Of a stretch of 64,000 nucleotides of DNA, positions 1-64,000 are shown in pieces. Made by a program: the position numbers and the translations under genes. Positions within the stretch are counted from its first letter, which is position 1, and the number at the start of each line of letters is the position of its first letter. The notes beneath the pieces are model-generated. The model was given only the letters and a program-made list of their open reading frames with translations, was not told the DNA's origin and ran no database searches. Origin of the DNA: Gimesia chilikensis (GTDB taxonomy: Bacteria; Planctomycetota; Planctomycetia; Planctomycetales; Planctomycetaceae); assembly GCF_007744075.1 (NCBI RefSeq), contig NZ_CP036266.1:3829748-3893747 (forward strand). Reading direction: 5' to 3'.

Positions 1-266
1 AGCTTGGGGCCCGGGTTTGGTACGCCATCCACGTAAAAGGCCACCTGATACCGTTCACCCTTGGGTTCAAATCGAATCATCTGTGCCCGCAGAGCCAGCC
101 CGTCGGTGATGATATTCTTGGCGGGCATCAATCCCGCTTTGACCAGACGTGCATTGTCTTTCAGATTCGCGGGCTGTCCATTTAACGCCCCCTGGAACGA
201 GACCGGTTCGATCTCTTCTTCGAGTTCTTCCTCTTCATCCCGGGACTTTCCAAAACCAAAGATCAC
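1..266 (-). CDS. Type II secretion/type IV pilus assembly ATPase (GspE/PulE-like), N-terminal part
   Basis: Partial gene cut by the left window edge; only the first 88 codons are visible. The start is a GTG at 266 with an AGAGGT ribosome binding site about 7 bases upstream; an in-frame TAA lies just upstream of that, so no earlier start is possible. The protein opens with a short hydrophobic/Gly stretch (IFGFGKSRDEEEE), then an acidic run, then a region with NARLVKAGLMPAKNIITD and ALRAQMIRFEPKGERYQV. This resembles the N-terminal region of planctomycete GspE/PulE-type ATPases, which read secretion or pilus assembly machines from the cytoplasm. The Walker motifs would lie outside the window, so the family call rests on recall of this N-terminal pattern and is moderate. 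Confidence 0.55.
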   Translation of the reverse strand, partial: MIFGFGKSRDEEEELEEEIEPVSFQGALNGQPANLKDNARLVKAGLMPAKNIITDGLALRAQMIRFEPKGERYQVAFYVDGVPNPGPK

Positions 267-370
267 AGGCGTTACCTCTTATATTAATCGGAGTGAATAT
301 CTGGCGGGCGATCGTAAATCAGACGATTTCGACCAGTCTCTCAGCACTGGTACCCATTTTAACAGAAACC

Positions 371-1258
371 TTACAGCAGGCCATAATCCTGCAGCGTTTT
401 CTCGAGCACCTTCATTGAGTCGGCATCCAGTTGTGTCATGGGGAGACGGACTTCACCATTGTCGCGCCCCAGTAATTGCATGGCTGCTTTGATCGGGATC
501 GGGTTTGTCGCCAGTCCCAGCAGGTTACGACAGAGCGTAAACAGCCTGTAGTGCCATTCGCGGGCCTTGGCGAGATCGCCGGCATTGAATGCCGCCAGCA
601 TCGCTTTGACGTCCGCGGGAACGATATTACCGACGACCGACACAACCCCCTTGCCTCCCAGCGCCATTAGTGGCAGAGTCAGGCTGTCATCGCCTGAGAG
701 AACTGCCAGGTCGCAGGAAGAAAGGATATGCGAAGCCTGATCCATCGAGCCGGTAGACTCTTTGACGGCAACAATATTCGGGATTTCGGCGAGGCGAATA
801 ATTGTTTCCGGCTCGATATTCTTGGCAGTCCGGCCGGGAATGTTATATACGACGATCGGCAGTTCAACAGACTCGGCAATTGCTTTGTAGTGCTGATAAA
901 AGCCTTCCTGGGTCGGCTTGTTGTAATAAGGGGCAACATGCAGAGCACCGTCGGCACCAGCCTGCTCAGCGTACTTGGTCAGCTCGACTGCCTCACGGGT
1001 ACTATTGGAACCGGTGCCTGCCATGACTTTAATCCGGCCGGCAGCCTGTTTGCAGACGATGGAAATGACCTGTTTGTGTTCATCGTGTGAGAGTGTGGGA
1101 GATTCTCCGGTTGTTCCCACCGGACACAAGGTGTCGGTTCCCTGCTCGACATGGTAATCAACCAGCGCCTGTAAGCCGCTTTCGTCGATTTCGCCATTCT
1201 TGAACGGGGTGATCATTGCCACCGAAAGACCTGCAAACAGGTCACTTTGATTCGCCAT
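371..1258 (-). CDS. dapA: 4-hydroxy-tetrahydrodipicolinate synthase
   Basis: Condenses pyruvate with aspartate semialdehyde, the first committed step of the diaminopimelate/lysine pathway, in the cytoplasm. The 295-residue length fits the family (about 292). Visible landmarks of the TIM-barrel aldolase are GTTGESPTL (Thr49-Thr50), YNIPGR with Tyr138 and Arg143, and the Schiff-base lysine in VAVKEST (Lys166); these match Tyr133, Arg138 and Lys161 of the E. coli enzyme. The ATG at 1258 has an AAGG-type ribosome binding site. It lies 78 bases upstream of the next minus-strand gene (stop at 1337) and may be co-transcribed with the dehydrogenase gene that precedes it. With murD in the same window it supports meso-DAP/peptidoglycan precursor synthesis. 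Members of this superfamily can act on other keto acids, but the active site set is that of DapA. Confidence 0.92.
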
Positions 1259-1336
1259 GCTTATCTTACCTTATTGGAATTTTACTGTCCGGTTTGATTC
1301 TGTCCGACCAGTTCGATTTCATTTAAATGCTTGAGA

Positions 1337-2257
1337 CTAGGAGCGGTTTTCCCAGTCGACGTTCGACAGGGATGCCAGTGCCAGCTGCAGGGCGTGTGTG
1401 CCGTCGCGGCCATGTCCCTGTGCCTGGACAGCCATGTAAAGCTGATGTCCCAGGGCCAGCCCGGGCAGGCTCAGGTTCATCTTTTTAGCTTCTGCCAGGG
1501 CAATTCCCATGTCTTTGATGAAGTGCTCTACGAAAAAGCCCGGATCAAAATTATTGTCCATGATCCGCGGTCCCAGGTTGGAGAGCGACCAGCTGCCGGC
1601 GGCACCACTGCCCACCGACTGCAGAACCGTAGGCAGGTCCAGACCCGCTTTATAACCATAGAGCAGCGCTTCGCACACGCCGATCATGTTGGTGGCGATG
1701 AGAATCTGGTTCACCATTTTCGTGTGTTGACCGGATCCTGCTTCCCCCTGGTAGACAATCGTTTTGCCCATGGCGTCCCAGCAGGGTTTCAATGCGTCGA
1801 CCACAGCTTCGTCGCCACCGATCATGATGGACAACGTGCCGTTTTTCGCTCCTACATCCCCACCGGAGACGGGAGCATCCACGCTGTAGACACCTTTGGT
1901 CTGAGCGGCTTCCGCGATTTCCACAGCCAGGGAAGGATCGCTGGTGGTCATATCGACCAGGATCTTACCCTCGGAAGCACCGGCGAGTGCTCCGTCTTCA
2001 CCGAGAATGACTTCCCGGACGTCAGTTGGAAAACCGACGATAGAGAAGATGACATCGGCTGCTTCTGCGACCGCTTTGGGAGAGTCAGCCCAGGAGGCCC
2101 CTTTCTGAATCAGCGGCTCTGCTTTGGATTTACTGCGATTATAAACCGTGGCTGAGAAACCTGCATCCATCAGGTGTCCCACCATGCTGGCTCCCATGAC
2201 TCCGGTTCCAATCCAGCCAATTTTTGTTGTTCCCGGTTGAATGGTCGGTATCGCCAT
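1337..2257 (-). CDS. NAD(P)-dependent 3-hydroxyisobutyrate dehydrogenase-family oxidoreductase
   Basis: A 306-residue beta-hydroxyacid dehydrogenase. The N-terminal Rossmann motif [12 protein letters not shown], the substrate loop [11 protein letters not shown] and the catalytic-lysine segment [12 protein letters not shown] define the family (3-hydroxyisobutyrate, tartronate semialdehyde or glyoxylate/succinic semialdehyde reductases). The substrate cannot be told from sequence alone. I chose the ATG at 2257, because it has an AGGGA ribosome binding site 8-10 bases upstream and leaves a normal N-terminus just before the Rossmann strand; the frame stays open to 2353, but the extra 32 residues look non-native. 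It reads toward dapA with a 78-base gap, so the two may share a transcript. Confidence 0.85.
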
Positions 2258-2601
2258 AAAATCAATCCCTTTGTCTTTTAAATCAAATTCGTCAATATAC
2301 TTACAATCATCCACTCGATTTCCAACTGGAGATCGTAAAAAAATGATTGCCATATCTCAAGTTAGCACAATATTTCCCACTGGCAGTATATCGAGCTGAG
2401 ACTCAGATGTCATATGACTGGTTCATTTTTTTGCGAACAATTGACGTCGGCATGCGAGTTTCTGAGCTGTTTTACAGGGGGAAAGCAAAAGAAACTTGCA
2501 TCACAGTCTGGAGCGAGGGAGAATTTGGCAGATGAATCGCTCCCTGCCCCTCCCCACGCAGTTCAGGTTGACTAATTTTCAGATAGAGAGACAGGTTTGT
2601 G
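2258..2601. other. Divergent intergenic region, 344 bases
   Basis: Lies between the dehydrogenase start (2257, minus) and the phospholipase A2-like gene (2602, plus), so it should hold two divergent promoters. A TTGACG hexamer occurs at 2441-2446 on the plus strand but no convincing -10 box follows at 16-18 bases. No coding sequence or repeat is evident. Confidence 0.5.
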
Positions 2602-3066
2602 ATGAAGATCAAGAATGTGGCGTCAGGGCTGGTGATTTTAGCAGCGTTGACCATGCTGCTGCCCTCCGCAGCCCGGGCTCAGTGCAGTAATTACCCTTGT
2701 GGACCCGACGGGGCACCCCTGCTGCAGAGACTGACGCCGCAGGGATTTATGGGTGCCGATTTTCGAGGCAGCTGCGCCCAGCACGATCAGTGCTACCAGA
2801 TACCCGGAATCAACAGGCGTTATTGCGATTTGCAGTTGAAGCAGGAACTGCATCGCCGCTGTGAGTGTTCTGCCTTTCCACTCGGCTGCCGCATGGTGGC
2901 CAACACGATGTATATGCAGGTCCGATTGTTTGGCAGACGGCCTTACTTGAACTCACAGTACCAGTCGCCTTATCATAACCCATCGCCTTACTATGCACCG
3001 CCTCCGGTTTATTCGGCTCCGGCACCGGTTGCCTATCCAGCGCCTGTCGTCTATTACGGATACTAG
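2602..3066 (+). CDS. Secreted phospholipase A2-like Cys-rich protein
   Basis: A 154-residue exported protein of which the motif is recognisable but the family member is not. Residues 1-26 form a signal peptide ending ARA. The segment C58-A-Q-H61-D62-Q-C64-Y matches the active-site signature CxxHDxC of secretory phospholipase A2, in which the His-Asp pair activates water for ester hydrolysis with a Ca2+ ion; further cysteines at 75, 87, 89 and 96 could form the disulfide core. From about residue 112 the protein is a Pro/Tyr-rich low-complexity tail. ATG at 2602 was preferred to the adjacent GTG at 2599. The expected Ca2+ loop (GxGCG) is not clear; only MGADFRGSC is seen before the motif, so enzymatic activity is an inference. 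It stands alone on the plus strand; the next gene starts 60 bases on. Confidence 0.6.
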   Translation: MKIKNVASGLVILAALTMLLPSAARAQCSNYPCGPDGAPLLQRLTPQGFMGADFRGSCAQHDQCYQIPGINRRYCDLQLKQELHRRCECSAFPLGCRMVANTMYMQVRLFGRRPYLNSQYQSPYHNPSPYYAPPPVYSAPAPVAYPAPVVYYGY

Positions 3067-3126
3067 CGGAAACGGTAGGGCTGACTTACTCTCTATATTC
3101 CCTCTCGCATAGTACGAAGTCAAACG

Positions 3127-4068
3127 ATGTCCGAGCCCCAGGCTTATCTGAACGGCGAAATAATCCCCCAGTCGCAAGCCCGGCTGGCAGTTTCGGATCT
3201 GGGAATCGTCTATGGTGCGGCCGTAACCGAAATGGTACGCACATTTCAGCAGCGTCCCTTCATGCTGGATGAGCATCTGCAACGCCTCGAGTCTGCCTTG
3301 GACTATGCCTGCATCGATACACCAATGTCCCGATCCGAGCTCAAACAGATCTGTCTGTCGCTGGTTGAACAGAACGCTTCTCTGCTCTCCACCGAACAGG
3401 ACCTGGGATTGACGATCTTTATTACCGCAGGTCAGAATCTGCCTTACCTGGGGCTGGCAGCCCTGGAACAGTGCCGCACTCCCACTGTTTGTGCCCACAC
3501 CTTCCCACTCGCATTTGAGCTGTGGGATCAGAAATATACCAGCGGTCAGTACCTGATCCGCTCGGAAGTGGAGCAGCTCAATCCCCGGGTCTTTGATCCG
3601 CGGGTAAAGTCCCGCAGCCGGATCCATCTGTTTCGTGCCGATAAACTGATTCGCAAACAGGTTCCCGCAGCGAGTGCCCTGCTGTTTGACGAACAGGGAT
3701 ATGTTGCGGAAACCACCATCGGGAATTTCTTCCTGGTCCAGGACCGGACGATCCTGACACCCCGTCCGGAATATGTTCTGCAGGGGATCAGCCAGATGAT
3801 GGTGGCCCGATTAGCGAAGCAACTGGGACTGGACTATGTGGAAACAGATATTTCTGAAGAAATGCTGCTTCAGGCAGATGAAGCATTGACGTCCTCCAGT
3901 GGCTATTGTCTGATGCCCGTTACGCGTTACAATGATCATTTCCTTTCAGAAGGAAAGCCGGGCCCCGTGTATCAGCAGATGATCGCCGCCTGGAGCCAGG
4001 AAGTCGGAGTCGATATTGTCACGCAGGCGCAGCAGATTGGCGCAGCCCGCCGTGATAAACTTTCCTGA
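3127..4068 (+). CDS. PLP-dependent class IV aminotransferase (branched-chain/D-amino acid/ADC-lyase superfamily)
   Basis: A 313-residue fold-type IV PLP enzyme. The N-terminus YLNGEIIPQSQARLAVSDLG with VYGAAVTEMVRTF and the PLP-lysine region RVKSRSRIHLFRADK are typical, as is the later segment VAETTIGNFFLV, equivalent to the E-x-x-x-x-N-x-F motif of the superfamily, followed by the PLP phosphate-binding region QGISQMMVARLA. The superfamily includes branched-chain aminotransferase, D-amino acid aminotransferase and 4-amino-4-deoxychorismate lyase, and sequence reading does not decide between them. The cytosolic protein starts at ATG 3127 with a weak ribosome binding site. It is followed after about 47 bases by a methyltransferase gene on the same strand and may be co-transcribed with it. 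Confidence 0.8.
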   Translation: MSEPQAYLNGEIIPQSQARLAVSDLGIVYGAAVTEMVRTFQQRPFMLDEHLQRLESALDYACIDTPMSRSELKQICLSLVEQNASLLSTEQDLGLTIFITAGQNLPYLGLAALEQCRTPTVCAHTFPLAFELWDQKYTSGQYLIRSEVEQLNPRVFDPRVKSRSRIHLFRADKLIRKQVPAASALLFDEQGYVAETTIGNFFLVQDRTILTPRPEYVLQGISQMMVARLAKQLGLDYVETDISEEMLLQADEALTSSSGYCLMPVTRYNDHFLSEGKPGPVYQQMIAAWSQEVGVDIVTQAQQIGAARRDKLS

Positions 4069-4115
4069 GCTATTGTTAAATTTCTGTCGTTTGATTGAAT
4101 CCCGGGAACCTGGAC

Positions 4116-4796
4116 GTGTCGCATTATCTGGAATTTTTTAAACAGTTTCGAACGACATTTGAAACAACCGGGGCCATCGCTCCCAGCAGCCGGTTTCTGG
4201 CCAGCAACATGGCGGAGCCGATGAAACGCCATCAGGGCCCCAAGAAGGTTCTGGAGATCGGTCCGGGTACCGGCGCGGTGACCCGCGAGATCGTCAAACA
4301 GATTCGCCCGGAAGATTCACTGGACCTGGTTGAACTGAATGAGAAGTTCGTCGAAATTCTGCATAATCGGTTCGATGCCGAACGTGCTTTTCAGGAAATC
4401 AAACACCTGACCTCCATTCACAACTGCCCACTGCAGGAGTACGGCGTTGGTGAGGAGTACGATTACATCGTCTCTGGACTGCCGTTGAACAATTTTCCGA
4501 CCGATCTGGTGAGCGAAATCTTTCAGGCCTACTTTCGGTTGCTGAAACCGGGGGGAGTGCTCTCGTATTTCGAGTACATGTATGTCCGACCGGTTCGCAA
4601 AGTCGTATCGCGTGGTCCCGAGAACGAGCGGATTTGTCAGATCGATCAGATCATGCGGAGCTATACCAGCCAGTACCGGATCCGTACGAACTGGATCTGG
4701 TTCAACCTGCCTCCCGCCTGGGTTCAACACCTGCAGAAAACAGACAGCCCGCCACCATTGATTGAACAGGCGGCGCCTCAGGAACAAAGCTCCTGA
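4116..4796 (+). CDS. SAM-dependent methyltransferase, PmtA-like (phospholipid N-methyltransferase type)
   Basis: A class I methyltransferase of about 226 residues. It has the SAM-binding motif VLEIGPGTGAVTREI, an acidic motif DLVELNEKF and the segment IVSGLPLNNFP, which is the hallmark region of bacterial PmtA phosphatidylethanolamine N-methyltransferases and related rRNA adenine dimethylases. Methylation of phosphatidylethanolamine toward phosphatidylcholine at the membrane is therefore the likeliest role, but this is by family only. The start is uncertain: GTG at 4116 (giving SHYLEFFKQF next) has a GGGA upstream and is preferred; a TTG at 4095 is in the same frame. It follows the aminotransferase gene by 47 bases. 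A convergent EF-hand gene ends 8 bases after its stop. Confidence 0.75.
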   Translation: MSHYLEFFKQFRTTFETTGAIAPSSRFLASNMAEPMKRHQGPKKVLEIGPGTGAVTREIVKQIRPEDSLDLVELNEKFVEILHNRFDAERAFQEIKHLTSIHNCPLQEYGVGEEYDYIVSGLPLNNFPTDLVSEIFQAYFRLLKPGGVLSYFEYMYVRPVRKVVSRGPENERICQIDQIMRSYTSQYRIRTNWIWFNLPPAWVQHLQKTDSPPPLIEQAAPQEQSS

Positions 4797-4804
4797 GTTC
4801 AGGC

Positions 4805-5899
4805 TCAGTCTGCTTTTTTCTCTGTGTCCTCGGTTTTGGATTTATTTTCCGGTTGATCCGCTGCAGGTCGTTTGGGTTCCTGGAGGGAAAGCGGAATTCG
4901 GGTGCGCTGTCGGCTCCGTGATTCCCCACCTGCAATTTCACTCCGATCCAGGAAACCGTCCCGGTTACGATCGACTTCGTCAAACCAGCGGTTAACCTGC
5001 TGCAGTTCTTCTTTGCTCAGTTTTCCGTCACCGTTCTGATCAACGAAACGTATGAAGGCCGGCCCAGAGCGAGGAAAGTTTGTCCCAAACCGTGGGCGGG
5101 AGCGTTCCTGCATCTGCAATTCGGGACGCTTCATTTCACCATCCTCTTCAGCTGGTTTTCGGCTACGCTCCCTGCTCTGCCGTTCGGGACGTTGTGCAGG
5201 ACGGAATTCCGCCATCACTTTCATGAATTCTTCCCGGGTCAGTTCCGCATCACCGTCCTTCCCGGCTCGCTCATAGAGCCGTTTAAGGAAGGGACGAATT
5301 CGCTCGGGGGCTTCGTCCAGCGTCAGTTTATCATCACCGTTGGTATCCAGAGACTTAAAAAAACGTCCGGCCCGTTCCTGGGAGTTCATGTTCGCGCCTT
5401 CGGGGCGAGGCGGACGTCCGTTTCCCAACATACGTCCCATGCGCTGCATTTGTTCGAGTGATATTTCGTCGGTATTTAATCGTTGGAACAGCGGTTCCAT
5501 TCGTTCGCGTAGCGGCTCGGGTAACTCGTCTTTCGAAATCTTTTTGTCGCCGTTGCGATCCAGCTGACTCAGGAAGCGGTTGTAGAATCGGGGCCCCTGA
5601 TCGAATCGGCGTTCTCCGCCGGGCTCGAATTTCTGATCTTCTTTTTTCAGACCGCCTGTAAACTCGTCCTTTGTGAGTTGACCATCCTTGTTTTTGTCGC
5701 CTGAACGCAGGAGAAACTCAAAGAAGCGCTGCTTCCCTTCAGGAACTTCATCTGCCGAGATCGTGCCATCAGCGTTTTTATCCAGTTGCTGGAATACCTT
5801 TTCTTGCGCTGATGATTCTTCTTCAGGTGCTGCCGAGAGGGGGCTGAGCGAGAAACCAGTCAGACCGACGAGAGCCAGTACGGGAAATAAGCGTTGCAT
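4805..5899 (-). CDS. Secreted multi-EF-hand calcium-binding protein
   Basis: A 364-residue exported protein with signal peptide (MQRLFPVLALVGLTGF...LSAA). Seven canonical EF-hand loops can be read in order: DKNADGTISADE, DKNKDGQLTKDE, DRNGDKKISKDE, DTNGDDKLTLDE, GKDGDAELTREE (first Asp replaced by Gly), DQNGDGKLSKEE and DRNRDGFLDRSE; an eighth hand between the third and fourth is degenerate (NTDEISLEQ). The C-terminus is Lys/Glu-rich. Such proteins are abundant in planctomycetes and presumably bind Ca2+ outside the cytoplasm; no enzymatic domain is seen. The ATG at 5899 was chosen because of its GAGGAAAG ribosome binding site, its signal peptide, and a promoter that would begin transcription near 5953; the frame runs open to 5950. 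Confidence 0.9.
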   Translation of the reverse strand: MQRLFPVLALVGLTGFSLSPLSAAPEEESSAQEKVFQQLDKNADGTISADEVPEGKQRFFEFLLRSGDKNKDGQLTKDEFTGGLKKEDQKFEPGGERRFDQGPRFYNRFLSQLDRNGDKKISKDELPEPLRERMEPLFQRLNTDEISLEQMQRMGRMLGNGRPPRPEGANMNSQERAGRFFKSLDTNGDDKLTLDEAPERIRPFLKRLYERAGKDGDAELTREEFMKVMAEFRPAQRPERQSRERSRKPAEEDGEMKRPELQMQERSRPRFGTNFPRSGPAFIRFVDQNGDGKLSKEELQQVNRWFDEVDRNRDGFLDRSEIAGGESRSRQRTRIPLSLQEPKRPAADQPENKSKTEDTEKKAD

Positions 5900-5959
5900 G
5901 GTCGTCACTTTCCTCAAAACAACGGGAGATTTACAGACGATAACAGGCATTAAGCTGCC

Positions 5960-5988
5960 ATTATACGATTAAACCCGTCGCGTGTCGA
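5960..5988 (-). promoter_or_regulatory. Sigma-70-type promoter of the EF-hand gene
   Basis: On the minus strand TCGACA (5983-5988), a 17-base spacer and TATAAT (5960-5965). Five of six -35 bases and all six -10 bases match consensus, with ideal spacing. Transcription would start near 5953, giving a leader of about 54 bases before the ATG at 5899. Confidence 0.65.
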
Positions 5989-6023
5989 AAAGTATTGCAG
6001 GAACTGAAATATTCGTTTGCGCA

Positions 6024-6055
6024 TGAAAAAACCCGGTGAGTGACCTCACCGGGTT
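6024..6055 (-). terminator. Rho-independent terminator of the 587-residue secreted protein gene
   Basis: A perfect 11-base stem (AACCCGGTGAG at 6030-6040 with CTCACCGGGTT at 6045-6055) and a 4-base loop. Read on the minus strand it is followed by a run of T, the standard intrinsic terminator layout, 24 bases after the stop codon at 6079. Confidence 0.85.
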
Positions 6056-6078
6056 AAGCGATTGTTCAGCAATCAAAT

Positions 6079-7842
6079 TCAGTTCGCCCGTTTCTTGGAA
6101 AAGTTAGAACTGAAGAATCCCTGATCATCGGGGATTGTGTATCCGCCCGTGACAGGCAGGTACTTCTGGAAGAATGAGAACGGTGGCAGCTTGGAAAGAT
6201 CGAGCCCTTCCACCTGAATCTGATCCTGGTTTTTCTTGATCAGGTCATACAGGGCGTGCAGCTGTGCGTCTGCATTCTGGTAGTTGATGATCGAGGTTTT
6301 TTCGGGGAAGTTTTCCGCGATCTGCTTATAGTTCGGATTGTTGATCAGCGAACCGACTCCCCGATCCTTCCGCAGAATGCTTTCAATCTGTTTGACATCG
6401 TTGGAGATGAACAGCTGGTTTTCTGCGATGCAGAAAGCAGCATCAGCGGGAGACTTCAGAACAGCAGCAGGCAACTGATACAGGGTCGTGCCCTGGAATT
6501 CGCGTGCCTGCCCCGGGAAATCATCCCGCGTGGTCACCGATGCGATGATTTTCTGGAATGCATCAGAGTTTTTGAGCCCCAGAGCAACGACAAACTGACC
6601 AGACATTTGAGTCAGGTCAATCTGCTCACCTTCTTTGATTTCGGTCGCAATCTGAATTCGACCGCTCAGGTTATCAACGATGTCCTTTTTGATGTGAATC
6701 TTGGGGCCATCGGGATTGTCAGCCATCTGATCAATGATGGCAGCCAATGCACCGGGACGCCCCTGGAATCCATCGAAGAGGGTTTCGATCGAATCGTAAG
6801 CACCAGTGATGCTCCAGTTGATTGAATAGTAAGACGAGACCTTGTCTGAAACCCAGACTGGAGGCTGCTGAGCAATCGCCGGGCATTTGAAGATATCAAT
6901 GATGCCGGACGTGGGCTGATCAACGTAGGTAAAGGTTTTCGTGATCGCGTCAAAATTCTTGGTAGCAACATAGCTGGAACCGCCAACAGCTTTCAACTGA
7001 GTGATCCCCAGTGCGGGCAGGAATCCCTGAACCATACCGATCTGAGGATTGACACGGCTGGCTACTCCCAGGATCGACTGCAGCGCGCCAATCGGGTTCA
7101 TGTACCAGTGCATGACAGCAGGCGCATCTGCATCAGAACATTTATCGATGATGTACTGATACTCTTTCTTGCTGGACAGTGTTCCCTGTGCCTGGCCATC
7201 CCAGCGGCCGAGAACTCCTTCAAGGATTTTGTCATCATTGGAAGCGACAAATGTTTTATCCTTCAGGAAGTAAGCGAATTTTTTAGCCAGGGGAACTTTG
7301 ACAGGACCTTCATCATCACCTTCTTTTTCGAAGGAAAAAATGGTGATCTTGGTGCCGTCGACACTGCGAACCGTTCGTTCTGCACCTTCCTTGTCGAGCC
7401 CCTCAGCGGTTTTTTCCAGAATCTTCTCAACGATTTCGCCGCTCTCGCCATACTCGACGAAAGCCAGACCGCCGAATTTGCCTTCATCACTTTTGACGAA
7501 CGCGATGGCGAATTCTCCGGAGGGAATGCTGAGAACATTACTCAGGCCCAGGTTGGTCTCTGCCTCGAACAGTTTCGAGTATTTTTCCACAAGCTGGATG
7601 AGGTCTTTTTTCATGTCAGCGAAGGCGGGATCACGGACCATTTCCGCCATCGAGCTCTGTGCCCACTTTTCTTCCAGCAGTTCTACATCCGGAATGGAGA
7701 AGTAGAGCATGGAATCATCGGGGATCCGCTGCACGGCAGTGACCCGGTTTTGAGCAGACGTGTCTTGCGCGGAGAACAGGAACATCGCCTGCATCAACAT
7801 GAAAGTGAAAAACAAAAGTGGCTTTCTCATGGGAGCCTTCAT
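6079..7842 (-). CDS. Secreted protein of unknown function, planctomycete type
   Basis: I do not recognise a characterised family. The 587-residue product has a clear signal peptide (MRKPLLFFTFMLMQAMFLFS...TSAQ) and no later membrane segment, so it should be periplasmic or exported. The mature part begins with VTAVQRIPDDSMLYFSIPDV and is of mixed composition with few cysteines and repeated Lys/Asp-rich stretches; it resembles large secreted proteins of unknown function common in planctomycetes. ATG at 7842 and ATG at 7830 are both possible; the first has AGG further upstream. The gene ends at an intrinsic terminator. It is preceded on the same strand by the serine protease gene with a 222-base gap holding its own candidate promoter. 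Confidence 0.7.
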   Translation of the reverse strand: MKAPMRKPLLFFTFMLMQAMFLFSAQDTSAQNRVTAVQRIPDDSMLYFSIPDVELLEEKWAQSSMAEMVRDPAFADMKKDLIQLVEKYSKLFEAETNLGLSNVLSIPSGEFAIAFVKSDEGKFGGLAFVEYGESGEIVEKILEKTAEGLDKEGAERTVRSVDGTKITIFSFEKEGDDEGPVKVPLAKKFAYFLKDKTFVASNDDKILEGVLGRWDGQAQGTLSSKKEYQYIIDKCSDADAPAVMHWYMNPIGALQSILGVASRVNPQIGMVQGFLPALGITQLKAVGGSSYVATKNFDAITKTFTYVDQPTSGIIDIFKCPAIAQQPPVWVSDKVSSYYSINWSITGAYDSIETLFDGFQGRPGALAAIIDQMADNPDGPKIHIKKDIVDNLSGRIQIATEIKEGEQIDLTQMSGQFVVALGLKNSDAFQKIIASVTTRDDFPGQAREFQGTTLYQLPAAVLKSPADAAFCIAENQLFISNDVKQIESILRKDRGVGSLINNPNYKQIAENFPEKTSIINYQNADAQLHALYDLIKKNQDQIQVEGLDLSKLPPFSFFQKYLPVTGGYTIPDDQGFFSSNFSKKRAN

Positions 7843-7938
7843 TCTTTCTCTACCTGAGGGGATTTAAAAATTTTCGCGCTGGATCAACTCTTCCAATCTG
7901 TCGAACCACCAGAGCGCAACAATTTCGGTAACTGTTAA

Positions 7939-7966
7939 TTTGTAGCAAGTCTGAAATATCTGACAA
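7939..7966 (-). promoter_or_regulatory. Candidate promoter for the 587-residue secreted protein
   Basis: On the minus strand TTGTCA (7961-7966), a 16-base spacer and TACAAA (7939-7944). Five of six -35 and four of six -10 bases match. The start codon lies about 90 bases downstream. Confidence 0.35.
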
Positions 7967-8064
7967 GATCAACCTGCAATCAGACTTTCAACGTTGGCCC
8001 GGAAGTCTGCATAGCAGCAGGCAGGGACATTACCTGCCTGAATGAACGCGGGTTGCAGGAATTT

Positions 8065-9027
8065 TTATTTACTTTCATTTTCAGCAGATTTTCTGCGCGG
8101 TGCGTCAAAGTAACGATAACCGGTATTGGGGCTGGTTTTATCGAACGCAAACGCATCACGGTTATCCAGAAAATGTTTGACATAGGAAATCGGAATCGCA
8201 AAGCCCAGACCTTCTCCCAGGATCAGCTTCATATTGGTGACGCCGATCACTTCGCCGCGAGAGTTAAACAAAGGCCCACCGCTGTTTCCCGGATTGATTT
8301 GCGTTGTCGTCTGAATATAGACGATCCCCTGCATGTTCCGGTTACGCGTACTGATAATGCCGCGCGAGACGGAGCGTTCCAGTCCCAGCGGGTTTCCAAT
8401 TGCAAATACCTCTTCTCCTTCACGCTGGGAATCATCCTCAGCCAGGTACACCTGCCGGAATGGAAAGTCTTTTTGAAGAGGAATTCTCAGCAATGCCAGA
8501 TCGAAAAATGGATTCAGAGCAATGATTTCGACATCCTTGATCTGTCGTCTCTGGAATTCACCACTTTTCGTCCGATGGAAAATGGTGACGGCGATTCGCG
8601 TCTCTTTTTCAACCACGTGATAATTGGTGACACAGTAGCCGCGGTCATTGATAATGAAACCGGAGCCGAGTCCACTGGGTGTCTGCACCAGCGTGACCGC
8701 CTCGCCGTAGATGCGAGCCAGTTCTTTGATGCTTTTCGCGGGCAATTCCGCGACGGAATAAAATTTGTCTTTACTCTGGGAAACACTGGTTTTATTGGAA
8801 GACATTGATTCCGACTTGGTGCGGGAGCGGATTTGATCGCTGGGAATCCGCAGCACTTCAATGCCGATGTCTACCAGCAGATAATCTGAGCCCTGCTTAA
8901 GTACATCCCCCTGCACTTTGTGACCGTTGACCAGTTCGATAACATCCGCCTGCGCCGGAATGGAAAGACAGAGAATCGTAATCAGCAGGCAGGTAATTCT
9001 TTTCGGGCAGCACCAGTTGTCAATCAT
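8065..9027 (-). CDS. Secreted trypsin-like (HtrA/DegP-type) serine protease lacking a PDZ domain
   Basis: A 320-residue exported protease. After a signal peptide ending PAQA comes a small beta-rich domain (about 29-70, DVIELVNGHKVQGDV...LRIPSDQI), then the chymotrypsin-fold domain with the catalytic triad His137 (TNYHVV), Asp176 (FFDLALLRI) and Ser249 (NPGNSGGPL). The order and motifs are those of the HtrA/Deg family, which degrades or refolds damaged envelope proteins. The protein ends soon after the protease domain (GLGFAIPISYVKHFL), with no room for a PDZ domain, so substrate recognition must differ from DegP. ATG at 9027 has a GAGAGGAA ribosome binding site. It lies 74 bases downstream of the cytochrome gene, so co-transcription is possible. 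Confidence 0.88.
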   Translation of the reverse strand: MIDNWCCPKRITCLLITILCLSIPAQADVIELVNGHKVQGDVLKQGSDYLLVDIGIEVLRIPSDQIRSRTKSESMSSNKTSVSQSKDKFYSVAELPAKSIKELARIYGEAVTLVQTPSGLGSGFIINDRGYCVTNYHVVEKETRIAVTIFHRTKSGEFQRRQIKDVEIIALNPFFDLALLRIPLQKDFPFRQVYLAEDDSQREGEEVFAIGNPLGLERSVSRGIISTRNRNMQGIVYIQTTTQINPGNSGGPLFNSRGEVIGVTNMKLILGEGLGFAIPISYVKHFLDNRDAFAFDKTSPNTGYRYFDAPRRKSAENESK

Positions 9028-9101
9028 TCCGTCGATTTCCTCTCTTCTTAGCGGCTGTCAGACCAGAAACGCGGCGAGTCGTTTCGCCTTGAGGGATGTT
9101 T

Positions 9102-10211
9102 TTACTCTTTGTATTCGCTATGGCATTCCGTGCAGGATTTGTAGACCCGGGACATTCCCTGATCAAACTCCTGGAAATTGTCGTTCTTGGCAGCTTCCAC
9201 CATTTTCAGGCAGGCTTCCTGCATCGGATTGGCATGCCCCAGGAAGCCTTTGTCATCGACATAGCCGTAACCTTCCAGTGTGATGATCTTGGAAATCGCT
9301 GCAAGCAGGTGTGCTTCTTCGATGACCTTCTCTTTTTCTGCTTTGAGGGCATCTGCACTTCCGACATTCGATTTGAGCCATTTGTAGGCGATATCAGCGC
9401 GTTTCATCAGATCGCCCATTGAGGCGACTTCGGCGATGGGTTTCTTATCGTCAGCTTCAGGCAGTCCCGCAGGGGCACTGCCGTTTAGAATCACGATAAT
9501 CTGTTCGTAGGGAACTTGCATGGCGCGATAGGACTTGGCACCACGCATCAGCGGCTCTGCTGTGAAAGCGGCTGCCAGCTCCCGCAGATACTTGGCATTC
9601 TTTTTCCAGCCGACATCTTCTGAATGCTGATTCGCAACTTCAGCCAGTGCCGCCAGGGTTGCAGTAAATGTGGGTATCTCAAGATAGCTCGTATTATAGG
9701 TGCCGACCGACTGCATATTCTTGGTCAGACGATTACGAATGTCTTTGACCTGCGATTCCAGAATTGGCATGGGGATAATTGTTTTCCAGTCCGCGCCTGA
9801 ACCGCCGCCGGCACTCGCCTGTGCAGTCTCCGTTTTCATTTCTCCCGCGGGAGCAGGAGTGGTATTGGCTGCGACATTGTTTCCAGGTAGAGCAACGGGC
9901 TGAACTGACTGATTATCGCCCGCGACAGCCAGCGGATTGTCAAACCAGACATCATAGGGGATCCCGTCGATCATTTTCTGCCCGTCATTCGCCGGGGCAG
10001 GTGTCGGTTTTGTTTCAGTTGGCGTTGATTGTGCTACCTGTGGAGTCGCTGCAGCCGGAGCGGGCGTCTGGGCCTGTTGTTGAGCTGGCGCGGGGGCAGG
10101 AGCATCATTTCCACCACATCCAGTGAACAGGAACAGTGTGAGTAACGTACCTGTGGCCAGTGAGAAGTTGCGAATTGGTTTTCGATACCTGTGCCGAGAT
10201 GGCTTGTTCAT
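9102..10211 (-). CDS. Cytochrome c lipoprotein with C-terminal haem motif (c'/c556-like)
   Basis: A 369-residue lipoprotein. The signal peptide ends in the lipobox LFTGC with the lipidated cysteine at 32, then comes a long Ala/Pro/Gln/Thr-rich linker (about 35-120), then a helical domain, and finally C360-T-E-C363-H364 six residues from the end. A single CxxCH near the C-terminus is the arrangement of class II cytochromes (c', c556), four-helix bundles in which haem is attached near the end of the last helix. An electron-transfer or gas-binding role in the envelope is inferred. The ATG at 10211 has a GAGGGAG ribosome binding site; a TTG at 10226 in frame was rejected. The HtrA-type protease gene follows 74 bases downstream. 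Confidence 0.78.
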   Translation of the reverse strand: MNKPSRHRYRKPIRNFSLATGTLLTLFLFTGCGGNDAPAPAPAQQQAQTPAPAAATPQVAQSTPTETKPTPAPANDGQKMIDGIPYDVWFDNPLAVAGDNQSVQPVALPGNNVAANTTPAPAGEMKTETAQASAGGGSGADWKTIIPMPILESQVKDIRNRLTKNMQSVGTYNTSYLEIPTFTATLAALAEVANQHSEDVGWKKNAKYLRELAAAFTAEPLMRGAKSYRAMQVPYEQIIVILNGSAPAGLPEADDKKPIAEVASMGDLMKRADIAYKWLKSNVGSADALKAEKEKVIEEAHLLAAISKIITLEGYGYVDDKGFLGHANPMQEACLKMVEAAKNDNFQEFDQGMSRVYKSCTECHSEYKE

Positions 10212-10236
10212 GGATGACTCCCTCAAGTCCTTGAAA

Positions 10237-10311
10237 TAAAACCAATTAGATTATGTGTGATCTTCGCGGGAGATGCAACTCCAGCTTGCCCAGTTTATGA
10301 AATTGGTTTTA
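10237..10311. repeat. 11-base inverted repeat flanking the cytochrome promoter region
   Basis: Arms TAAAACCAATT (10237-10247) and AATTGGTTTTA (10301-10311) are perfect reverse complements separated by 53 bases. The arms lie either side of the predicted promoter of the cytochrome gene, so paired operator sites are possible; a hairpin with so long a loop is less likely. Confidence 0.5.
10250..10278 (-). promoter_or_regulatory. Candidate promoter of the cytochrome c gene
   Basis: On the minus strand TTGCAT (10273-10278), 17 bases, CATAAT (10250-10255). The -10 matches five of six; the -35 only three. It lies 39 bases before the ATG at 10211 and between the arms of an inverted repeat. Confidence 0.38.
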
Positions 10312-10713
10312 CAGGTCTGGATGGACCCTCTGGTGCCTCACCCTCAGCAAATCATGGAAACCATGTGTCTAATGAACCAGGCCATGCTTCCAGACCGGGG
10401 ATTACCTGACTGTAAGCATCCCCAGCTGTAAAAATATTCCGATCAGGATAAGCGGGTGCGTTTGGTTGTTTGCGTAAAAATATGGCGGACGGCCCTTGTC
10501 AACTCAAACTCCACTTATTATTTCTGACCATTATCAGGTGCGTAACTGGTACCGGTTTTTCACACACACAGTTGAAAAAGTCGAGACTTCCCACTTGCGG
10601 AAGTTATACTTGAGTGGTGGACAACCGAGAAAAAATTCGTTTCCTGACTATTCAATAGCCTGTTATTGACTTCTGGAGAATTAACACAGGCGCGTTGTTG
10701 GGGACACACAACA
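10312..10713. other. Long non-coding stretch between divergent genes
   Basis: About 400 bases with no convincing coding sequence, located between the cytochrome promoter region and the palindrome before the Cys-rich secreted protein. No repeat array, tRNA or strong terminator was seen. It may hold promoters for the plus-strand gene; TTGACT occurs at about 10665 but no good -10 follows at the right distance. Confidence 0.4.
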
Positions 10714-10727
10714 TTGATTTTTATCAA
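10714..10727. promoter_or_regulatory. Perfect FNR/CRP-family binding palindrome
   Basis: TTGATTTTTATCAA is an exact match to the TTGAT-N4-ATCAA consensus of FNR/Anr/FixK-type regulators. Its centre is 57 bases before the ATG at 10778. A chance perfect match to ten fixed positions is expected about 0.06 times in 64 kb. The site is seen in the sequence; its use by a regulator is inferred. The neighbouring divergent gene encodes a c-type cytochrome, which fits an oxygen- or nitric oxide-responsive regulator. Confidence 0.55.
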
Positions 10728-10777
10728 TCAGCTGCCATCATGGAGTTCACCCTGGTAGCAAAAGGAGTAAATGAGAG

Positions 10778-11251
10778 ATGAACAAGATTGTTTGTTACAC
10801 GTTGGGCATGATTGCCCTCACCCTTACAACAGCTCAGGCTCAGGGCCCTTCCCTCAATTTCGGTCAGGGATTCCTGCTGAGTCAGACAACAGCTCCGCCT
10901 CCGGCACCTCCTGCTGTTCTGCCTGAACCAATGCCCGAGTTGACCCCTCAACCTTACGAACACCACGTTGCTTCCCCTGCGATTCCCATGTTTGACTGTG
11001 TCAAATACAGAAAAACCAGGAACATCGCTCCCTGCTCAAATCCGAAGATTGTCACCATTGTCGATCCCTGTGCTCCCAAGAAAAGCTGTTGTGAGCCAGG
11101 CTGTGTTGCTGTCGAAATCTGTGCTCCCGAATGTGCCTGCGAGTGCGTTCGTTGCAGCAAAGATGGTCGCCGCAAAGTATTTGACTACGGGAAATATAAA
11201 GTGGTCGTTGAATCTCATCGTGGTAAAGTTGTTGTGACTTACCGCGACTAA
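10778..11251 (+). CDS. Small secreted Cys-rich protein of unknown function
   Basis: A 157-residue product with a signal peptide (MNKIVCYTLGMIALTLTTAQA), a Pro-rich segment (about 38-60, PPPAPPAVLPEPMPE), and a Cys-rich region carrying eleven cysteines in roughly sixty residues (FDC, APC, DPC, SCC, PGC, EIC, PEC, AC, EC, RC), ending in a basic hydrophobic tail GKYKVVVESHRGKVVVTYRD. No known domain is recognised. The cysteines could bind metal or form disulfides in the envelope. ATG at 10778 follows AAAGGAG at 10759-10766. A perfect FNR-type palindrome lies upstream and a strong intrinsic terminator lies downstream, so it is probably monocistronic and regulated. Confidence 0.7.
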   Translation: MNKIVCYTLGMIALTLTTAQAQGPSLNFGQGFLLSQTTAPPPAPPAVLPEPMPELTPQPYEHHVASPAIPMFDCVKYRKTRNIAPCSNPKIVTIVDPCAPKKSCCEPGCVAVEICAPECACECVRCSKDGRRKVFDYGKYKVVVESHRGKVVVTYRD

Positions 11252-11282
11252 ATAGAGCTGAAACAGCTTCATCACAATTTCG

Positions 11283-11319
11283 AACAGCCAGAAACGTTTT
11301 TGTTTCTGGCTGTTTTTTT
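11283..11319 (+). terminator. Rho-independent terminator of the Cys-rich secreted protein gene
   Basis: A perfect 13-base stem (AACAGCCAGAAAC at 11283-11295 with its complement at 11302-11314), 6-base loop and a T run to 11319. It stands 31 bases after the stop codon. Confidence 0.9.
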
Positions 11320-11375
11320 CGCACTTACGATCTTAGATGCCTGTCAGCGCGAACTCCATATATTCAGCAGCAGGA

Positions 11376-13343
11376 TCAGGCGAGTTTCGACAGCAGGTTC
11401 GTCAGGAAGATAATCGCAGCTACACCACACCAGGCCAGAATGAACCCTCCCAGATCCTGAAACGTAGGTTTGGGGATTTCGATGTCTTTCGAATTCGGGA
11501 ACATCTTTTGTCCCATCGGCTCTGGTTCCGACGGCAGCGTACAGGGCGCATCGATTTGCTCATCCAGTTTCACGGGGGTATGCATCAGCTTGTAGAAATG
11601 ATCCAGTTTTTCCTGTGGCTGGCGTGGCGTAATGAAACTGACAAGCACTCCGCTGAGGATCGCCATACTCATGAAGAAGAACATCTGCCAGACATCCCGC
11701 ATTTCAGTGGGAGATTTAAACATATCCTCAGGCAGAATACCGGAGTTATAGAGTACGTCTGCATGGAAAGCGACGCCGATCCAGACCAGGATGCCGGTCA
11801 AAGTCGAAACCCAGACGGAAATCACATTCCAACGCCGCCAGACAATGCCGATCCAGAGGCTGATTCCAATACAGGCCGGCGTTTTGACGATGATTTTCAG
11901 CGCATGAATGATGTCGGTAAATGTGGTCTGGAGAATCAGGGCGAGAATCACGATCACCAGGCCGGCAATTCGACCAACCCAGAGATAATGCCGCTGCGAC
12001 TTATTCTTCACCATACATTTGCGATAAATGTTCTCAGTAAACAGGCCACTGGAAATAATCATCTGGGCGTCACTGGTACTCATCACCGCCGCCAACAGCG
12101 ATGCCAGCAGCAGCCCGATTAATCCCGGTGCGATTCGCGGCAGGATATCGTGGGCAGCCATTCCGAAAAGTTTATCAGCGAAATCACGGTCTGCACTATC
12201 GACTTTTTCTTTTTCCTCAGGAGAAAGTGCGTTGTATTCGGGGCTGGCACGCATCACGAGTGACTGGTAGACCGCCTGATCTGCCGGATCGGGTGAGTCT
12301 TTCAAAGGACTGCTGTCACCCATGTACCAGACGATGCAGGCCAGTCCGGTGAACGTCCAGGCGACCGTGCAGAATCGTTTTAGGAAGTTCCCTACCGTGA
12401 AACCGAAACGGCCTTCATATTCCGTCTTCCCTGCACCACAGACGCCCATAATATGGGGCTGGATTACGATCCCGGCCAGTGCGGTGACGGACAGCATAAA
12501 TACGTAAAAGGGAGTGATCGGTTCGCCCATCGTGGCAGCCAGTTCCGGGCTGACGGTCAAATCCAGCATCCCTTTTTTAAGGTCGGCATTCTGGTTCAGT
12601 TCGCCGAATCCGCCTATTTCATAGAACACAAACGGGAGCAGGAGAAACGAAAAGATGATCGTTAGAATCCCCTGGATAAAGTCTGTGATAATCGCTGCCC
12701 CCAGACCACCGGCCATGCCATAGATCACGAACATGACTGTGACTGCCAGAATCGCGTACTCATAGCCCTGCAGACGCCGTTCGGTAATCTGAAACGACTT
12801 GGTTTCCGTGTTCCATTCCGCTGCCGGTACCATGAAGTTCGCTTCGACGGCGATGCGGTCCAATTCATTTCCCGTCAGGGCATCCACCATTTTTCCGGTA
12901 CCGAACAGTCCCCCGGCAATAAAGGTGATCGAGATGGCGATACCGTAAAAGGAATACAGCACCGCGGTGGGGCCATTAAAGCGGGTTTCGAAGAAGTCGG
13001 CGGTCGTCAGGGCCCGCATGCGGCGCATAATCGGAGCGACGATCCAGTAGAAAGGCGTTGCCCAGAGCCAGAGAAACTGCCACCAGATCCCCGCGAGTCC
13101 AGCCCGCCAGGTTCCCGCGACCACGCTGATGGCCTGCTCACTGCTGGTTCCCGAACCGAAGGCGAAGAACATCATGAAGACTTTGCCGAACCGGCGGCCC
13201 CCCATGAAGAAGTCGGTCATATCTTTTACTTTTTTCACCGACCACAGACCAATGGCGAGAATGACGACGAAATACAGACCCAGTACAATCCAGTCTGCAG
13301 TATGGAGCCCGAGCCAGGTATTCGATTCGGCGGCGATTAACAT
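11376..13343 (-). CDS. Sodium:solute symporter (SSS family)
   Basis: A 655-residue inner-membrane transporter with about 13-14 hydrophobic helices. The N-terminus (DWIVLGLYFVVILAIGLWS followed by TDFFMGGRRFG and FGSGTSSEQAISVVAGTW) is the typical first-helix and sodium-site region of the SSS family (sodium-coupled uptake of sugars, amino acids or vitamins). A further hallmark is GLGAAIITDFIQGI in the middle. Two helices are separated by a charged loop near residues 360-410 (DSSPLKDSPDPADQ), and the C-terminus is a soluble tail. The substrate is not predictable. ATG at 13343 has a GAGGACAGG ribosome binding site. It is convergent with the Cys-rich gene and divergent from murD. Confidence 0.88.
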   Translation of the reverse strand: MLIAAESNTWLGLHTADWIVLGLYFVVILAIGLWSVKKVKDMTDFFMGGRRFGKVFMMFFAFGSGTSSEQAISVVAGTWRAGLAGIWWQFLWLWATPFYWIVAPIMRRMRALTTADFFETRFNGPTAVLYSFYGIAISITFIAGGLFGTGKMVDALTGNELDRIAVEANFMVPAAEWNTETKSFQITERRLQGYEYAILAVTVMFVIYGMAGGLGAAIITDFIQGILTIIFSFLLLPFVFYEIGGFGELNQNADLKKGMLDLTVSPELAATMGEPITPFYVFMLSVTALAGIVIQPHIMGVCGAGKTEYEGRFGFTVGNFLKRFCTVAWTFTGLACIVWYMGDSSPLKDSPDPADQAVYQSLVMRASPEYNALSPEEKEKVDSADRDFADKLFGMAAHDILPRIAPGLIGLLLASLLAAVMSTSDAQMIISSGLFTENIYRKCMVKNKSQRHYLWVGRIAGLVIVILALILQTTFTDIIHALKIIVKTPACIGISLWIGIVWRRWNVISVWVSTLTGILVWIGVAFHADVLYNSGILPEDMFKSPTEMRDVWQMFFFMSMAILSGVLVSFITPRQPQEKLDHFYKLMHTPVKLDEQIDAPCTLPSEPEPMGQKMFPNSKDIEIPKPTFQDLGGFILAWCGVAAIIFLTNLLSKLA

Positions 13344-13512
13344 AGGCCTGTCCTCTTAATCAGGAGCCTTTGGTAAATTTTGTTTCGAAATCAGCCTACC
13401 GCGGATTTATGAAATATGCAAACCTACTGATACAAGGTCACTTTGAATATCCAGCGAATGCCGGCACGACAGACCCTCGCCTGCCAGCAACTCAACAGAT
13501 GAAACCGCGCAC

Positions 13513-14934
13513 ATGTCCCTGATTCCCTTTCACATTCAAAACCAGAACCTGCAGGACCGACGGGTTACCGTTCTGGGGTTGGGCCGGTTCGGGGGAGGCA
13601 TCGCTGTCACTCGCTTTCTGGCAGATCAGGGAGCACAGATCACCGTCCTGGATAACTTGAGCGCGAGTGAGCTGGAACAGTCACACCAGCAGTTAGCGGA
13701 CATCCAAGGGATTCGTTATTTCCTCGGGGAGAAAACCCAGGAATTACCAGCCACAGACCTGCTGGTACTGAATCCCGCGATTCCCCCGCAGCATCCCCTG
13801 CTCGCTCAGGCGGAGCGGGAACAGATTCCCGTGACCAGCGAAATCGAACTGTTCTGGCAGTTGAACCCTGCACCCATAGTCGGGGTCACAGGCAGCAATG
13901 GAAAATCAACCACGACCGCGATGATTCATTCCGTCTTTTCCGAGTCAGGCAGTACTTGCTGGTTGGGGGGCAATATTGGTGTCAGCCTGTTGCCGCAGGT
14001 TGAACAGATTCAACCCACAGACTGGGTCATCCTGGAATTGAGCAGCTTCCAGTTACATGGTCTGGATCGTTTACAGCTGAGTCCCCAACTGGCAGTGGTG
14101 ACCAACTTCAGTGCGAATCATCTCGACTGGCATCAGTCCCTCGAGCATTATCGGCACGCGAAGCAGACAATCTCACGCTGGCAGACCGCGGATGAAACAA
14201 CCATCATCAACGGCGATGATCCTGATTTGAGAAACTGGGACTACCCGGGAAACGTACTGAGGTTTGGCAGCGATGCAGCGCTGAACACGGATGTACTGGT
14301 TCAGGAGCAGGGTTTTCATGTTGACCAGTTCGAGGGGATTTTTCAGCCCCAACTTTCTGTACCAGGTTCGCATAATCGTTTGAATGCTGCCGCTGCCATT
14401 ACAGCAGGACTTTGTATTGACCTGGAACCAGCAACAATCCAACGGGGACTGGAACGTTTTCAGGGCCTGCCACATCGCCTGCAGTTTATCGGGGAACATG
14501 CCGGTCGGCGGTTCTATAATGACTCACTGGCGACCACACCTGAGTCGGCCATCTGCGCACTGGGAGCGTTTGAGTCGGGAAAGATCATTGCCCTGGCGGG
14601 GGGCTACGATAAACAGGTCGACCTGACCCCGTTTTCCCGGGAACTGCTCTCGCGTACGAAAGCAACCGCCCTGATGGGAGATACCGGAGTCAAACTTGCA
14701 GGGCTCATGTCGAGTCTGCGGGTTGAGGCACAGTCGTTCGCGACGTCAGTGATTTCAGAACCGCAGGATTCATTTGAGAACGCATTTGACTGGGCCTGGC
14801 AGCAGTCTGCTCCCGGCGACGTGATTCTGCTCTCGCCGGGCTGCGCCAGTTATGGCTGGTTTGCCAACTTCCAGGAACGCGGGGCGCGCTTTGAAACGTT
14901 ATTTCAGAATCTTGCAAACGCCGCTAATACTTAA
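13513..14934 (+). CDS. murD: UDP-N-acetylmuramoylalanine--D-glutamate ligase
   Basis: Adds D-glutamate to UDP-MurNAc-L-Ala in cytoplasmic peptidoglycan precursor synthesis. The 473-residue protein shows an N-terminal Rossmann-like UDP-binding domain (VTVLGLGRFGGG), the ATP-binding P-loop GVTGSNGKSTTT with Lys131, the central-domain strand WVILELSSFQLHG, the segment SHNRLNAAAAITAG and the C-terminal motif YNDSLATTPESA...ALAGGYDK. All are MurD landmarks. ATG at 13513 is used. It stands apart from the mra/dcw cell-wall genes usual elsewhere; no neighbour is a mur gene. Its stop overlaps the convergent epmB stop by four bases. The gene supports peptidoglycan synthesis in this organism. Confidence 0.92.
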   Translation: MSLIPFHIQNQNLQDRRVTVLGLGRFGGGIAVTRFLADQGAQITVLDNLSASELEQSHQQLADIQGIRYFLGEKTQELPATDLLVLNPAIPPQHPLLAQAEREQIPVTSEIELFWQLNPAPIVGVTGSNGKSTTTAMIHSVFSESGSTCWLGGNIGVSLLPQVEQIQPTDWVILELSSFQLHGLDRLQLSPQLAVVTNFSANHLDWHQSLEHYRHAKQTISRWQTADETTIINGDDPDLRNWDYPGNVLRFGSDAALNTDVLVQEQGFHVDQFEGIFQPQLSVPGSHNRLNAAAAITAGLCIDLEPATIQRGLERFQGLPHRLQFIGEHAGRRFYNDSLATTPESAICALGAFESGKIIALAGGYDKQVDLTPFSRELLSRTKATALMGDTGVKLAGLMSSLRVEAQSFATSVISEPQDSFENAFDWAWQQSAPGDVILLSPGCASYGWFANFQERGARFETLFQNLANAANT

Positions 14935-15938
14935 TCTGTCAGCGGAGTTTTGTGCGGCTCTCCACTGATCTCCCGCACATACTGCGGGACCGCGTAGCCT
15001 GGCAGACGGGTACGCAGTTCGCGAATCAGCGTCCTGCCCTGTTCTTCCGGGACTTCAAAGTGGGCCACACCGCTGACGCGATCCAGTTGATGTAAGTAAT
15101 AAGGCATCACTCCCAGATTGATCAGCTTTTCGCACAAGGCTTCCAGAGTATCCACATCATCGTTGATCCCTTTGAGCAGCACCGCCTGATTCAGAGCTGG
15201 GATACCAGATTGCATCAGTTGCTGAATCGCCTGTTCAACGTCACCTGAAATCTCCCGGGGATGATTGGCATGGATCACCATCCACACAGTGGTCCCGGCA
15301 GATTTGACCTGTTCCAAGATCTCGATCAGCCCCGGATGGATACGATCCGGCAACACAACAGGGAGACGGCTATGAATTCGCAATCGTTTGACGTGCGGTA
15401 GCGCGGCAATCCGTTCACAAAACACGCGCAAGCGGGCGTCGGTCAACATCAGCGGATCACCGCCACTGAGAATGACCTCATGCAGGGATTTGTCCTGCTC
15501 CAGGGCCTGCCAGACCGACTCCCATTCCGCGAGGGTCCGTGGCTCCTCTCCATAAGGGTAGTGTCTGCGGAAACAATAACGACAGTGTATCGCACAGGCC
15601 CCACTGGCGATGAGCAATGCCCGACCCTGATATTTCTGCAGTAGACCGGGAGTCGACCTGACCTGTAAATCGCCGACCGCGTCGAGACGGAAGCCAGGGA
15701 CCTGTTCCTGTTCGTTCAGATGCGGGAGCACCTGTCGCAACAAGGGATCCTGGAGATTTCCCGGTTCCATCCGTGCCAGAAAACTGGGGGGAACCATCAA
15801 TGGGAACAAAAGGGCACTTTTTTCCGCAGCAGGTAACAGCGCCTCTGGCAGATCCAGACGCGCCAGTAATTCACGTGGATCGCGAATGGACTGCGCCAGT
15901 GATTGCTGCCAGGTGGTTTCCGGGAGTGTAGAAGACAT
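14931..15938 (-). CDS. epmB: EF-P beta-lysylation protein (lysine 2,3-aminomutase family radical SAM enzyme)
   Basis: A 335-residue radical SAM enzyme (E. coli EpmB is 342). The [4Fe-4S] cluster motif is C115-AIH-C119-RY-C122 followed by FRRHYPYGE; the downstream GGDPLML is also typical, as are the PLP-domain features. EpmB converts alpha-lysine to (R)-beta-lysine, which EpmA attaches to elongation factor P. The call over a plain lysine 2,3-aminomutase is supported by length (catabolic LAM is over 400 residues) and by the efp gene divergently transcribed 240 bases away. epmA was not seen in the window. ATG at 15938 has a weak ribosome binding site. The stop overlaps that of murD by four bases, end to end. 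Confidence 0.9.
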   Translation of the reverse strand: MSSTLPETTWQQSLAQSIRDPRELLARLDLPEALLPAAEKSALLFPLMVPPSFLARMEPGNLQDPLLRQVLPHLNEQEQVPGFRLDAVGDLQVRSTPGLLQKYQGRALLIASGACAIHCRYCFRRHYPYGEEPRTLAEWESVWQALEQDKSLHEVILSGGDPLMLTDARLRVFCERIAALPHVKRLRIHSRLPVVLPDRIHPGLIEILEQVKSAGTTVWMVIHANHPREISGDVEQAIQQLMQSGIPALNQAVLLKGINDDVDTLEALCEKLINLGVMPYYLHQLDRVSGVAHFEVPEEQGRTLIRELRTRLPGYAVPQYVREISGEPHKTPLTD

Positions 15939-16084
15939 TAACGCCAGTATTTCCAGTGGTTTAAACGAAAATCCATGCCCTGCCTACCGAAGTAATGGTA
16001 CGGGATCATTCCCGTTCGCTAACGAGGGGCTGTAGAGGGATGCCAGGGGGACAAGAATTGCCTTACAATTCGCCTGCTCTCCGT

Positions 16085-16112
16085 TTGCAACGGCTGAAAG
16101 ATATGTTATTCT
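16085..16112 (+). promoter_or_regulatory. Candidate promoter of efp
   Basis: TTGCAA (16085-16090), a 16-base spacer and TATTCT (16107-16112), four of six matches in each box. The efp ATG lies about 60 bases beyond the inferred transcription start. Confidence 0.4.
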
Positions 16113-16178
16113 CTCGCCCTTGGAAATAAAACTCAAACGTATTTTTTACCACTCCATCATTGTCAGAGAAATCAAGTA

Positions 16179-16751
16179 ATGCCACAAATCAGTACAGGCG
16201 ATTTTCGCAAGGGTATTAAAGTTATTGTCGAAGGTGATCCATACGAAATGATCGAGGTCAATTTCGTCAAGCCGGGTAAAGGACAGGCCCTGTATCGCAC
16301 CAGGTTGCGTAATCTGCTGAAGGGCACCATTCTCGACCGCACTTATAAGAGTGGTGGTGAAAGCCTGGAACAGGCTGATATTCGCAAGGGAGACGGTCAG
16401 TTTCTTTATAAAGATGCGACCGGTCTGCACTTCATGGACAATGAGACATATGAGCAATACGCCATTGATGAAGCCGTCTGTGGTAACGCCGCTGATTACC
16501 TTCTGGATGGAGCCATCTGCAGTCTGCTGTTCTGGAACGATCAGCTGATCGGCATGGATCCCCCACAACAGGTGATCGTGGAAGTCACTTACACTGAGCC
16601 TGCTGCAAAAGGTAACACCGCAACCAACGTTACCAAGCCAGCGACTGTTGAAACAGGTGCTACGGTGAACGTTCCCGCCTTCATTAATGTGGGCGAAAAA
16701 ATCAAAGTTGATACCGCCACGGGTTCCTATGTGGAACGCGTCCGCGAGTAA
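16179..16751 (+). CDS. efp: Translation elongation factor P
   Basis: A 190-residue EF-P with the three-domain beta-barrel architecture. It relieves ribosome stalling at polyproline stretches. The loop FVKPGKGQALYRTRLRNLLKGT contains Lys34, the position modified with beta-lysine by EpmA/EpmB in proteobacteria; the presence of epmB next door makes that modification likely here. The KOW-like N-terminus (GDFRKGIKVIVEGDPYEMIEVNF) and C-terminal domain ending GEKIKVDTATGSYVERVRE are typical. The spread PGKGQA and length agree with the lysylated class rather than the arginine-rhamnosylated class, which has Arg at this site. ATG at 16179. It is divergent from epmB. Confidence 0.95.
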   Translation: MPQISTGDFRKGIKVIVEGDPYEMIEVNFVKPGKGQALYRTRLRNLLKGTILDRTYKSGGESLEQADIRKGDGQFLYKDATGLHFMDNETYEQYAIDEAVCGNAADYLLDGAICSLLFWNDQLIGMDPPQQVIVEVTYTEPAAKGNTATNVTKPATVETGATVNVPAFINVGEKIKVDTATGSYVERVRE

Positions 16752-16763
16752 TTCCGAACCTGC

Positions 16764-16793
16764 CCTGCCTGAGGCGGGTCTGTTTCAGGCAGG
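16764..16793 (+). terminator. Possible stem-loop after efp
   Basis: CCTGCCTGA (16764-16772) pairs with TCAGGCAGG (16785-16793) across a 12-base loop, 13 bases after the efp stop. There is no strong T run, so factor-independent termination is only possible. Confidence 0.35.
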
Positions 16794-16846
16794 ATTTCAG
16801 GGCTGATTTGCCATAAATGCTTAGTTTTTATGATTCTTTTGCGTAG

Positions 16847-16858
16847 GTTTCATGAAAC
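16847..16858. repeat. 12-base perfect palindrome before the small membrane protein gene
   Basis: GTTTCATGAAAC is fully self-complementary and may be an operator. A separate stem, CTTCGTAT (16913-16920) with ATACGAAG (16929-16936), follows it. Nothing identifies a cognate regulator. Confidence 0.35.
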
Positions 16859-17013
16859 TGGGCAAAATGATATTGAATTATTAACAGGTGTTGCCAAGAA
16901 TACCTGAACGATCTTCGTATCAATAGATATACGAAGCGCTTAAAGGAGTATACCGCCGGGTCGTCACTGATAATTCGCTGCAAGCGCCACCATGGATCTC
17001 AGGGAGGATTGAC

Positions 17014-17229
17014 ATGGATGTCTGGAATTTGTTTTTGTATGTCGTTGCATCACTGTTAGCGTTGAAATCGCTTGCCTCACTGATGTCTCACCATAAAAAA
17101 GTCGTCGTCCAGCAACTGGCAATCGAGTATACGCAGGAACTCGCCCCCAAAGGGAAGAAATCCCAGGGTCAGACACCCGACCAGCATTCAGAGCTGTCTC
17201 CCGCGGACCAGAACGCTTCAGCAGCCTGA
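17014..17229 (+). CDS. Small single-pass membrane protein, unknown function
   Basis: Seventy-one residues: an N-terminal hydrophobic helix (LFLYVVASLLALKSLASLM) followed by a charged, Gln/Pro/Ser-rich tail (KKVVVQQLAIEYTQELAPKGKK...). The translation signal is strong: AGGGAGGA at 17001-17008 lies 5 bases before ATG 17014. A six-codon upstream reading frame (ATG 16992 to TGA 17012) contains the ribosome binding site and stops one base before the start, so translational coupling is possible. Both neighbours, efp and miaB, act in translation, but no link can be shown. It is 92 bases from miaB, on the same strand. Confidence 0.7.
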   Translation: MDVWNLFLYVVASLLALKSLASLMSHHKKVVVQQLAIEYTQELAPKGKKSQGQTPDQHSELSPADQNASAA

Positions 17230-17321
17230 GACTCATCTGCTCTGTTTCTGCCCTGATTTTCGTGGGAACTTCAAGGCTTTCTGGATTGGCCTTTCTCTCA
17301 ATTGAATAAGTATTACAGTTC

Positions 17322-18860
17322 ATGTCTCAATCAGAAGAAATCACGCAGGAAGTTCCACCAGCAGTCCAGGCAGATTCCGCTCCGGATGCGGTGGTGACCG
17401 ACCACAACCATAAGCTCTACATCGAAACCGTCGGCTGTCAGATGAATATGCTGGACAGCGAGCTCGTGGTAGCTGACCTGCGTAAACGGGGATATGAACT
17501 GACCCAGAACGTCAAAGAAGCGGAGACCGTTCTGTTCAACACCTGCAGTGTCCGCGAACACGCAGAGCATAAGATTTACAGCTCTCTGGGGCGGCTTCGC
17601 TACGGTGCCCGTAAGAACCCCAAAAAAGTGATCGGCGTGATGGGCTGCATGGCTCAGAAAGACCAGAAGCTGATCTTCCAGAAAGCCCCCCAGGTCGATT
17701 TCGTAGTCGGCACCGGACAACTGGCACAGGTCGCCGACCTGATCGACAAAGCGCGCGTGAATCATAGCCAGAATAAACGCAGCCGGGAACTGGCTGTCGG
17801 ACTGGGACGAAAAGACGGCAAGCGGGATGAGATCACCAACAGTTTCCAGAGTTACGATCCGCTGCGTGATCCGGAGATGCGACCTTCGCCTTACCAGGCA
17901 TTCGTCCGCATTATGATCGGCTGCGATAAATTCTGTTCCTACTGCGTGGTCCCTTCGACGCGCGGCCCCGAACAGAGCCGTTCACCACGAGAAATTCTGT
18001 CCGAAGTCAAAGTACTCGCCGATCAGGGAGTCAAAGAGGTCACACTGCTGGGACAGACCGTCAACAGCTACAAACACACGCAGGACGGAAAACTCTTCCG
18101 CCTGTCTGACCTGCTCTACCTGATCCATGATGTCGCAGGCATCGATCGTATCAAATTCGTTACCAGTTACCCCAAAGACATGACCAACGACCTGCTGGAA
18201 GCAATCCGGGACCTGCCCAAGGCAACCCGCTACCTGCACGTCCCGCTGCAGCATGGCTGCGACGACGTTCTGAAGCACATGAAGCGGGGATACACGGTCG
18301 AAGATTACCGGGACATGATGCAACGCATCAACGAGATTCTGCCCGGCTGCTCGGTTTCCAGCGACTTCATCGTCGGTCATCCAGGTGAGACTGAAGAGTC
18401 ACACCAGAAGAGCCTGGACTCAATTCGCGAATTCCGGTTCAAAAACAGCTTCATCTTCAAGTACAGCGAGCGTCCTGGAACCAAGGCGGCCGAGCGATTT
18501 GCCGACGACATTCCCGAGGATGTCAAAAAACGCCGTAATAACGAAATGCTCGATCTGCAAAACGAAATCAGCGAAGAAGACAACGCAGAATTCATCGGCA
18601 AACAGGTTGAAGTGCTGGTCGAAGGTCCGAGTAAGTCTGCCCTAAAGGCCAGCGATAACGTATCCAAAGAATCGCTGGCGGAACAGTTGATGGGACGTTC
18701 CAAGTGTGACCGGATTGTGGTCTTCGATGGAAATCCCCGACTGGCTGGTTCGCTGGCTGATGTCGAGGTGATCGACGTGACCCCCACGACGCTGATCGGG
18801 AATATCATTACCCGCGAATACCAGCATCAGACCGGTGCATCGCTCCCCATCCTGCAGTAA
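17322..18860 (+). CDS. miaB: tRNA-2-methylthio-N6-dimethylallyladenosine synthase
   Basis: Adds the methylthio group to i6A37 in tRNAs reading codons that start with U. The 512-residue protein has the three MiaB regions: an N-terminal UPF0004 domain with YIETVGCQMN (Cys39), Cys75 (NTCSVREHAE) and Cys109 (GCMAQ) for the auxiliary cluster; a radical SAM domain with C201-DKF-C205-SY-C208 and VVPSTRG; and a C-terminal TRAM domain after about residue 430 (IGKQVEVLVEGPSK). MiaB needs dimethylallylated tRNA made by MiaA, not seen here. ATG at 17322; the protein has a roughly 30-residue N-terminal extension compared with minimal MiaB. A convergent epimerase gene ends 6 bases after its stop. Confidence 0.93.
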   Translation: MSQSEEITQEVPPAVQADSAPDAVVTDHNHKLYIETVGCQMNMLDSELVVADLRKRGYELTQNVKEAETVLFNTCSVREHAEHKIYSSLGRLRYGARKNPKKVIGVMGCMAQKDQKLIFQKAPQVDFVVGTGQLAQVADLIDKARVNHSQNKRSRELAVGLGRKDGKRDEITNSFQSYDPLRDPEMRPSPYQAFVRIMIGCDKFCSYCVVPSTRGPEQSRSPREILSEVKVLADQGVKEVTLLGQTVNSYKHTQDGKLFRLSDLLYLIHDVAGIDRIKFVTSYPKDMTNDLLEAIRDLPKATRYLHVPLQHGCDDVLKHMKRGYTVEDYRDMMQRINEILPGCSVSSDFIVGHPGETEESHQKSLDSIREFRFKNSFIFKYSERPGTKAAERFADDIPEDVKKRRNNEMLDLQNEISEEDNAEFIGKQVEVLVEGPSKSALKASDNVSKESLAEQLMGRSKCDRIVVFDGNPRLAGSLADVEVIDVTPTTLIGNIITREYQHQTGASLPILQ

Positions 18861-18866
18861 TCTGAA

Positions 18867-19766
18867 CTACAGAACGCTGCGGAATGCATCTTCCAGTTGC
18901 GGATACTGGAACTGAAAGCCCGCTTCGTTCAGCTTTTTCGGAACCACCCGGGCACTGGTCAGCATCAGTTCCTGTCCCATCTCGCCAAACGCGGTTTTGA
19001 CGCCCCACGCAGGAACGGGAAGACAGGTCGGACGTGACAGGACCTTTCCCAGGGTCTTTGTGAATTCCAGATTGGTAACTTCATCCGGGGCGACAAAGTT
19101 GACCGGTCCTGCCAGCTCGCTGTGGTTGAGGCAGAACTGCAATGCGTTAATCACATCCGGCAGTGCGATCCAGCTCCAGTATTGTTTTCCCGAGCCGAGC
19201 CTGCCTCCGACGCCCATTTTGAATGGCGTCAGCATCTGTCCCAGTGCCCCTCCCTTGCGGTCGAGAATCATGCCGAATCGCATGTTGACGACACGGATGC
19301 CCGCATCCTGGGCTGGTAAAGTGGCCTGTTCCCATGCCTGACAGACATCGGCCAGAAACCCTTCTCCCCGTGGACTGGACTCATCGAGTCGTTCCTCACC
19401 ACGATCTCCGTAGAAGCCAACTGCGGAGGCGCAGAGAAAGACGGTCGGTTTCTGTTCCAGTGTCGCCAGCTGACTGGCCAGCAGGGAAGTCGATTGAAAA
19501 CGACTGTTGAAGATTTTCTGTTTCACTTCCGGGGACCAGCGTTTGCCGGCTATATTGACGCCCCCCAGATGAACCACTGTGTCTACACCATCAAATGCCT
19601 GGGGCTCCAGTTGTCCCTCTGCAGGATTCCACACGACCGAAGTCTGTTGTGTATCTGGTGACTGCTTGCGGACCAGGCGGACGATTTCACAGTCGGGTTC
19701 TGCTTCGAGTCGTTGACATAACGCCGAACCGACCAGTCCGGAACTTCCTGAAATGAGAACTTTCAT
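18867..19766 (-). CDS. NAD(P)-dependent epimerase, YfcH/SulA (TIGR01777) type
   Basis: A 299-residue short-chain dehydrogenase/epimerase, close in length to E. coli YfcH (297). The nucleotide-binding motif is GSSGLVGS (Gly7, 10, 13 region of MKVLISGSSGLVGS), with DTVVHLGGVNIAGKRW, FLCASAVGFYGDRGEE and a C-terminal domain containing SRPTCLPVPAWGVK and RVVPKKL. These are the marks of the YfcH family, whose biochemical substrate is unknown. ATG 19766 is preferred (GGAAAAG upstream); the frame runs to 19874 without a better start. It diverges from the phospholipase D-like gene and converges with miaB. Confidence 0.85.
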   Translation of the reverse strand: MKVLISGSSGLVGSALCQRLEAEPDCEIVRLVRKQSPDTQQTSVVWNPAEGQLEPQAFDGVDTVVHLGGVNIAGKRWSPEVKQKIFNSRFQSTSLLASQLATLEQKPTVFLCASAVGFYGDRGEERLDESSPRGEGFLADVCQAWEQATLPAQDAGIRVVNMRFGMILDRKGGALGQMLTPFKMGVGGRLGSGKQYWSWIALPDVINALQFCLNHSELAGPVNFVAPDEVTNLEFTKTLGKVLSRPTCLPVPAWGVKTAFGEMGQELMLTSARVVPKKLNEAGFQFQYPQLEDAFRSVL

Positions 19767-19872
19767 GAGAGTGTCTTTTCCAATCCCTGGGGAATCGCTA
19801 CTATAAAATATTGAGTGCGCAAAGCTTGCACTGCCTGTCTTTATTGTAGCCTGCCCCCGGTAAGAGACCATC

Positions 19873-20565
19873 ATGGATCGTTCACAAATTCGAAAGATGC
19901 TGCTGCAGACGTTTGAAGATTTTCAGATGACCCGCAGTGAACGCTCCGCTTTGAATCAGATTTTTGATCATCTGAACCTCTCAGACCACCATCTGGCTCT
20001 CATCCGTGCTGAGGCGTTTCAGATCTTCAAAGATCAGCAGCCGGTCCCCGGTATGCGTGAAAAAAGCCTCGGCTGGCTGGAAGACGTGATGAAGATCCTC
20101 TCGCGGCCGGCCAGTGAAGATTCTGCCATGAAGTCGGAAGCCTGGTTCAGTCCACACGATGAATGTGCCCATCGCATCTGCAGAATGATTGGCTCAGCGA
20201 CTCGTCAGATCGATATCTGTGTCTTCACAATTACCGATGACCGTGTTTCCGAGGCGATACAGGAAGCGCACCGCCGCAGTGTCTCGGTGCGTATCATCTC
20301 CGATGATGATAAATCCTTTGATCCCGGTTCCGATATCGACCGTCTCTCGCGTGCCGGGATTCCGGTTCGCATTGACCGCAGCCAGTATCATATGCATCAT
20401 AAGTTTGCACTCTTTGATTCGAAATACGTACTGACCGGCAGCTACAACTGGACCCGGAGTGCGTCTGAAAAAAACGAAGAGAATTTTATCATCACCAGCG
20501 ATCCGGCGCTGCTGTTTCGCTTTGAATCCGAGTTTGAAAAGTTGTGGAACCGCTACGACAACTGA
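19873..20565 (+). CDS. Phospholipase D-like protein with a single HKD motif
   Basis: A 230-residue protein with a short helical N-terminus (about 1-70) and a PLD fold at about 90-225. The active-site motif HHKFALFD followed by YVLTGSYNWTRSA is the HxKxxxxD hallmark, and SEKNEENFIIT completes it. Single-HKD proteins of this size (Nuc, mitochondrial PLD-like) act as dimers, either as nucleases or cardiolipin hydrolases. No signal peptide is seen, so a cytoplasmic nuclease-like role is more likely than a secreted phospholipase. ATG at 19873. The sulfatase gene starts 49 bases after its stop on the same strand. Confidence 0.82.
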   Translation: MDRSQIRKMLLQTFEDFQMTRSERSALNQIFDHLNLSDHHLALIRAEAFQIFKDQQPVPGMREKSLGWLEDVMKILSRPASEDSAMKSEAWFSPHDECAHRICRMIGSATRQIDICVFTITDDRVSEAIQEAHRRSVSVRIISDDDKSFDPGSDIDRLSRAGIPVRIDRSQYHMHHKFALFDSKYVLTGSYNWTRSASEKNEENFIITSDPALLFRFESEFEKLWNRYDN

Positions 20566-20614
20566 AGATGTTTACGCCCTGAATAGTGTATACGATCAGA
20601 GAGAAAGCTCAACC

Positions 20615-21985
20615 ATGAATGTGCTCAACCTGCTCCGCTATCTGTTTCCGGTATTTCTGGTTCTGATTATTGGAAACCAATCCCTTCAGGCTCAAAAGAG
20701 TCAGGCACGTCCCAATGTGCTGGTGATACTGGTAGACGATCTGGGATATGGCGATCTCAGCAGCTATGGTGCTACAGATCTCAAATCCCCTCACATTGAT
20801 GCGCTGCTGAAACGGGGCATGAAATTCAATAATTTCTACGCCAACTGTCCGGTCTGCTCCCCTACCCGGGCAGCATTGCTCACGGGACGCTACCAGGACA
20901 TGGTGGGGGTGCCCGGCGTTATCCGAACCCATCCGCAAAACAGCTGGGGTTATCTCGTCCCCTCGGCAGTTACCCTGGCCGATGTCTTTCAAGAGGCCGG
21001 TTATCACACAGGGATTGTGGGTAAATGGCATCTGGGGCTGGAAGCGCCCAATGTCCCGAATCAACGTGGATTTGATTTCTTTCGCGGTTTCCTGGGTGAC
21101 ATGATGGACGATTATTACCACCATCGACGCCACGATGTCAATTACATGCGATTCAACGAACAGCAGGTGGATCCGGAAGGGCACGCTACAGATCTGTTTA
21201 CAGAATGGACCTGCGATTTCCTCAAGCAACAGGCACAAACGGAGCAACCCTTCTTTCTCTATCTGGCATATAATGCCCCGCATACTCCCATCCAACCGCC
21301 GGCTGACTGGCTCGAGAAAGTCAAACAGCGCGAAGCTGGTATCGACCCAGCCCGGGCTAAGCTGGTGGCACTGATCGAGCATCTGGATGCGGGTATCGGC
21401 GAGGTGGTGAAAACCCTGGATGAAACCGGATTAAGCGAGAATACCCTGGTCATCTTCAGTTCCGACAATGGTGGTCAGTTAAGTGTGGGAGCCAATAACG
21501 GCGATCTGCGTGATGGTAAACAGAGTATGTATGAAGGGGGCCTGAAAGTTCCCACGGGCATTGTCTGGAAAGGTCACATCTCACCGAATGTGGAAACCGA
21601 TTTCATGGCGATGTCGATGGATCTGTTTCCTACCGTCTGTGAAGCCGCAGGCATCAAAGTTCCTGCAGGTTTGGACTCGGTCAGCATTCTGCCGACACTG
21701 GAGGGTAAGGCACAAACACCATTGCGAAAGCACTGGTTCTTCCGTCGACGTGAAGGGGGCAACCGTTATGGAGGAAAAACCATCGAAGCCGTTCGCAGTG
21801 GTGACTGGAAACTACTACAGAACAGTCCCTTCGCTCCGCTGGAACTTTACAATCTGAAAGCAGATCCCCTCGAGAAAGAGAATCTGGCGGAAAAGAACCG
21901 CAAGAAGTTCAATGAGCTTTCGACACTCCTACGTGCAGAAATTCAGCGATACGGCAGTGTTCCCTGGCAGAAACCACTCAAGTAA
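20615..21985 (+). CDS. Secreted sulfatase (arylsulfatase family)
   Basis: A 456-residue type I sulfatase. After the signal peptide (MNVLNLLRYLFPVFLVLIIG...QAQ) it has VILVDDLGYGD (metal ligands Asp41-Asp42) and the formylglycine-forming motif C81-S-P-T-R85 in CPVCSPTRAALLTGRY. Further motifs are GKWHLG, the HTPIQPP histidine segment and FSSDNGG. Cys81 must be converted to formylglycine by a separate enzyme, not seen here. Planctomycetes carry dozens of these for degrading sulfated algal polysaccharides. ATG at 20615 has an AGAGAGAAAG ribosome binding site and starts the signal peptide. The substrate is not predictable from sequence. Confidence 0.92.
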   Translation: MNVLNLLRYLFPVFLVLIIGNQSLQAQKSQARPNVLVILVDDLGYGDLSSYGATDLKSPHIDALLKRGMKFNNFYANCPVCSPTRAALLTGRYQDMVGVPGVIRTHPQNSWGYLVPSAVTLADVFQEAGYHTGIVGKWHLGLEAPNVPNQRGFDFFRGFLGDMMDDYYHHRRHDVNYMRFNEQQVDPEGHATDLFTEWTCDFLKQQAQTEQPFFLYLAYNAPHTPIQPPADWLEKVKQREAGIDPARAKLVALIEHLDAGIGEVVKTLDETGLSENTLVIFSSDNGGQLSVGANNGDLRDGKQSMYEGGLKVPTGIVWKGHISPNVETDFMAMSMDLFPTVCEAAGIKVPAGLDSVSILPTLEGKAQTPLRKHWFFRRREGGNRYGGKTIEAVRSGDWKLLQNSPFAPLELYNLKADPLEKENLAEKNRKKFNELSTLLRAEIQRYGSVPWQKPLK

Positions 21986-21996
21986 GTCGGACGAGC

Positions 21997-22518
21997 TTAT
22001 TTATAAACCGTCGCGCCACCCAGATTGGATTTGAGGTCATCGATGGTCTGGGGCTTAATCACGGTTCCGTAGAGGAAGATTTTCTTCAGCTTGGGAAAAC
22101 GGGTCAGTTTGCTGACTTCAGCATCGCTTACGCGTGTGTAAGACAGTTCCAGTGATTTCAGACGGGGGAGATCCTGAATCAATACCAGTCCCTTGTCCGT
22201 GAGATTGGTGCCGTGCAGGTTCAATGTTTCCAGATAAGGCAGATCTGACAGTTTCTGTAAGTCGATATTTTTCAGTTTGGCATTTGTCAGATCGATTTCC
22301 CGTACGGCAAAACCCGATTCCGGGATATCGGCGGCTGTCTCAATGGGGAGATCGCTATGGACTGGTACCACTTTTCCTCCCAGTTTCAGTACAAATTCTG
22401 TGGCTGCTTTGCTGTTGGAATCGCTTTTATTTCCACAGCCGGTGACGAGCAGGATTGTCAGACTGAATGCCAGTCCCCACACTAATTTGCTCGTGAATGT
22501 TTCTTGTGACCATTTCAT
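21997..22518 (-). CDS. Leucine-rich-repeat lipoprotein
   Basis: A 173-residue lipoprotein with the lipobox LLVTGC (Cys28). From about residue 85 it carries LRR-like repeats of about 24 residues: LPYLETLNLHGTNLTDKGL, LPRLKSLELSYTRVSDAEV and FPKLKKIFLYGTVIKPQTI, of the 'LxxLxLxxTxxTDxxL' type common in planctomycetes. It probably mediates protein binding on an envelope surface. ATG at 22518 has GGAAAAA upstream. Its promoter lies in the shared region with the divergent release-factor-like gene, beside a palindrome. It converges on the sulfatase gene, 11 bases away. Confidence 0.8.
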   Translation of the reverse strand: MKWSQETFTSKLVWGLAFSLTILLVTGCGNKSDSNSKAATEFVLKLGGKVVPVHSDLPIETAADIPESGFAVREIDLTNAKLKNIDLQKLSDLPYLETLNLHGTNLTDKGLVLIQDLPRLKSLELSYTRVSDAEVSKLTRFPKLKKIFLYGTVIKPQTIDDLKSNLGGATVYK

Positions 22519-22618
22519 GGCGTTTTTCCGTTTTCGGCTAAGATGTGGTTTCTGTCAAAAAATTCTAGAGAATTCTTTTACGGCCCATCTATAATGTATC
22601 ATAAGACCGTGCATCATA

Positions 22619-22634
22619 ATCGGTTGCAACCGAT
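22619..22634. promoter_or_regulatory. 16-base perfect palindrome, possible operator
   Basis: ATCGGTTGCAACCGAT is a full palindrome, in the 176-base divergent region between the LRR lipoprotein and release-factor-like genes. About one such 16-base palindrome is expected by chance in a window of this size, so only its intergenic position makes it notable. Confidence 0.35.
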
Positions 22635-22694
22635 CTGTGAAGCTGGTCAGAGAAAACTCTCGACATCCCCTGACTCGAAAAGTGACCTATCAGA

Positions 22695-23228
22695 ATGACA
22701 TCTTCTTCCCCTGAACTGCTGGCGGATGAGATCCACCCCGCCTCGTTGGATCAGGATCTCTTACTGAAAGATTGCCAGATTCAAAATGTGCGACGCTCCG
22801 GTCCGGGTGGCCAGCATCGCAACAAGGTTGAAACTGGAGTAGTAATCAAGCATGTGCCCACGGGAGTCACCGCCGAAGCTTCGGAGAAGCGGCAACAGGG
22901 GCGGAACCGCTCAGTCGCTCTCTTTCGACTTCGCATCAATCTGGCGATTGATTGCCGGTTAAAGCACTTTGGAGAGGCTCCCTCCAAACTCTGGCAACGA
23001 CGGATTCTTAACGGGACTGTGAAAGTCAATTCCGAACATGATGAGTTCCCGGCTTTGCTGGCAGAGTCCCTCGATGTTCTGACACACTTCCAGTTTGATC
23101 CCAAAGAAGCCAGTCTGTTTCTGGGCTGCACCTCTTCACAATTAATCAAGTTTCTAAAGAAGGAACCCCGGGCATTTGCCTGGCTGAATTCAAAGCGTCA
23201 GGCTGCGGGAATGCACGCCTTAAAATAG
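22695..23228 (+). CDS. Peptide chain release factor-like protein with GGQ domain
   Basis: A 177-residue protein with the catalytic release-factor motif Gly38-Gly39-Gln40 in RRSGPGGQHRNKVETGV, in which Gln is methylated and triggers peptidyl-tRNA hydrolysis. It lacks the codon-recognition domain of RF1/RF2 and so is an ArfB/YaeJ or other rescue-type member. The basic stretch EKRQQGRNRSVALFRLR follows. The C-terminal part (about 120-177, LGCTSSQLIKFLKKEPRAFAWLN) is longer and not the simple basic tail of ArfB, so its ribosome contact may differ. ATG at 22695 has no strong ribosome binding site. It is divergent from the lipoprotein gene. Confidence 0.85.
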   Translation: MTSSSPELLADEIHPASLDQDLLLKDCQIQNVRRSGPGGQHRNKVETGVVIKHVPTGVTAEASEKRQQGRNRSVALFRLRINLAIDCRLKHFGEAPSKLWQRRILNGTVKVNSEHDEFPALLAESLDVLTHFQFDPKEASLFLGCTSSQLIKFLKKEPRAFAWLNSKRQAAGMHALK

Positions 23229-23382
23229 AGACGCGACCATCGATACATTTTAAGAACGCATAGAGCGCCCGGCTTCACTTGCATAGAACTTTGAATTCTG
23301 GCTGATAGAATGGAGACTGTTCCCGGATTCACCAGGACACGGCATCAAGACAAACCGACCCCCAGATAGCAACTGGCATTTT

Positions 23383-24795
23383 ATGAAGCATTTTTTCCAC
23401 CATGTATGGCAAAAACGGTCGCAAGTGGGGCCCTGGCTGTTTCTGATGCTGCTCTCGGGCATCATCTTCAAATACACCTATGATGCTCCCCTGACCCTGG
23501 GGCAGTTCCACCATAATCTGCCTCTGCTGCTCCGCGTAGTCGCGGTGGCCCTCTGTCTGTGGAGCATCTATCAGATCCTGATGGTCTTTTTTCCAGGACT
23601 GCAGAAATATCAGATCAAACGGATCGGACGCAACCGGGTCTCCCTGCCCCGGGACGGGATCGTCTATCTGTTAATGATGACAGTCCTGTTTGTGGGCTCC
23701 GTGCTCTCCCGGGAAAATATGCTGATGCTGGTCTTCGCGATGATGACCGGACCATTCGTCTTGAACGGCTGGATTACCTACAGCATGCTGAAACAGATTC
23801 AGCTGAAACGCTTGATTCCCCAGCGGGTCATGGTCGGGGAGACTTTCACCGCCGAAATCATACTGGAAAACAATAAAAAGGTACTCGCTGCCCATCTGAT
23901 GGAAGTAACAGACGAAGTCATCAATGGAGATGACCAGTTAAGTCCGTCGGTTGTATTTCGCAGAGTCGGTCCTCGGCAGCAGGTATCTGCGCATTATTCT
24001 GCCAAACTCATGCGTCGGGGAATCTATGAATTTGGTCCCCTGCAGGTATCCACCCGCTATCCCCTGGGGCTCGTCAAGCGGGGGGCGGTCTTTTCCGAAT
24101 TCAGTGAGTTGATTGTTCATCCGCAGATTGGTCGTCTGAGTTCACAATGGGCGGACGATTTCTTCTCGATTGCGGAAGTCGCGCAGCAGAGCCGCAGTCG
24201 AAAAGGCGTGTTTGATGACGAATTCAATCATATCCGTGAATATCGAACCGGCGACAGCCAGCGTGCGATTCACTGGAGGAGTTCCGCGCGCCTGGGTGAG
24301 TTGATGGTCCAGGAATACCACCAGAACCGCAATTACGACCTGATTATCGGCCTGGATCTGTGGTTACCTGCCTACCCGAGCGAGCAGCAGTCCGAACGCA
24401 TGGAGTGGGCGATCAGTTTCATAGGCACCCTGTGCCGCGAACATTTACGCTACAGCCGCGACACGAAACTGACTCTGGTATCGCAAGGGAAAACCCTGGA
24501 AACGCTGGAAGTCGGCATCGGATCACAAGGGCTGGAATATCTGCTGGACTTTCTGGCGACGGTACAACCGGGAAAATCGACCGTCAAGAAGGAGTTTCCC
24601 AGACTGGTGGCTGAAGCCAGCACACCTCGTTCCCGCACTGTGCTGATTACGACACGCTGCGAACAGGACGTCCCCAAACGGGAACGTCTGCAGACCTGCT
24701 TTGAAGAGCCGGGTAACGAGCTCAGTGGTCAATGGAGACTGCTCGAGGCTGACCCCGAAATTCTTTCCCGCTGGTTGATTTTGGAAAACAGTTAA
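23383..24795 (+). CDS. DUF58-domain membrane protein
   Basis: A 470-residue protein with hydrophobic segments near residues 14-35, 45-75 and 85-130 (FLMLLSGIIF, LLRVVAVALCLWSIY, VLFVGSVL...MLMLVFAMMTG), followed by a cytoplasmic or periplasmic beta-rich region. The DUF58 signature is EYRTGDSQRAIHWRSSARLG (about 288-307) with VQEYHQNRNYD. DUF58 proteins are usually partnered with MoxR ATPases and with transglutaminase-like proteins, and the next gene is such a protein (59 bases on). No MoxR lies beside this pair; a MoxR gene with its own DUF58 lies at 58-59 kb. ATG at 23383. The function is unknown beyond an envelope-related role. Confidence 0.85.
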   Translation: MKHFFHHVWQKRSQVGPWLFLMLLSGIIFKYTYDAPLTLGQFHHNLPLLLRVVAVALCLWSIYQILMVFFPGLQKYQIKRIGRNRVSLPRDGIVYLLMMTVLFVGSVLSRENMLMLVFAMMTGPFVLNGWITYSMLKQIQLKRLIPQRVMVGETFTAEIILENNKKVLAAHLMEVTDEVINGDDQLSPSVVFRRVGPRQQVSAHYSAKLMRRGIYEFGPLQVSTRYPLGLVKRGAVFSEFSELIVHPQIGRLSSQWADDFFSIAEVAQQSRSRKGVFDDEFNHIREYRTGDSQRAIHWRSSARLGELMVQEYHQNRNYDLIIGLDLWLPAYPSEQQSERMEWAISFIGTLCREHLRYSRDTKLTLVSQGKTLETLEVGIGSQGLEYLLDFLATVQPGKSTVKKEFPRLVAEASTPRSRTVLITTRCEQDVPKRERLQTCFEEPGNELSGQWRLLEADPEILSRWLILENS

Positions 24796-24853
24796 CGAAT
24801 TGATTGGTTGGTTGAAATAACGTTCCACCATTTCAGATAGAGAAGAATTACTG

Positions 24854-27172
24854 GTGAATTTAACTCTCATATTTCAGATCAGTGTCTACTGCCTCATCGC
24901 ATTGTCCAGCTTCATGTTCATGCTGGCCGAAGGGGGCCTGTTTCCACAGCTGTTCACAATTCCTCTTGGGTTAATCACCCTGTTTTTCACCGATCGCTGG
25001 AACAAATTCAGCATGAGTCCGCTCTGGGCGAACATTCTGGGGCTCCTGGCGTTTCTGCTGGTGTGTGGCGAATTCTTTTCTGATATCGAAGGCCGCCTGC
25101 TGGCGGGGGCGCATTTCCTGGTCTACCTGACCTGGATCATCCTGCTGCAGAAAAAAGGGGACACCCAGTACTGGTGGTTGTTTGCGCTGGGATTCCTGCA
25201 GATCGCAGTCGGGGCGGTGCTCACCGAGTCCGGCTTCTATGGTATTCTGCTGGTCGTCTATCTGTTTCTGGCTTTCTGGACGCTCACCGTCTTCTCGATC
25301 TATCGCACCGATAAAACTTTTTCCAGTGAGCAGGCACCGACTCCCTTGCCTCGTACCTCGGTTGCTGCGAGTACTTCCTCCCCGTTTCACCGGCAGAGTC
25401 ACGTACAGGACGGCATTCAGTCAGACCAGACACGCAAGTGGATCACGGCAGAATTTATCTGGTCCTCGATTGGCTGCTCCATCAGTGCGCTGATCATTTC
25501 CATGTGTTTCTTCCTGTTGATTCCGCGACTGTGGGTCAATCGTTCCTTCTTTAACAATGAGACTCTCGAAGCCGAAAAACGCCCCCTGGTGGGATTTGCT
25601 GAGAAAGTACAGCTAGGCGAAATGGGAGAAATTCTGGAAAGCTCTGAGCGAGTACTGGAACTGACGGTTTACGACAACCAGACCGAGGAACCGATTCCCG
25701 TTATGGAATTCGTCAGAATCCTGGGCATGGACGAGCCCCTGTTTCGCGGTGCGGTTCTTTCGACCTACGACAACGGCAGTTGGAGTCGGCTGCGCCGTCA
25801 CTCCAACTGGCGGTTACTGAATTCGCAGGAACTGGAAATCAAAGACCTTTACCGGCAGGAAATGGTAATGGAGTCGATCGGGACTAATGTTCTGTTCGTA
25901 CTGCAACCAATCGTGGGCATGGACATGCTTAGTAAAACCGAAAATACATTGAATCTTGATACGCTGGAGATCCGTCAGACCCACCCCCCTGAAGTGGATG
26001 GGAACACCAAATACAATGTCTTTACCGCCAAGGATCTGGATCAGAATATTCTGATGAATCAGCTCGATAATGAAGAGGTCTACCTGGACTTACCTCGCAA
26101 AGATTTAAGGCGGCTGATTCAGTACACAAAGAAGCTGATCGCCGAGCAACCTGAGTTGAAGACGAATCTGGCTAAGGCAAAGTTTCTGGAATCGCATTTA
26201 CGCGATTCCGGTGAATTCAGCTATACACTCAACATGTCGATCGTGGATCCGGAAATCGATCCCGTGGAAGACTTCCTGTTTAATCGCAAATCAGGACATT
26301 GTGAATATTACGCATCAACACTGGCACTGATGTTACGTGCGATTGATATTCCCACGCGAGTAATCAGTGGTTTCAAAGGGGGAGATTCCAGTTATCTTTC
26401 GAACCAGTTTGAGGTTCAACAGCGTTATGCCCATTCGTGGGTTGAAGCGTTTCTGGACGGCAAATGGATCACCATGGACGCCACTCCCAGCCTGGAACGG
26501 GCAGAGATGGTTGCCCAAAGTGCGCCCTCCCTGGGAAGCTGGAAAGGCATGTCGAAATTCTTCAGCCAGTTCTGGTCTGATTATGTGATTGGAGTCTCTT
26601 TTCAGCGGCAGAAAGCGACCTTCTACGACCCCCTGCTTCGGGCTGGTAAGAAAATCGGAAACCGTCTACTCGATATTCGAACAACGACCGTCAGTATGTT
26701 TCAGTCCATCAAGAAGTTCCTCTCTTCCCCCCGTCGCTGGTTCAGCTGGGAAGGTGCGGCCGCTGTCTTCATTATTGCCGGTCTGTTCTTTGCTCTGAAA
26801 TGGTTATGCCAGGTCATGATTCGTCTGATCCGTAAATTACTGGCCAGAAATCAGGACGAGGAAAGTAAAATGCGTTCTGCCCAGATTGCATTTTATGAAC
26901 GGTTCCAGAAACTGCTGGCCAGTAAAGGCTTGATTCGTAAACAGACAGAGACTCAGCAGGAATTCTCTCATCACGTGAAAGTAGACCTGAAGCAGGAACT
27001 GACTCAGGCGCAACTCAGCGAATATCCGGAAGAAATCTCCCGACTGTATTATCAGGTCCGCTACGGAAATCATCCCCTGGAACCGGAGCAGTCTGCAGAG
27101 ATCGACCAGAAGCTGACGACACTCGAATCTGCATTGCTGGAACAGAAAGAGGGTTCCGCAGTTGCAAAGTAG
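24854..27172 (+). CDS. TgpA-like transglutaminase membrane protein
   Basis: A 772-residue protein of the TgpA type: several N-terminal membrane helices (about 1-150 and 195-225), a DUF3488-like region, then a transglutaminase core in an external loop with catalytic triad Cys483 (GHCEYYAS), His527 (AHSWVEAF) and Asp542 (TMDATP), and a further helix near 640 with a cytoplasmic tail resembling DUF4129. Bacterial TgpA is essential in Pseudomonas; the acyl-transfer substrate is unknown. GTG at 24854 is the start, with AGAGAAG upstream. It is very probably co-transcribed with the DUF58 gene before it. Its C-terminus is convergent with the peptide-transporter permease, 62 bases away. Confidence 0.87.
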   Translation: MNLTLIFQISVYCLIALSSFMFMLAEGGLFPQLFTIPLGLITLFFTDRWNKFSMSPLWANILGLLAFLLVCGEFFSDIEGRLLAGAHFLVYLTWIILLQKKGDTQYWWLFALGFLQIAVGAVLTESGFYGILLVVYLFLAFWTLTVFSIYRTDKTFSSEQAPTPLPRTSVAASTSSPFHRQSHVQDGIQSDQTRKWITAEFIWSSIGCSISALIISMCFFLLIPRLWVNRSFFNNETLEAEKRPLVGFAEKVQLGEMGEILESSERVLELTVYDNQTEEPIPVMEFVRILGMDEPLFRGAVLSTYDNGSWSRLRRHSNWRLLNSQELEIKDLYRQEMVMESIGTNVLFVLQPIVGMDMLSKTENTLNLDTLEIRQTHPPEVDGNTKYNVFTAKDLDQNILMNQLDNEEVYLDLPRKDLRRLIQYTKKLIAEQPELKTNLAKAKFLESHLRDSGEFSYTLNMSIVDPEIDPVEDFLFNRKSGHCEYYASTLALMLRAIDIPTRVISGFKGGDSSYLSNQFEVQQRYAHSWVEAFLDGKWITMDATPSLERAEMVAQSAPSLGSWKGMSKFFSQFWSDYVIGVSFQRQKATFYDPLLRAGKKIGNRLLDIRTTTVSMFQSIKKFLSSPRRWFSWEGAAAVFIIAGLFFALKWLCQVMIRLIRKLLARNQDEESKMRSAQIAFYERFQKLLASKGLIRKQTETQQEFSHHVKVDLKQELTQAQLSEYPEEISRLYYQVRYGNHPLEPEQSAEIDQKLTTLESALLEQKEGSAVAK

Positions 27173-27195
27173 CGTGTTCTCCACGCTTCATTGAT

Positions 27196-27220
27196 CCTGT
27201 ATAGAAGAATTCTCTACAGG
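27196..27220. terminator. Imperfect inverted repeat between convergent genes
   Basis: CCTGTATAGAA (27196 on) pairs with TTCTCTACAGG to 27220: six base pairs, one mismatch, four base pairs and a 3-base loop. It sits between the ends of two convergent genes and could act as a bidirectional terminator, though no T run is present. Confidence 0.4.
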
Positions 27221-27234
27221 AAACAGACTCAGGT

Positions 27235-28344
27235 TCAGGCATCCCGCAGTCGGGGATCTGAAGCTTCCTGCAGTCCTTCGCCGATCAGGTTATATGCCAG
27301 TACGGCCATAAAAATCGCCATCCCCGGGAAGAAGATTAACCACCACATCTGCAGGTTCTGCCGCCCCATATTCAGCAGTGTTCCCCAGCTGGGATTTGGG
27401 GGAGGTGCTCCAAATCCCAGGAAGCTCAGTCCGCTTTCAATCAGAATGGCGGCGGCAATTCCAAAGGTGATGGGAACCAGAACCGGTGCCAGCGAGTTGG
27501 GCAGGATATAGCGAAAGATGATACGAAACTGTCCAACCCCGGTGGTCTTCGCGGCCAGGACGAAATCGCTTTCTCGCAGTTTCATGAATTCAGCGCGTGC
27601 CAGTCGGGCAATACCAGTCCAGCCGGTACAGCCGATAATGGCCATCATATGCCAGATAGTGGGCGCATCGATGATAGCAATGATCGCCAGAATCAGGATT
27701 AATGTTGGAATGCACATCACAACCTCGATGACCCGGCTGAGCACCATGTCGAGGCCTTTTCCATAAAAACCAGCCAGTGCGCCGACAATGATTCCAATGA
27801 CTCCCGCAATGCCCATCGAGACGAAACCCACGGACAAGGCGATCGTGGTTCCGTGGACCATCTGCGCGAAGACATCCACACCCCGTTGGTCGGTACCAAA
27901 CCAGTTACGCAAACTGGGTTTCCCGTTGTCCTGGGTGGGATTACCCGGCATTCCCTTCCATTCGTCGTCATACACGCGGCGATAAGGATCCTGATAGACC
28001 AGTGGCCAGATCGCCCAGCTGTCGGGATCTTTCGCTTTCAGGTTTTCCGGGTAGCGGTTGCGAAAGCGGTCTTTGTAGAAGATCGGGTTTTCCCATTCGC
28101 GGCGGAAGTAGCCCATCGCGGGAAAGTAAATGTGACCTTTGTATTTACAGATGATCGGTTTGGTCCCGGCAATCGCAGGAGCAAAGACCGCTACCATGCA
28201 GAGAAAGCCGATGTAGATCAGAGCGATCATCGCCATTTTGCGATGTTTGAAACGCTGCCAGGTCTCAGCCCAGAAACTGGGTGACTTTTTGACCTTCTTC
28301 GGTGCAGTGACATTATTCTGGTCAGTGTCAGATTTCTGTTGCAT
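27235..28344 (-). CDS. Peptide ABC transporter permease, YejE-type (DppC/OppC family)
   Basis: A 369-residue inner-membrane permease. One helix near residue 40 (MIALIYIGFLCMVAVFAPA) is followed by an unusually long external segment (about 60-160) containing KPIICKYKGHIYFP and WFGTDQRGVDVFAQMVHG; this insertion, with the YKG-YFP element, is typical of YejE rather than of ordinary DppC. Five further helices and the conserved EAA loop (EFMKLRESDFVLAAKTTGVG) follow. With the fused ATPase and binding protein it suggests a YejABEF-like importer for peptides (microcin C in E. coli). ATG at 28344. It follows the YejB-type gene by 65 bases. Confidence 0.85.
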   Translation of the reverse strand: MQQKSDTDQNNVTAPKKVKKSPSFWAETWQRFKHRKMAMIALIYIGFLCMVAVFAPAIAGTKPIICKYKGHIYFPAMGYFRREWENPIFYKDRFRNRYPENLKAKDPDSWAIWPLVYQDPYRRVYDDEWKGMPGNPTQDNGKPSLRNWFGTDQRGVDVFAQMVHGTTIALSVGFVSMGIAGVIGIIVGALAGFYGKGLDMVLSRVIEVVMCIPTLILILAIIAIIDAPTIWHMMAIIGCTGWTGIARLARAEFMKLRESDFVLAAKTTGVGQFRIIFRYILPNSLAPVLVPITFGIAAAILIESGLSFLGFGAPPPNPSWGTLLNMGRQNLQMWWLIFFPGMAIFMAVLAYNLIGEGLQEASDPRLRDA

Positions 28345-28409
28345 GATGAGTAATGACTTTAAGAGAAATCAGTTTCAGATATAAACCATGGTTGAGTACA
28401 GAAGCCGCA

Positions 28410-29396
28410 TCAGTGATCAGAGATTTTGACCCGGGGGTCAGCCATCGCGTAGAAGATGTCGGCCATAAGTTGTCCTGCCAGAGTCAGGATCGCAAACATC
28501 AGTGTCAAACCCATGATCGTCGGGTAATCCCGTTCCAGAATGGATTCAAAATAAAGCTGTCCCATGCCGGGCCAGCTGAAGATCCGCTCGATAATCACTG
28601 AGCCTCCCAGCAGCGAGGGAAGTGTCAGTCCAATGAGAGTCACCAGCGGAATAAATGTATTGCGGAAAGCATGTCTGACGAGAACATTCACGGGGCCCAG
28701 GCCCTTGGCGCGAGCCGTGCGGATGTAATCCTGTCTCAACACTTCGTGCATATTCGCCCGAATGAACCGGCTGTAATACGCGAGACTGCCATAGGTGTAG
28801 CAGATAATCGGCATGATGGCGTGCAGGAAAATATCCCAGACCTGCTGGATCGTCGACATCGAGCTGTAGTTATCGCTCTTCATGCCATACAGAGGCAGCC
28901 AGCCCAGTTTGTTGGCCAGATAGATCTGCAGAAACAGAGCCGCTACGAAACTGGGGAACGAATACAGCATATACAGAATCGTGCCGATGGTTCGTTCGTC
29001 GAGATGCCCCTGACGCGCCGAGGAATACAGGCCCATTGGAATGGCCAGCAGATAGGTTAACAGCAGTGAGCTCACCGAGAGAATCAGTGTCGGTCCGATT
29101 CGTTCGCTGATCAGACGGGTGACCGGTTGCTTGCGGGAAATGGAGCGCCCCAGATCGAGACGGCAGACATTACTCACCCACAAAACATACGCCTGAGGCC
29201 AGGGTTTATCCAGCCCGTAGGCTTTTTCCATTCGTTCACGGTCTGCCTCACTCAATTCCTTGCCGGGGTCGATCATCGCCATGGCATTGGAGAGAGGCGT
29301 TCCCGGCATGTTACGAATCAGGCCGAAGATGATAAACGTAATCAGCGTGAGTGTGACTAACCCGATGAGGAGCCTTCGCACGAGGTAACTGAACAT
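28410..29396 (-). CDS. Peptide ABC transporter permease, YejB-type (DppB/OppB family)
   Basis: A 328-residue inner-membrane permease with about six helices. The N-terminal MFSYLVRRLLIGLVTLTLITFIIFGLIRNMPG is the standard DppB/OppB start and the EAA loop is VLRQDYIRTARAKGLGPVNVLVRHAFRN. The internal region DPGKELSEADRERMEKAYGLDKP before the second helix is also typical. It pairs with the permease that follows (65 bases) and lies 111 bases after the binding-protein gene, a gap that contains a perfect hairpin. ATG at 29396. Peptide or nickel import are the family alternatives; the linked components favour peptides. Confidence 0.87.
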   Translation of the reverse strand: MFSYLVRRLLIGLVTLTLITFIIFGLIRNMPGTPLSNAMAMIDPGKELSEADRERMEKAYGLDKPWPQAYVLWVSNVCRLDLGRSISRKQPVTRLISERIGPTLILSVSSLLLTYLLAIPMGLYSSARQGHLDERTIGTILYMLYSFPSFVAALFLQIYLANKLGWLPLYGMKSDNYSSMSTIQQVWDIFLHAIMPIICYTYGSLAYYSRFIRANMHEVLRQDYIRTARAKGLGPVNVLVRHAFRNTFIPLVTLIGLTLPSLLGGSVIIERIFSWPGMGQLYFESILERDYPTIMGLTLMFAILTLAGQLMADIFYAMADPRVKISDH

Positions 29397-29450
29397 GCTA
29401 TTGAATCAATCCATTATCAGAATCAACAAAAACAGTAGCATTCGCTCCGC

Positions 29451-29478
29451 CACAGGCTGAGCAGACTCTCAGCCTGTG
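29451..29478 (-). other. Perfect stem-loop between binding-protein and permease genes
   Basis: CACAGGCTGAG (29451-29461) and CTCAGCCTGTG (29468-29478) form an 11-base-pair stem with a 6-base loop. No T run follows on the minus strand, so it is likelier to protect the upstream binding-protein mRNA from 3' decay than to terminate, giving more binding protein than permease. Confidence 0.6.
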
Positions 29479-29507
29479 ATGAATCGAATCAGAGCAGCGT
29501 ACGATGA

Positions 29508-31418
29508 CTATTTCTCGACCGGTTTCCAGAGACTGCTGAAACCGGGACCGTACCCATAAGGACCACGGGGGCTGAAGACATAGCCTCTCAGGTCTTTATT
29601 GAAGCCGTAGAAGGAGTTGCGGTAGTAGAGCCAGGTGTAAGGCTGATCTTCATACAGAATCTTATGGATTTCTCCATAGATTTTTGCACGCTTGTCCTTA
29701 TCAAATTCCCGACGCCCCTCTTCGAACAGTTTGTCGACTTTCGGGTTAGAATACTGTCCGTAGTTACGGCCTTCCCCTGTTTTCCAGAGGTTCATGCCGG
29801 TATCAGGGTCGGTGCCGGTTCCCCAGCCACCGAACATGGCCTGGAACTGATGTTTGCGGGCTTTATCCTGCATCACGGTGAATTCTGTCGCTTTGACCTC
29901 ACAGATAATCCCGATCTGGTCGAGGTTCTCCTTGAGGAGCGTACAGATGGAAAGTGACAGAGGTCGGCTGGCAGTCATAATGGTGAAGCGGAATGGAATC
30001 GTTTTACCGTCGAATTCTTTATCGCGGATCCCGTCTCCGTCATGGTCGATCCAGCCAGCTTCGTCGAGCAGCTGTTCGGCTTTCTTCAGGTCCTGGTGAA
30101 ACGGTTTCGTCATCGGCTTAGGCGACATCCAGGCCGTTTCATGAAAAATACCAGTACAGGGCTGATAGAGTCCGTAGCAGAGTTCATCCAGCATTTCCTG
30201 ATGATTGAAAGCATAGGACATCGCGGTACGCACTTTCTTATCCTGGAAGAACAGCGTTTCGCAGTTCCAGCCAAAATAGAAGTAGACCCATTCCAGTCCA
30301 CTGGCTTTGGTGCAGACATCATAGAAATCTTTCCCATCCGTCTGGGTTTTCCAGAGTTCGGGATTCAGAGCCATTTCGTCGATCTCGCCATTTTTCAGAG
30401 CGAGCAGCGCCGTGTTGGGATCTTCAATAATTCGCAGGCGAACACGTTCGAAGTAAGGCCGACTGCGAACCTGTTTGCCGTCCTGCATGTACCAGCCTTC
30501 CCGGCGTTTGAGCAGGATCTCCTGTCCACGAACCCGTTTTTCGTATTCGTAAGGGCCGCCGGTGACCGGGCTGTTCTCGTACTTGACGTGATATTCGCTG
30601 TCCTGCAGCGTGGGGTCGCTATCCAGTTCTTTGGAGTAGATATGTTTCGGAATAATCGGGAAGTTCAAGTTCCAGACGTTGGTCGGCAGTGCTTCTTTAT
30701 GAAAGAAGACCAGTGTCTGATCGTCGTAAGCTTCGATCCAGCGGATCTGGTCGGTTCCCGAACGAACAGCGGGCACCGGGACGTCCGGATTCATGATAGT
30801 CTTGAAAGAAAAGACAATGTCGTGAGCGGTAATCGGTTCGCCGTCTGACCAGGTCAGGTCGTCCCGCATCACTACTTTGTCGTACTTCTTATCTTTACTG
30901 GTCTGCCAGGAAACGACAGTGTCAGCGACAGCAAAGGGACGGAAGTTCCAGTCGAAACTAAACAGTCCAAACCCGGTTAAGGAACCCACTTCGAATTCGA
31001 CCGCGGAGCTGCCCATGATAGGGTTGGTGCTTTTCATGTCCGCACCAACGTGGCGGTTGATGGTTGCGCCCCAGTCAACCTGTTCGTCATTTTCAGGCAG
31101 ACGTCCCAGGGCACTCAGAATCTTTTCATTGTTTTCCTGGGTGTCATTTTTCAGTTTCAGAGCTTCTTCTACAGAGACCAGAGGTTTTTCCTTACTCTGT
31201 CGCTCACGCATCAGCTCGAGACTGTCGAGCACCGGCTGTTCTTCCCATTCTACTTTTTCATCCAGTTCCGCCAGTGACGGGGCATCGAATGGCTCGAGCA
31301 GAGGCTCTGATTTCACAGCTTCTTCTGGGGTTTCGGGAGCAGGTCCGGGGCAACCCGTCAGGAAGAAGGTGAGTAAAATAGTCAAAAGCAATCGATTCAG
31401 CGTGGATGAGTAGTACAT
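29508..31418 (-). CDS. Peptide ABC transporter substrate-binding lipoprotein (SBP family 5)
   Basis: A 636-residue lipoprotein; the signal peptide ends in FLTGC (Cys23). After an unusually long acidic linker of about 100-120 residues (APETPEEAVKSEPLLEPF... EEALKLKNDT) comes a family 5 binding domain, with the typical MRDDLTWSDGEPITAHDIVFSF, RPYFERVRLRIIEDPNTALLALKNGEID, and C-terminal YGEIHKILYEDQPYTWLYYRNSF. It should capture oligopeptides outside the inner membrane and deliver them to the two permeases encoded downstream. The long linker is not usual for DppA/OppA. ATG at 31418 with a GAAGGAATATCC ribosome binding site. A TTGACA-type promoter lies 95-125 bases upstream. Confidence 0.88.
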   Translation of the reverse strand: MYYSSTLNRLLLTILLTFFLTGCPGPAPETPEEAVKSEPLLEPFDAPSLAELDEKVEWEEQPVLDSLELMRERQSKEKPLVSVEEALKLKNDTQENNEKILSALGRLPENDEQVDWGATINRHVGADMKSTNPIMGSSAVEFEVGSLTGFGLFSFDWNFRPFAVADTVVSWQTSKDKKYDKVVMRDDLTWSDGEPITAHDIVFSFKTIMNPDVPVPAVRSGTDQIRWIEAYDDQTLVFFHKEALPTNVWNLNFPIIPKHIYSKELDSDPTLQDSEYHVKYENSPVTGGPYEYEKRVRGQEILLKRREGWYMQDGKQVRSRPYFERVRLRIIEDPNTALLALKNGEIDEMALNPELWKTQTDGKDFYDVCTKASGLEWVYFYFGWNCETLFFQDKKVRTAMSYAFNHQEMLDELCYGLYQPCTGIFHETAWMSPKPMTKPFHQDLKKAEQLLDEAGWIDHDGDGIRDKEFDGKTIPFRFTIMTASRPLSLSICTLLKENLDQIGIICEVKATEFTVMQDKARKHQFQAMFGGWGTGTDPDTGMNLWKTGEGRNYGQYSNPKVDKLFEEGRREFDKDKRAKIYGEIHKILYEDQPYTWLYYRNSFYGFNKDLRGYVFSPRGPYGYGPGFSSLWKPVEK

Positions 31419-31512
31419 GGATATTCCTTCAATTACTCCATTGGATCGTCGGGAAAATCTCGGGTGGATTCAATCGGGGTTCAGATCACTGCGAAACAGG
31501 TTCTGCGAGCTA

Positions 31513-31542
31513 TTTGTAGTAGATTGTGGCAGACTCTGTCAA
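31513..31542 (-). promoter_or_regulatory. Candidate promoter of the peptide-binding protein gene
   Basis: On the minus strand TTGACA (31537-31542), an 18-base spacer and TACAAA (31513-31518). The -35 is perfect and the -10 matches four of six. It gives a leader of about 88 bases before the ATG at 31418. Confidence 0.5.
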
Positions 31543-31550
31543 ATAGAACA

Positions 31551-31611
31551 AGGCTGATTCTGGTTTTAAAGGCAAGTTGCGTTTAGACTTACCATCAACC
31601 AAAATCAGCCT
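31551..31611. repeat. 14-base inverted repeat upstream of the binding-protein promoter
   Basis: AGGCTGATTCTGGT (31551-31564) pairs with ACCAAAATCAGCCT (31598-31611), 13 of 14 standard pairs plus one wobble, across a 33-base loop. It lies between the CAP-domain gene and the promoter and may be a terminator stem or an operator. Confidence 0.4.
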
Positions 31612-31664
31612 GATTCAGTGAAAATTCAAATTGTCATCCCGTAAACGGGATCAGGGGGTGAATC

Positions 31665-32102
31665 CTATTTGAAAACTCCCACCCAGTAGTGTTGTCCATT
31701 GCGGATCATATATCCGAAGCCCACCTGCGATCCGGTCAGCATGATCGAATGGTGTGCGGGTGATGCAATCCAGCCATTGACGGCAGCTGCTGCTGAGGTC
31801 GGTCCCTGGAAGATGATTTCCGGCCAGGGAAGGTTGCTGTGCTGATAGTATCCGGTGTCGGCCATCCAGGTGGCATGTTCCTGAGCTTGCAGGCACATTT
31901 TGGTATTCAGTGTCAGGGCAGGCATGCCATTACGGGCACGTTCCTGGTTGTGAAGTTCGAGCAGTCGCTGAATGGTAGGATGTTTGATCAACCAGTCATG
32001 CTCTCCCTCTTTCTTTTCTTTCTCCTCAGAAAAAGCCGGCTGAATCAACAGCAGGCACATTAGACTTGCAAACACGACTCTCCATAATGGTCTTATAGTC
32101 AT
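31665..32102 (-). CDS. Secreted CAP/SCP-domain protein
   Basis: A 145-residue exported protein. ATG at 32102 has an AGGAAAAGGG ribosome binding site and starts a signal peptide (MTIRPLWRVVFASLMCLLLIQPAFSEEK). The mature part is a compact CAP domain (YkwD-like): LLELHNQERARNGMPALTLN, then LCLQAQEHATWMADTGYYQHS, PEIIFQG (in place of the usual ENIAxG), NGWIASPAHHSIML and QHYWVGVF. CAP-domain proteins are secreted and often bind lipids or act as nucleases/proteases; bacterial roles are mostly unknown. The frame stays open to 32201 but without a ribosome binding site. It lies between the fused ATPase (181 bases upstream) and the peptide-binding protein. Confidence 0.82.
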   Translation of the reverse strand: MTIRPLWRVVFASLMCLLLIQPAFSEEKEKKEGEHDWLIKHPTIQRLLELHNQERARNGMPALTLNTKMCLQAQEHATWMADTGYYQHSNLPWPEIIFQGPTSAAAAVNGWIASPAHHSIMLTGSQVGFGYMIRNGQHYWVGVFK

Positions 32103-32283
32103 AATCCCTTTTCCTAGTCCTTCCCTATAGGATGTTAAGATGTGGGGCCGGCGAAAACTTTGACGGTCCCGTAACCTGAAGGGCAAGGTTAGCAACGGCA
32201 AAACGGCCGGTCTACTGTTCGGAAAGGGGAAAATTCAGAACTCGGATCATATTGAAGAATCCACATATCATTGAGCGTTGGCG

Positions 32284-34146
32284 CTACGAATTCTGCTTTT
32301 TTCTATGTTCAACCCGGAGCCGGATTTGCGCCAAGTCATCAGTAGGCACTGATTCGATGAGACGTTTTGTATAGTCCTGCTGTGGGGCCTGATAAATCAG
32401 TTCTGAGGGGCCCAGTTCGACGAGTTTTCCCTGATTCATCACTGCCATCATGTCTGACATGAATTTCACCACACTCAAATCGTGGCTGATAAAAATGTAA
32501 GTCAGGTGATGCTGTTCCTGTAGATCTTTGAGCAGATTCAGCACCTGCGCCTGCACGGAAACATCGAGGGCCGAAACAGATTCATCACAGATAATGAACT
32601 CTGGCTCGACCGCCAGTGCCCGGGCAATCGAGATGCGCTGACGCTGACCGCCGGAGAATTCATGCGGATAGCGATCCAGATAATCAACCGTTAACCCGAC
32701 CTCTTCCAGCAGTGCAGCAGCACGATCGCGCCGGTCCTGTTTGGAGCTTCCCAGATTGTGCGCGATCATCGATTCGGTAATGATCGTCGAGATCATCATG
32801 CGGGGGTTGAGTGAACTGTAGGGATCCTGAAAAATGATCTGCACTTTACGTCGAAACGGTTTTCTGCCCGAACGACTCATGTGCGCCAGATCATTCCCCT
32901 CGAGTAGAATTTTCCCATGCGAAACTGGTGCCAGGCCCACGATGGCTTTGCCGGTTGTCGTTTTTCCACAGCCGGACTCGCCTACCAGTCCCAGTGTCTG
33001 CCCACGATAGATATTCAATGAGATGCCATCGACGGCACGCACATGGTCGACTGTGCGACGTAATACTCCGCTTTTAATCGGGTAATGCACGTGCAAATCA
33101 TCGAGACTTAAAATCGGTTTCTCGCCGTCCTGGACACATTCCGATTCGGGAAGATTCTGCACCGTGTCCCACTGATAACCCATCGACTCCAGTTCGCTCC
33201 GCGGATGCAGCAGGCGGGGACGACCGTGAGTCGTCAACTCGAGAAAGCGGCTTTCATCGAACTTTTTTTCCTCAATCCGGTATTCGCCGGGTGAGGTTTC
33301 TTCGAAATCCATAAAGTCAGAAACGGTAGGCAACCGCTTAAAGGAAGTATCGAGTGCCGGACGACAGGCAAGCAACCCTTTGGTATAGGGATGCTCTGCA
33401 TTTTCGAAGATCTCCATCACGGGTTTGTATTCCACCAGTTTCCCACGAAACATGACGGCCACATCGTCGGCGATTTCCGCGATCACTCCCAGATCGTGGG
33501 TGATGAACAGTACCGACATGCCCCGCTCATCCCGCAGTTTGCGAATCAAATTCAGAATCTGTGCCTGAATGGTCACGTCGAGGGCGGTTGTGGGTTCGTC
33601 GGCGATCAACAGTTCCGGGTTACAACTCAGGGCCATCGCGATCATCACGCGTTGCTTCTGACCGCCTGACATTTCGTGTGGATAACTCGAAAAACGTCGC
33701 TCCGGTTCCAGGATTCCGACTTCGTGAAACAGTTCGATGGTCCGCTGCTTTGCCTCAGCCTGACTGACCTTCTGGTGCAACATGATGGCTTCCATCACCT
33801 GCTTGCCGACCCGGAAAACCGGATTCAAAGAAGTGCCCGGTTCCTGGAAAATCATGCTGATTTCACGGCCGCGAATCTTGCGCATCTCGGGATCGGGGAG
33901 CTTGACCAGATCTTTTCCCAGGAAGGAAATTGAACCGCCATCAATTTTCGCAGCGGTATCGGGGAGCAGTTTCATGATCGACAGCGAAGTCACCGACTTG
34001 CCGGACCCCGATTCTCCCACCAGCCCCAGTGTTTTCCCCTTTTCAATATGAATGGTCAGATCTTCGACCGCTTTGACTACGCCACGATTGGTGTGAAAGT
34101 AGGTCTTTAGTCCCTGGATATCGAGCAAAGCGGCAGACTCTGTCAT
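32284..34146 (-). CDS. Fused double-ATPase subunit of a peptide ABC transporter (YejF/DppD-DppF type)
   Basis: A 620-residue cytoplasmic protein carrying two complete ABC domains. Domain 1 has Walker A GESGSGKSV, signature MSGGQKQRVMIAMAL and Walker B LLIADEPTTALD; domain 2 has GESGCGKTT, FSGGQRQRISIARALA and FIICDESVSALD. Each ends with an oligopeptide-type helical extension (for example HPYTKGLLACRP). This fusion of DppD and DppF equivalents is found in YejF. Between the domains is a linker of about 70 residues (FLELTTHGRPRLLHPRSE). It energises the permeases at 27-29 kb. ATG at 34146 has AGAGGAAATCCC upstream. It is the first gene of the cluster on the minus strand and is divergent from the glycosidase-like gene. 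Confidence 0.9.
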   Translation of the reverse strand: MTESAALLDIQGLKTYFHTNRGVVKAVEDLTIHIEKGKTLGLVGESGSGKSVTSLSIMKLLPDTAAKIDGGSISFLGKDLVKLPDPEMRKIRGREISMIFQEPGTSLNPVFRVGKQVMEAIMLHQKVSQAEAKQRTIELFHEVGILEPERRFSSYPHEMSGGQKQRVMIAMALSCNPELLIADEPTTALDVTIQAQILNLIRKLRDERGMSVLFITHDLGVIAEIADDVAVMFRGKLVEYKPVMEIFENAEHPYTKGLLACRPALDTSFKRLPTVSDFMDFEETSPGEYRIEEKKFDESRFLELTTHGRPRLLHPRSELESMGYQWDTVQNLPESECVQDGEKPILSLDDLHVHYPIKSGVLRRTVDHVRAVDGISLNIYRGQTLGLVGESGCGKTTTGKAIVGLAPVSHGKILLEGNDLAHMSRSGRKPFRRKVQIIFQDPYSSLNPRMMISTIITESMIAHNLGSSKQDRRDRAAALLEEVGLTVDYLDRYPHEFSGGQRQRISIARALAVEPEFIICDESVSALDVSVQAQVLNLLKDLQEQHHLTYIFISHDLSVVKFMSDMMAVMNQGKLVELGPSELIYQAPQQDYTKRLIESVPTDDLAQIRLRVEHRKKQNS

Positions 34147-34218
34147 GGGATTTCCTCTTGAAATCTATGGCATCATATGGGGAATCATCAGGCGGATCCG
34201 ATTTCCGCAACCACGCTT

Positions 34219-34248
34219 TTGTAATTTCAAAAGCGATCTGCGTATAAT
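34219..34248 (+). promoter_or_regulatory. Candidate promoter of the glycosidase-like gene
   Basis: TTGTAA (34219-34224), 18 bases, TATAAT (34243-34248). The -10 is perfect and the -35 matches four of six. Transcription would start near 34255, about 50 bases before the ATG. Confidence 0.45.
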
Positions 34249-34305
34249 AGCGAAACTCCGAGGAGTTGGCAGTGGAAACACAAGAAACCTGACGATTGTA
34301 GGAAA

Positions 34306-35268
34306 ATGAATCGAATCACAATGAAACGCACTCTGACTGTAATCTTTTCTGTCCTGTTCTTTCAAGCCCTGATCGTTTCTCTGCGGGTGCAGACACTCAG
34401 TGCAGAAGAGATCACATTTCCCGATGAACTCACAAAATTCGTCCCTTATCAGCACAATCCAATCTTCGAGGCCCAGGGGCCTGGACACTGGGATGTCAAA
34501 ATCCGTGAACGTGGGTGGATCATGCCGGAGGGGGATCTGTATCACCTCTGGTTTACGGGTTATGACGGCAGCCGGGAAGGCCTGAAAAAGCTGGGCTATG
34601 CCTGGTCCTATGATGGCATCCACTGGACCCGTTCTCCCTGTAATCCGATTTACGAGAAACACTGGGTTGAAGATATGATGGTCCTCAAACATGACGGGAC
34701 CTATCACATGTTCGCGGAAGGCAAGAACGACATTGCCCAGCACCTGGTATCGACTGACGCTGTGAACTGGAAGCGGGTCGGTGCTCTAGACGTTCGGCTG
34801 AGTAACGGAAAACCGATTCCGGAGGGGCCCTATGGAACCCCGGTTGTCTGGCGTGAAAATGATCAATGGTACCTGTTTTATGAGCGACGGGACGCCGGCA
34901 TCTGGCTGGCGACTTCTCCCGACATGAAAGTCTGGACCAATGTGAACAACGATCAGCCGGTGATGGTGCCTGGCCCGGGAAAATACGATCAGAAAATGAT
35001 CGCCATGAATCAGCTGATTAAGCATCATGGAACCTATTACATGGTGTTCCACGGGACAGCGGCGGCCAGAAAACCCTCTCTCTGGACGACAAATCTGGCG
35101 GCTTCTAAAGATCTGCTGAACTGGGTCAAATATCCAGGGAATCCCCTCACCAGACCGGAAGCCAATCAGTCCAGTGGACTGTTAATACCGGATGGAGAGC
35201 GTTTCCGCTTCTACACGATGCATGGTCAGGTCGATCTGCATCTGCCCGAAAATTCAAAATCGGAATGA
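34306..35268 (+). CDS. Secreted five-bladed beta-propeller protein, glycosidase-like (GH43/GH130 type)
   Basis: A 320-residue exported protein with a signal peptide of about 36 residues (MKRTLTVIFSVLFFQALIVSLRV...LSAEE). The mature part has the repeated blade pattern of the GH43/GH32/GH130 clans: HNPIFEAQGPGHWD, MPEGDLYHLWFTGYDG, LGYAWSYDGIHWTR, WVEDMMVLKHDGTYHMFAEG, TPVVWRENDQWYLFYERRD. Acidic residues sit in blade-opening positions (Asp/Glu in GHWD, WVED, FYER), but the catalytic set cannot be assigned, so it may be a non-catalytic or unassigned member. A carbohydrate-related role in the envelope is inferred. ATG at 34306, with AGGA just upstream; ATG at 34321 is also possible. It is followed 17 bases later by the ComEC gene. 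Confidence 0.75.
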   Translation: MNRITMKRTLTVIFSVLFFQALIVSLRVQTLSAEEITFPDELTKFVPYQHNPIFEAQGPGHWDVKIRERGWIMPEGDLYHLWFTGYDGSREGLKKLGYAWSYDGIHWTRSPCNPIYEKHWVEDMMVLKHDGTYHMFAEGKNDIAQHLVSTDAVNWKRVGALDVRLSNGKPIPEGPYGTPVVWRENDQWYLFYERRDAGIWLATSPDMKVWTNVNNDQPVMVPGPGKYDQKMIAMNQLIKHHGTYYMVFHGTAAARKPSLWTTNLAASKDLLNWVKYPGNPLTRPEANQSSGLLIPDGERFRFYTMHGQVDLHLPENSKSE

Positions 35269-35284
35269 ATCAGGACAGCAACTC

Positions 35285-37882
35285 ATGAGCAATTCTTCTC
35301 TGGAAAGACCGTCGGTCACTACAGAGAAGGATCGCGAAGTGAACCGTTTTCCCCGTTCGCCTGCCCTGACAGTTCTGCTGGTATTTGCCGGCGGGATTGT
35401 AACGGATGCCTTTTATCCACTTCCGCTGGGTGACTGGATCTGGTTCAGCGGGCTGGCGTCACTGCTGTGGTGTGTTGCCTGTTACCAGCGGCGATTTGCC
35501 ATTTCGGGGTGTCTGTTACTCATCTCGCTATTCTGTATGGGAGGACTACGGCATCATGTTTTCTGGTACAGTCATGCACCGGATCATATCAGCCGGATAT
35601 TTGATGACGGACTGACTACAGACGAAACAAGCAAACTGGTGCGAGTGACAGGCATCGTCAGCACGATGCCTGTCACAGAAATCGCGGATGGGGATGAACA
35701 GTATAATCCTGACACCCCTCAGCAAAGGACAATGCTCGTACTCGCGTGCCGGAAGATTGATACAGGGCAAAATCAGTTTCCGGTCTCCGGAAAAATACAG
35801 GTCTCAATTTATGAACCAGCCACGCCGGGACGATCGGTTCCCTTTTCACTGGGCGATACTGTCACCGTCTGCGGGAAATTAACCCCTGTCAGTGGTAAAC
35901 TGAATCCACAGGATTTTGACTTCAGCCAATATTACCGCAAACGACAGATCGAAGCCCGTCTGTCGGTAAAATTTTCAGAAGCGGTGAGCGTTATCACCCC
36001 CAGTGCTCGCTGGTCATGGAGTTCTTTTCGTCAAACACTGCGCCAAAAAGTCAGAGACAATATCATTCAGCAGACGTCAGGAGAAACTCAAGGGATCGCC
36101 CTGGCATTGATGCTGGGAGACCGATCGGAATTGCGTCCTGAAACTCAGCAGAAGTTCAGTCGCTCCGGATTGGTGCATTTCCTCGCGATTTCTGGGCTCC
36201 ATATCGGTTTTTTCAGCCTGTTTGTCTGGAGCTTCTGCCATGTGTTAAACCTGCCTCGCAAGGTGGCCTTTGGACTTCTGGTGCTGGCGATTGGCTTTTA
36301 TCTTTCCATTATTGAAATCCGACCTCCGGTATTGCGTGCGGCTTTCTTTTGTCTCCTGGCCGTTCTAGGACTGATCAACTGGCGCACAATAACCACAGTA
36401 AATCTGGTCTGTATTACTGCATTGGTGATTCTGATCATCAATCCCACAGACTTGTTTGACCCGGGAACGCAATTGTCGTTTCTCGCCGTTGCCGCCATTT
36501 TGTGGACCGTACAACAGGACTTCTACAGCAAGCCGTTCGCACAATCCTGGATTCCGTTACGCTGGCGTATTCTGGCAGAAGACCCGGTTCTGCAGACACC
36601 GTTGCACAAGGTCCTGATCCGACTGTTCCGTATGTTTTACAGCGTTTTTCTGGTTACATTGATGATCTGGCTGCTGACGGCACCGCTGGTCATGTATTAT
36701 TTCAACCTGCTGGCTCCGATCGGATTGCTGATCAATACCCTGGTATTTCCGTTCCTGTTTCTCGTGTTGCTGTTGGGATACCTGCTGATCTTCGCAGGAC
36801 CGATTCTACCCTGGGGAACATCCCTGTTTGGCTACTGCTTCAACAGCAGCTTGCAACTGTTATTGTCACTAGTTGATTTCGCATCACAGATTCCCGGCGG
36901 CCACTATGAGTTACCGTCTCCCCCGGTCTGGTGGCTGATTAGTTATTATTTGCTCATTTTACTGGCCGTTCTTCCGGTAAGAGTAACTGCTGATCTATTT
37001 TCGCCTGCGTGGTTACGAAAGATCCGACTGTCACTCGTCCCCTGCTGGGTAGTGGGGGGACTGATTTTCCCTATTGTCAACCACGCTGAACCCGCATTGA
37101 AATGTACGATCATCGCCGTTCATCACGGTGCGGCAATCCTGATTGAATCCCCGGCTGGTCCCACCGTACTCTATGATGCCGGTTCGCTGGCGCCGGTCGA
37201 AGGAACCAGTGAAATTATCCGCAAAACGCTGTTGGCGCACGGCATCCGTCGCGCCGACCTGCTCTTGCTCTCGCATGCAGACAAGGATCATTACAACGCG
37301 GCATCCCGTCTGCTTGAGCGGGGGTATGTCAGAGAACTGGCCTTCCCGAAGTCATTCCTGGACCACCGTCAGGCAGGTACGATTGAATTAAGCGAACTGG
37401 CGGAAGACGAAGGGTTACCGATGACGCTGGTCGGCAGAGGCGATCAGCTGGATCTTGGGGCAGGCGTTACAATCCAGGTTCTGCATCCAGGCAACGCGCA
37501 GACTTTCGAAGAAGATAATGCCGCCAGTCTGACGGTGCTGGTTTCCTATCAAGGTAGAAGGATTTTGTTGACTGGTGATCTGGAAGGAGATGGATTACAG
37601 GCACTGCTTGCGCAGGAGTCGCCCGGGACAATTGATGTACTTCTCTCCCCGCATCACGGCAGCCTGACAGCGAACACACGGGAGTTGGCAGAATGGGCCC
37701 ATCCGGACTACGTGATTGTGAGTGGGGGCAAACCACAGACAATTGGCCAGCTACAGCAGGTCTATGCGCTACAAACCAGGGTTTATGCCACCTCAACCCA
37801 CGGCGCCCTGACCTGCTCCATCAGCCATGATGGGAAAGTTTCAGTCACTTCCTATCGAACGCAGCGTCGTTTGTTGCGGTGA
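35285..37882 (+). CDS. comEC: ComEC/Rec2-family DNA internalisation protein
   Basis: An 865-residue membrane protein with an N-terminal helix pair and an OB-fold-like segment, the Competence domain helices (LVHFLAISGLHIGFFSLFVWSF, about 290-310, with the preceding LALMLGDRSELRPE), more helices to about 610, and a C-terminal metallo-beta-lactamase domain with LLLLSHADKDHYNA (the HxDxDH metal site) and LSPHHGS. This order is that of ComEC, the channel and nuclease candidate for uptake of single-stranded DNA in natural transformation. ATG at 35285 gives a cytosolic tail before the first helix; the frame runs earlier but overlaps the preceding gene. It starts 17 bases after the glycosidase-like stop, so may share its transcript. 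It converges with the TPR gene (16 bases). Confidence 0.88.
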   Translation: MSNSSLERPSVTTEKDREVNRFPRSPALTVLLVFAGGIVTDAFYPLPLGDWIWFSGLASLLWCVACYQRRFAISGCLLLISLFCMGGLRHHVFWYSHAPDHISRIFDDGLTTDETSKLVRVTGIVSTMPVTEIADGDEQYNPDTPQQRTMLVLACRKIDTGQNQFPVSGKIQVSIYEPATPGRSVPFSLGDTVTVCGKLTPVSGKLNPQDFDFSQYYRKRQIEARLSVKFSEAVSVITPSARWSWSSFRQTLRQKVRDNIIQQTSGETQGIALALMLGDRSELRPETQQKFSRSGLVHFLAISGLHIGFFSLFVWSFCHVLNLPRKVAFGLLVLAIGFYLSIIEIRPPVLRAAFFCLLAVLGLINWRTITTVNLVCITALVILIINPTDLFDPGTQLSFLAVAAILWTVQQDFYSKPFAQSWIPLRWRILAEDPVLQTPLHKVLIRLFRMFYSVFLVTLMIWLLTAPLVMYYFNLLAPIGLLINTLVFPFLFLVLLLGYLLIFAGPILPWGTSLFGYCFNSSLQLLLSLVDFASQIPGGHYELPSPPVWWLISYYLLILLAVLPVRVTADLFSPAWLRKIRLSLVPCWVVGGLIFPIVNHAEPALKCTIIAVHHGAAILIESPAGPTVLYDAGSLAPVEGTSEIIRKTLLAHGIRRADLLLLSHADKDHYNAASRLLERGYVRELAFPKSFLDHRQAGTIELSELAEDEGLPMTLVGRGDQLDLGAGVTIQVLHPGNAQTFEEDNAASLTVLVSYQGRRILLTGDLEGDGLQALLAQESPGTIDVLLSPHHGSLTANTRELAEWAHPDYVIVSGGKPQTIGQLQQVYALQTRVYATSTHGALTCSISHDGKVSVTSYRTQRRLLR

Positions 37883-37898
37883 AATTCGGATCAGCAGT

Positions 37899-38849
37899 TT
37901 ACTGCATGTCGATCGTATTCATCAGCTCTTCATGAGCACGGATTTCCAGCATGCGATGTTTGAGCAGTTTCCGCATATCGTTCATCGTTTTGAGTTTTTT
38001 CTGGAAGTCCTCATTCACCTTGGCCAGTTCAGTGTAATGTTTTGCCCCCTGCGAGATACAACGGTTGAGGTTCAGAATCGAGGGAGTGACCCCCGTTTTC
38101 AGATCGCGGATAATACTCTCCGCCGCAACCTGCACTTCTTCACAGAGTTTATGCAGGTCCCTGCGATCGATTTCGCGTTCTTCTTCGGTAATGGCTCGCG
38201 TTGCAATCGAAACGTTCTTTTTACGTAGCGTTGATTCATCGACGAGTCTACCGAAGGGATTGAAGCCAGCTTTCTCTTTGGTCGTTTCAACATCGAGAAG
38301 TTTGAGGGCATTGATCGCTTTTTTGAAGGAAGGCGTGATTTCCAGGGCGCGGCTGAAGCTCATATGCGCCTGGGTATGGTTTTTCATTTCGAGATATACA
38401 TTACCCAGGTTAAAGTGAGCATCGACCATATCCGGGTCGAAAGTGATCGCCTGCTTGTAAGCAGTCACCGCCATACTGAGCTGATTCAGGCCTTTGTGAG
38501 CGATGCCCATATTGTAAAACGCATCTGCCGATTTCTTATCCTTATGCACCGCTTTGCGGAGCACGTCCAGAGCCTGCCGATATTCTCCCATGCGATTATA
38601 GATGGCTCCCATGTTAATGTAAGGAGAGGCATCGGCCGGGGAAAGCCTGGAGAGAGTTTTGAAGTGCTCGATCGCTTCCGGGTATTTTTTGAGCTGAAAG
38701 AAAACGGTGGCCAGTCCGGTATGAGCTTTCTTTTCCGTCGGTTTGGTACCAATGATCCGCTGATAGATCTCAACGGCCTCAGTAACCTTGCGCTCTTTCA
38801 GTAACTGACGCGCCTGCTGGTAGAGTTCTGTCAGATTTGAGCCTTTCAT
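37899..38849 (-). CDS. TPR-repeat protein
   Basis: A 316-residue protein with about five to six tetratricopeptide repeats of 34 residues from residue 6 to about 190 (ELYQQARQLLKERKVTEAVEIYQRII, AHTGLATVFFQLKKYPEAIEHFKTL, PYINMGAIYNRMGEYRQALDVLRKAV, AFYNMGIAHKGLNQLSMAVTAYKQAI, AHFNLGNVYLEMKNHTQAHMSFSRAL). The remainder is an alpha-helical region ending with a likely coiled coil (EDFQKKLKTMNDMRKLLKHRMLEIRAHEEL). It has no signal peptide or membrane helix, so is a cytoplasmic scaffold. ATG at 38849 follows GGGAGAA; the longer frame to 38945 adds residues with no ribosome binding site. The function is unknown. It lies 112 bases downstream of the winged-helix gene on the same strand. Confidence 0.82.
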   Translation of the reverse strand: MKGSNLTELYQQARQLLKERKVTEAVEIYQRIIGTKPTEKKAHTGLATVFFQLKKYPEAIEHFKTLSRLSPADASPYINMGAIYNRMGEYRQALDVLRKAVHKDKKSADAFYNMGIAHKGLNQLSMAVTAYKQAITFDPDMVDAHFNLGNVYLEMKNHTQAHMSFSRALEITPSFKKAINALKLLDVETTKEKAGFNPFGRLVDESTLRKKNVSIATRAITEEEREIDRRDLHKLCEEVQVAAESIIRDLKTGVTPSILNLNRCISQGAKHYTELAKVNEDFQKKLKTMNDMRKLLKHRMLEIRAHEELMNTIDMQ

Positions 38850-38961
38850 CAGTAAAGATTCTCCCACAGGGCAATCCCGAAACGACTCTGATTCCAGTCT
38901 GTCCGCAGTGATGTGCCCAGATCGCTGCGGGCAGTCAGAAATCAATCTGTAGAACTGTCTG

Positions 38962-39189
38962 CTATTCTTCCTTCAGAGAAATGAGTTTGCTGCGAGAGCC
39001 TTTATGAAAGCTAATTTTTCCTTCACGGCCCAACCAGCCTACGGCCTGCATTACCAGATCGCGGGGAGCATCTATTTCACGAGACAATTTGCTTAATGTA
39101 ACCGGCTCATTCTCGCTCAAATATTGCCAGACGAGGCCTGCAACGACTCCGATGCTCTCGACCTGGTGCGACTCAATTTCCACTGACAT
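38962..39189 (-). CDS. Small winged-helix DNA-binding protein (DUF2582-like)
   Basis: A 75-residue protein predicted as a single winged-helix domain: two helices (ESIGVVAGLVWQYLSENEPV, LSKLSREIDAPRDLVMQAVGWLGREGKI) and a beta wing (SFHKGSRSKLISLKE). It resembles the PF10771/DUF2582 winged-helix family, for which no function is established. It lies upstream of the TPR gene on the same strand and may be co-transcribed, 112 bases apart. It is the only recognisable DNA-binding regulator in the window. ATG at 39189. Confidence 0.72.
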   Translation of the reverse strand: MSVEIESHQVESIGVVAGLVWQYLSENEPVTLSKLSREIDAPRDLVMQAVGWLGREGKISFHKGSRSKLISLKEE

Positions 39190-39373
39190 CAGCCTGCTCC
39201 TGAACTGTAAACGTGTCGATTACGGTTATAGAACGTCAGTCACATTATCCAGATTAGGAGTTCGATCTACAATACCTCATCAGAAAAAACGTAAAATCGA
39301 CGGGGATTCCACCGGGATTCGTGAATAATTCTGAGGATATCGCATGGAGAGTCGGAACGGATTTCGGTGATCC

Positions 39374-39832
39374 CTAGACGATGTCCAGATAGCCCTCATA
39401 GCCGCTATCAAACACATCCAGGCTGGCTGAAATTGCTTCCAGATCTTTCCGAGTTTTGGCGAGTTCCTGATCTGTTCCCTGATAGAGCACGAATGCCGTA
39501 AACAGATCCGTCTCGAATACGCGGAGAAAGGCGCTGTTAATCAGTTCAGAACAGACAAATTCCAGATCGCGTGCCAGGCAGGTTTTCCCGGCCAGCTTAA
39601 CGTCAGTTTTATAGACATCGACTTCTTCGTATTCTTCCCGAAAGACTTCCAGTGAACGGTTGAGTAATTCCTCAGGGGGGATATCAACCATGTAGAGTGA
39701 GATCAACCAGAAGGATGATTCCTCACTACTGACGCTGATCTGGATTTCTCCGTGCTCCTCATCGACCTGTTTGGCGAGCTCCCAGTCATCGGGATATTCA
39801 AAGGAGATACCGTATTCGTTAAATAATTTCAT
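39374..39832 (-). CDS. Conserved hypothetical protein, DUF1795/PsbP-like fold
   Basis: A 152-residue protein without signal peptide or membrane helix. It opens KLFNEYGISFEYPDDWEL, the pattern of the PsbP/Mog1-like proteins that read 'F-x-YPxxWx', followed by ISVSSEESSFWLISLYMVD and a C-terminal VFETDLFTAFVLYQGTDQE. Its role is unknown; the fold assignment is from this short motif only. ATG at 39832 is preferred because it starts the domain directly; the frame extends to 39877. Ribosome binding is weak. It is a single gene about 180 bases from its neighbour on either side. Confidence 0.55.
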   Translation of the reverse strand: MKLFNEYGISFEYPDDWELAKQVDEEHGEIQISVSSEESSFWLISLYMVDIPPEELLNRSLEVFREEYEEVDVYKTDVKLAGKTCLARDLEFVCSELINSAFLRVFETDLFTAFVLYQGTDQELAKTRKDLEAISASLDVFDSGYEGYLDIV

Positions 39833-39982
39833 GACGTTTCTGTAACTGTGCTTAAGAGCCGGGAATTTCGTTCTCACAGCGATATTGGTCTGTATGGAAC
39901 GCTGCGGGAGAGAATTATAGTTTCCTGTCGCGATGATTTCAGGACTGTACTACGAACTTTTTCTAAAACTGTTCGAACCCGT

Positions 39983-42511
39983 TTATCGCGACAGAAGTTC
40001 AGACAGCATTTCGCCGGTCGCCCCTGCTTTTCGCTGGGCCACATCCCGGGGAGTGCCGGCATCGAGCAGGTAACCACCGGCTTCGCCTCCCGTCGGTCCC
40101 AGTTCAATGATCCAGTCAGCCTGGATCATTGCCTGAGCCTGATGTTCGATAAACAGGACCGAATGACCTGCTCCAACCAGTCGTCGTAATACCTGCATCA
40201 ATTGTTCAATGTCATGCACATGCAGCCCGCGTGTCGGTTCATCGAGCACAAACAGCGTTTGTCCCGGCGTGCGGGTGATGAGTTCTTTCGCCAGTTTCAA
40301 TCGCTGAGCTTCACCGCCGGAAAGCATGTTGGCCGGCTGTCCCAGTGCCAGATAGCCCAGTCCCAGTTCAACCAGTACATTAAGCACATCACTGATCTTG
40401 GGAATCGCCTCCAGAAACTGTGCCGCCTCCGCTATGGACATGTCCAGCAGATCGCTCACACTTTTGTCACGATACTTGACGGCCAGTGTCTGCCGGTTAA
40501 AACGCCGCGTGTCACACAACTCACAGGGCAGATACAGGGAAGGCAGGAACTGCAGATCAACACGCCGGTACCCTTGTCCCTGACAGGCCGTGCAGCGTCC
40601 CTGTTTTGAATTGAAGCTGAACCGGCTCGCCGTGTATCCCCGCAATCGCGCTGTCTTTGTGCGCGAATACAATTTGCGGACTTCATCCCAGATTCCACAA
40701 AACGTCGCCGGATTAGAACGGCCGCTGCGACCAATGGGAGTCTGATCAATGGTCTTCACCTGTTGCAGGTGTGCGACTCCTTCCAGGGAATCGTATGCTT
40801 TGTTCTGAACCTGCTGCTTTCGTAATTCTGCCTTCAGAGCCGGCAGCAGGGTTTCCATGATCAGCGTACTTTTCCCGCATCCACTGACGCCGGTGACACA
40901 GACGAGTTGTCCGAGGGGAAGTTTGAGTGTGACGTTTTTCAGATTATGCAGCCGGGCCCCGGTCAGGCTGATTTTCGCGTCTGACGGGGGACTTGTCAGC
41001 GTGTCTGGAAAGTGAGCTGCGTGGCGGAGTGCCCGGGCGGTAAACGATTCTTCATTCCGGACCACTTCCTCGTAAGACCCCGCGGCGACGACTTCGCCTC
41101 CCGCCTCCCCTGCTCCCGGCCCCAGGTCGAGAATCAGATCACCGGCTTTGATCAGGTCCAGATCGTGTTCCACCACAATCACGGTATTACCATTCTGCTT
41201 AAGTCGATTCAGAATGGTCAGGAGTTTTTCCGTCTCTTTTGCATGTAAGCCGGCCGTCGGCTCGTCGAGAATATAACAGGCGCCGGTTGTCTCGCTCCCC
41301 AGACAGGCCGCCAGTCGCGCCCGTTGCAGCTCTCCCCCCGAAAGCGTTCGGACAGGCCGGGACATCTGCAGGTAGCCCAGGCCGATTTCCTCCAGATACT
41401 GCAAACGACTCCGGATCGGCGGCACCAACTGGCTGGCAATTTCCCGATTTCGGGCACCGGACTGTTCGAGATCCTGAGACTCCCACTCACTCAGCCAGGC
41501 GGTGATGCCTGAGGGTGTCATTCGCATCAGCTGGACAAGGGAGGTCTGGTGGAGAAAAATGGAGCGGGGATAAATATTCAGTCGCCCTCCCTGGCAGTCA
41601 GGGCAAACGGAGACCGTTTGCTCATCATCGTCCGCTTCAATCACCCCCAGTCCATCACAGACGGGACAGGCTCCGTAGGGGCTGTTAAAGCTGAAGGTGC
41701 GGGGTTCGGGATCCGGGAAACTCAGATTACAGGCCCCACAGGCCAGGCGGGTGCTCAGATAACGGTCCGACCAGCCATCCGGTGTCTGATGGGTTACATA
41801 ACAGGCGCCATTGCCATGCTTAAGAGCCAGATCGACTGATTCCTTAAGACGGGCCTCAATCCCGTCTTTTACGATAATCCGGTCGATCACAATTTCAATA
41901 TCGTGGTCCGTCTGCTCGTTGAGAGAGGGAGCCTGTGTGACATCCAGAATCTCTCCGTCAATGCGTGCGCGCACAAACCCTTCTTTGACAATCTTCTCCA
42001 GGAGTGCGGTGTGCTGCCCCTTCTTACCGCTGACCACCGGCGCGAGAATCATGACCTTCTGGCGATCTTCCAGTGCCAGTATCAGATCGACGATCTGTTC
42101 GGCCGACTGCTGGTGCAAGGGTTGCCCACAACGCGTGCAATGTACGATTCCCACTTGGGCATAAAGGATGCGAAAAAAATCGTAGACCTCGGTCAGCGTC
42201 GCCAGTGTGCTGCGTTTCGACTGGGTGCGCGGAGTCTGTTCAATACTGATTGTGGGAGGCAATCCTGTGATCTGGTCCACATCAGGAGGCGTCATCTGGC
42301 TGAGTAATTGACGGGTGGCCGGTGAGAGGTTTTCCAGAAAGCGCCGCTGACCTTCGCTGTGCACGGTGTCAAACACCAGGCTGCTTTTGCCACTACCGCT
42401 CACTCCAGTCACCACGGTCAGCTTCTGGTGTGGAAATGTAACGTCGATATTTTTCAGATTATGGCAGCGAGCTCCATGAATCTGAATGGCTTGCATCGAC
42501 TGGCTGGGCAT
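39983..42511 (-). CDS. UvrA-family excinuclease ATPase, shortened paralogue
   Basis: An 842-residue UvrA homologue (canonical UvrA is about 940). It has two ABC ATPase halves: Walker [10 protein letters not shown] (Gly36-Lys42 region), signature [16 protein letters not shown] with LDEPTAGLH, and second-half [11 protein letters not shown] with [15 protein letters not shown] and LDEPTRGLH. Zinc-ligand pairs are present: CTRCG, CGAC...CPVC...CPDC and CTAC...CELC. The segment [27 protein letters not shown], equivalent to the UvrB-binding domain, is kept, but the insertion between CPVCDGLG and CPDCQGGRL is far shorter than in E. coli UvrA. It could act in nucleotide excision repair or drug resistance. 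ATG at 42511; ATG at 42496 is an alternative. Confidence 0.85.
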
Positions 42512-42650
42512 AGAAGGCTTTCTGAATCCCGGCTGGTTTCAATGAAAAAACAGCTGGGAAAGAACGGGGACAACGCTGGATGGGGTGACAGGCAACTGAT
42601 ATGATTTTAATCGCTGTTGAGAATATTAAAAGTTCAGGACCTTAAAGCTT

Positions 42651-43277
42651 ATGTCGATCATTCCACATTCCTTTTACTTTCGCCACGCGATCACGCTGCA
42701 GGAAGTCAAAAAGATTCCCCATCAGAAGGGACGGCTGCTCAAACTGCCCGCTGCCTGTACCCTGCCCGATCTGACGTTTCAGCAGGATGCCTCAAAATGG
42801 GGAACGGTCAAGCTGGCCTGGAATAACGAGGGACTGGGAATCAGTCTGAAAGTGGATTCGAAACAGCATCCCACGACTCCCGCAGAGACCTTTCAGGTCT
42901 GGATTGACACACGCGATACCAAAAACATTCATCGGGCCAACCGGTACTGTCACCTGTTTCAGCTCCAGGCCTGTGGAAATACCCGGAAACAGCCGCTCTG
43001 CACGCAGATGACAATCAATCGCGCCCAGTCAGACGCCCCGCAGTCGGACCTCTCTCAGATCAAACTCTGGTCGGAGCTCAAAAACAACGGCTACGAACTG
43101 GAGGCCTGGCTGCCTGCGGAAACGCTCAACGGTTACGATCCTGCCGCTTATCCACAGCTCGGTTTTTACTATAAGATCTTTGATTCGGAACTGGGTGAGC
43201 AATTCATGACGATCAACCAGGAATTTCCCTTTGGCCAGGACCCGAGTCTGTGGTCGACCATGCGACTGGAATCCTGA
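42651..43277 (+). CDS. CBM9-like domain protein, unknown function
   Basis: A 208-residue soluble protein without a signal peptide. The mid-region WNNEGLGISLKVDSK, FQVWIDTRDTKNIHR and the C-terminal LEAWLPAETLNGYDP...LGFYYKIFDSE resemble family 9 carbohydrate-binding modules or the related DOMON-like sandwich (WxDxRD-type core). In cytosolic planctomycete proteins of this type the ligand is not known. ATG at 42651 has no strong ribosome binding site. It is divergent from the uvrA-like gene and ends 7 bases before a stem-loop. Confidence 0.6.
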   Translation: MSIIPHSFYFRHAITLQEVKKIPHQKGRLLKLPAACTLPDLTFQQDASKWGTVKLAWNNEGLGISLKVDSKQHPTTPAETFQVWIDTRDTKNIHRANRYCHLFQLQACGNTRKQPLCTQMTINRAQSDAPQSDLSQIKLWSELKNNGYELEAWLPAETLNGYDPAAYPQLGFYYKIFDSELGEQFMTINQEFPFGQDPSLWSTMRLES

Positions 43278-43283
43278 AACGAA

Positions 43284-43316
43284 AACAGCGATGAACCAGG
43301 TACGTTCATCGCTGTT
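43284..43316. terminator. Bidirectional intrinsic terminator between convergent genes
   Basis: AACAGCGATGAAC (43284-43296) and its exact complement (43304-43316) form a 13-base-pair stem with a 7-base loop. Read on the minus strand it is followed by TTTTCGTTT. It lies between the convergent ends at 43277 and 43346. Confidence 0.75.
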
Positions 43317-43345
43317 GATCTGATATCTCTGAGGTCAGTCGGAGA

Positions 43346-43624
43346 TTATTTGTTTTTTTTGGGCAATGCAACTGCGTAAAGCATGGTGACTGCACCGATC
43401 GACATCAGGCTGAAGGCAGCCCAGTCAGGGGGATTCAGTTCTTCCTGCTGATCCTCATTCAGTGAGGTCATCCCCAGAAATCCACGGAACTCAGGTTCGC
43501 GAACGGGCTCTGGTTCTTCTTCCACCGTCACTTTGTGTGAGAGGACCATCTTGTCCACAAACAGAAATGACGTACCCGTCAGCAGTACAAACAAGCCGGC
43601 AGCAAAAAATGATGAGCGAAACAT
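43346..43624 (-). CDS. Small two-helix membrane protein, unknown function
   Basis: Ninety-two residues: helix 1 near residues 4-22 (FFAAGLFVLLTGTSFLFVD), an acidic external or cytoplasmic loop (VEEEPEPVREPEF), and helix 2 near 66-86 (DWAAFSLMSIGAVTMLYAVALP) followed by KKNK. I do not recognise a family. ATG at 43624 has an ACAGGGACA ribosome binding site; the frame reads through to 43651 but without a better start. A shared terminator lies downstream. Confidence 0.6.
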   Translation of the reverse strand: MFRSSFFAAGLFVLLTGTSFLFVDKMVLSHKVTVEEEPEPVREPEFRGFLGMTSLNEDQQEELNPPDWAAFSLMSIGAVTMLYAVALPKKNK

Positions 43625-44005
43625 GCGATGTCCCTGTCCTGTAGCATACATCGATTACTATTTCGCTAGCTCCTCCTGAGCGTAAGCCCCTTTCCAAAAA
43701 ACCTTCCTGACCAGTCTTGGGGGCTGTGAATGCGAATCGACGAAGTAAATCAAATAACGACCCACTCTGCAAAAACAGCGGGTTCTTATCTTTCTCTATC
43801 GGTAACTTGCTCTTTTCACTTGATTTTCTATAGGAATTCAACAGTTTCGGATAATAACAGCTGTCCGATTATGACAGTCATAGCGATCACCAATGGGGTG
43901 TACATTCTGTTTCTGGCGCCTTCCAACCGCAAAACTGCATCGTGACCGGGATCCATAAAAAATCGCCTGAGCCACGACTGGAGTTTTCACTGTTCAGTCG
44001 CTAAA
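43625..44005. other. Intergenic region before leuB, about 380 bases
   Basis: Between the small membrane protein (minus) and the leuB promoter. It is A/T-rich for this genome and contains the related segments GGATAATAACAGCTGT and CCGATTATGACAGTCA around 43850-43880. No gene, tRNA or clear regulatory site is supported. Confidence 0.4.
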
Positions 44006-44034
44006 TTGACTCTTCCGTATGATTTATCTATCGT
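44006..44034 (+). promoter_or_regulatory. Candidate promoter of leuB
   Basis: TTGACT (44006-44011), a 17-base spacer and TATCGT (44029-44034); five of six and four of six matches. Transcription would start near 44041, 30 bases before the GTG start. Confidence 0.45.
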
Positions 44035-44070
44035 TTGCTGAAAAATTTAAGATCTAGTGAGGAAAGTACC

Positions 44071-45144
44071 GTGGAAGCTCGGATTACCCTATTACCCGGC
44101 GATGGTATCGGGCCGGAAATTGTTGCACAGGCCAAGCGAGTTATTGATACGGTTGCCGATAAGTATGGCCACCAGTTCGAAACTCCCTCCTGCCCGATGG
44201 GCGGCAATGCCATCGATGATTTCGGCGATCCGCTGCCTCCACAGACTCTGGAGACCTGCCAGGCCTCACAGGCGATCCTCCTGGGAGCCGTCGGTGGTCC
44301 TAAATGGGACGATCCAACCGCGAAAACACGTCCCGAAGCTGGTTTGCTGAAAATTCGTAAGGAACTGGGGCTGTTCGCGAATCTGCGTCCGATTAAGCCT
44401 TACAGTGAGTTGCTCGACGCTTCACCGCTCAAACGGGAAATTATCGAAGGCACCGATATCCTCTTTTTCCGTGAACTAACCGGCGGGATTTACTTTGGTG
44501 AGTCTGGCCGCATGGAATCTCCAGATGGCGAAAAAGCATACAGCATGATGACCTACACAACGTCGGAAATCGCCCGTATCGTCCGCCTGGCTGCAGAATC
44601 GGCCCGTAATCGGCGGGGTAAGCTGACCTCCGTCGACAAAGCGAACGTGCTGGAAGTCTCTCGTCTCTGGCGTCAGGTTGCCGCCGACGTGATCAAGAAC
44701 GAGTTTCCGGATATCGAATACGAAGTGGTTCTCGTCGATGCAATGGCCATGCACCTGATCTCGCGACCTTCCGATTTTGATGTTGTCGTCACTGGAAACA
44801 TGTTTGGCGACATCCTTACTGACGAAGGATCGATGCTGCCCGGTTCGCTGGGACTGCTCCCCTCTGCATCACTGGGCTCCGATGGCCCCGGCCTGTACGA
44901 GCCGATTCATGGTTCCGCACCGGATATCGCCGGCAAAGGGATTGCGAACCCGCTGGCGACGATTCTGGCTACCGCCATGCTGCTGCGACATTCACTCAAC
45001 CTGGAAACGGAAGCTGCTGCCGTCGAAGAGGCTGTTGCCCGGGTTGTGGCTGCAGGACATCGCACTGCAGATATTGCCGCCGGTGGTAAGAGCATTTCGA
45101 CCAGTGAGATGGGCGACCTTGTCATTCAGGAACTGACTGCCTGA
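44071..45144 (+). CDS. leuB: 3-isopropylmalate dehydrogenase
   Basis: Oxidatively decarboxylates 3-isopropylmalate in leucine synthesis. The 357-residue cytosolic protein shows the family N-terminus [14 protein letters not shown], the discriminating helix [19 protein letters not shown] (with Arg-Leu specific residues for isopropylmalate), the active-site region [10 protein letters not shown] and the metal/NAD segments [29 protein letters not shown] and [21 protein letters not shown] at 44071 is preferred: it follows GAGGAAAG and starts directly before the first strand; a TTG at 44035 would add residues overlapping the promoter. It is monocistronic, ending at a strong terminator; leuA and leuCD are not in the window. 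Confidence 0.93.
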
Positions 45145-45170
45145 GAACGGTATTCACCGTAATTCAAAGC

Positions 45171-45216
45171 AAAACGGCTGGGAAGAAACATGATTTCCTT
45201 CCCAGCCGTTTTTTGT
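45171..45216 (+). terminator. Rho-independent terminator of leuB
   Basis: AAAACGGCTGGGAAG (45171-45185) pairs with CTTCCCAGCCGTTTT (45198-45212) across a 12-base loop, then TTTTGTTTT. It is 26 bases after the stop codon. The A run on the left also lets it serve the minus-strand operon that ends at 45235. Confidence 0.9.
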
Positions 45217-45234
45217 TTTCTGCAACTGAATTGC

Positions 45235-46113
45235 TTAGACGTCACATAGAATGACGGCTTCTTTCAGGCCCTCGTAAGGATCGCGCGTTGGAATGAATTC
45301 CTGTCCGACAAACCCCTGATAGCCAATATCGAGCAGCGCCTGCATGATTGGCGGATAATTGATTTCCTGTTTCATATCCAGTTCGCCACGCCCCGGATTC
45401 CCGGCTGTGTGCACGTGACCGATGTAGTCCTTATGTTCGTGCAGGCGACGGATCACGTCCCCGTCCATGATCTGGACATGGTAGATATCAAACAGCAGCT
45501 TCATTCGGTCTGAACCGACCTGCTTGATGATATCAATACAGTAATCTGTATGATCCCCATGATAACCGGGATGCCCTTTCATGGGATGGCTGCTGTCCCG
45601 TGAATTCAGCATTTCCAGGCAGAGATTCACATTATTCTTCTCGGCATAACCGATGATCTTTTTCAAGCCGGCAACGCAGTTCTTCGCTCCTTCATCATCG
45701 CTGATACCGTCCCGCATACCGGTGAAAGTGATCACATTTTTGACACCGCCCGCGGCACATTCATCGATTCGCTTACGCAGAATTTCAATACATTGATCCC
45801 AGTTATCCGGGTTGTTGAATCCGACTTTGAATCCATGGCTGGATGCGATCGCACAGGTTAAACCATGTTTCTGGAGTGTCTTCCAGTTCTCGGCTGGCGT
45901 CAGTTCTACACTTTTGATTCCCAGCTGACTGGCGACCTGGGCCGTTTTGTCGATGTCCCAGTACTTCTTGAAGCACCAGTGAACGACTGACTGATTGATA
46001 TTTCCCTTAAGTGTTTTGGAAGAAGAAGCATGGGCCGCCGAAAGCCCGAGCGCAGTTGCTGCCAGCACGCCTGATGTCTGCAGCATGTTTCGACGACTGA
46101 TGGGTGAGTGCAT
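45235..46113 (-). CDS. Tat-exported hydroxypyruvate isomerase-like TIM-barrel protein
   Basis: A 292-residue sugar-phosphate-isomerase-type TIM barrel (AP-endonuclease 2 superfamily). The N-terminus SPISRRNMLQTSGVLAATALGLSAAHAS is a twin-arginine signal (SRRNML), so it is exported folded. Motifs of the hydroxypyruvate isomerase family include LCLEMLNSRDSSHPMKGHPGY, LLFDIYHVQIMDGD and GQEFIPTRDP; the metal ligands Glu, Asp, His and Glu lie in these. Substrate is unknown; export fits other planctomycete sugar-isomerase-like proteins. ATG at 46113 has AGAGGTTC upstream. It is the last gene of the large minus-strand cluster, 34 bases after the permease gene, and ends at the leuB terminator. Confidence 0.83.
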   Translation of the reverse strand: MHSPISRRNMLQTSGVLAATALGLSAAHASSSKTLKGNINQSVVHWCFKKYWDIDKTAQVASQLGIKSVELTPAENWKTLQKHGLTCAIASSHGFKVGFNNPDNWDQCIEILRKRIDECAAGGVKNVITFTGMRDGISDDEGAKNCVAGLKKIIGYAEKNNVNLCLEMLNSRDSSHPMKGHPGYHGDHTDYCIDIIKQVGSDRMKLLFDIYHVQIMDGDVIRRLHEHKDYIGHVHTAGNPGRGELDMKQEINYPPIMQALLDIGYQGFVGQEFIPTRDPYEGLKEAVILCDV

Positions 46114-46147
46114 AAGAACCTCTGTTTCAGCAGGTAAAAGGAACAGT

Positions 46148-47701
46148 TTATTGTGAAGCCAGATGGACCAAACGTTCTTTGATCAGATAATGAAAAGCAA
46201 CAATACCAATCATCATCATAAACGTTAACGCGACGGAAAGTCCATCCATATCAGGCGCCCCTGTTCCCAGGGAAAGTAAACTGACTGAAACGAAGAAAAA
46301 GGTGTTACCCATCCACATGATGAAGAACGAAAGGGGCAATGCACCCCATTTAATATAGGTGGACAGAAAAGCCGTCAGATGCCAGAAAAACAGGATCTCG
46401 GTACACATCATCCAGAACCCGGGTTCGGCAAAGACCAGGCCGGAATCGTAACGCATTTCTCTGAGGCTGAACAACACACCCAATGACAGATAGAAGAAGG
46501 CCGGCAGGATACTCAGCAGAGATCCCAGCACTTTCGTATATGCTATCTTCGCCATCGACTCAGGGAGCATCGCCGTGGAGACCAGCGTTTTCCACTGGAT
46601 TTCCACATGAAAGATCCGCGCCGAGATCAGGCTGATTTCAATCAGAATGACAATCAACATGGTCCAGAACATCGTCATTCCGATTTCCTGGATGGAATAG
46701 CTACGCGTGGTATAACCAAAAAAAGTACAGAGAGAGAACAAAGCCATTCCGTAGGCAATGAATTTGATCAGGCTCATACCATAGCCGCCGTGGACAAAAA
46801 AGAAGTCTTTCCACATCAGTGCCTGAGGCCAGGCACGCCCCGGCGAAAACATACTGCGTTTCTTTTTCGCGACGAGTCTGCGTTCGGGAGTAGAAGACTG
46901 TTCGAGCAACGCAAAGCGGGTGAACAACCAGTTCGCCACACCAAACAGGAACAGTCCAAACAACAAATTGCTCCAGAACTGGTATCCCCAGGCCGTCTCG
47001 TTGAAGCCGGTCGACAGGATGGTCGTAACCTGTTTGATCACTGAGGAATCGTAGATCCATTCGAGAATAATCCCCGCGACTTTCACAGGGAAGAAATTTC
47101 CGGAGATCCAGTTTTCATTGATGGCCGCAGTTCGTAGCAGTTCAAACAGAGGGACACCCAGAAAGTACGTAACCAGGCCGATAAAGACCAGGGTGGAAGC
47201 CGTCCGCGAACGTGCGCTGATCACAGAACACAACAGGCCCAGGTTCGCGACCAGAAACAGGAAGGCTGCGAGCGCGATATAGGCGGCAAGGACCTGCGAG
47301 AACATTACACCGCCGAGCGTGATTGCGAGTAAGGTAAACGGGAACTGAATCGAGAGCAGTAACAGGGCGGCAATCAGGCGGGGCAGCATTTTTCCCAGCA
47401 ACAGTGAGACCGGGTTAACCCCTGCCATCAATAGCAGCCCGATGGTCTCTTCTTCCTTTTCTTCGGTGATCGCTGTTGCGAAGAAGCTGATGCCTGCAAT
47501 CAGGATAAACACAAAATTCAGATAGACGATCTGTCCGAACAAAGCCAGACCAGCAGCCCCCATCAGGGAACTGCTCATCTGGGCAGAGAAGAGGCAGAAC
47601 AGGATCAGAATCGCAAACAGGAAGCGAAACAGGTGTGTGCGCATCAGACGAAAGTCGACTGCCAACGCACGGTGAAACAGCGCAAAGGTTCCCTGAAACA
47701 T
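46148..47701 (-). CDS. ABC-2 type transporter permease (second cassette)
   Basis: A 517-residue permease with about 12 hydrophobic helices. The segment ATAITEEKEEETIGLLLMAGVNPVSLLLGK has the 'EExxxTLxLLL' element found in ABC-2 type and gliding-motility (GldF-type) permeases. It should form a membrane complex with the ABC ATPase encoded immediately upstream: the ATG at 47701 shares its A with that gene's TGA (TGATG), so translation is coupled. Export substrate unknown. It is the last transport gene of the cluster and resembles the permease at 50-52 kb in architecture. Followed 34 bases later by the isomerase-like gene. Confidence 0.8.
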   Translation of the reverse strand: MFQGTFALFHRALAVDFRLMRTHLFRFLFAILILFCLFSAQMSSSLMGAAGLALFGQIVYLNFVFILIAGISFFATAITEEKEEETIGLLLMAGVNPVSLLLGKMLPRLIAALLLLSIQFPFTLLAITLGGVMFSQVLAAYIALAAFLFLVANLGLLCSVISARSRTASTLVFIGLVTYFLGVPLFELLRTAAINENWISGNFFPVKVAGIILEWIYDSSVIKQVTTILSTGFNETAWGYQFWSNLLFGLFLFGVANWLFTRFALLEQSSTPERRLVAKKKRSMFSPGRAWPQALMWKDFFFVHGGYGMSLIKFIAYGMALFSLCTFFGYTTRSYSIQEIGMTMFWTMLIVILIEISLISARIFHVEIQWKTLVSTAMLPESMAKIAYTKVLGSLLSILPAFFYLSLGVLFSLREMRYDSGLVFAEPGFWMMCTEILFFWHLTAFLSTYIKWGALPLSFFIMWMGNTFFFVSVSLLSLGTGAPDMDGLSVALTFMMMIGIVAFHYLIKERLVHLASQ

Positions 47702-48663
47702 CAGCGTACCCCCTGCTCTGTGAGATCCAGAAACGCCTGGTTCAAGTGCTTCTTGTCGCGCTGGAAGGAATCAATGACTCCATTGAGTGCGATGATTTTA
47801 GAAAGCAGCGCACTGGAATTGAGGATCGTCATATCAAAGGTCACCCGCATTTCCCGTGGCTTGGGTGTCTTTTCGACACTGACGATTCCGGGTTCATTTG
47901 CCAGAGCTGCGATGATTGCATCCGGTTCCGATTCAAGGGTGATTTTATAGACGGGATGTTCCTGTTCATAATTCAGCAGACCATCCATGGATCCGCTGTA
48001 TTTAATCAATCCTCGGTCAATAATGGTTACACTGTCGCACAACTCAGCGAGCTCACTGAGGATATGTGAACTGATGAAAATCGTTTTGCCCATTCGCTTC
48101 AGTTCCTGGAGAATTTCCATTAACTCAATCCGGGCACGAGGATCCAGGCCGGAAGCAGGTTCGTCTAACAACAGCAAGTCGGGATCATTCACCAGCACCC
48201 GCGCCAGACTCACCCGCTGCTGCATACCCCGCGACAGTCCACTGATCAGCGAATCTCTGCGGCCATCCATGTCTGTTAACGTCAGCACATCATTGATGAC
48301 CTGGTCGCGCTGTTCCTGCTTTAAGCCATAAGCAGCCCCAAAGAAGTCCAGATATTCGAAGACAGTCATCTGTCGGTAAGTACTGAAATGATCGGGCATG
48401 AAACCGATTCGCCGCCGAATCTCTTTGACGGCGGTACGCACGTCATGCCCAAAAACGGCGACTTTGCCTGCCTGAGGTTGCAGCAGCGTACAGATGATTT
48501 TGAGTGTCGTCGTCTTGCCGGCACCATTCGGCCCTACGAAACCATGCAGGGATTGTGGGTGAACCTGAAAACTGATTCCCTGAAGTGCACGATGCCCTTT
48601 GAAGGAATGCGAGACATTCTCAATATTGATGACAGGCGGATGATTCTGTTGGTCATTTATCAT
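47701..48663 (-). CDS. ABC transporter ATP-binding protein (second cassette)
   Basis: A 320-residue ABC ATPase with Walker A GPNGAGKTTT, signature LSRGMQQRVSLARVL, Walker B LLLLDEPASGLDPRARIE, and H-loop SSHILSEL. The N-terminal KGHRALQGISFQVHP and C-terminal region after residue 220 (about 100 residues) are those of the ABC-2/drug-exporter (NatA/CcmA-like) type. Very similar in sequence to the ATPase at 52-53 kb (identical DPDLLLLDEPASGLDPRARIE), so the two are paralogues. Its ATG at 48663 lies 11 bases inside the end of the preceding membrane-protein gene and its TGA overlaps the permease ATG. Confidence 0.9.
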   Translation of the reverse strand: MINDQQNHPPVINIENVSHSFKGHRALQGISFQVHPQSLHGFVGPNGAGKTTTLKIICTLLQPQAGKVAVFGHDVRTAVKEIRRRIGFMPDHFSTYRQMTVFEYLDFFGAAYGLKQEQRDQVINDVLTLTDMDGRRDSLISGLSRGMQQRVSLARVLVNDPDLLLLDEPASGLDPRARIELMEILQELKRMGKTIFISSHILSELAELCDSVTIIDRGLIKYSGSMDGLLNYEQEHPVYKITLESEPDAIIAALANEPGIVSVEKTPKPREMRVTFDMTILNSSALLSKIIALNGVIDSFQRDKKHLNQAFLDLTEQGVR

Positions 48664-50551
48664 TGGTCAGATTCTTTTTCTCGGGTAAGGCGAGATTATA
48701 GGCGAAGAGAATACGTCCCTGCTGGGTTCCCTGCACGTTGGTTTTTACTTTGAGTGTTTCCGGAATCTCGCCGTACAGAAAGAGCTGCAGGCGAGATGAG
48801 TTACCCTGGTACTGTTGCAATTTTTCGGAACTGAGCAGACCGAGATCTTTTAATATCAAGTGCGTACGCAATCCGTCATAGACCTGCTCAATATCTTCAT
48901 CCGAATTTGCAGTTCTGAGCCGTGAAGCATACAGCAGATCCGAATCGAGGTGTCTGTTCCAGGCTGAAAGCAGCTCTCGGCTTTTGCCTAACGATAATTC
49001 GCTCGGATTTTCACCGGAAGAGGGAATCAGGTCGTAGACGTATTTTCCGAGGATGAGTTGCCGGTGATTCAGCCCGGGGGGAAGTGGCGTTTCTGACTTG
49101 AGGGTCAGCTGTTTGAGAATCACGTTCCCGTTTTCCATGTCGATTTCATAATCCTGCACCGAAAACCGGGGGGACGTATAGGGAGCTTTGATCCGGTACA
49201 TCATTCGGCGGCTCGAAAAGGGAGGAATGTCGGAGACGAACCTGCCGTCGTTGCCATTGAAAATCCCGCCACGAACCCGTTCGATCACTTGCGCTGTTGA
49301 AAAAATGGCGCCTTCACCGTCTTCTGTAAACTGGTAATCGTCCCCCTCAGTGACGAAACAGTTCATCCAACAGCTCAGGTCCAGTTGATTGTCAGGGAGT
49401 GGTTTCGCGAGCAGCAGGCTGTTGATTGTGGTTTTCTCACCGTAACCGCGCTTCCCGATGGTCCAGAAGATGATGCTGAATACGCTTACGGTACAGAGTA
49501 GAAACAGGAGAGAATTGCGATACCGCATCATATTTTTTCGATGCTGGAACAGATAACAGCCGGGAAAGATCAGAAATATATAGAATAACGTCATAATATA
49601 AATTACCGCCCAGTTATGAGTGGGGCGGGTCAGTTCGGATAACTGGTAGAGAAACCCAGAGTTGATGTCCCCATACTGGTAAGGATCATCGTTCTCTCCG
49701 CTGGACTGGGACTCATTCGCCAGGGGAGCAGCAGCATAAATGCCTAAGGACTTTGCCTCGCTGTCGCGGACGGCCTGGATTCGTTCATCAAGAGTCGTCG
49801 CCTTCAGTTGATTCAACTTCGTATCGTGGCGGATCACCAGTCCCGCACCGACGCGAAAATGATCGAAGGGGGCATTCAGTGGGGCTAGCGTCGATGTAAA
49901 TTTCAAACTCTCCCCACTGGGGGCGGGAAGCAGATGCAGAACGCCCCCCTGCTCCAGCCAGTCCATGAACGAGACTCGACGGGCCACATCCCAGCGCGGC
50001 ACATGACCCAGAATGACTTCATCCAATGAATCCGTCGCGGTCACAAACGGAGGAAACAGGTCTTCTGGGTATTTCTTAAAGCTGGCTCCCCCCTGGAGGA
50101 GGCCATCGCTTCCGGCGATGATAATCCGCAGAGGCCCGGTCGTGGTGACGGTACCTCCGGTTCGTTTGACGCTGCGATATTGTACAAATCCGGGGCCCCA
50201 GTTCAGACTCCAGTCTTCATCCTGACCATCGACGATATACGGGTAGAACTGGACCCACTGGGAGCTGTAAGGCGGCAGATAGACTTTTTTATACAGTGGC
50301 GCGCCGACTTTCGTTCCATTAAACTGCTGACGGTTTAACTGGACTGCTTCGTCGAAGACCTCGGGCGTATTATTGCTTAAACGCAGAGAGAGCGGGACAA
50401 ATTTTCCCCGAACTGGTTGGTTATTGAATCCCCAGATAGTCTCCTCGACATCAATCGCATAGACAGCGGAAGGCAACATCAACAGCATGAAGAGCAGCAG
50501 CAGCTGGTTAATGATTTTGTAGTTTAGATACGTTCGAAACATCCTCGTCAC
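48653..50551 (-). CDS. Membrane protein with large extracytoplasmic domain, unknown function (second cassette)
   Basis: A 632-residue protein with a signal sequence (NYKIINQLLLLFMLLMLPSAVYA), a long extracytoplasmic beta-rich region (about 30-310), two to three helices near 312-370 (NWAVIYIMTLFYIFLIFPGC, NSLLFLLCTVSVFSIIFW), and a C-terminal soluble domain. The region LRIIIAGSDGLLQ...FMDWLEQGGVLHLLP resembles the glutamine-amidotransferase-like fold seen in the analogous protein at 53-55 kb. I do not recognise a characterised family. GTG at 50551 (GGAAGGA upstream) is preferred to ATG 50542. It follows the permease gene of the other cassette by 4 bases and overlaps the next ATPase gene. Confidence 0.65.
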   Translation of the reverse strand: MTRMFRTYLNYKIINQLLLLFMLLMLPSAVYAIDVEETIWGFNNQPVRGKFVPLSLRLSNNTPEVFDEAVQLNRQQFNGTKVGAPLYKKVYLPPYSSQWVQFYPYIVDGQDEDWSLNWGPGFVQYRSVKRTGGTVTTTGPLRIIIAGSDGLLQGGASFKKYPEDLFPPFVTATDSLDEVILGHVPRWDVARRVSFMDWLEQGGVLHLLPAPSGESLKFTSTLAPLNAPFDHFRVGAGLVIRHDTKLNQLKATTLDERIQAVRDSEAKSLGIYAAAPLANESQSSGENDDPYQYGDINSGFLYQLSELTRPTHNWAVIYIMTLFYIFLIFPGCYLFQHRKNMMRYRNSLLFLLCTVSVFSIIFWTIGKRGYGEKTTINSLLLAKPLPDNQLDLSCWMNCFVTEGDDYQFTEDGEGAIFSTAQVIERVRGGIFNGNDGRFVSDIPPFSSRRMMYRIKAPYTSPRFSVQDYEIDMENGNVILKQLTLKSETPLPPGLNHRQLILGKYVYDLIPSSGENPSELSLGKSRELLSAWNRHLDSDLLYASRLRTANSDEDIEQVYDGLRTHLILKDLGLLSSEKLQQYQGNSSRLQLFLYGEIPETLKVKTNVQGTQQGRILFAYNLALPEKKNLTNDK

Positions 50552-50554
50552 ATT

Positions 50555-52450
50555 CTATCCTTCCAGGGAAGAACTCAATACTGGTTTCGATTCACTCGGT
50601 GGTGCGGGAGGAACATAATCCTGTTCAGGCGTGTCCCCCAACCGCCCCAGTCTCTCATCAATGTGCCCGAGACACAAGTGGCGAAACCAGAAACATAGGC
50701 AGCCATAGATCAGGGAATTAAGGATGAGAGGAATCCAGATCGAACCGAATTCACGAAATTCAGCGATTTCATTCACCACGATAAAAGAAGCCGGTCCCAG
50801 TAGAACGCCGTAGATCACGGAGTCTTCATTCATTGAGGGATTTAATACAAAAAGTGGAAACGCCAGGATGAACGGTGACAAACACCAGAGAATGACGCCC
50901 CCCAGAGCCGTCAGGATGGCTTTCGTCTGGGATTTGATTTTCATCCCGATCCAGCAGAACAGATAAATCAACATCGGCAGGTAGATCGAAATCGTCAGCA
51001 TCGAACCGGTAAAGTAAGCGAACCAGCGTGTCGAGTAATTGGTGTGTCGGTAAAAGTTTATGGAATAGCCGGCCAGGTGATACTCCATTTTCCACCAGGT
51101 TTCAAACAACACGATGGTCAACAGGGGAATCAACAGCACCAGGCAGAGCCTTCTGACGCCGGCGATTTTTTGTCTCAGAATTTCTCTCCCCGAGAGAGGC
51201 GCCGTGAGCAGGACATCGAGTGTTTCGTGAGAACGCTCCCCTGCAATCAGACTGGTCGCTGAAACTGCGAGCAGCAGCGTCGTCAGAATCCAGACACCCC
51301 ACAGCAACATGACCGCCCCGGGAACCACCGGTTCCGGACTACCGGTGGCAATTAAGATACACAAAAACAGAATGGGGACTTCCAGCGCAACCAGGATGCG
51401 AAACAGGTAACGAAACGTGCCCAGTGATTTCTTGGAGGTTTCCCGCCAGGCAATGGGATCATCCTCGGGCAGCTTTACATCATCCTGCACCAGTACGATT
51501 CCCCGTGTCACGCGATTGTCATTAATTTTACTGAACTGCGAGTCCAGCTTCCTGAACATGTTTAACAGCAGATTTCGCGGCGTCAGGAAGGCACGTCGCA
51601 CGAGAAAGTAATGGGCCATGATCAGAAACATCAGCGTGACTGTCAGCATGGGAATACTCAAAATGAGTGGTCCCAGGATCGCGGAGATACCGGTCGTACG
51701 GGAGCACAGATCAAACAGGTAAGGGCCGAACAGGAACAGGTTCAATTCAGACGAGCGTCCCCAGTTTCCCAGCAGATTACTCAAAGCCGGTATATTTTGC
51801 AGCACCTGTGAAAAAACGTGAAACAGTTCCCGGTAATAAAACAGATTCAGTTCGTAGACGATGATCGGCCCAAACAGCATGAAAAAACCAAACACATAGG
51901 TCGCAATAAAGGCACCAACCGTACTGCGAAAGAAACTGGAGCAGAGAACGCCTAAAGCCGCGACCTGCAGCATTGTCATGAGCAGAAACCAGATCCCGCT
52001 GATGAACATCGCCGGCGAAACCCCACCCAGGGCATAGGCGAAAGCCAGAATCGGGAGTCCCAGAGTCAGAAACGTGAGCATCGTAATTAAACGCCCCAGG
52101 TACTTTTCGAGAATGATGGTCCCGGGACTCAGTCGAGTAATCAGTAACAGCCCCAGACTGTTGCGCTCTTTTTCGTGGGTGATCACGCTACAGGAAATCG
52201 CGGGCAGGAAGAGATAAATGGCGATAAACTGCAGATAGATCATCGCCTCGAAGATATCGCGGCCCCGCCCCAGAATGGCCATCGGGTTATTTTGAAGTCC
52301 CGACATCAGATCAATGTAAATAAAACCGACAAAACCGAGGAACAGCAGCGCATAAATGGTGCGGATGATGTAAGTTCTACGGCGGTTGGCCAGTTCTGTC
52401 AGCTCTTTGGAGAGCAGCGGAAGCCCGAGTTGGAATCCTCTGGATTTCAT
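50555..52450 (-). CDS. ABC-2 type transporter permease (first cassette)
   Basis: A 631-residue membrane protein with about 12 helices, containing two copies of the permease element: ITHEKERNSLGLLLITRLSPGTIILEK near residues 85-110 and IAGERSHETLDVLLTAPLSGREILRQK near 405-430. So it is an internally repeated, fused ABC-2 type permease, unlike the single-element 517-residue paralogue. It overlaps the ATPase gene before it by four bases (ATGA) and so is translationally coupled. A C-terminal Pro/Ser-rich tail (PEQDYVPPAPPSESKP) is cytoplasmic. Substrate unknown. ATG at 52450. Confidence 0.8.
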   Translation of the reverse strand: MKSRGFQLGLPLLSKELTELANRRRTYIIRTIYALLFLGFVGFIYIDLMSGLQNNPMAILGRGRDIFEAMIYLQFIAIYLFLPAISCSVITHEKERNSLGLLLITRLSPGTIILEKYLGRLITMLTFLTLGLPILAFAYALGGVSPAMFISGIWFLLMTMLQVAALGVLCSSFFRSTVGAFIATYVFGFFMLFGPIIVYELNLFYYRELFHVFSQVLQNIPALSNLLGNWGRSSELNLFLFGPYLFDLCSRTTGISAILGPLILSIPMLTVTLMFLIMAHYFLVRRAFLTPRNLLLNMFRKLDSQFSKINDNRVTRGIVLVQDDVKLPEDDPIAWRETSKKSLGTFRYLFRILVALEVPILFLCILIATGSPEPVVPGAVMLLWGVWILTTLLLAVSATSLIAGERSHETLDVLLTAPLSGREILRQKIAGVRRLCLVLLIPLLTIVLFETWWKMEYHLAGYSINFYRHTNYSTRWFAYFTGSMLTISIYLPMLIYLFCWIGMKIKSQTKAILTALGGVILWCLSPFILAFPLFVLNPSMNEDSVIYGVLLGPASFIVVNEIAEFREFGSIWIPLILNSLIYGCLCFWFRHLCLGHIDERLGRLGDTPEQDYVPPAPPSESKPVLSSSLEG

Positions 52451-53394
52451 GCCGTCTTGCCCTCCGTCAACTTCATGAATACCGTTTCCATATCCATGGC
52501 TTCCGCCTGAAACATGCGGATCCGGGCGCCCGTCGCAGCCAGTCGGGCATGCAACTCATCGACGGCCATCTGGTCTTCCTGCAGTTGAATTGCCAGTCGG
52601 TCCGCCTGCACGGAAACCGACTTGACTCCTTCGAATTGTTCAATCTGCTGACAGATCCCGTTCATCTCACCGACAATCTGCACGTGAACAACCCGGCTGA
52701 GCTCAAGTCGTTTATAAATCTGATCCAGAGATCCCTGGGTGACAAACTGACCTGCCTCAATAATGCCGATACTGGTACAAAGCTGTGATAGTTCGTGCAG
52801 AATATGGCTGGAGATGATGATCGTCTTCCCCATTTCTTTGAGGGCTACCAGAAGTTCGCGAACTTCAATTCGTGCCCGCGGATCCAGGCCACTGGCTGGT
52901 TCATCCAGCAGCAGCAGATCAGGATCGTGCAGCAGGACGCGTGCCAGAGCCAGTCGCTGTTTCATTCCGCGCGACAGTGAGTCAACGGGCGAGTCTATCT
53001 TCGCTGTCAGATCGGTCAATTCCAGCACGTCGTCAACAATTGCTTTGCGTCGACTGCGATTAATGCGATAGGCGGCGGCGAAAAAGTGCAGATACTCGCG
53101 GGCAGTCAGGTCTTCATACACGCCGAAGAAATCGGGCATGTAGCCGATCATCTCGCGGATCAGATGCGGTGCTTTATGCACAGAAACTCCGTTGATTTTG
53201 ACTGCGTCGCATTCATACTCCCGTTGCAGCGTCGCCAGAACTTTGATCGTGGATGACTTCCCGGCACCGTTGGGGCCGATGAAACCGAAGACTTCGCCTT
53301 TGGGAATCGTAAACGAAATCCCTTTGACGGCTTCGTATTTACCATAGCGGACCCACAGATTTTTCACTTCCACCATTGGAGGTTGTATGCTCAT
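52447..53394 (-). CDS. ABC transporter ATP-binding protein (first cassette)
   Basis: A 315-residue ABC ATPase: Walker A GPNGAGKSSTIKV, signature LSRGMKQRLALARVLLHD, Walker B DLLLLDEPASGLDPRARIEV, H-loop SSHILHELSQL. The C-terminal segment after about residue 220 (HVQIVGEMNGICQQIEQF...) is an extra domain shared with its paralogue at 47-48 kb. It belongs to the ABC-2/GldA-like class and should energise the 631-residue permease. ATG at 53394 is used; a TTG at 53403 gives a longer variant. It follows the 730-residue membrane protein gene by 21 bases and its stop overlaps the permease start (ATGA). Confidence 0.9.
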   Translation of the reverse strand: MSIQPPMVEVKNLWVRYGKYEAVKGISFTIPKGEVFGFIGPNGAGKSSTIKVLATLQREYECDAVKINGVSVHKAPHLIREMIGYMPDFFGVYEDLTAREYLHFFAAAYRINRSRRKAIVDDVLELTDLTAKIDSPVDSLSRGMKQRLALARVLLHDPDLLLLDEPASGLDPRARIEVRELLVALKEMGKTIIISSHILHELSQLCTSIGIIEAGQFVTQGSLDQIYKRLELSRVVHVQIVGEMNGICQQIEQFEGVKSVSVQADRLAIQLQEDQMAVDELHARLAATGARIRMFQAEAMDMETVFMKLTEGKTA

Positions 53395-53415
53395 AGTATT
53401 CAATTCACACTTCTG

Positions 53416-55608
53416 TCAGAGGGCTTGTACGGCCTGCCGGCTTGGGGAAAACAACAATTGACGATAGACCGTGTCCTGGGTCTCTCCCGGAATAAAGATC
53501 ACAACCAGCCACTGGTCGGGAGCGGAAGGGTCCAGGATACTCAGATCTTCGTAGTTGTTTCCCCCGGAAGGAGAAACCTGCGAGACAATCTGGAACAGTC
53601 CTCCCTGATTGCGTACGCACAGGTCATCCATGAAACTCTGCTGAACATGGTTATGGATTCCATTGTGATACTGCTCGGTATTGAAGAGTCGGTATCTCGA
53701 CGGGTAATGCGTCTGGTTCTGTGAGGGATGTTGCAGCCGGTGATTCATGGGATATTTAGCCACTTTTCCGGCAGAGGTCCCGTTGTAGATCATCACTAAA
53801 GCCTGATTACCGAATTCTGCTTCAATCTGTTTTTTCAATTGCTCTCGCCCCTGCACGGTGGCCAACTGCTTTGTGTCAATCGAGGCCCAGTTAAAAGACG
53901 GCTGTTCTGACTGGGGGTAATTATTGACGATGCGATTGAGCTGCGGCGTCCATTGCGGCATACGCTGGAAAACCGAATATTGTGTTGGAATGGAGCCCGC
54001 ATAATAGGGCGGCCCAACCAGAGCGGCGTCCGTCCCGCGTGAATAACGATAATAATTCTCCCCCATGCCCAGCTCCAGTTGATTGAGCGAGGTCAGCAAG
54101 CCGGATTTAATGGGGGTTTCGACATCCTGGTAAGAGCCCGTGAAGATCAACTCGATCTGATTTTCCTTGACGGGGCGTCCCTGCGAATCCAGGTCGATGA
54201 TCATCACTGATTTGCGTTCGTGCGAAGTCTGCATGAAGAAATTCGAAATCAGAAACGCGATCACTGCAAAACCGACGGAGATCAGCGGGAAGGTAAGCCA
54301 GGTAAAGCGTCTCAGGTTGAAACGGCCCAGAACATAATACTCTCCCGGCCCGATTACGATGACGTAGCATATCAGAATCAACATTATCAGCGATGCGGGC
54401 ACGATGCGGAGATGTTCCGGCATCAGACTGGAAACAACAGCGCCCCCCGTGCTGACAGGGTGATAATTCAGATTGAACATTTCGGCGGGAGTATAAGCTT
54501 CTCCATAGCGACTATGATTCTGCTTTGCCCGATCGACATAGGCATTGATCAGCGGCTGTTCGTCCCAGCGTTGATTTGCTGCGTAATAGTCCTGTTGAGA
54601 CTGACGCAGTTTCCAGAGAAAAAAGGGAATCTGTCTGCGGTGCGTTTCAGATAACGAGTCGTTTGCGATCGCATCTGCCGTCACGATCACAGAGCGTCCC
54701 CAGCCGGTTCGGAAAAACCAGGTGGTCTGGGCTTCGTCCTGCTCCAGTTTTCCGGCGGAGTTGAGCACAAAGGGCGTGCTTCCCGCATTATCTGACAACT
54801 GATTGAGAAACTGTACCTGTGAAGGCTTTGGATTCTCCCCTACCAGCACGCACAGACTGCCCCCCGAGCGTACCCACTGCAGAATGGCCCGCAGATGCCG
54901 TGATTCGAGTGCTTCCAGCCCCTGCTCTGTAATCAGCAGGATGTCGTATTGATGACAATCTAAAGGAAGCTGGGGAAACTCAGCCGGCCCTACATAGATC
55001 GAGAATGTCTGCATATTGAGAGATAAGGGGCGATTGGTCAGATAGCCGCGATTATCCAGACCGTGTTTTCTGAGAATTTGCCGCAGATCGACGGGTAACG
55101 GATCGGAGGGACTGATCGCTTCAAATTTAAGTTCATCCAGCAGACGTTTTTCAGCCTGGGAGAGACTGGTGTCAAACGAATCACAGACGCCGACAGCAAA
55201 CATGCGTTCATAAACACGCCCGACACGGAGTAGAAACTCATTTTTCAGATCGTACTTTCTGTCCGCTGTAACGAAACTGACCTGTAAGCTGACATTGGAA
55301 AACGCGTTGTCCACCTTCATCGGAGGCAGCATCATGGGGATTTCATGGAAACCGGCGTGTAACGCAACATCATTCGAACGATACTGACCAAACTGTTGAA
55401 CGCCATCGTGGGCAGTGACCAGGAAATAGCCTTCCAGAAGTCCTGTCGAGGCAACCGAGCATTGCCAGACCAGGGTCAGTGGTCCATCTCCCTTGGGGGA
55501 CTGAGATGTCTGCCGCAAATCAACCGTCATGGGCAGGTTCTGCGCATGGACGGCAGCAGGCATCGACAGACACAGCAACCAGATCAAAATCAGGAGTTGG
55601 CGCAACAT
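53416..55608 (-). CDS. Membrane protein with large extracytoplasmic domain, unknown function (first cassette)
   Basis: A 730-residue protein with a signal peptide (LLILIWLLCLSMPAAVHA), a beta-rich extracytoplasmic region to about 350 that includes a flavodoxin/amidotransferase-like stretch (QYDILLITEQGLEALESRH...LQWVRSGGSLCVLVGE), helices near 412-465 (IVPASLIMLILICYVIVIGPGEYYVL, TWLTFPLISVGFAVIAFLISNFF), and a long C-terminal domain. Its architecture parallels the 632-residue protein in the second cassette. No catalytic motif is recognisable. It may be an accessory or sensing subunit of the ABC complex. ATG at 55608 with a weak ribosome binding site; 27 bases after the BatA-like gene. Confidence 0.65.
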   Translation of the reverse strand: MLRQLLILIWLLCLSMPAAVHAQNLPMTVDLRQTSQSPKGDGPLTLVWQCSVASTGLLEGYFLVTAHDGVQQFGQYRSNDVALHAGFHEIPMMLPPMKVDNAFSNVSLQVSFVTADRKYDLKNEFLLRVGRVYERMFAVGVCDSFDTSLSQAEKRLLDELKFEAISPSDPLPVDLRQILRKHGLDNRGYLTNRPLSLNMQTFSIYVGPAEFPQLPLDCHQYDILLITEQGLEALESRHLRAILQWVRSGGSLCVLVGENPKPSQVQFLNQLSDNAGSTPFVLNSAGKLEQDEAQTTWFFRTGWGRSVIVTADAIANDSLSETHRRQIPFFLWKLRQSQQDYYAANQRWDEQPLINAYVDRAKQNHSRYGEAYTPAEMFNLNYHPVSTGGAVVSSLMPEHLRIVPASLIMLILICYVIVIGPGEYYVLGRFNLRRFTWLTFPLISVGFAVIAFLISNFFMQTSHERKSVMIIDLDSQGRPVKENQIELIFTGSYQDVETPIKSGLLTSLNQLELGMGENYYRYSRGTDAALVGPPYYAGSIPTQYSVFQRMPQWTPQLNRIVNNYPQSEQPSFNWASIDTKQLATVQGREQLKKQIEAEFGNQALVMIYNGTSAGKVAKYPMNHRLQHPSQNQTHYPSRYRLFNTEQYHNGIHNHVQQSFMDDLCVRNQGGLFQIVSQVSPSGGNNYEDLSILDPSAPDQWLVVIFIPGETQDTVYRQLLFSPSRQAVQAL

Positions 55609-55635
55609 GGTTCGATTTCAGGTTGAGGACGGATT

Positions 55636-57519
55636 TTAAGTAGGAACACCCGATGGTTTGCGTTGGAAATACCACCATTCGAGTAGTAACAGGAAAAACG
55701 CGATCAGGGCAAACTCACTCCAGAGCGGTTTATCGCTGTCAATCTGCGCTGCCGCTGCGCTGACCGGAACTTCGCTGAACTGGATCTTCTCTACGGAAAC
55801 GAGAGAAGTTTCCAGAGGGTTCAATAAACTCACGCCAATTTCGGCATCTTTGGCACCTTCGCCACTGATGTTGTAAGTGCCCACGTGGAGCGCCGCTATG
55901 CCGGACAACACGCCATTCGCATCACTCTTAACTGTCATCGTCTTACCGACAGGGGGCTTAATCTGGTAACTCTGCTCCGGCTGGTATTCCACAACCGGTA
56001 AAACCGGTGTTGCTGCGGCTTGAGTTTCAGCGATTCCGGCCTCCTGCAGAGTCAACTGAACCAGGTTCGAAACCATGATGGGAAAACCAACCCGATAAGG
56101 GAGTGTCGAACGGTCTGTATCGAACAGAAAATAGAATTCCTGATCGGTGGGAGTCCTTTTCTGCAGTAACAGTGGTCCCAGTTTGCCGTGAATCAGAACT
56201 TCGTAGCCCAGTTCTTCCAGATTTTCTACGCCGGAGTTCTCCGTCCAGACCGGCTGCTGGGTGATCTGGACATCACTTAACTGTACGTGTCTGAGCAGCG
56301 ATGAACTGCGGTTCCAGTCCACCACTTCGGTCAGTTCCGTTTCCAGCTTGATATACTTCTCTAACTCTTCCGGTACAAAGCCGACTCCCAGTTTGATTAA
56401 TGCTTCACGATCCATATCCTTAGCGGCACCGGAAATGACCAGATCGTATTCCGCAGGTGCTGAGCTTTGATCTGGTTGTGGATAAAGGATCATCTCGGAG
56501 TTTTCATCCAATGCATACCGATAGCTGGCTAACTCAGGATCCACATAAACCAGAAGTTGACGAGACTGTGGAATGGTCAGATAGGCTTCGTTATCTGCGA
56601 CCAGACTGTCTGCGCCTGCAGGAGTCAGGATGGCTTTGATTTTTGAAGCGCCTCCCGCATCAACGGAGAATTCCAGTCGTTGTGATTCTCCCGGTCCCAG
56701 AACAATCTCTTCCCGGGCCACACTCTGTCCATCCTGGATCAGTTCGACGGAGGCGGAACTGTCTGCCTGTTTTGAGTTCTCGATTCGCAGGAAGACATCC
56801 CAGGTCCCCGCCTGATTTTTGCGGGCATTCATGGAGGTGATTCCGACATTCACGCCAGCAGGAGGCAACAGCTGGTAATTCAGCTCAAAGGGGAGTTCAA
56901 AGTCGATCTCTTGTGGGAAATTGCCATCGGAGTAGAAGAGGACAGATTTAATCGGGGCGGTGCGTGAGAGTGCCTGTGTCATCCGCAGCGCGTCTTCCAG
57001 CTGGCTGGGAACATCATCTACTTCGAGTGATGCCAGCGACTTTTTGAGAACACGCTGATTGTCGGTGAAATCAGTCAGCCGACGGGCAGTCGAGCCGACG
57101 GCGACCAGCGAGATTCTCTGGTCGGGCAGCATATTCTCGATCAGCTCATTCACTCGCTCTTTGGCGAGATCCAGCCGTGACTTTTTTGTTTCCGGATCGG
57201 TCGCAGCCATACTGGCGGAGCAGTCGATCAGAATCGGCAGGTATTCGGCCCGTTCTGCCCCGCTCTGGATATAAGGCTGCATCAAAGCCAGAACCAGGAA
57301 CAGCAGTAACAGGATCTGCAGCAGCAACAGAATGCTGCGTTTGAATTTCTGAAAAGGAGAATTCACCCGACGGTCATTGATGACCTGGCTCCAGAGTGCC
57401 AGCGAAGGCACGCGCTGATGCGGTCGCTTGAGTTTCAAAAAGTAAAACACAAGCAGCGGAATCAGCAGCAATAGAAACCAGGCACCCTGCAGAGCGTAAA
57501 ATCCGGGCCAGAAATTCAT
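55636..57519 (-). CDS. BatA/VWA-domain membrane protein
   Basis: A 627-residue protein with the N-terminal BatA helices (GAWFLLLLIPLLVFYFLKLKRP and ILLLLQILLLLFLVLALMQPYI) followed by a von Willebrand factor A domain whose metal-ion-dependent adhesion site is DCSAS (DxSxS, near residue 97), then a long external region and a final helix (SEFALIAFFLLLLEWWYF). Such BatA-like proteins sit beside MoxR and DUF58 genes and are thought to form an envelope complex with them. ATG at 57519 is preferred: its ATGA overlaps the DUF58 stop by four bases and GGAAAGG lies upstream; an ATG at 57528 gives three extra residues. Confidence 0.85.
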   Translation of the reverse strand: MNFWPGFYALQGAWFLLLLIPLLVFYFLKLKRPHQRVPSLALWSQVINDRRVNSPFQKFKRSILLLLQILLLLFLVLALMQPYIQSGAERAEYLPILIDCSASMAATDPETKKSRLDLAKERVNELIENMLPDQRISLVAVGSTARRLTDFTDNQRVLKKSLASLEVDDVPSQLEDALRMTQALSRTAPIKSVLFYSDGNFPQEIDFELPFELNYQLLPPAGVNVGITSMNARKNQAGTWDVFLRIENSKQADSSASVELIQDGQSVAREEIVLGPGESQRLEFSVDAGGASKIKAILTPAGADSLVADNEAYLTIPQSRQLLVYVDPELASYRYALDENSEMILYPQPDQSSAPAEYDLVISGAAKDMDREALIKLGVGFVPEELEKYIKLETELTEVVDWNRSSSLLRHVQLSDVQITQQPVWTENSGVENLEELGYEVLIHGKLGPLLLQKRTPTDQEFYFLFDTDRSTLPYRVGFPIMVSNLVQLTLQEAGIAETQAAATPVLPVVEYQPEQSYQIKPPVGKTMTVKSDANGVLSGIAALHVGTYNISGEGAKDAEIGVSLLNPLETSLVSVEKIQFSEVPVSAAAAQIDSDKPLWSEFALIAFFLLLLEWWYFQRKPSGVPT

Positions 57520-58421
57520 CGTACCCATCCTTTCCGCCGCAGCTGATCAAAGAGAACATGCTCCAGGGAATCGCCACTGTTGACTGACAGAAAACGTCCC
57601 GAACGCTGTCGACACAGGGATGAGAGGTGGTCTTCCAGCATGGCCCGGTGCTCGTGATACAACCCCAGCAGGTCACCTGCAGAGGAAATATCGAGAGTCT
57701 GGCCTGTCTCGCTGTCGACCAGACGCAAGTCCCCGTTGATTTCCGGATTGACTTCTGAAGGAGCCAGAATCTGAACCCCGAAGATTTCCAGCCCTGCACT
57801 GAATAACATATTCAAAGGACGCTGCAGATCACCGAAAGATTCAAAATCAGAGAGAATGACCGCGATCCCCCGTCCACGGTGCGTCCGTAACACATCTTCC
57901 ACGGCCTGCTCGACCGGTTCATCTCCGCCTGGTTCCAGAGCCGTCAGAAAGTCAAACAGTCGTTTCATACTGACCCGACCCGATGAGGGCGGAAACTGGG
58001 CCGGACGATTCCCCCGCTGATTACAGGCATATACGCTGACCTTCTCAAAGTTTAACAGCCCCATGACTCCGAAAGCTGCAGCCAGTTGTTTTCCCCGTTC
58101 GAATTTGTCTTCGTAATCCATTGAAGACGAGGCATCGAGGATGATGACGACGTGCATTTCCTCTTCATGCTGATACTGTTTCATGAAGGGACGATTCAGA
58201 CGCGAAAATATATTCCAGTCGATGTAGCGGACATCATCGCCGGCCACGTAGTTCCGATAATCAGAAAACTCGGTGCTCGATCCCCCTTTGCCGGTCAGGT
58301 GTTCGCCTCGACTTCGATTCGTAAGCCGCCTGGTCGGATTGAGGCGCATCCGCTCCAGCATCGATAACGTCTTGTTTTCGAACAGCGGGGTATACTGCGT
58401 TAAGGCTGAATTCTCGGCCAC
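57516..58421 (-). CDS. DUF58-domain protein with VWA fold
   Basis: A 301-residue soluble protein. The DUF58 motif GGSSTEFSDYRNYVAGDD followed by YIDWNIFSRLNRPFMKQY is at residues 46-85, and a VWA-like site DASSS (VIILDASSSMDY, DxSxS) follows. DUF58 proteins function with MoxR ATPases; the MoxR gene is 6 bases upstream. This one lacks membrane helices, unlike the DUF58 protein at 23-24 kb. GTG at 58421 (AAGGAG 9 bases upstream). The stop overlaps the next ATG by four bases. Confidence 0.87.
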   Translation of the reverse strand: MAENSALTQYTPLFENKTLSMLERMRLNPTRRLTNRSRGEHLTGKGGSSTEFSDYRNYVAGDDVRYIDWNIFSRLNRPFMKQYQHEEEMHVVIILDASSSMDYEDKFERGKQLAAAFGVMGLLNFEKVSVYACNQRGNRPAQFPPSSGRVSMKRLFDFLTALEPGGDEPVEQAVEDVLRTHRGRGIAVILSDFESFGDLQRPLNMLFSAGLEIFGVQILAPSEVNPEINGDLRLVDSETGQTLDISSAGDLLGLYHEHRAMLEDHLSSLCRQRSGRFLSVNSGDSLEHVLFDQLRRKGWVR

Positions 58422-58427
58422 GGTCCG

Positions 58428-59444
<1,017 letters not shown>

Positions 59445-59474
59445 ATTATTCTCCACGGTTGAAAACCTGTCTGA

Positions 59475-62400
59475 TTACTGATCGTTATCTTTGTCTTCTG
59501 AATTTCGTTTTCGTTTCATGTCCAGTAAACGCCCTGTCGTGGACTGATTATCTGGAGGCGTTTGCGGCGGAGGTGGTGCCGACTGCTGATTTCCGGAATC
59601 CTTTGCCCCGGGGGGCTTCGGAGTGGCTGCAGGCCCCTTCTGCAGACGCAGCTCCTGTAGTTGGGCGAGAGTCGACTGGCCAGTTTGTTCGGTCGAGCCG
59701 CCGCGGCGGGCATCCAGATCGTCCACCACATCCTGTTTGCGCTGCAACAGTGCTCCCATCGTAGCGGTGCTCTGTTTCTGCTCCTTCCCGAACCCAAACC
59801 AGCCTTTGATGACGTACCAGTCAAGCTGTACCCGACGGATGGCAACGTCCAGGGGAACGAGGATTGCCAGTGCCATCAGAAACCAGTCGAAGACCGGGTT
59901 GGAACTCTGTTTAGGATCGCGGCGACCGTAAATGACGTCTGTTGCATTCACGGGATCCAGCCGTTGCCCGCCGGTCTTTTGTGCAATTTCTTCCAACACA
60001 ATGGGATTTGAGCGGAACCGCAGGAATTCTGGTGAATAAGGTACTATGAAACCACCATTGGCGTGATCTTCCCGTTCCCCCGATTTTCCAAGAGCCGTGA
60101 CCTGGTATCGCCCCTTCCCCCAGAGAGGTACCTCAGCCTGGTAGCGACGGGGGCTGACCTGCTTCAGCACCACGGTCTCTTTCCGATCATGGGGGCCAGC
60201 AATCCGGGCTGCGACATTTAGAAACGATTCTTCCGGGTGAAAGTCTTCCACCATAATCGTTGCTTTATTACCTGTAACATGGCTCCACAGTTTCAGATGA
60301 TCCTGTTTCTGCACACGCGAGATCTTGATCATCAGCTGTTTGACAAACGCCTGGTAGTGATCCCAGTTGACCCAGTCTTTTCCCCAGTTGGGAGAGAGGT
60401 CCGAAGTAAAGGCGGCCGTCGTTCCCAGTCCGTAACGCCAGAAGGAAAGAACCGGATCAATCTCCCCTTCGGCTTCTTTCTTTTCCGGCGCGTTTAAGAC
60501 ACCTTCTGCCCGCGGTTTGATTGTGGTCAATACATAACCAAACAGGGGTGGAATGCGCTCAATGCCTTTCAAGACTGGAGAGATCATTCCGACCTCCGGC
60601 ACGAACGTTTCATTCTGAATCATGCTCCGTTTCAGCGTTTTCGATTCTTTGATGAAGATCGAAGGTAACTGGTTGGGATCGGAGGGGAAGTAATACCGGC
60701 CGCCCGTGGCGCCCGCGATGGCCCGCATAGTCGAAATATCGCGCCCGCCATGCGGGAAGATGGCGACCATTGAAACGCTGACCTTATTCTTCTGAAAATC
60801 ACTGATCAGCTTTGGCGCGGGGGGCTGAGGATCACCATCCGAGATGATGATCATGTGCTTGGTGGAGGCATCACTTTCTTTCAGACCCTTCAGCCCCAGA
60901 CGCATCGTGTTGACAAAGCTGGGCATATCGCCAATTTGCGCGCCATTGATCTTGGGGACCATTTTTTCATAATCGCCGGCGGGCGTCAGCTTGAACAGCC
61001 ACTTTTCCCCTTCCATATAATCGTAGACCAGAACCCCGACTTCATCCTGAGCCCCCAGCACCTTGATCGCCTGTTTGGTAATCCGTTTCCCCCAGGTGTT
61101 CCCCTCCGGAAACTCACAGGTATGCAGAATTATCGCCAGCGCGCCTTTGGGTAAAACTTTCTTTTTAGTGATGTCCATCGTGACGGGCAACGCGTCTTCA
61201 ATGACCGTACGATGATAGCCTCCCGGGCCAAAACTGTTGTCTCCGCCGACCATCATGAAGCCGATGCCCTGGTTGAAGACGGAGTCGTGGACGGCTTTGA
61301 GCTGAATGACATTAAACGCATCAGCGGGTACGTTTACGAAAAGAACCGCGTCATAGGGCATCAGTGAGAGCGAGTCATTCGGAAATTCATAAGCCGAAAC
61401 GACATCGACATTGCGTTCCCCTTCGCGAATCGCTTTCACCAGCGACTCCCAGTCCCGGTCATCACCGGCTGGATTCGTAACAACGAGAACTTTCCCTTCG
61501 CCTTCGACATAGATGTAATTGATGACGGTATTGTTTTCGCGGATCTGGTCATCGGCAGCCTGGGTTTCGATTGTCGCGGAATACTCGTAGTAGCCGGGAT
61601 CCCGCAGGTAGATGGGGACGACAAATCGATTTTTGCCGGCTTTGAATTTGACTTCCTGTTCGTAAATCTGTTCTCCGTTCTCACGCAGTACCAGCTTGCC
61701 TGCACCATCCTGGAGCGAAGAGAGTACCACGGAAGCTTCATAGTTTTCGCCCAGTTTGACGAACCGTGGCAATTCCAGATTTTCCAGCCAGACTTCTTTG
61801 TCATATTCATATTGAATCGGTAACACGTCCACGGCGATATCGCGGGATTTCAGCTCGTCCAGAATCTGTGAAATGGAGCCTTCGGTCTCGGTGCCATCGC
61901 TGATCAATACGATGCGTCCGCGGTTTTCTTCAGGCAGCATCGCAGCGGCAAGTGACAGAGTCTGCTCGAGATTGGTTGCATCCCTGTCGATACGCGAATT
62001 CAATGCTTCAAACGGGAACGACATGCGGGGCGGCAGTTCGACAGCCGAATTTCTTCCGAAAACAACGAGACCGGCTTCATCCTTGGGCGGTTTTTCAGTG
62101 ACCGTTTTCGTAACGAATTCCAGTGCCTCATCGACGGATCGTTCACCGATGGAATCGGATAGATCCACGGCATAGACTACCGAGATCACATCGCGTACTC
62201 GAACGGACCGTGGCTCTGCAATCAGGATCACAAACAGCCCCAGCATCACCAGTCGCGTCAGCAGCGCAGCCAGGGCTCTGCCCCTGCTCAGCCCGCCATA
62301 ACCGGCGACAGAGAGCCACCAGACCCAGACTGCGAAGAGAATCAGCACGAATGCCCAGGGCCGGGCAAAGAGCAGAACTCCTGAAAGTTCGAGGCCCACA

Positions 62401-62510
62401 CAGAGGCCAGCGTAGAGCAACAGGAAGAAAATCAAAGGGAGTGCCCGCCGCCACGTCACCTGCGTGCGTGCTCTGGGAACTAACTGTTGGTAGAGTTCTT
62501 TGATTTTCAT
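59475..62510 (-). CDS. Large VWA/glutamine-amidotransferase-like membrane protein
   Basis: A 1011-residue protein with N-terminal helices (LPLIFFLLLYAGLCVGLE, LLFARPWAFVLILFAVWVWW, LALLTRLVMLGLFVILIAEP), then a first VWA domain with site DLSDS (VYAVDLSDSIGE, DxSxS) at about 115, a beta-sandwich region, a GATase1-like region (GKVLVVTNPAGDDRDWESLV... GFMMVGGDNSFGPGGYHR), a second VWA-like domain without the DxSxS site (ILHTCEFPEG; MIIISDGDPQPP is kept), and near the end a helix VFDWFLMALAILVPLDVAIR plus a Gln/Pro-rich cytoplasmic tail. Such proteins occur in planctomycetes next to MoxR genes. The ATGA start overlaps the preceding NHL gene by four bases. No enzymatic residues of a real amidotransferase are seen. 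Confidence 0.78.
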   Translation of the reverse strand: MKIKELYQQLVPRARTQVTWRRALPLIFFLLLYAGLCVGLELSGVLLFARPWAFVLILFAVWVWWLSVAGYGGLSRGRALAALLTRLVMLGLFVILIAEPRSVRVRDVISVVYAVDLSDSIGERSVDEALEFVTKTVTEKPPKDEAGLVVFGRNSAVELPPRMSFPFEALNSRIDRDATNLEQTLSLAAAMLPEENRGRIVLISDGTETEGSISQILDELKSRDIAVDVLPIQYEYDKEVWLENLELPRFVKLGENYEASVVLSSLQDGAGKLVLRENGEQIYEQEVKFKAGKNRFVVPIYLRDPGYYEYSATIETQAADDQIRENNTVINYIYVEGEGKVLVVTNPAGDDRDWESLVKAIREGERNVDVVSAYEFPNDSLSLMPYDAVLFVNVPADAFNVIQLKAVHDSVFNQGIGFMMVGGDNSFGPGGYHRTVIEDALPVTMDITKKKVLPKGALAIILHTCEFPEGNTWGKRITKQAIKVLGAQDEVGVLVYDYMEGEKWLFKLTPAGDYEKMVPKINGAQIGDMPSFVNTMRLGLKGLKESDASTKHMIIISDGDPQPPAPKLISDFQKNKVSVSMVAIFPHGGRDISTMRAIAGATGGRYYFPSDPNQLPSIFIKESKTLKRSMIQNETFVPEVGMISPVLKGIERIPPLFGYVLTTIKPRAEGVLNAPEKKEAEGEIDPVLSFWRYGLGTTAAFTSDLSPNWGKDWVNWDHYQAFVKQLMIKISRVQKQDHLKLWSHVTGNKATIMVEDFHPEESFLNVAARIAGPHDRKETVVLKQVSPRRYQAEVPLWGKGRYQVTALGKSGEREDHANGGFIVPYSPEFLRFRSNPIVLEEIAQKTGGQRLDPVNATDVIYGRRDPKQSSNPVFDWFLMALAILVPLDVAIRRVQLDWYVIKGWFGFGKEQKQSTATMGALLQRKQDVVDDLDARRGGSTEQTGQSTLAQLQELRLQKGPAATPKPPGAKDSGNQQSAPPPPQTPPDNQSTTGRLLDMKRKRNSEDKDNDQ

Positions 62511-64000
62511 GGTGTCAATTTTACGATTAAACGATTTCCGGTGTCAGCCACGAATACCTGATCTTTTGAATTTACTGTCAGTCCCCAGGGAGTCAGAAAT
62601 TCTCCCTGTTGCATCCCCGTTTTCCCAAACCACCCCAGGATGTTTCCCTGCAGGTCTGTTTTGGTAATGCGTCCCGATCCGTATTCCACGATATACAATT
62701 CGCTGGTATTGCGGTCGATGGCGATGTCATAGGGGTAATAGAGGGGAATTCCCCCGGTTTTTGCTCCCAGAATTTCCAGAAACTCTCCTTCATCTGAGAA
62801 AATCTGGATCCGATTATTGATTGCATCCGAGACATAAATTTTGTGATCATGCCAGACCATTCCCGCCGGCCGCTGAAACTCCCCCGGTCCGGTCCCCACC
62901 TTACCGAATTCGAGCAGATACTCGCCCGTTTCCGAGAACTTCTGAACGCGGTCGTGATTACCATATTCACAGACGTAAATATCGCCCTCCGGATCCTGCA
63001 CCACAGACACCGGGTAGATAAACTGGGAAGGACCTTCGCCATACTCGCCCAGCATGCGGAGCACCTTTCCTTCTTTGTCAAAGAAGACGACGCGATGATA
63101 GTGGGTATCCGCAACCGCGATCTCGCCATTTCTGAGCAGACAGACCCCTTCCGGCTTGCCGATTTCAAAATCAGGCATCTCCCACTGTTTGATTAATTCA
63201 TCATTTGCATCGTAAACCAAAACCCTTCCTGCGTTATCCAGCACGTAGAGTTCATCGTCAGGCCCCACATTCAGACTGCGCGGCGCCGGAACCTTGATGC
63301 CTTCCGCGGGAACAGTCCACTGAGAAATGTCAGAGAAGGATAACTCAGGCGCATCACCGGGAATACAGCCTCCGCACAGGAGCAGACAGCAGAACAGAAT
63401 CAGCAGTCGAATGGAAATCCGCTGTCCCACTTCCAGTACTGCTCGCGCAGGTCGATGATAAAAAGTATGTGCTGCACCGGTTTCCCGGTTGACGGTACGA
63501 ACTTCTTCCATAGTTCCGAGAAAGTGAGTCTGTTTGATTTCGAACGGACCGGCAGGATCGGTGATCAGTTCCACCTGTTCGGGGCGTGCCAACATGGGTA
63601 AAACGGAGGTATCCCCGGACGAATCGATTTCATTCACGGGCCCCAGAAATGACGCCACCTTCACCGAGGGAGGCGAACGATAAAGTTCTTCGACTGGACC
63701 ATGATAGATAACCTGCCCCTGATCCAGGCAGATGACCTGTTGTGCTTCGCGGAGTACCAGCTCGGGAGAATGAGTCGAAAAGATAAGTGAAATACTGTGA
63801 GAGTCACAATACGCGCGAATGAAATCCCAGTACTGGGGCCAGTGTGCCTGATCGACGTGGACCAGTGGCTCATCCATCACCAGAACTTTCGCCTGACTGG
63901 CCAGGGCCCGGACAACCGATAACCGGGACGCTTCCCCCTGCGATAACTGTCCAGGGTATTTATCACTCACTTCGGTTAACCCGAAGGCGGCAAGCAGTTC
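62507..64000 (-). CDS. ABC ATPase fused to NHL-repeat lipoprotein-like domain (5' end missing)
   Basis: Runs off the right edge. The first visible part is the C-terminal half of an ABC ATPase: signature LSQGEASRLSVVRAL, Walker B VLVMDEPLVHVD, H-loop STHSPEL and a TOBE-like end (AVLEVGQRISIRLL). It continues in the same frame into a hydrophobic segment RLLILFCCLLLCGGC, with a lipobox-type cysteine at 63365-63367, and six NHL repeats (for example PEGVCLLRNGEIAVADT, ISDAINNRIQIFSD) forming a beta-propeller. As a fusion it would place ATPase inside and propeller outside. An internal start at GTG 63430 would give a separate 307-residue lipoprotein, but its ribosome binding site is poor. The stop overlaps the next gene's ATG by four bases. 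Confidence 0.7.
   Translation of the reverse strand, partial: ELLAAFGLTEVSDKYPGQLSQGEASRLSVVRALASQAKVLVMDEPLVHVDQAHWPQYWDFIRAYCDSHSISLIFSTHSPELVLREAQQVICLDQGQVIYHGPVEELYRSPPSVKVASFLGPVNEIDSSGDTSVLPMLARPEQVELITDPAGPFEIKQTHFLGTMEEVRTVNRETGAAHTFYHRPARAVLEVGQRISIRLLILFCCLLLCGGCIPGDAPELSFSDISQWTVPAEGIKVPAPRSLNVGPDDELYVLDNAGRVLVYDANDELIKQWEMPDFEIGKPEGVCLLRNGEIAVADTHYHRVVFFDKEGKVLRMLGEYGEGPSQFIYPVSVVQDPEGDIYVCEYGNHDRVQKFSETGEYLLEFGKVGTGPGEFQRPAGMVWHDHKIYVSDAINNRIQIFSDEGEFLEILGAKTGGIPLYYPYDIAIDRNTSELYIVEYGSGRITKTDLQGNILGWFGKTGMQQGEFLTPWGLTVNSKDQVFVADTGNRLIVKLTP

Follow-up and report, generated by a model that had tools for sequence, protein, structure and literature searches.

The stretch of DNA analyzed here (64,000 nucleotides, hereafter the window) corresponds to positions 3829748-3893747 of a host genome that consists of a single contig of 8.29 Mb. 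On its minus strand, a reading frame remains open from past the window end down to a TGA at 62507. The full ORF starts with an ATG at the position equivalent to 64348, 348 bases outside the window, and comprises 613 codons. The encoded protein is composed of, in this order, an ABC ATPase, a TOBE-type domain, 13 uncharged residues ending in LCGG-C, and a six-bladed propeller of NHL repeats. The coordinates of these parts and of the genes downstream are given in Table 1.

Table 1. Features of the ATPase::NHL locus in the window.
Feature	Position	Strand	Remarks
ATPase::NHL fusion ORF, in-window part	62507..64000	-	Residues 117-613 and stop TGA
ABC ATPase nucleotide-binding domain, in-window part	63617..64000	-	Signature LSQGE, Walker B VMDEP, H-loop THSPE; boundary approximate
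TOBE-type C-terminal domain of the ATPase	63407..63616	-	TOBE_2 in orthologues L174 and L200; strands 266-322 in the L143 model; start approximate
GTG (Val307), proposed internal start	63428..63430	-	Not conserved
Putative internal lipoprotein signal peptide, h- and c-region (LLILFCCLLLCGG, residues 315-327)	63368..63406	-	13 uncharged residues after Arg314
Lipobox Cys328, putative acylation site with predicted cleavage just before it	63365..63367	-	Cys in 74/74 fused proteins
NHL six-bladed beta-propeller, residues about 346-613	62510..63313	-	Pfam NHL, DUF5128; Foldseek 6xg7
VWA / GATase1-like protein, 1011 aa	59475..62510	-	Start ATG overlaps the fusion stop by 4 bases
MoxR-type AAA ATPase	58428..59456	-	AAA_3 210.8 bits; weaker bpMoxR match
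DUF58 protein	57516..58421	-	Conserved order

The front part of the protein bears the hallmarks of an ABC transporter ATPase. Its Walker A motif, GYSGAGKT, lies outside the window, and Pfam assigned residues 29-162 to ABC_tran. Among the 74 fused ORFs found in the family (see below), the Walker A pattern was detected in 73, DEP in 74, the H-loop pattern in 72 and a signature of the LSxGE type in 71. At the position that we take, by register against known Q-loops, to be that of the Q-loop, Gln occurs in 6 of the 73 fused family ATPases with the motif versus 28 of the 37 unfused ones, and the window protein has His. We do not claim the fusion as the cause of this loss of Gln: the raw counts agree with it, but they come down to only 3-5 independent pairs (sign test, p 1). 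None of the best 25 of the 183 matching NCBIfam models reached its cut-off for the window ATPase, and the model for FbpC, PRK11432, scored 90.4 bits against a cut-off of 496. TOBE_2 was not called by Pfam in the window protein itself; it was just over the cut-off in two of the three fused relatives scanned (L174, residues 248-308, and L200), just ahead of the hydrophobic segment.

For the propeller, Pfam NHL scored 87.9 bits in the window protein, with repeats reaching residue 609. AlphaFold2 modelled the Gimesia orthologue L143, whose identity with the in-window part of the fusion protein is 70%, as two confident domains (mean pLDDT of 92.1, pTM of 0.54), and pLDDT fell below 50 only at residues 1-7 and at residues 332-337 around the lipobox Cys335. 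Foldseek matched the front part of this model to ATPases of the FbpC/PotA/MalK type (9j4r_B, TMt of 0.76) and the back part to the NHL domain of Thin (6xg7, TMt of 0.85), as well as to the NHL propellers of TRIM proteins.

The last strand of the TOBE-type domain, GQRISIR, passes straight into the signal segment, and the junction in the window reads RISIR followed by LLILFCCLLLCGGC. Across the 74 fused family proteins, the uncharged stretch ahead of the Cys, which starts after the last charged residue (His being taken as charged), has 12-18 residues with a mean of 14.0. The Cys is present in all 74, preceded by Gly in 72 and by Ser in 2, albeit with Leu at position -3 in only 29; C, Q, G and S were also found there, and the lipobox of the window protein itself is CGGC. 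In an alignment of 57 proteins, which overlaps the 74 and includes other phyla, no column between the TOBE-type domain and the propeller was invariant except that of this Cys (C335). A Cys following G, A or S was also found in each of the 68 fused loci from named genomes, where G/A/S was part of the search rule; in one of them (L163) the rule picked too early a Cys, the actual lipobox being GTAC. The corresponding segments of 48 unfused NHL proteins (mean of 15.1, range of 8-26) are alike. Both enzymes of lipoprotein maturation, Lsp and Lgt, are encoded in the host genome, as Peptidase_A8 (104.3 bits) and LGT (240.2 bits) matches above the cut-off. Altogether, the length and conservation of the hydrophobic segment would suit a site of signal peptidase II better than a permanent membrane span, and we regard it as likely that the internal lipobox is used as such.

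This signal begins at about residue 315 of the open frame, not at the N-terminus of the primary product. The earlier note had described a lipoprotein-like signal lying behind a cytosolic domain; that much stands. An N-in cytosolic domain, a hydrophobic segment and an exported domain follow one another in the ordinary order, and the inside-out topology suggested there falls away. The topology is normal, with a cytosolic ATPase, an N-in signal and an exported propeller. The cytosolic part, put there at no less than 180 residues, has about 314; the former estimate was too low because the window cuts the ATPase.

The fusion is not a peculiarity of one genome. A match was found in 16 of the 17 genomes of the genus searched (the genome without a match is 74% complete), and the frame was open in all 16. 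Our survey of the family covered 170 genomes, 128 of which had a match at an E of 1e-40; from among the matches listed, 123 loci were analyzed, with the window's own two stretches excluded. Both parts lie in one frame in 74 of the 123 loci, distributed over 26 genus codes, and a stop separating the parts in all orthologues, the outcome against which the note had set the fusion, was thus not what we found. The 49 unfused loci answer its question of whether the parts are separate genes elsewhere: both parts are present in separate frames in 37 of them, the NHL part alone in 11 and the ATPase part alone in one. At the separate-gene loci, the ATPase aligns to or nearly to the TOBE-type end in 25 of the 37, the ATPase tail of the rest being too diverged or shortened to judge, and the NHL gene has its own start, hydrophobic segment and lipobox, that is, it encodes an ordinary lipoprotein. 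A few assignments depend on how broken loci were counted. In L022 (G036) a stop codon falls within the ATPase part, and in L191 and L197 the NHL part is split between two frames; all three were counted as fused on their open part. L075 (G071), with an interrupted ATPase, L084/L192, which looks fused but is truncated at the start of its contig, and L032, which ends inside the ATPase, were counted as not fused, yet L032 is among the 38 unfused ATPases of the motif count.

We also searched named genomes. A scan with a single protein as the query found no relatives there; when 25 aligned fused proteins served as the query, 326 were found, of which the best 80 were analyzed. The two parts were fused in 68 of these best 80, a share that is biased by the choice of the query and by taking the best matches; 52 of the 68 belong to Planctomycetota, 13 to Verrucomicrobiota and 2 to Lentisphaerota, and 1 is unassigned, with many of the loci being metagenome bins and the taxon labels those of the records. 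The NHL core is shared with family loci in 46 of the 68. The remaining 22 (Verrucomicrobiota 13, Planctomycetota 7, Lentisphaerota 2) are additional and bring the number of distinct fused proteins to 96 (74 + 22). The fusion is found in the named strain Thalassoglobus neptunius KOR42 (L160) and in the complete chromosome CP087563 (L180).

That an indel or an assembly error merged two frames, or that the fusion is an accident of one strain, can be practically dismissed: the open frame is shared by every genus genome with a match, several of them single-contig, and extends across phyla. Nothing in favour of such an artefact was found in the comparisons within the genus, the family and the named genomes, and the conservation of the frame in the genus, the family loci and several phyla rules out a sequencing error. 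The ATPase and the NHL propeller are almost certainly joined in a single translated frame, as had been noted from the window and is now seen to be common to the 74 family loci and 22 further proteins. As far as the reading frame is concerned, the sequences compared give strong support to a true fusion.

The phylogeny was inferred from 178 rows thinned to 73, after the removal of contig-cut, interrupted or weak matches (L022, L075, L083, L085, L165, L191 and L197). On the best tree, the fused or split state changed seven times, and three of the changes were forced by well-supported (starred) branches; the same tree restricted to the 71 rows with the Q-loop motif had five changes. Fused rows occur to either side of the root as drawn. 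The rows from outside Planctomycetota did not form one clade, three of them falling on the wrong side, and the tree therefore does not prove whether fusion or splitting is the ancestral state.

The propeller could also be made from an internal start. The note had offered this as the alternative to the fusion, with two proteins arising from one mRNA by initiation at GTG 63430. Such a start would yield a normal lipoprotein beside or instead of the fusion. The product would begin with MGQRISIR-LLILFCCLLLCGG-C, a plausible lipoprotein signal, and some relatives have an ATG at a similar place (e.g., L019, L024, L025, L053 and L066). The codon itself is retained as GTG in L004 (97% identity) but lost in closely related sequences, being GCG in L005 and L006 (96 and 94%) and GTC in L007 (84%). 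An in-frame ATG, GTG or TTG between positions -35 and -13 occurs in 62 of the 74 fused genes versus 47 of the 48 unfused NHL genes, and 19 of the 74 lack all three codons in the stretch that begins at -40 and ends with the last charged residue ahead of the lipobox. Nor did the junction prove to be significantly enriched in start codons among synonymous ones: GTG accounts for 0.353 of Val codons there (41/116) versus 0.340 elsewhere (1417/4163; p of 0.77), and TTG for 0.242 of Leu codons (38/157) versus 0.193 (956/4949; p of 0.15). Met makes up 14 of 962 residues at the junction versus 601 of 48431 elsewhere.

The weak Shine-Dalgarno sequence at GTG 63430, which had been taken to argue for the fusion, turned out to be uninformative. 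By one and the same rule, the motif was found at just 2 of 58 ATG starts of the ATPases, at a junction candidate in 7 of the 74 fused loci and in 10 of the 48 unfused NHL genes. Finally, ribosomes arriving from upstream would make the fusion in any case, as no stop lies between the parts. Internal initiation was rejected as a general explanation on the grounds of the unconserved GTG, the 19 genes lacking a candidate and the absence of significant start-codon enrichment; it may operate in a single species but is not the rule, and we consider it quite unlikely as an account of this locus. Of the two options in the note, the fusion of the frame thus holds, and the option that fits best, a chain cut at the internal lipobox, was absent from it.

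The genes around the fusion bear on what the two halves may do. The 68 named fused loci have an upstream permease in 61 cases, an upstream binding protein in 50, a downstream VWA gene in 63 and a MoxR gene in 46, and the full set of DUF4175-like, binding protein, permease, ATPase::NHL, VWA, MoxR and DUF58 genes is complete in 20; these counts include contig and flank ends, by which many loci are cut. In the host genome, 4-base overlaps join the DUF4175-like and binding-protein genes, the binding-protein and permease genes, and the fusion and VWA genes. The best PDB match of the binding protein was an Fe3+ transport binding protein (4r72, E of 5.8e-9), and its nearest solved relatives are iron-binding; we do not claim iron as the substrate of the importer. 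The scan for promoters and terminators yielded nothing useful.

Five named loci (L196, L201, L203, L204 and L205) combine the NHL gene with VWA, and four of them also with MoxR, and no match to the ATPase, permease or binding protein was found within these loci. At least two of the five genomes (those of L196 and L204) carry an ATPase relative on another contig, and the ABC genes there are therefore located elsewhere, not lost. The ABC module and the NHL/VWA/MoxR module are separable.

The best reading of the locus, judged from the sequences, is probably that of a bacterial polyprotein, in which a cut before Cys328 splits one chain into the ATPase of a transporter and a propeller that is a lipoprotein. 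In this process, one chain would be translated from the fusion gene, and its first ~314 residues would fold in the cytosol into the ATPase, with its TOBE-type domain, that serves the ABC importer of the adjacent upstream genes. The 13 uncharged residues would then work as an N-in lipoprotein signal peptide inside the chain, with the rest of the chain passing through the Sec channel; Lgt would acylate Cys328, and Lsp (signal peptidase II) would cut before it. After the cut, the NHL propeller would sit on the outside of the membrane, held by its lipid anchor, and the ATPase would be left with a short hydrophobic tail, either kept or trimmed. The propeller would serve the downstream VWA/MoxR/DUF58 module, since it stays with this module at loci without adjacent ABC genes, though we put forward its working with VWA/MoxR only tentatively. 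We infer cleavage, localization and the functions of the products; the single frame, the conserved lipobox and the lack of a conserved internal start are features of the sequences themselves.

The cut must be weighed against an uncut fusion, a single-pass protein in which the cytosolic ATPase is tied to the propeller outside, possibly with a lipidated Cys328, and which would couple transport to VWA/MoxR across the membrane. The frame has been kept over the 96 distinct fused proteins, and an uncut anchor would give a conserved in-frame fusion just as a polyprotein would; the L143 model, with two well-ordered domains and a low pTM of 0.54, is also compatible with a flexible tether. However, a tether needs no invariant Cys after Gly, Ala or Ser, and this Cys, present with its lipobox in every fused protein examined, is the sole invariant column between the domains. 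In addition, the segment of 12-18 residues is on the short side for spanning a membrane. The two halves are found as separate proteins in related genomes, where the lipobox is retained, and in the five named loci described above the propeller gene occurs without adjacent ABC genes. The state changes seven times on the best tree (three of these changes being forced), so the covalent linkage is not required.

Some observations speak against the polyprotein. Leu occupies position -3 in a minority of the fused proteins and the window has CGGC, which might make processing slow or incomplete; only the three switches on well-supported branches are forced; and among bacterial substrates of Lsp none is known to us that has a cytosolic leader of 300 residues. 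On balance, an uncut fusion appears unlikely, and cleavage into two stable products is the outcome that the sequences lead us to expect with fair confidence. With somewhat greater reserve, we propose that the fusion is an old polyprotein of Planctomycetota, Verrucomicrobiota and Lentisphaerota, in which an Lsp cut at the internal lipobox separates a cytosolic ABC ATPase from an exported lipoprotein.

If this is true, the two products would be tied to equal synthesis and, initially, to the same place at the membrane, and the ATPase would be left with a signal peptide as its membrane tail. With 96 distinct fused proteins and 37 split family loci, it is directly testable whether a signal preceded by a folded domain of 300 residues can be processed by Lsp. 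The locus also calls for caution in annotating such a gene by one half alone and in relying on signal-peptide predictors that examine N-termini only.

Each part of the protein has known counterparts. The ATPase resembles FbpC (Thermus FbpBC, 9j4r), PotA and MalK in having a nucleotide-binding domain followed by a C-terminal TOBE-type domain and in sharing an operon with a binding protein and a permease. It differs from them in that the Gln of the Q-loop is usually replaced, in its C-terminal lipobox and propeller, and in falling below the cut-offs of the best 25 of the 183 NCBIfam models. The propeller shares the fold and the NHL repeat motif with those of Thin, TRIM71, Brat and bacterial six-bladed propellers, whereas here it is joined via a lipoprotein signal to an ATPase. 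The downstream genes recall the MoxR-vWA-beta-propeller ternary systems (Pfam bpMoxR, PF20030), in which the genes of MoxR, VWA and propeller proteins are neighbours. In contrast to those systems, the propeller here would be an exported lipoprotein and an ABC importer belongs to the cluster. The MoxR protein matches bpMoxR with 38.9 bits (cut-off of 27) but AAA_3 with 210.8 bits.

For the whole arrangement, a literature search, with subscription journals mostly outside its scope, found among the papers listed no account of an ATPase::NHL fusion or of a bacterial polyprotein cut by Lsp. To our knowledge, bacterial polyproteins matured by signal peptidase are very rare, and none is known with a soluble cytosolic enzyme before a lipobox. 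The closest known mechanism may be, by analogy, that of the FbcH precursor of cytochrome b/c1 in Bradyrhizobium, which Thony-Meyer et al. are said to have described in 1989: one chain with an internal signal peptide, from which signal peptidase reportedly yields two proteins. The halves of FbcH are reportedly separate genes elsewhere, the first being a polytopic membrane protein and the signal one for signal peptidase I. The present fusion is like FbcH in having a single frame without a stop or a conserved internal start and halves that are separate genes in relatives, and unlike it in that a cytosolic ATPase comes first and the signal has a lipobox; we claim no homology between the two.

A similar logic is seen in hepatitis C virus, where, according to one account (PMC5402940), the N-terminal core protein has at its end the signal peptide of E1, the exported protein that follows; signal peptidase separates the two, and this signal peptide keeps core anchored until cleavage by signal-peptide peptidase. 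That case is one of a eukaryotic virus and the signal peptidase of the ER, with no lipidation, and can serve as an analogy only. What would be new at the present locus is the cytosolic enzyme in front and the lipobox as the site of the cut, the polyprotein matured by signal peptidase being already known as a kind.

The window protein carries a His in place of the Q-loop glutamine. This glutamine was replaced by Pro, His, Ala, Ser or Gly in 67 of the 73 fused ATPases of the family that retain the motif and was kept in 28 of the 37 unfused ones, although these proteins do not represent independent cases on the tree. In L075, a family locus of genome G071 counted among the unfused, the ATPase part is interrupted by stops, and the NHL part constitutes a separate open frame with start codons and a lipobox. 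This state may represent a recent split or decay.

Coordinates of the fusion ORF and its neighbors (L002, a stretch of the same genome spanning the full ORF)
Feature	L002	Window
Binding protein	10566-11609	
Importer permease, 484 aa	9115-10569	
ATPase::NHL fusion ORF	7255-9096	62507-64000 and beyond
VWA/GATase-like, MoxR and DUF58 genes		57516-62510

At E 0.01, Pfam gave no match for the permease, whose NCBIfam score was only 20.3 bits; we regard it as a very divergent importer permease. By eye, the binding protein has a hydrophobic stretch at its N-terminus that is not followed by a Cys at the expected place, and its closest relatives of solved structure are ferric-binding proteins. The NHL protein and the VWA/GATase-like, MoxR and DUF58 genes comprise a conserved module, of which the MoxR additionally matched bpMoxR, the family of MoxR-vWA-beta-propeller systems.
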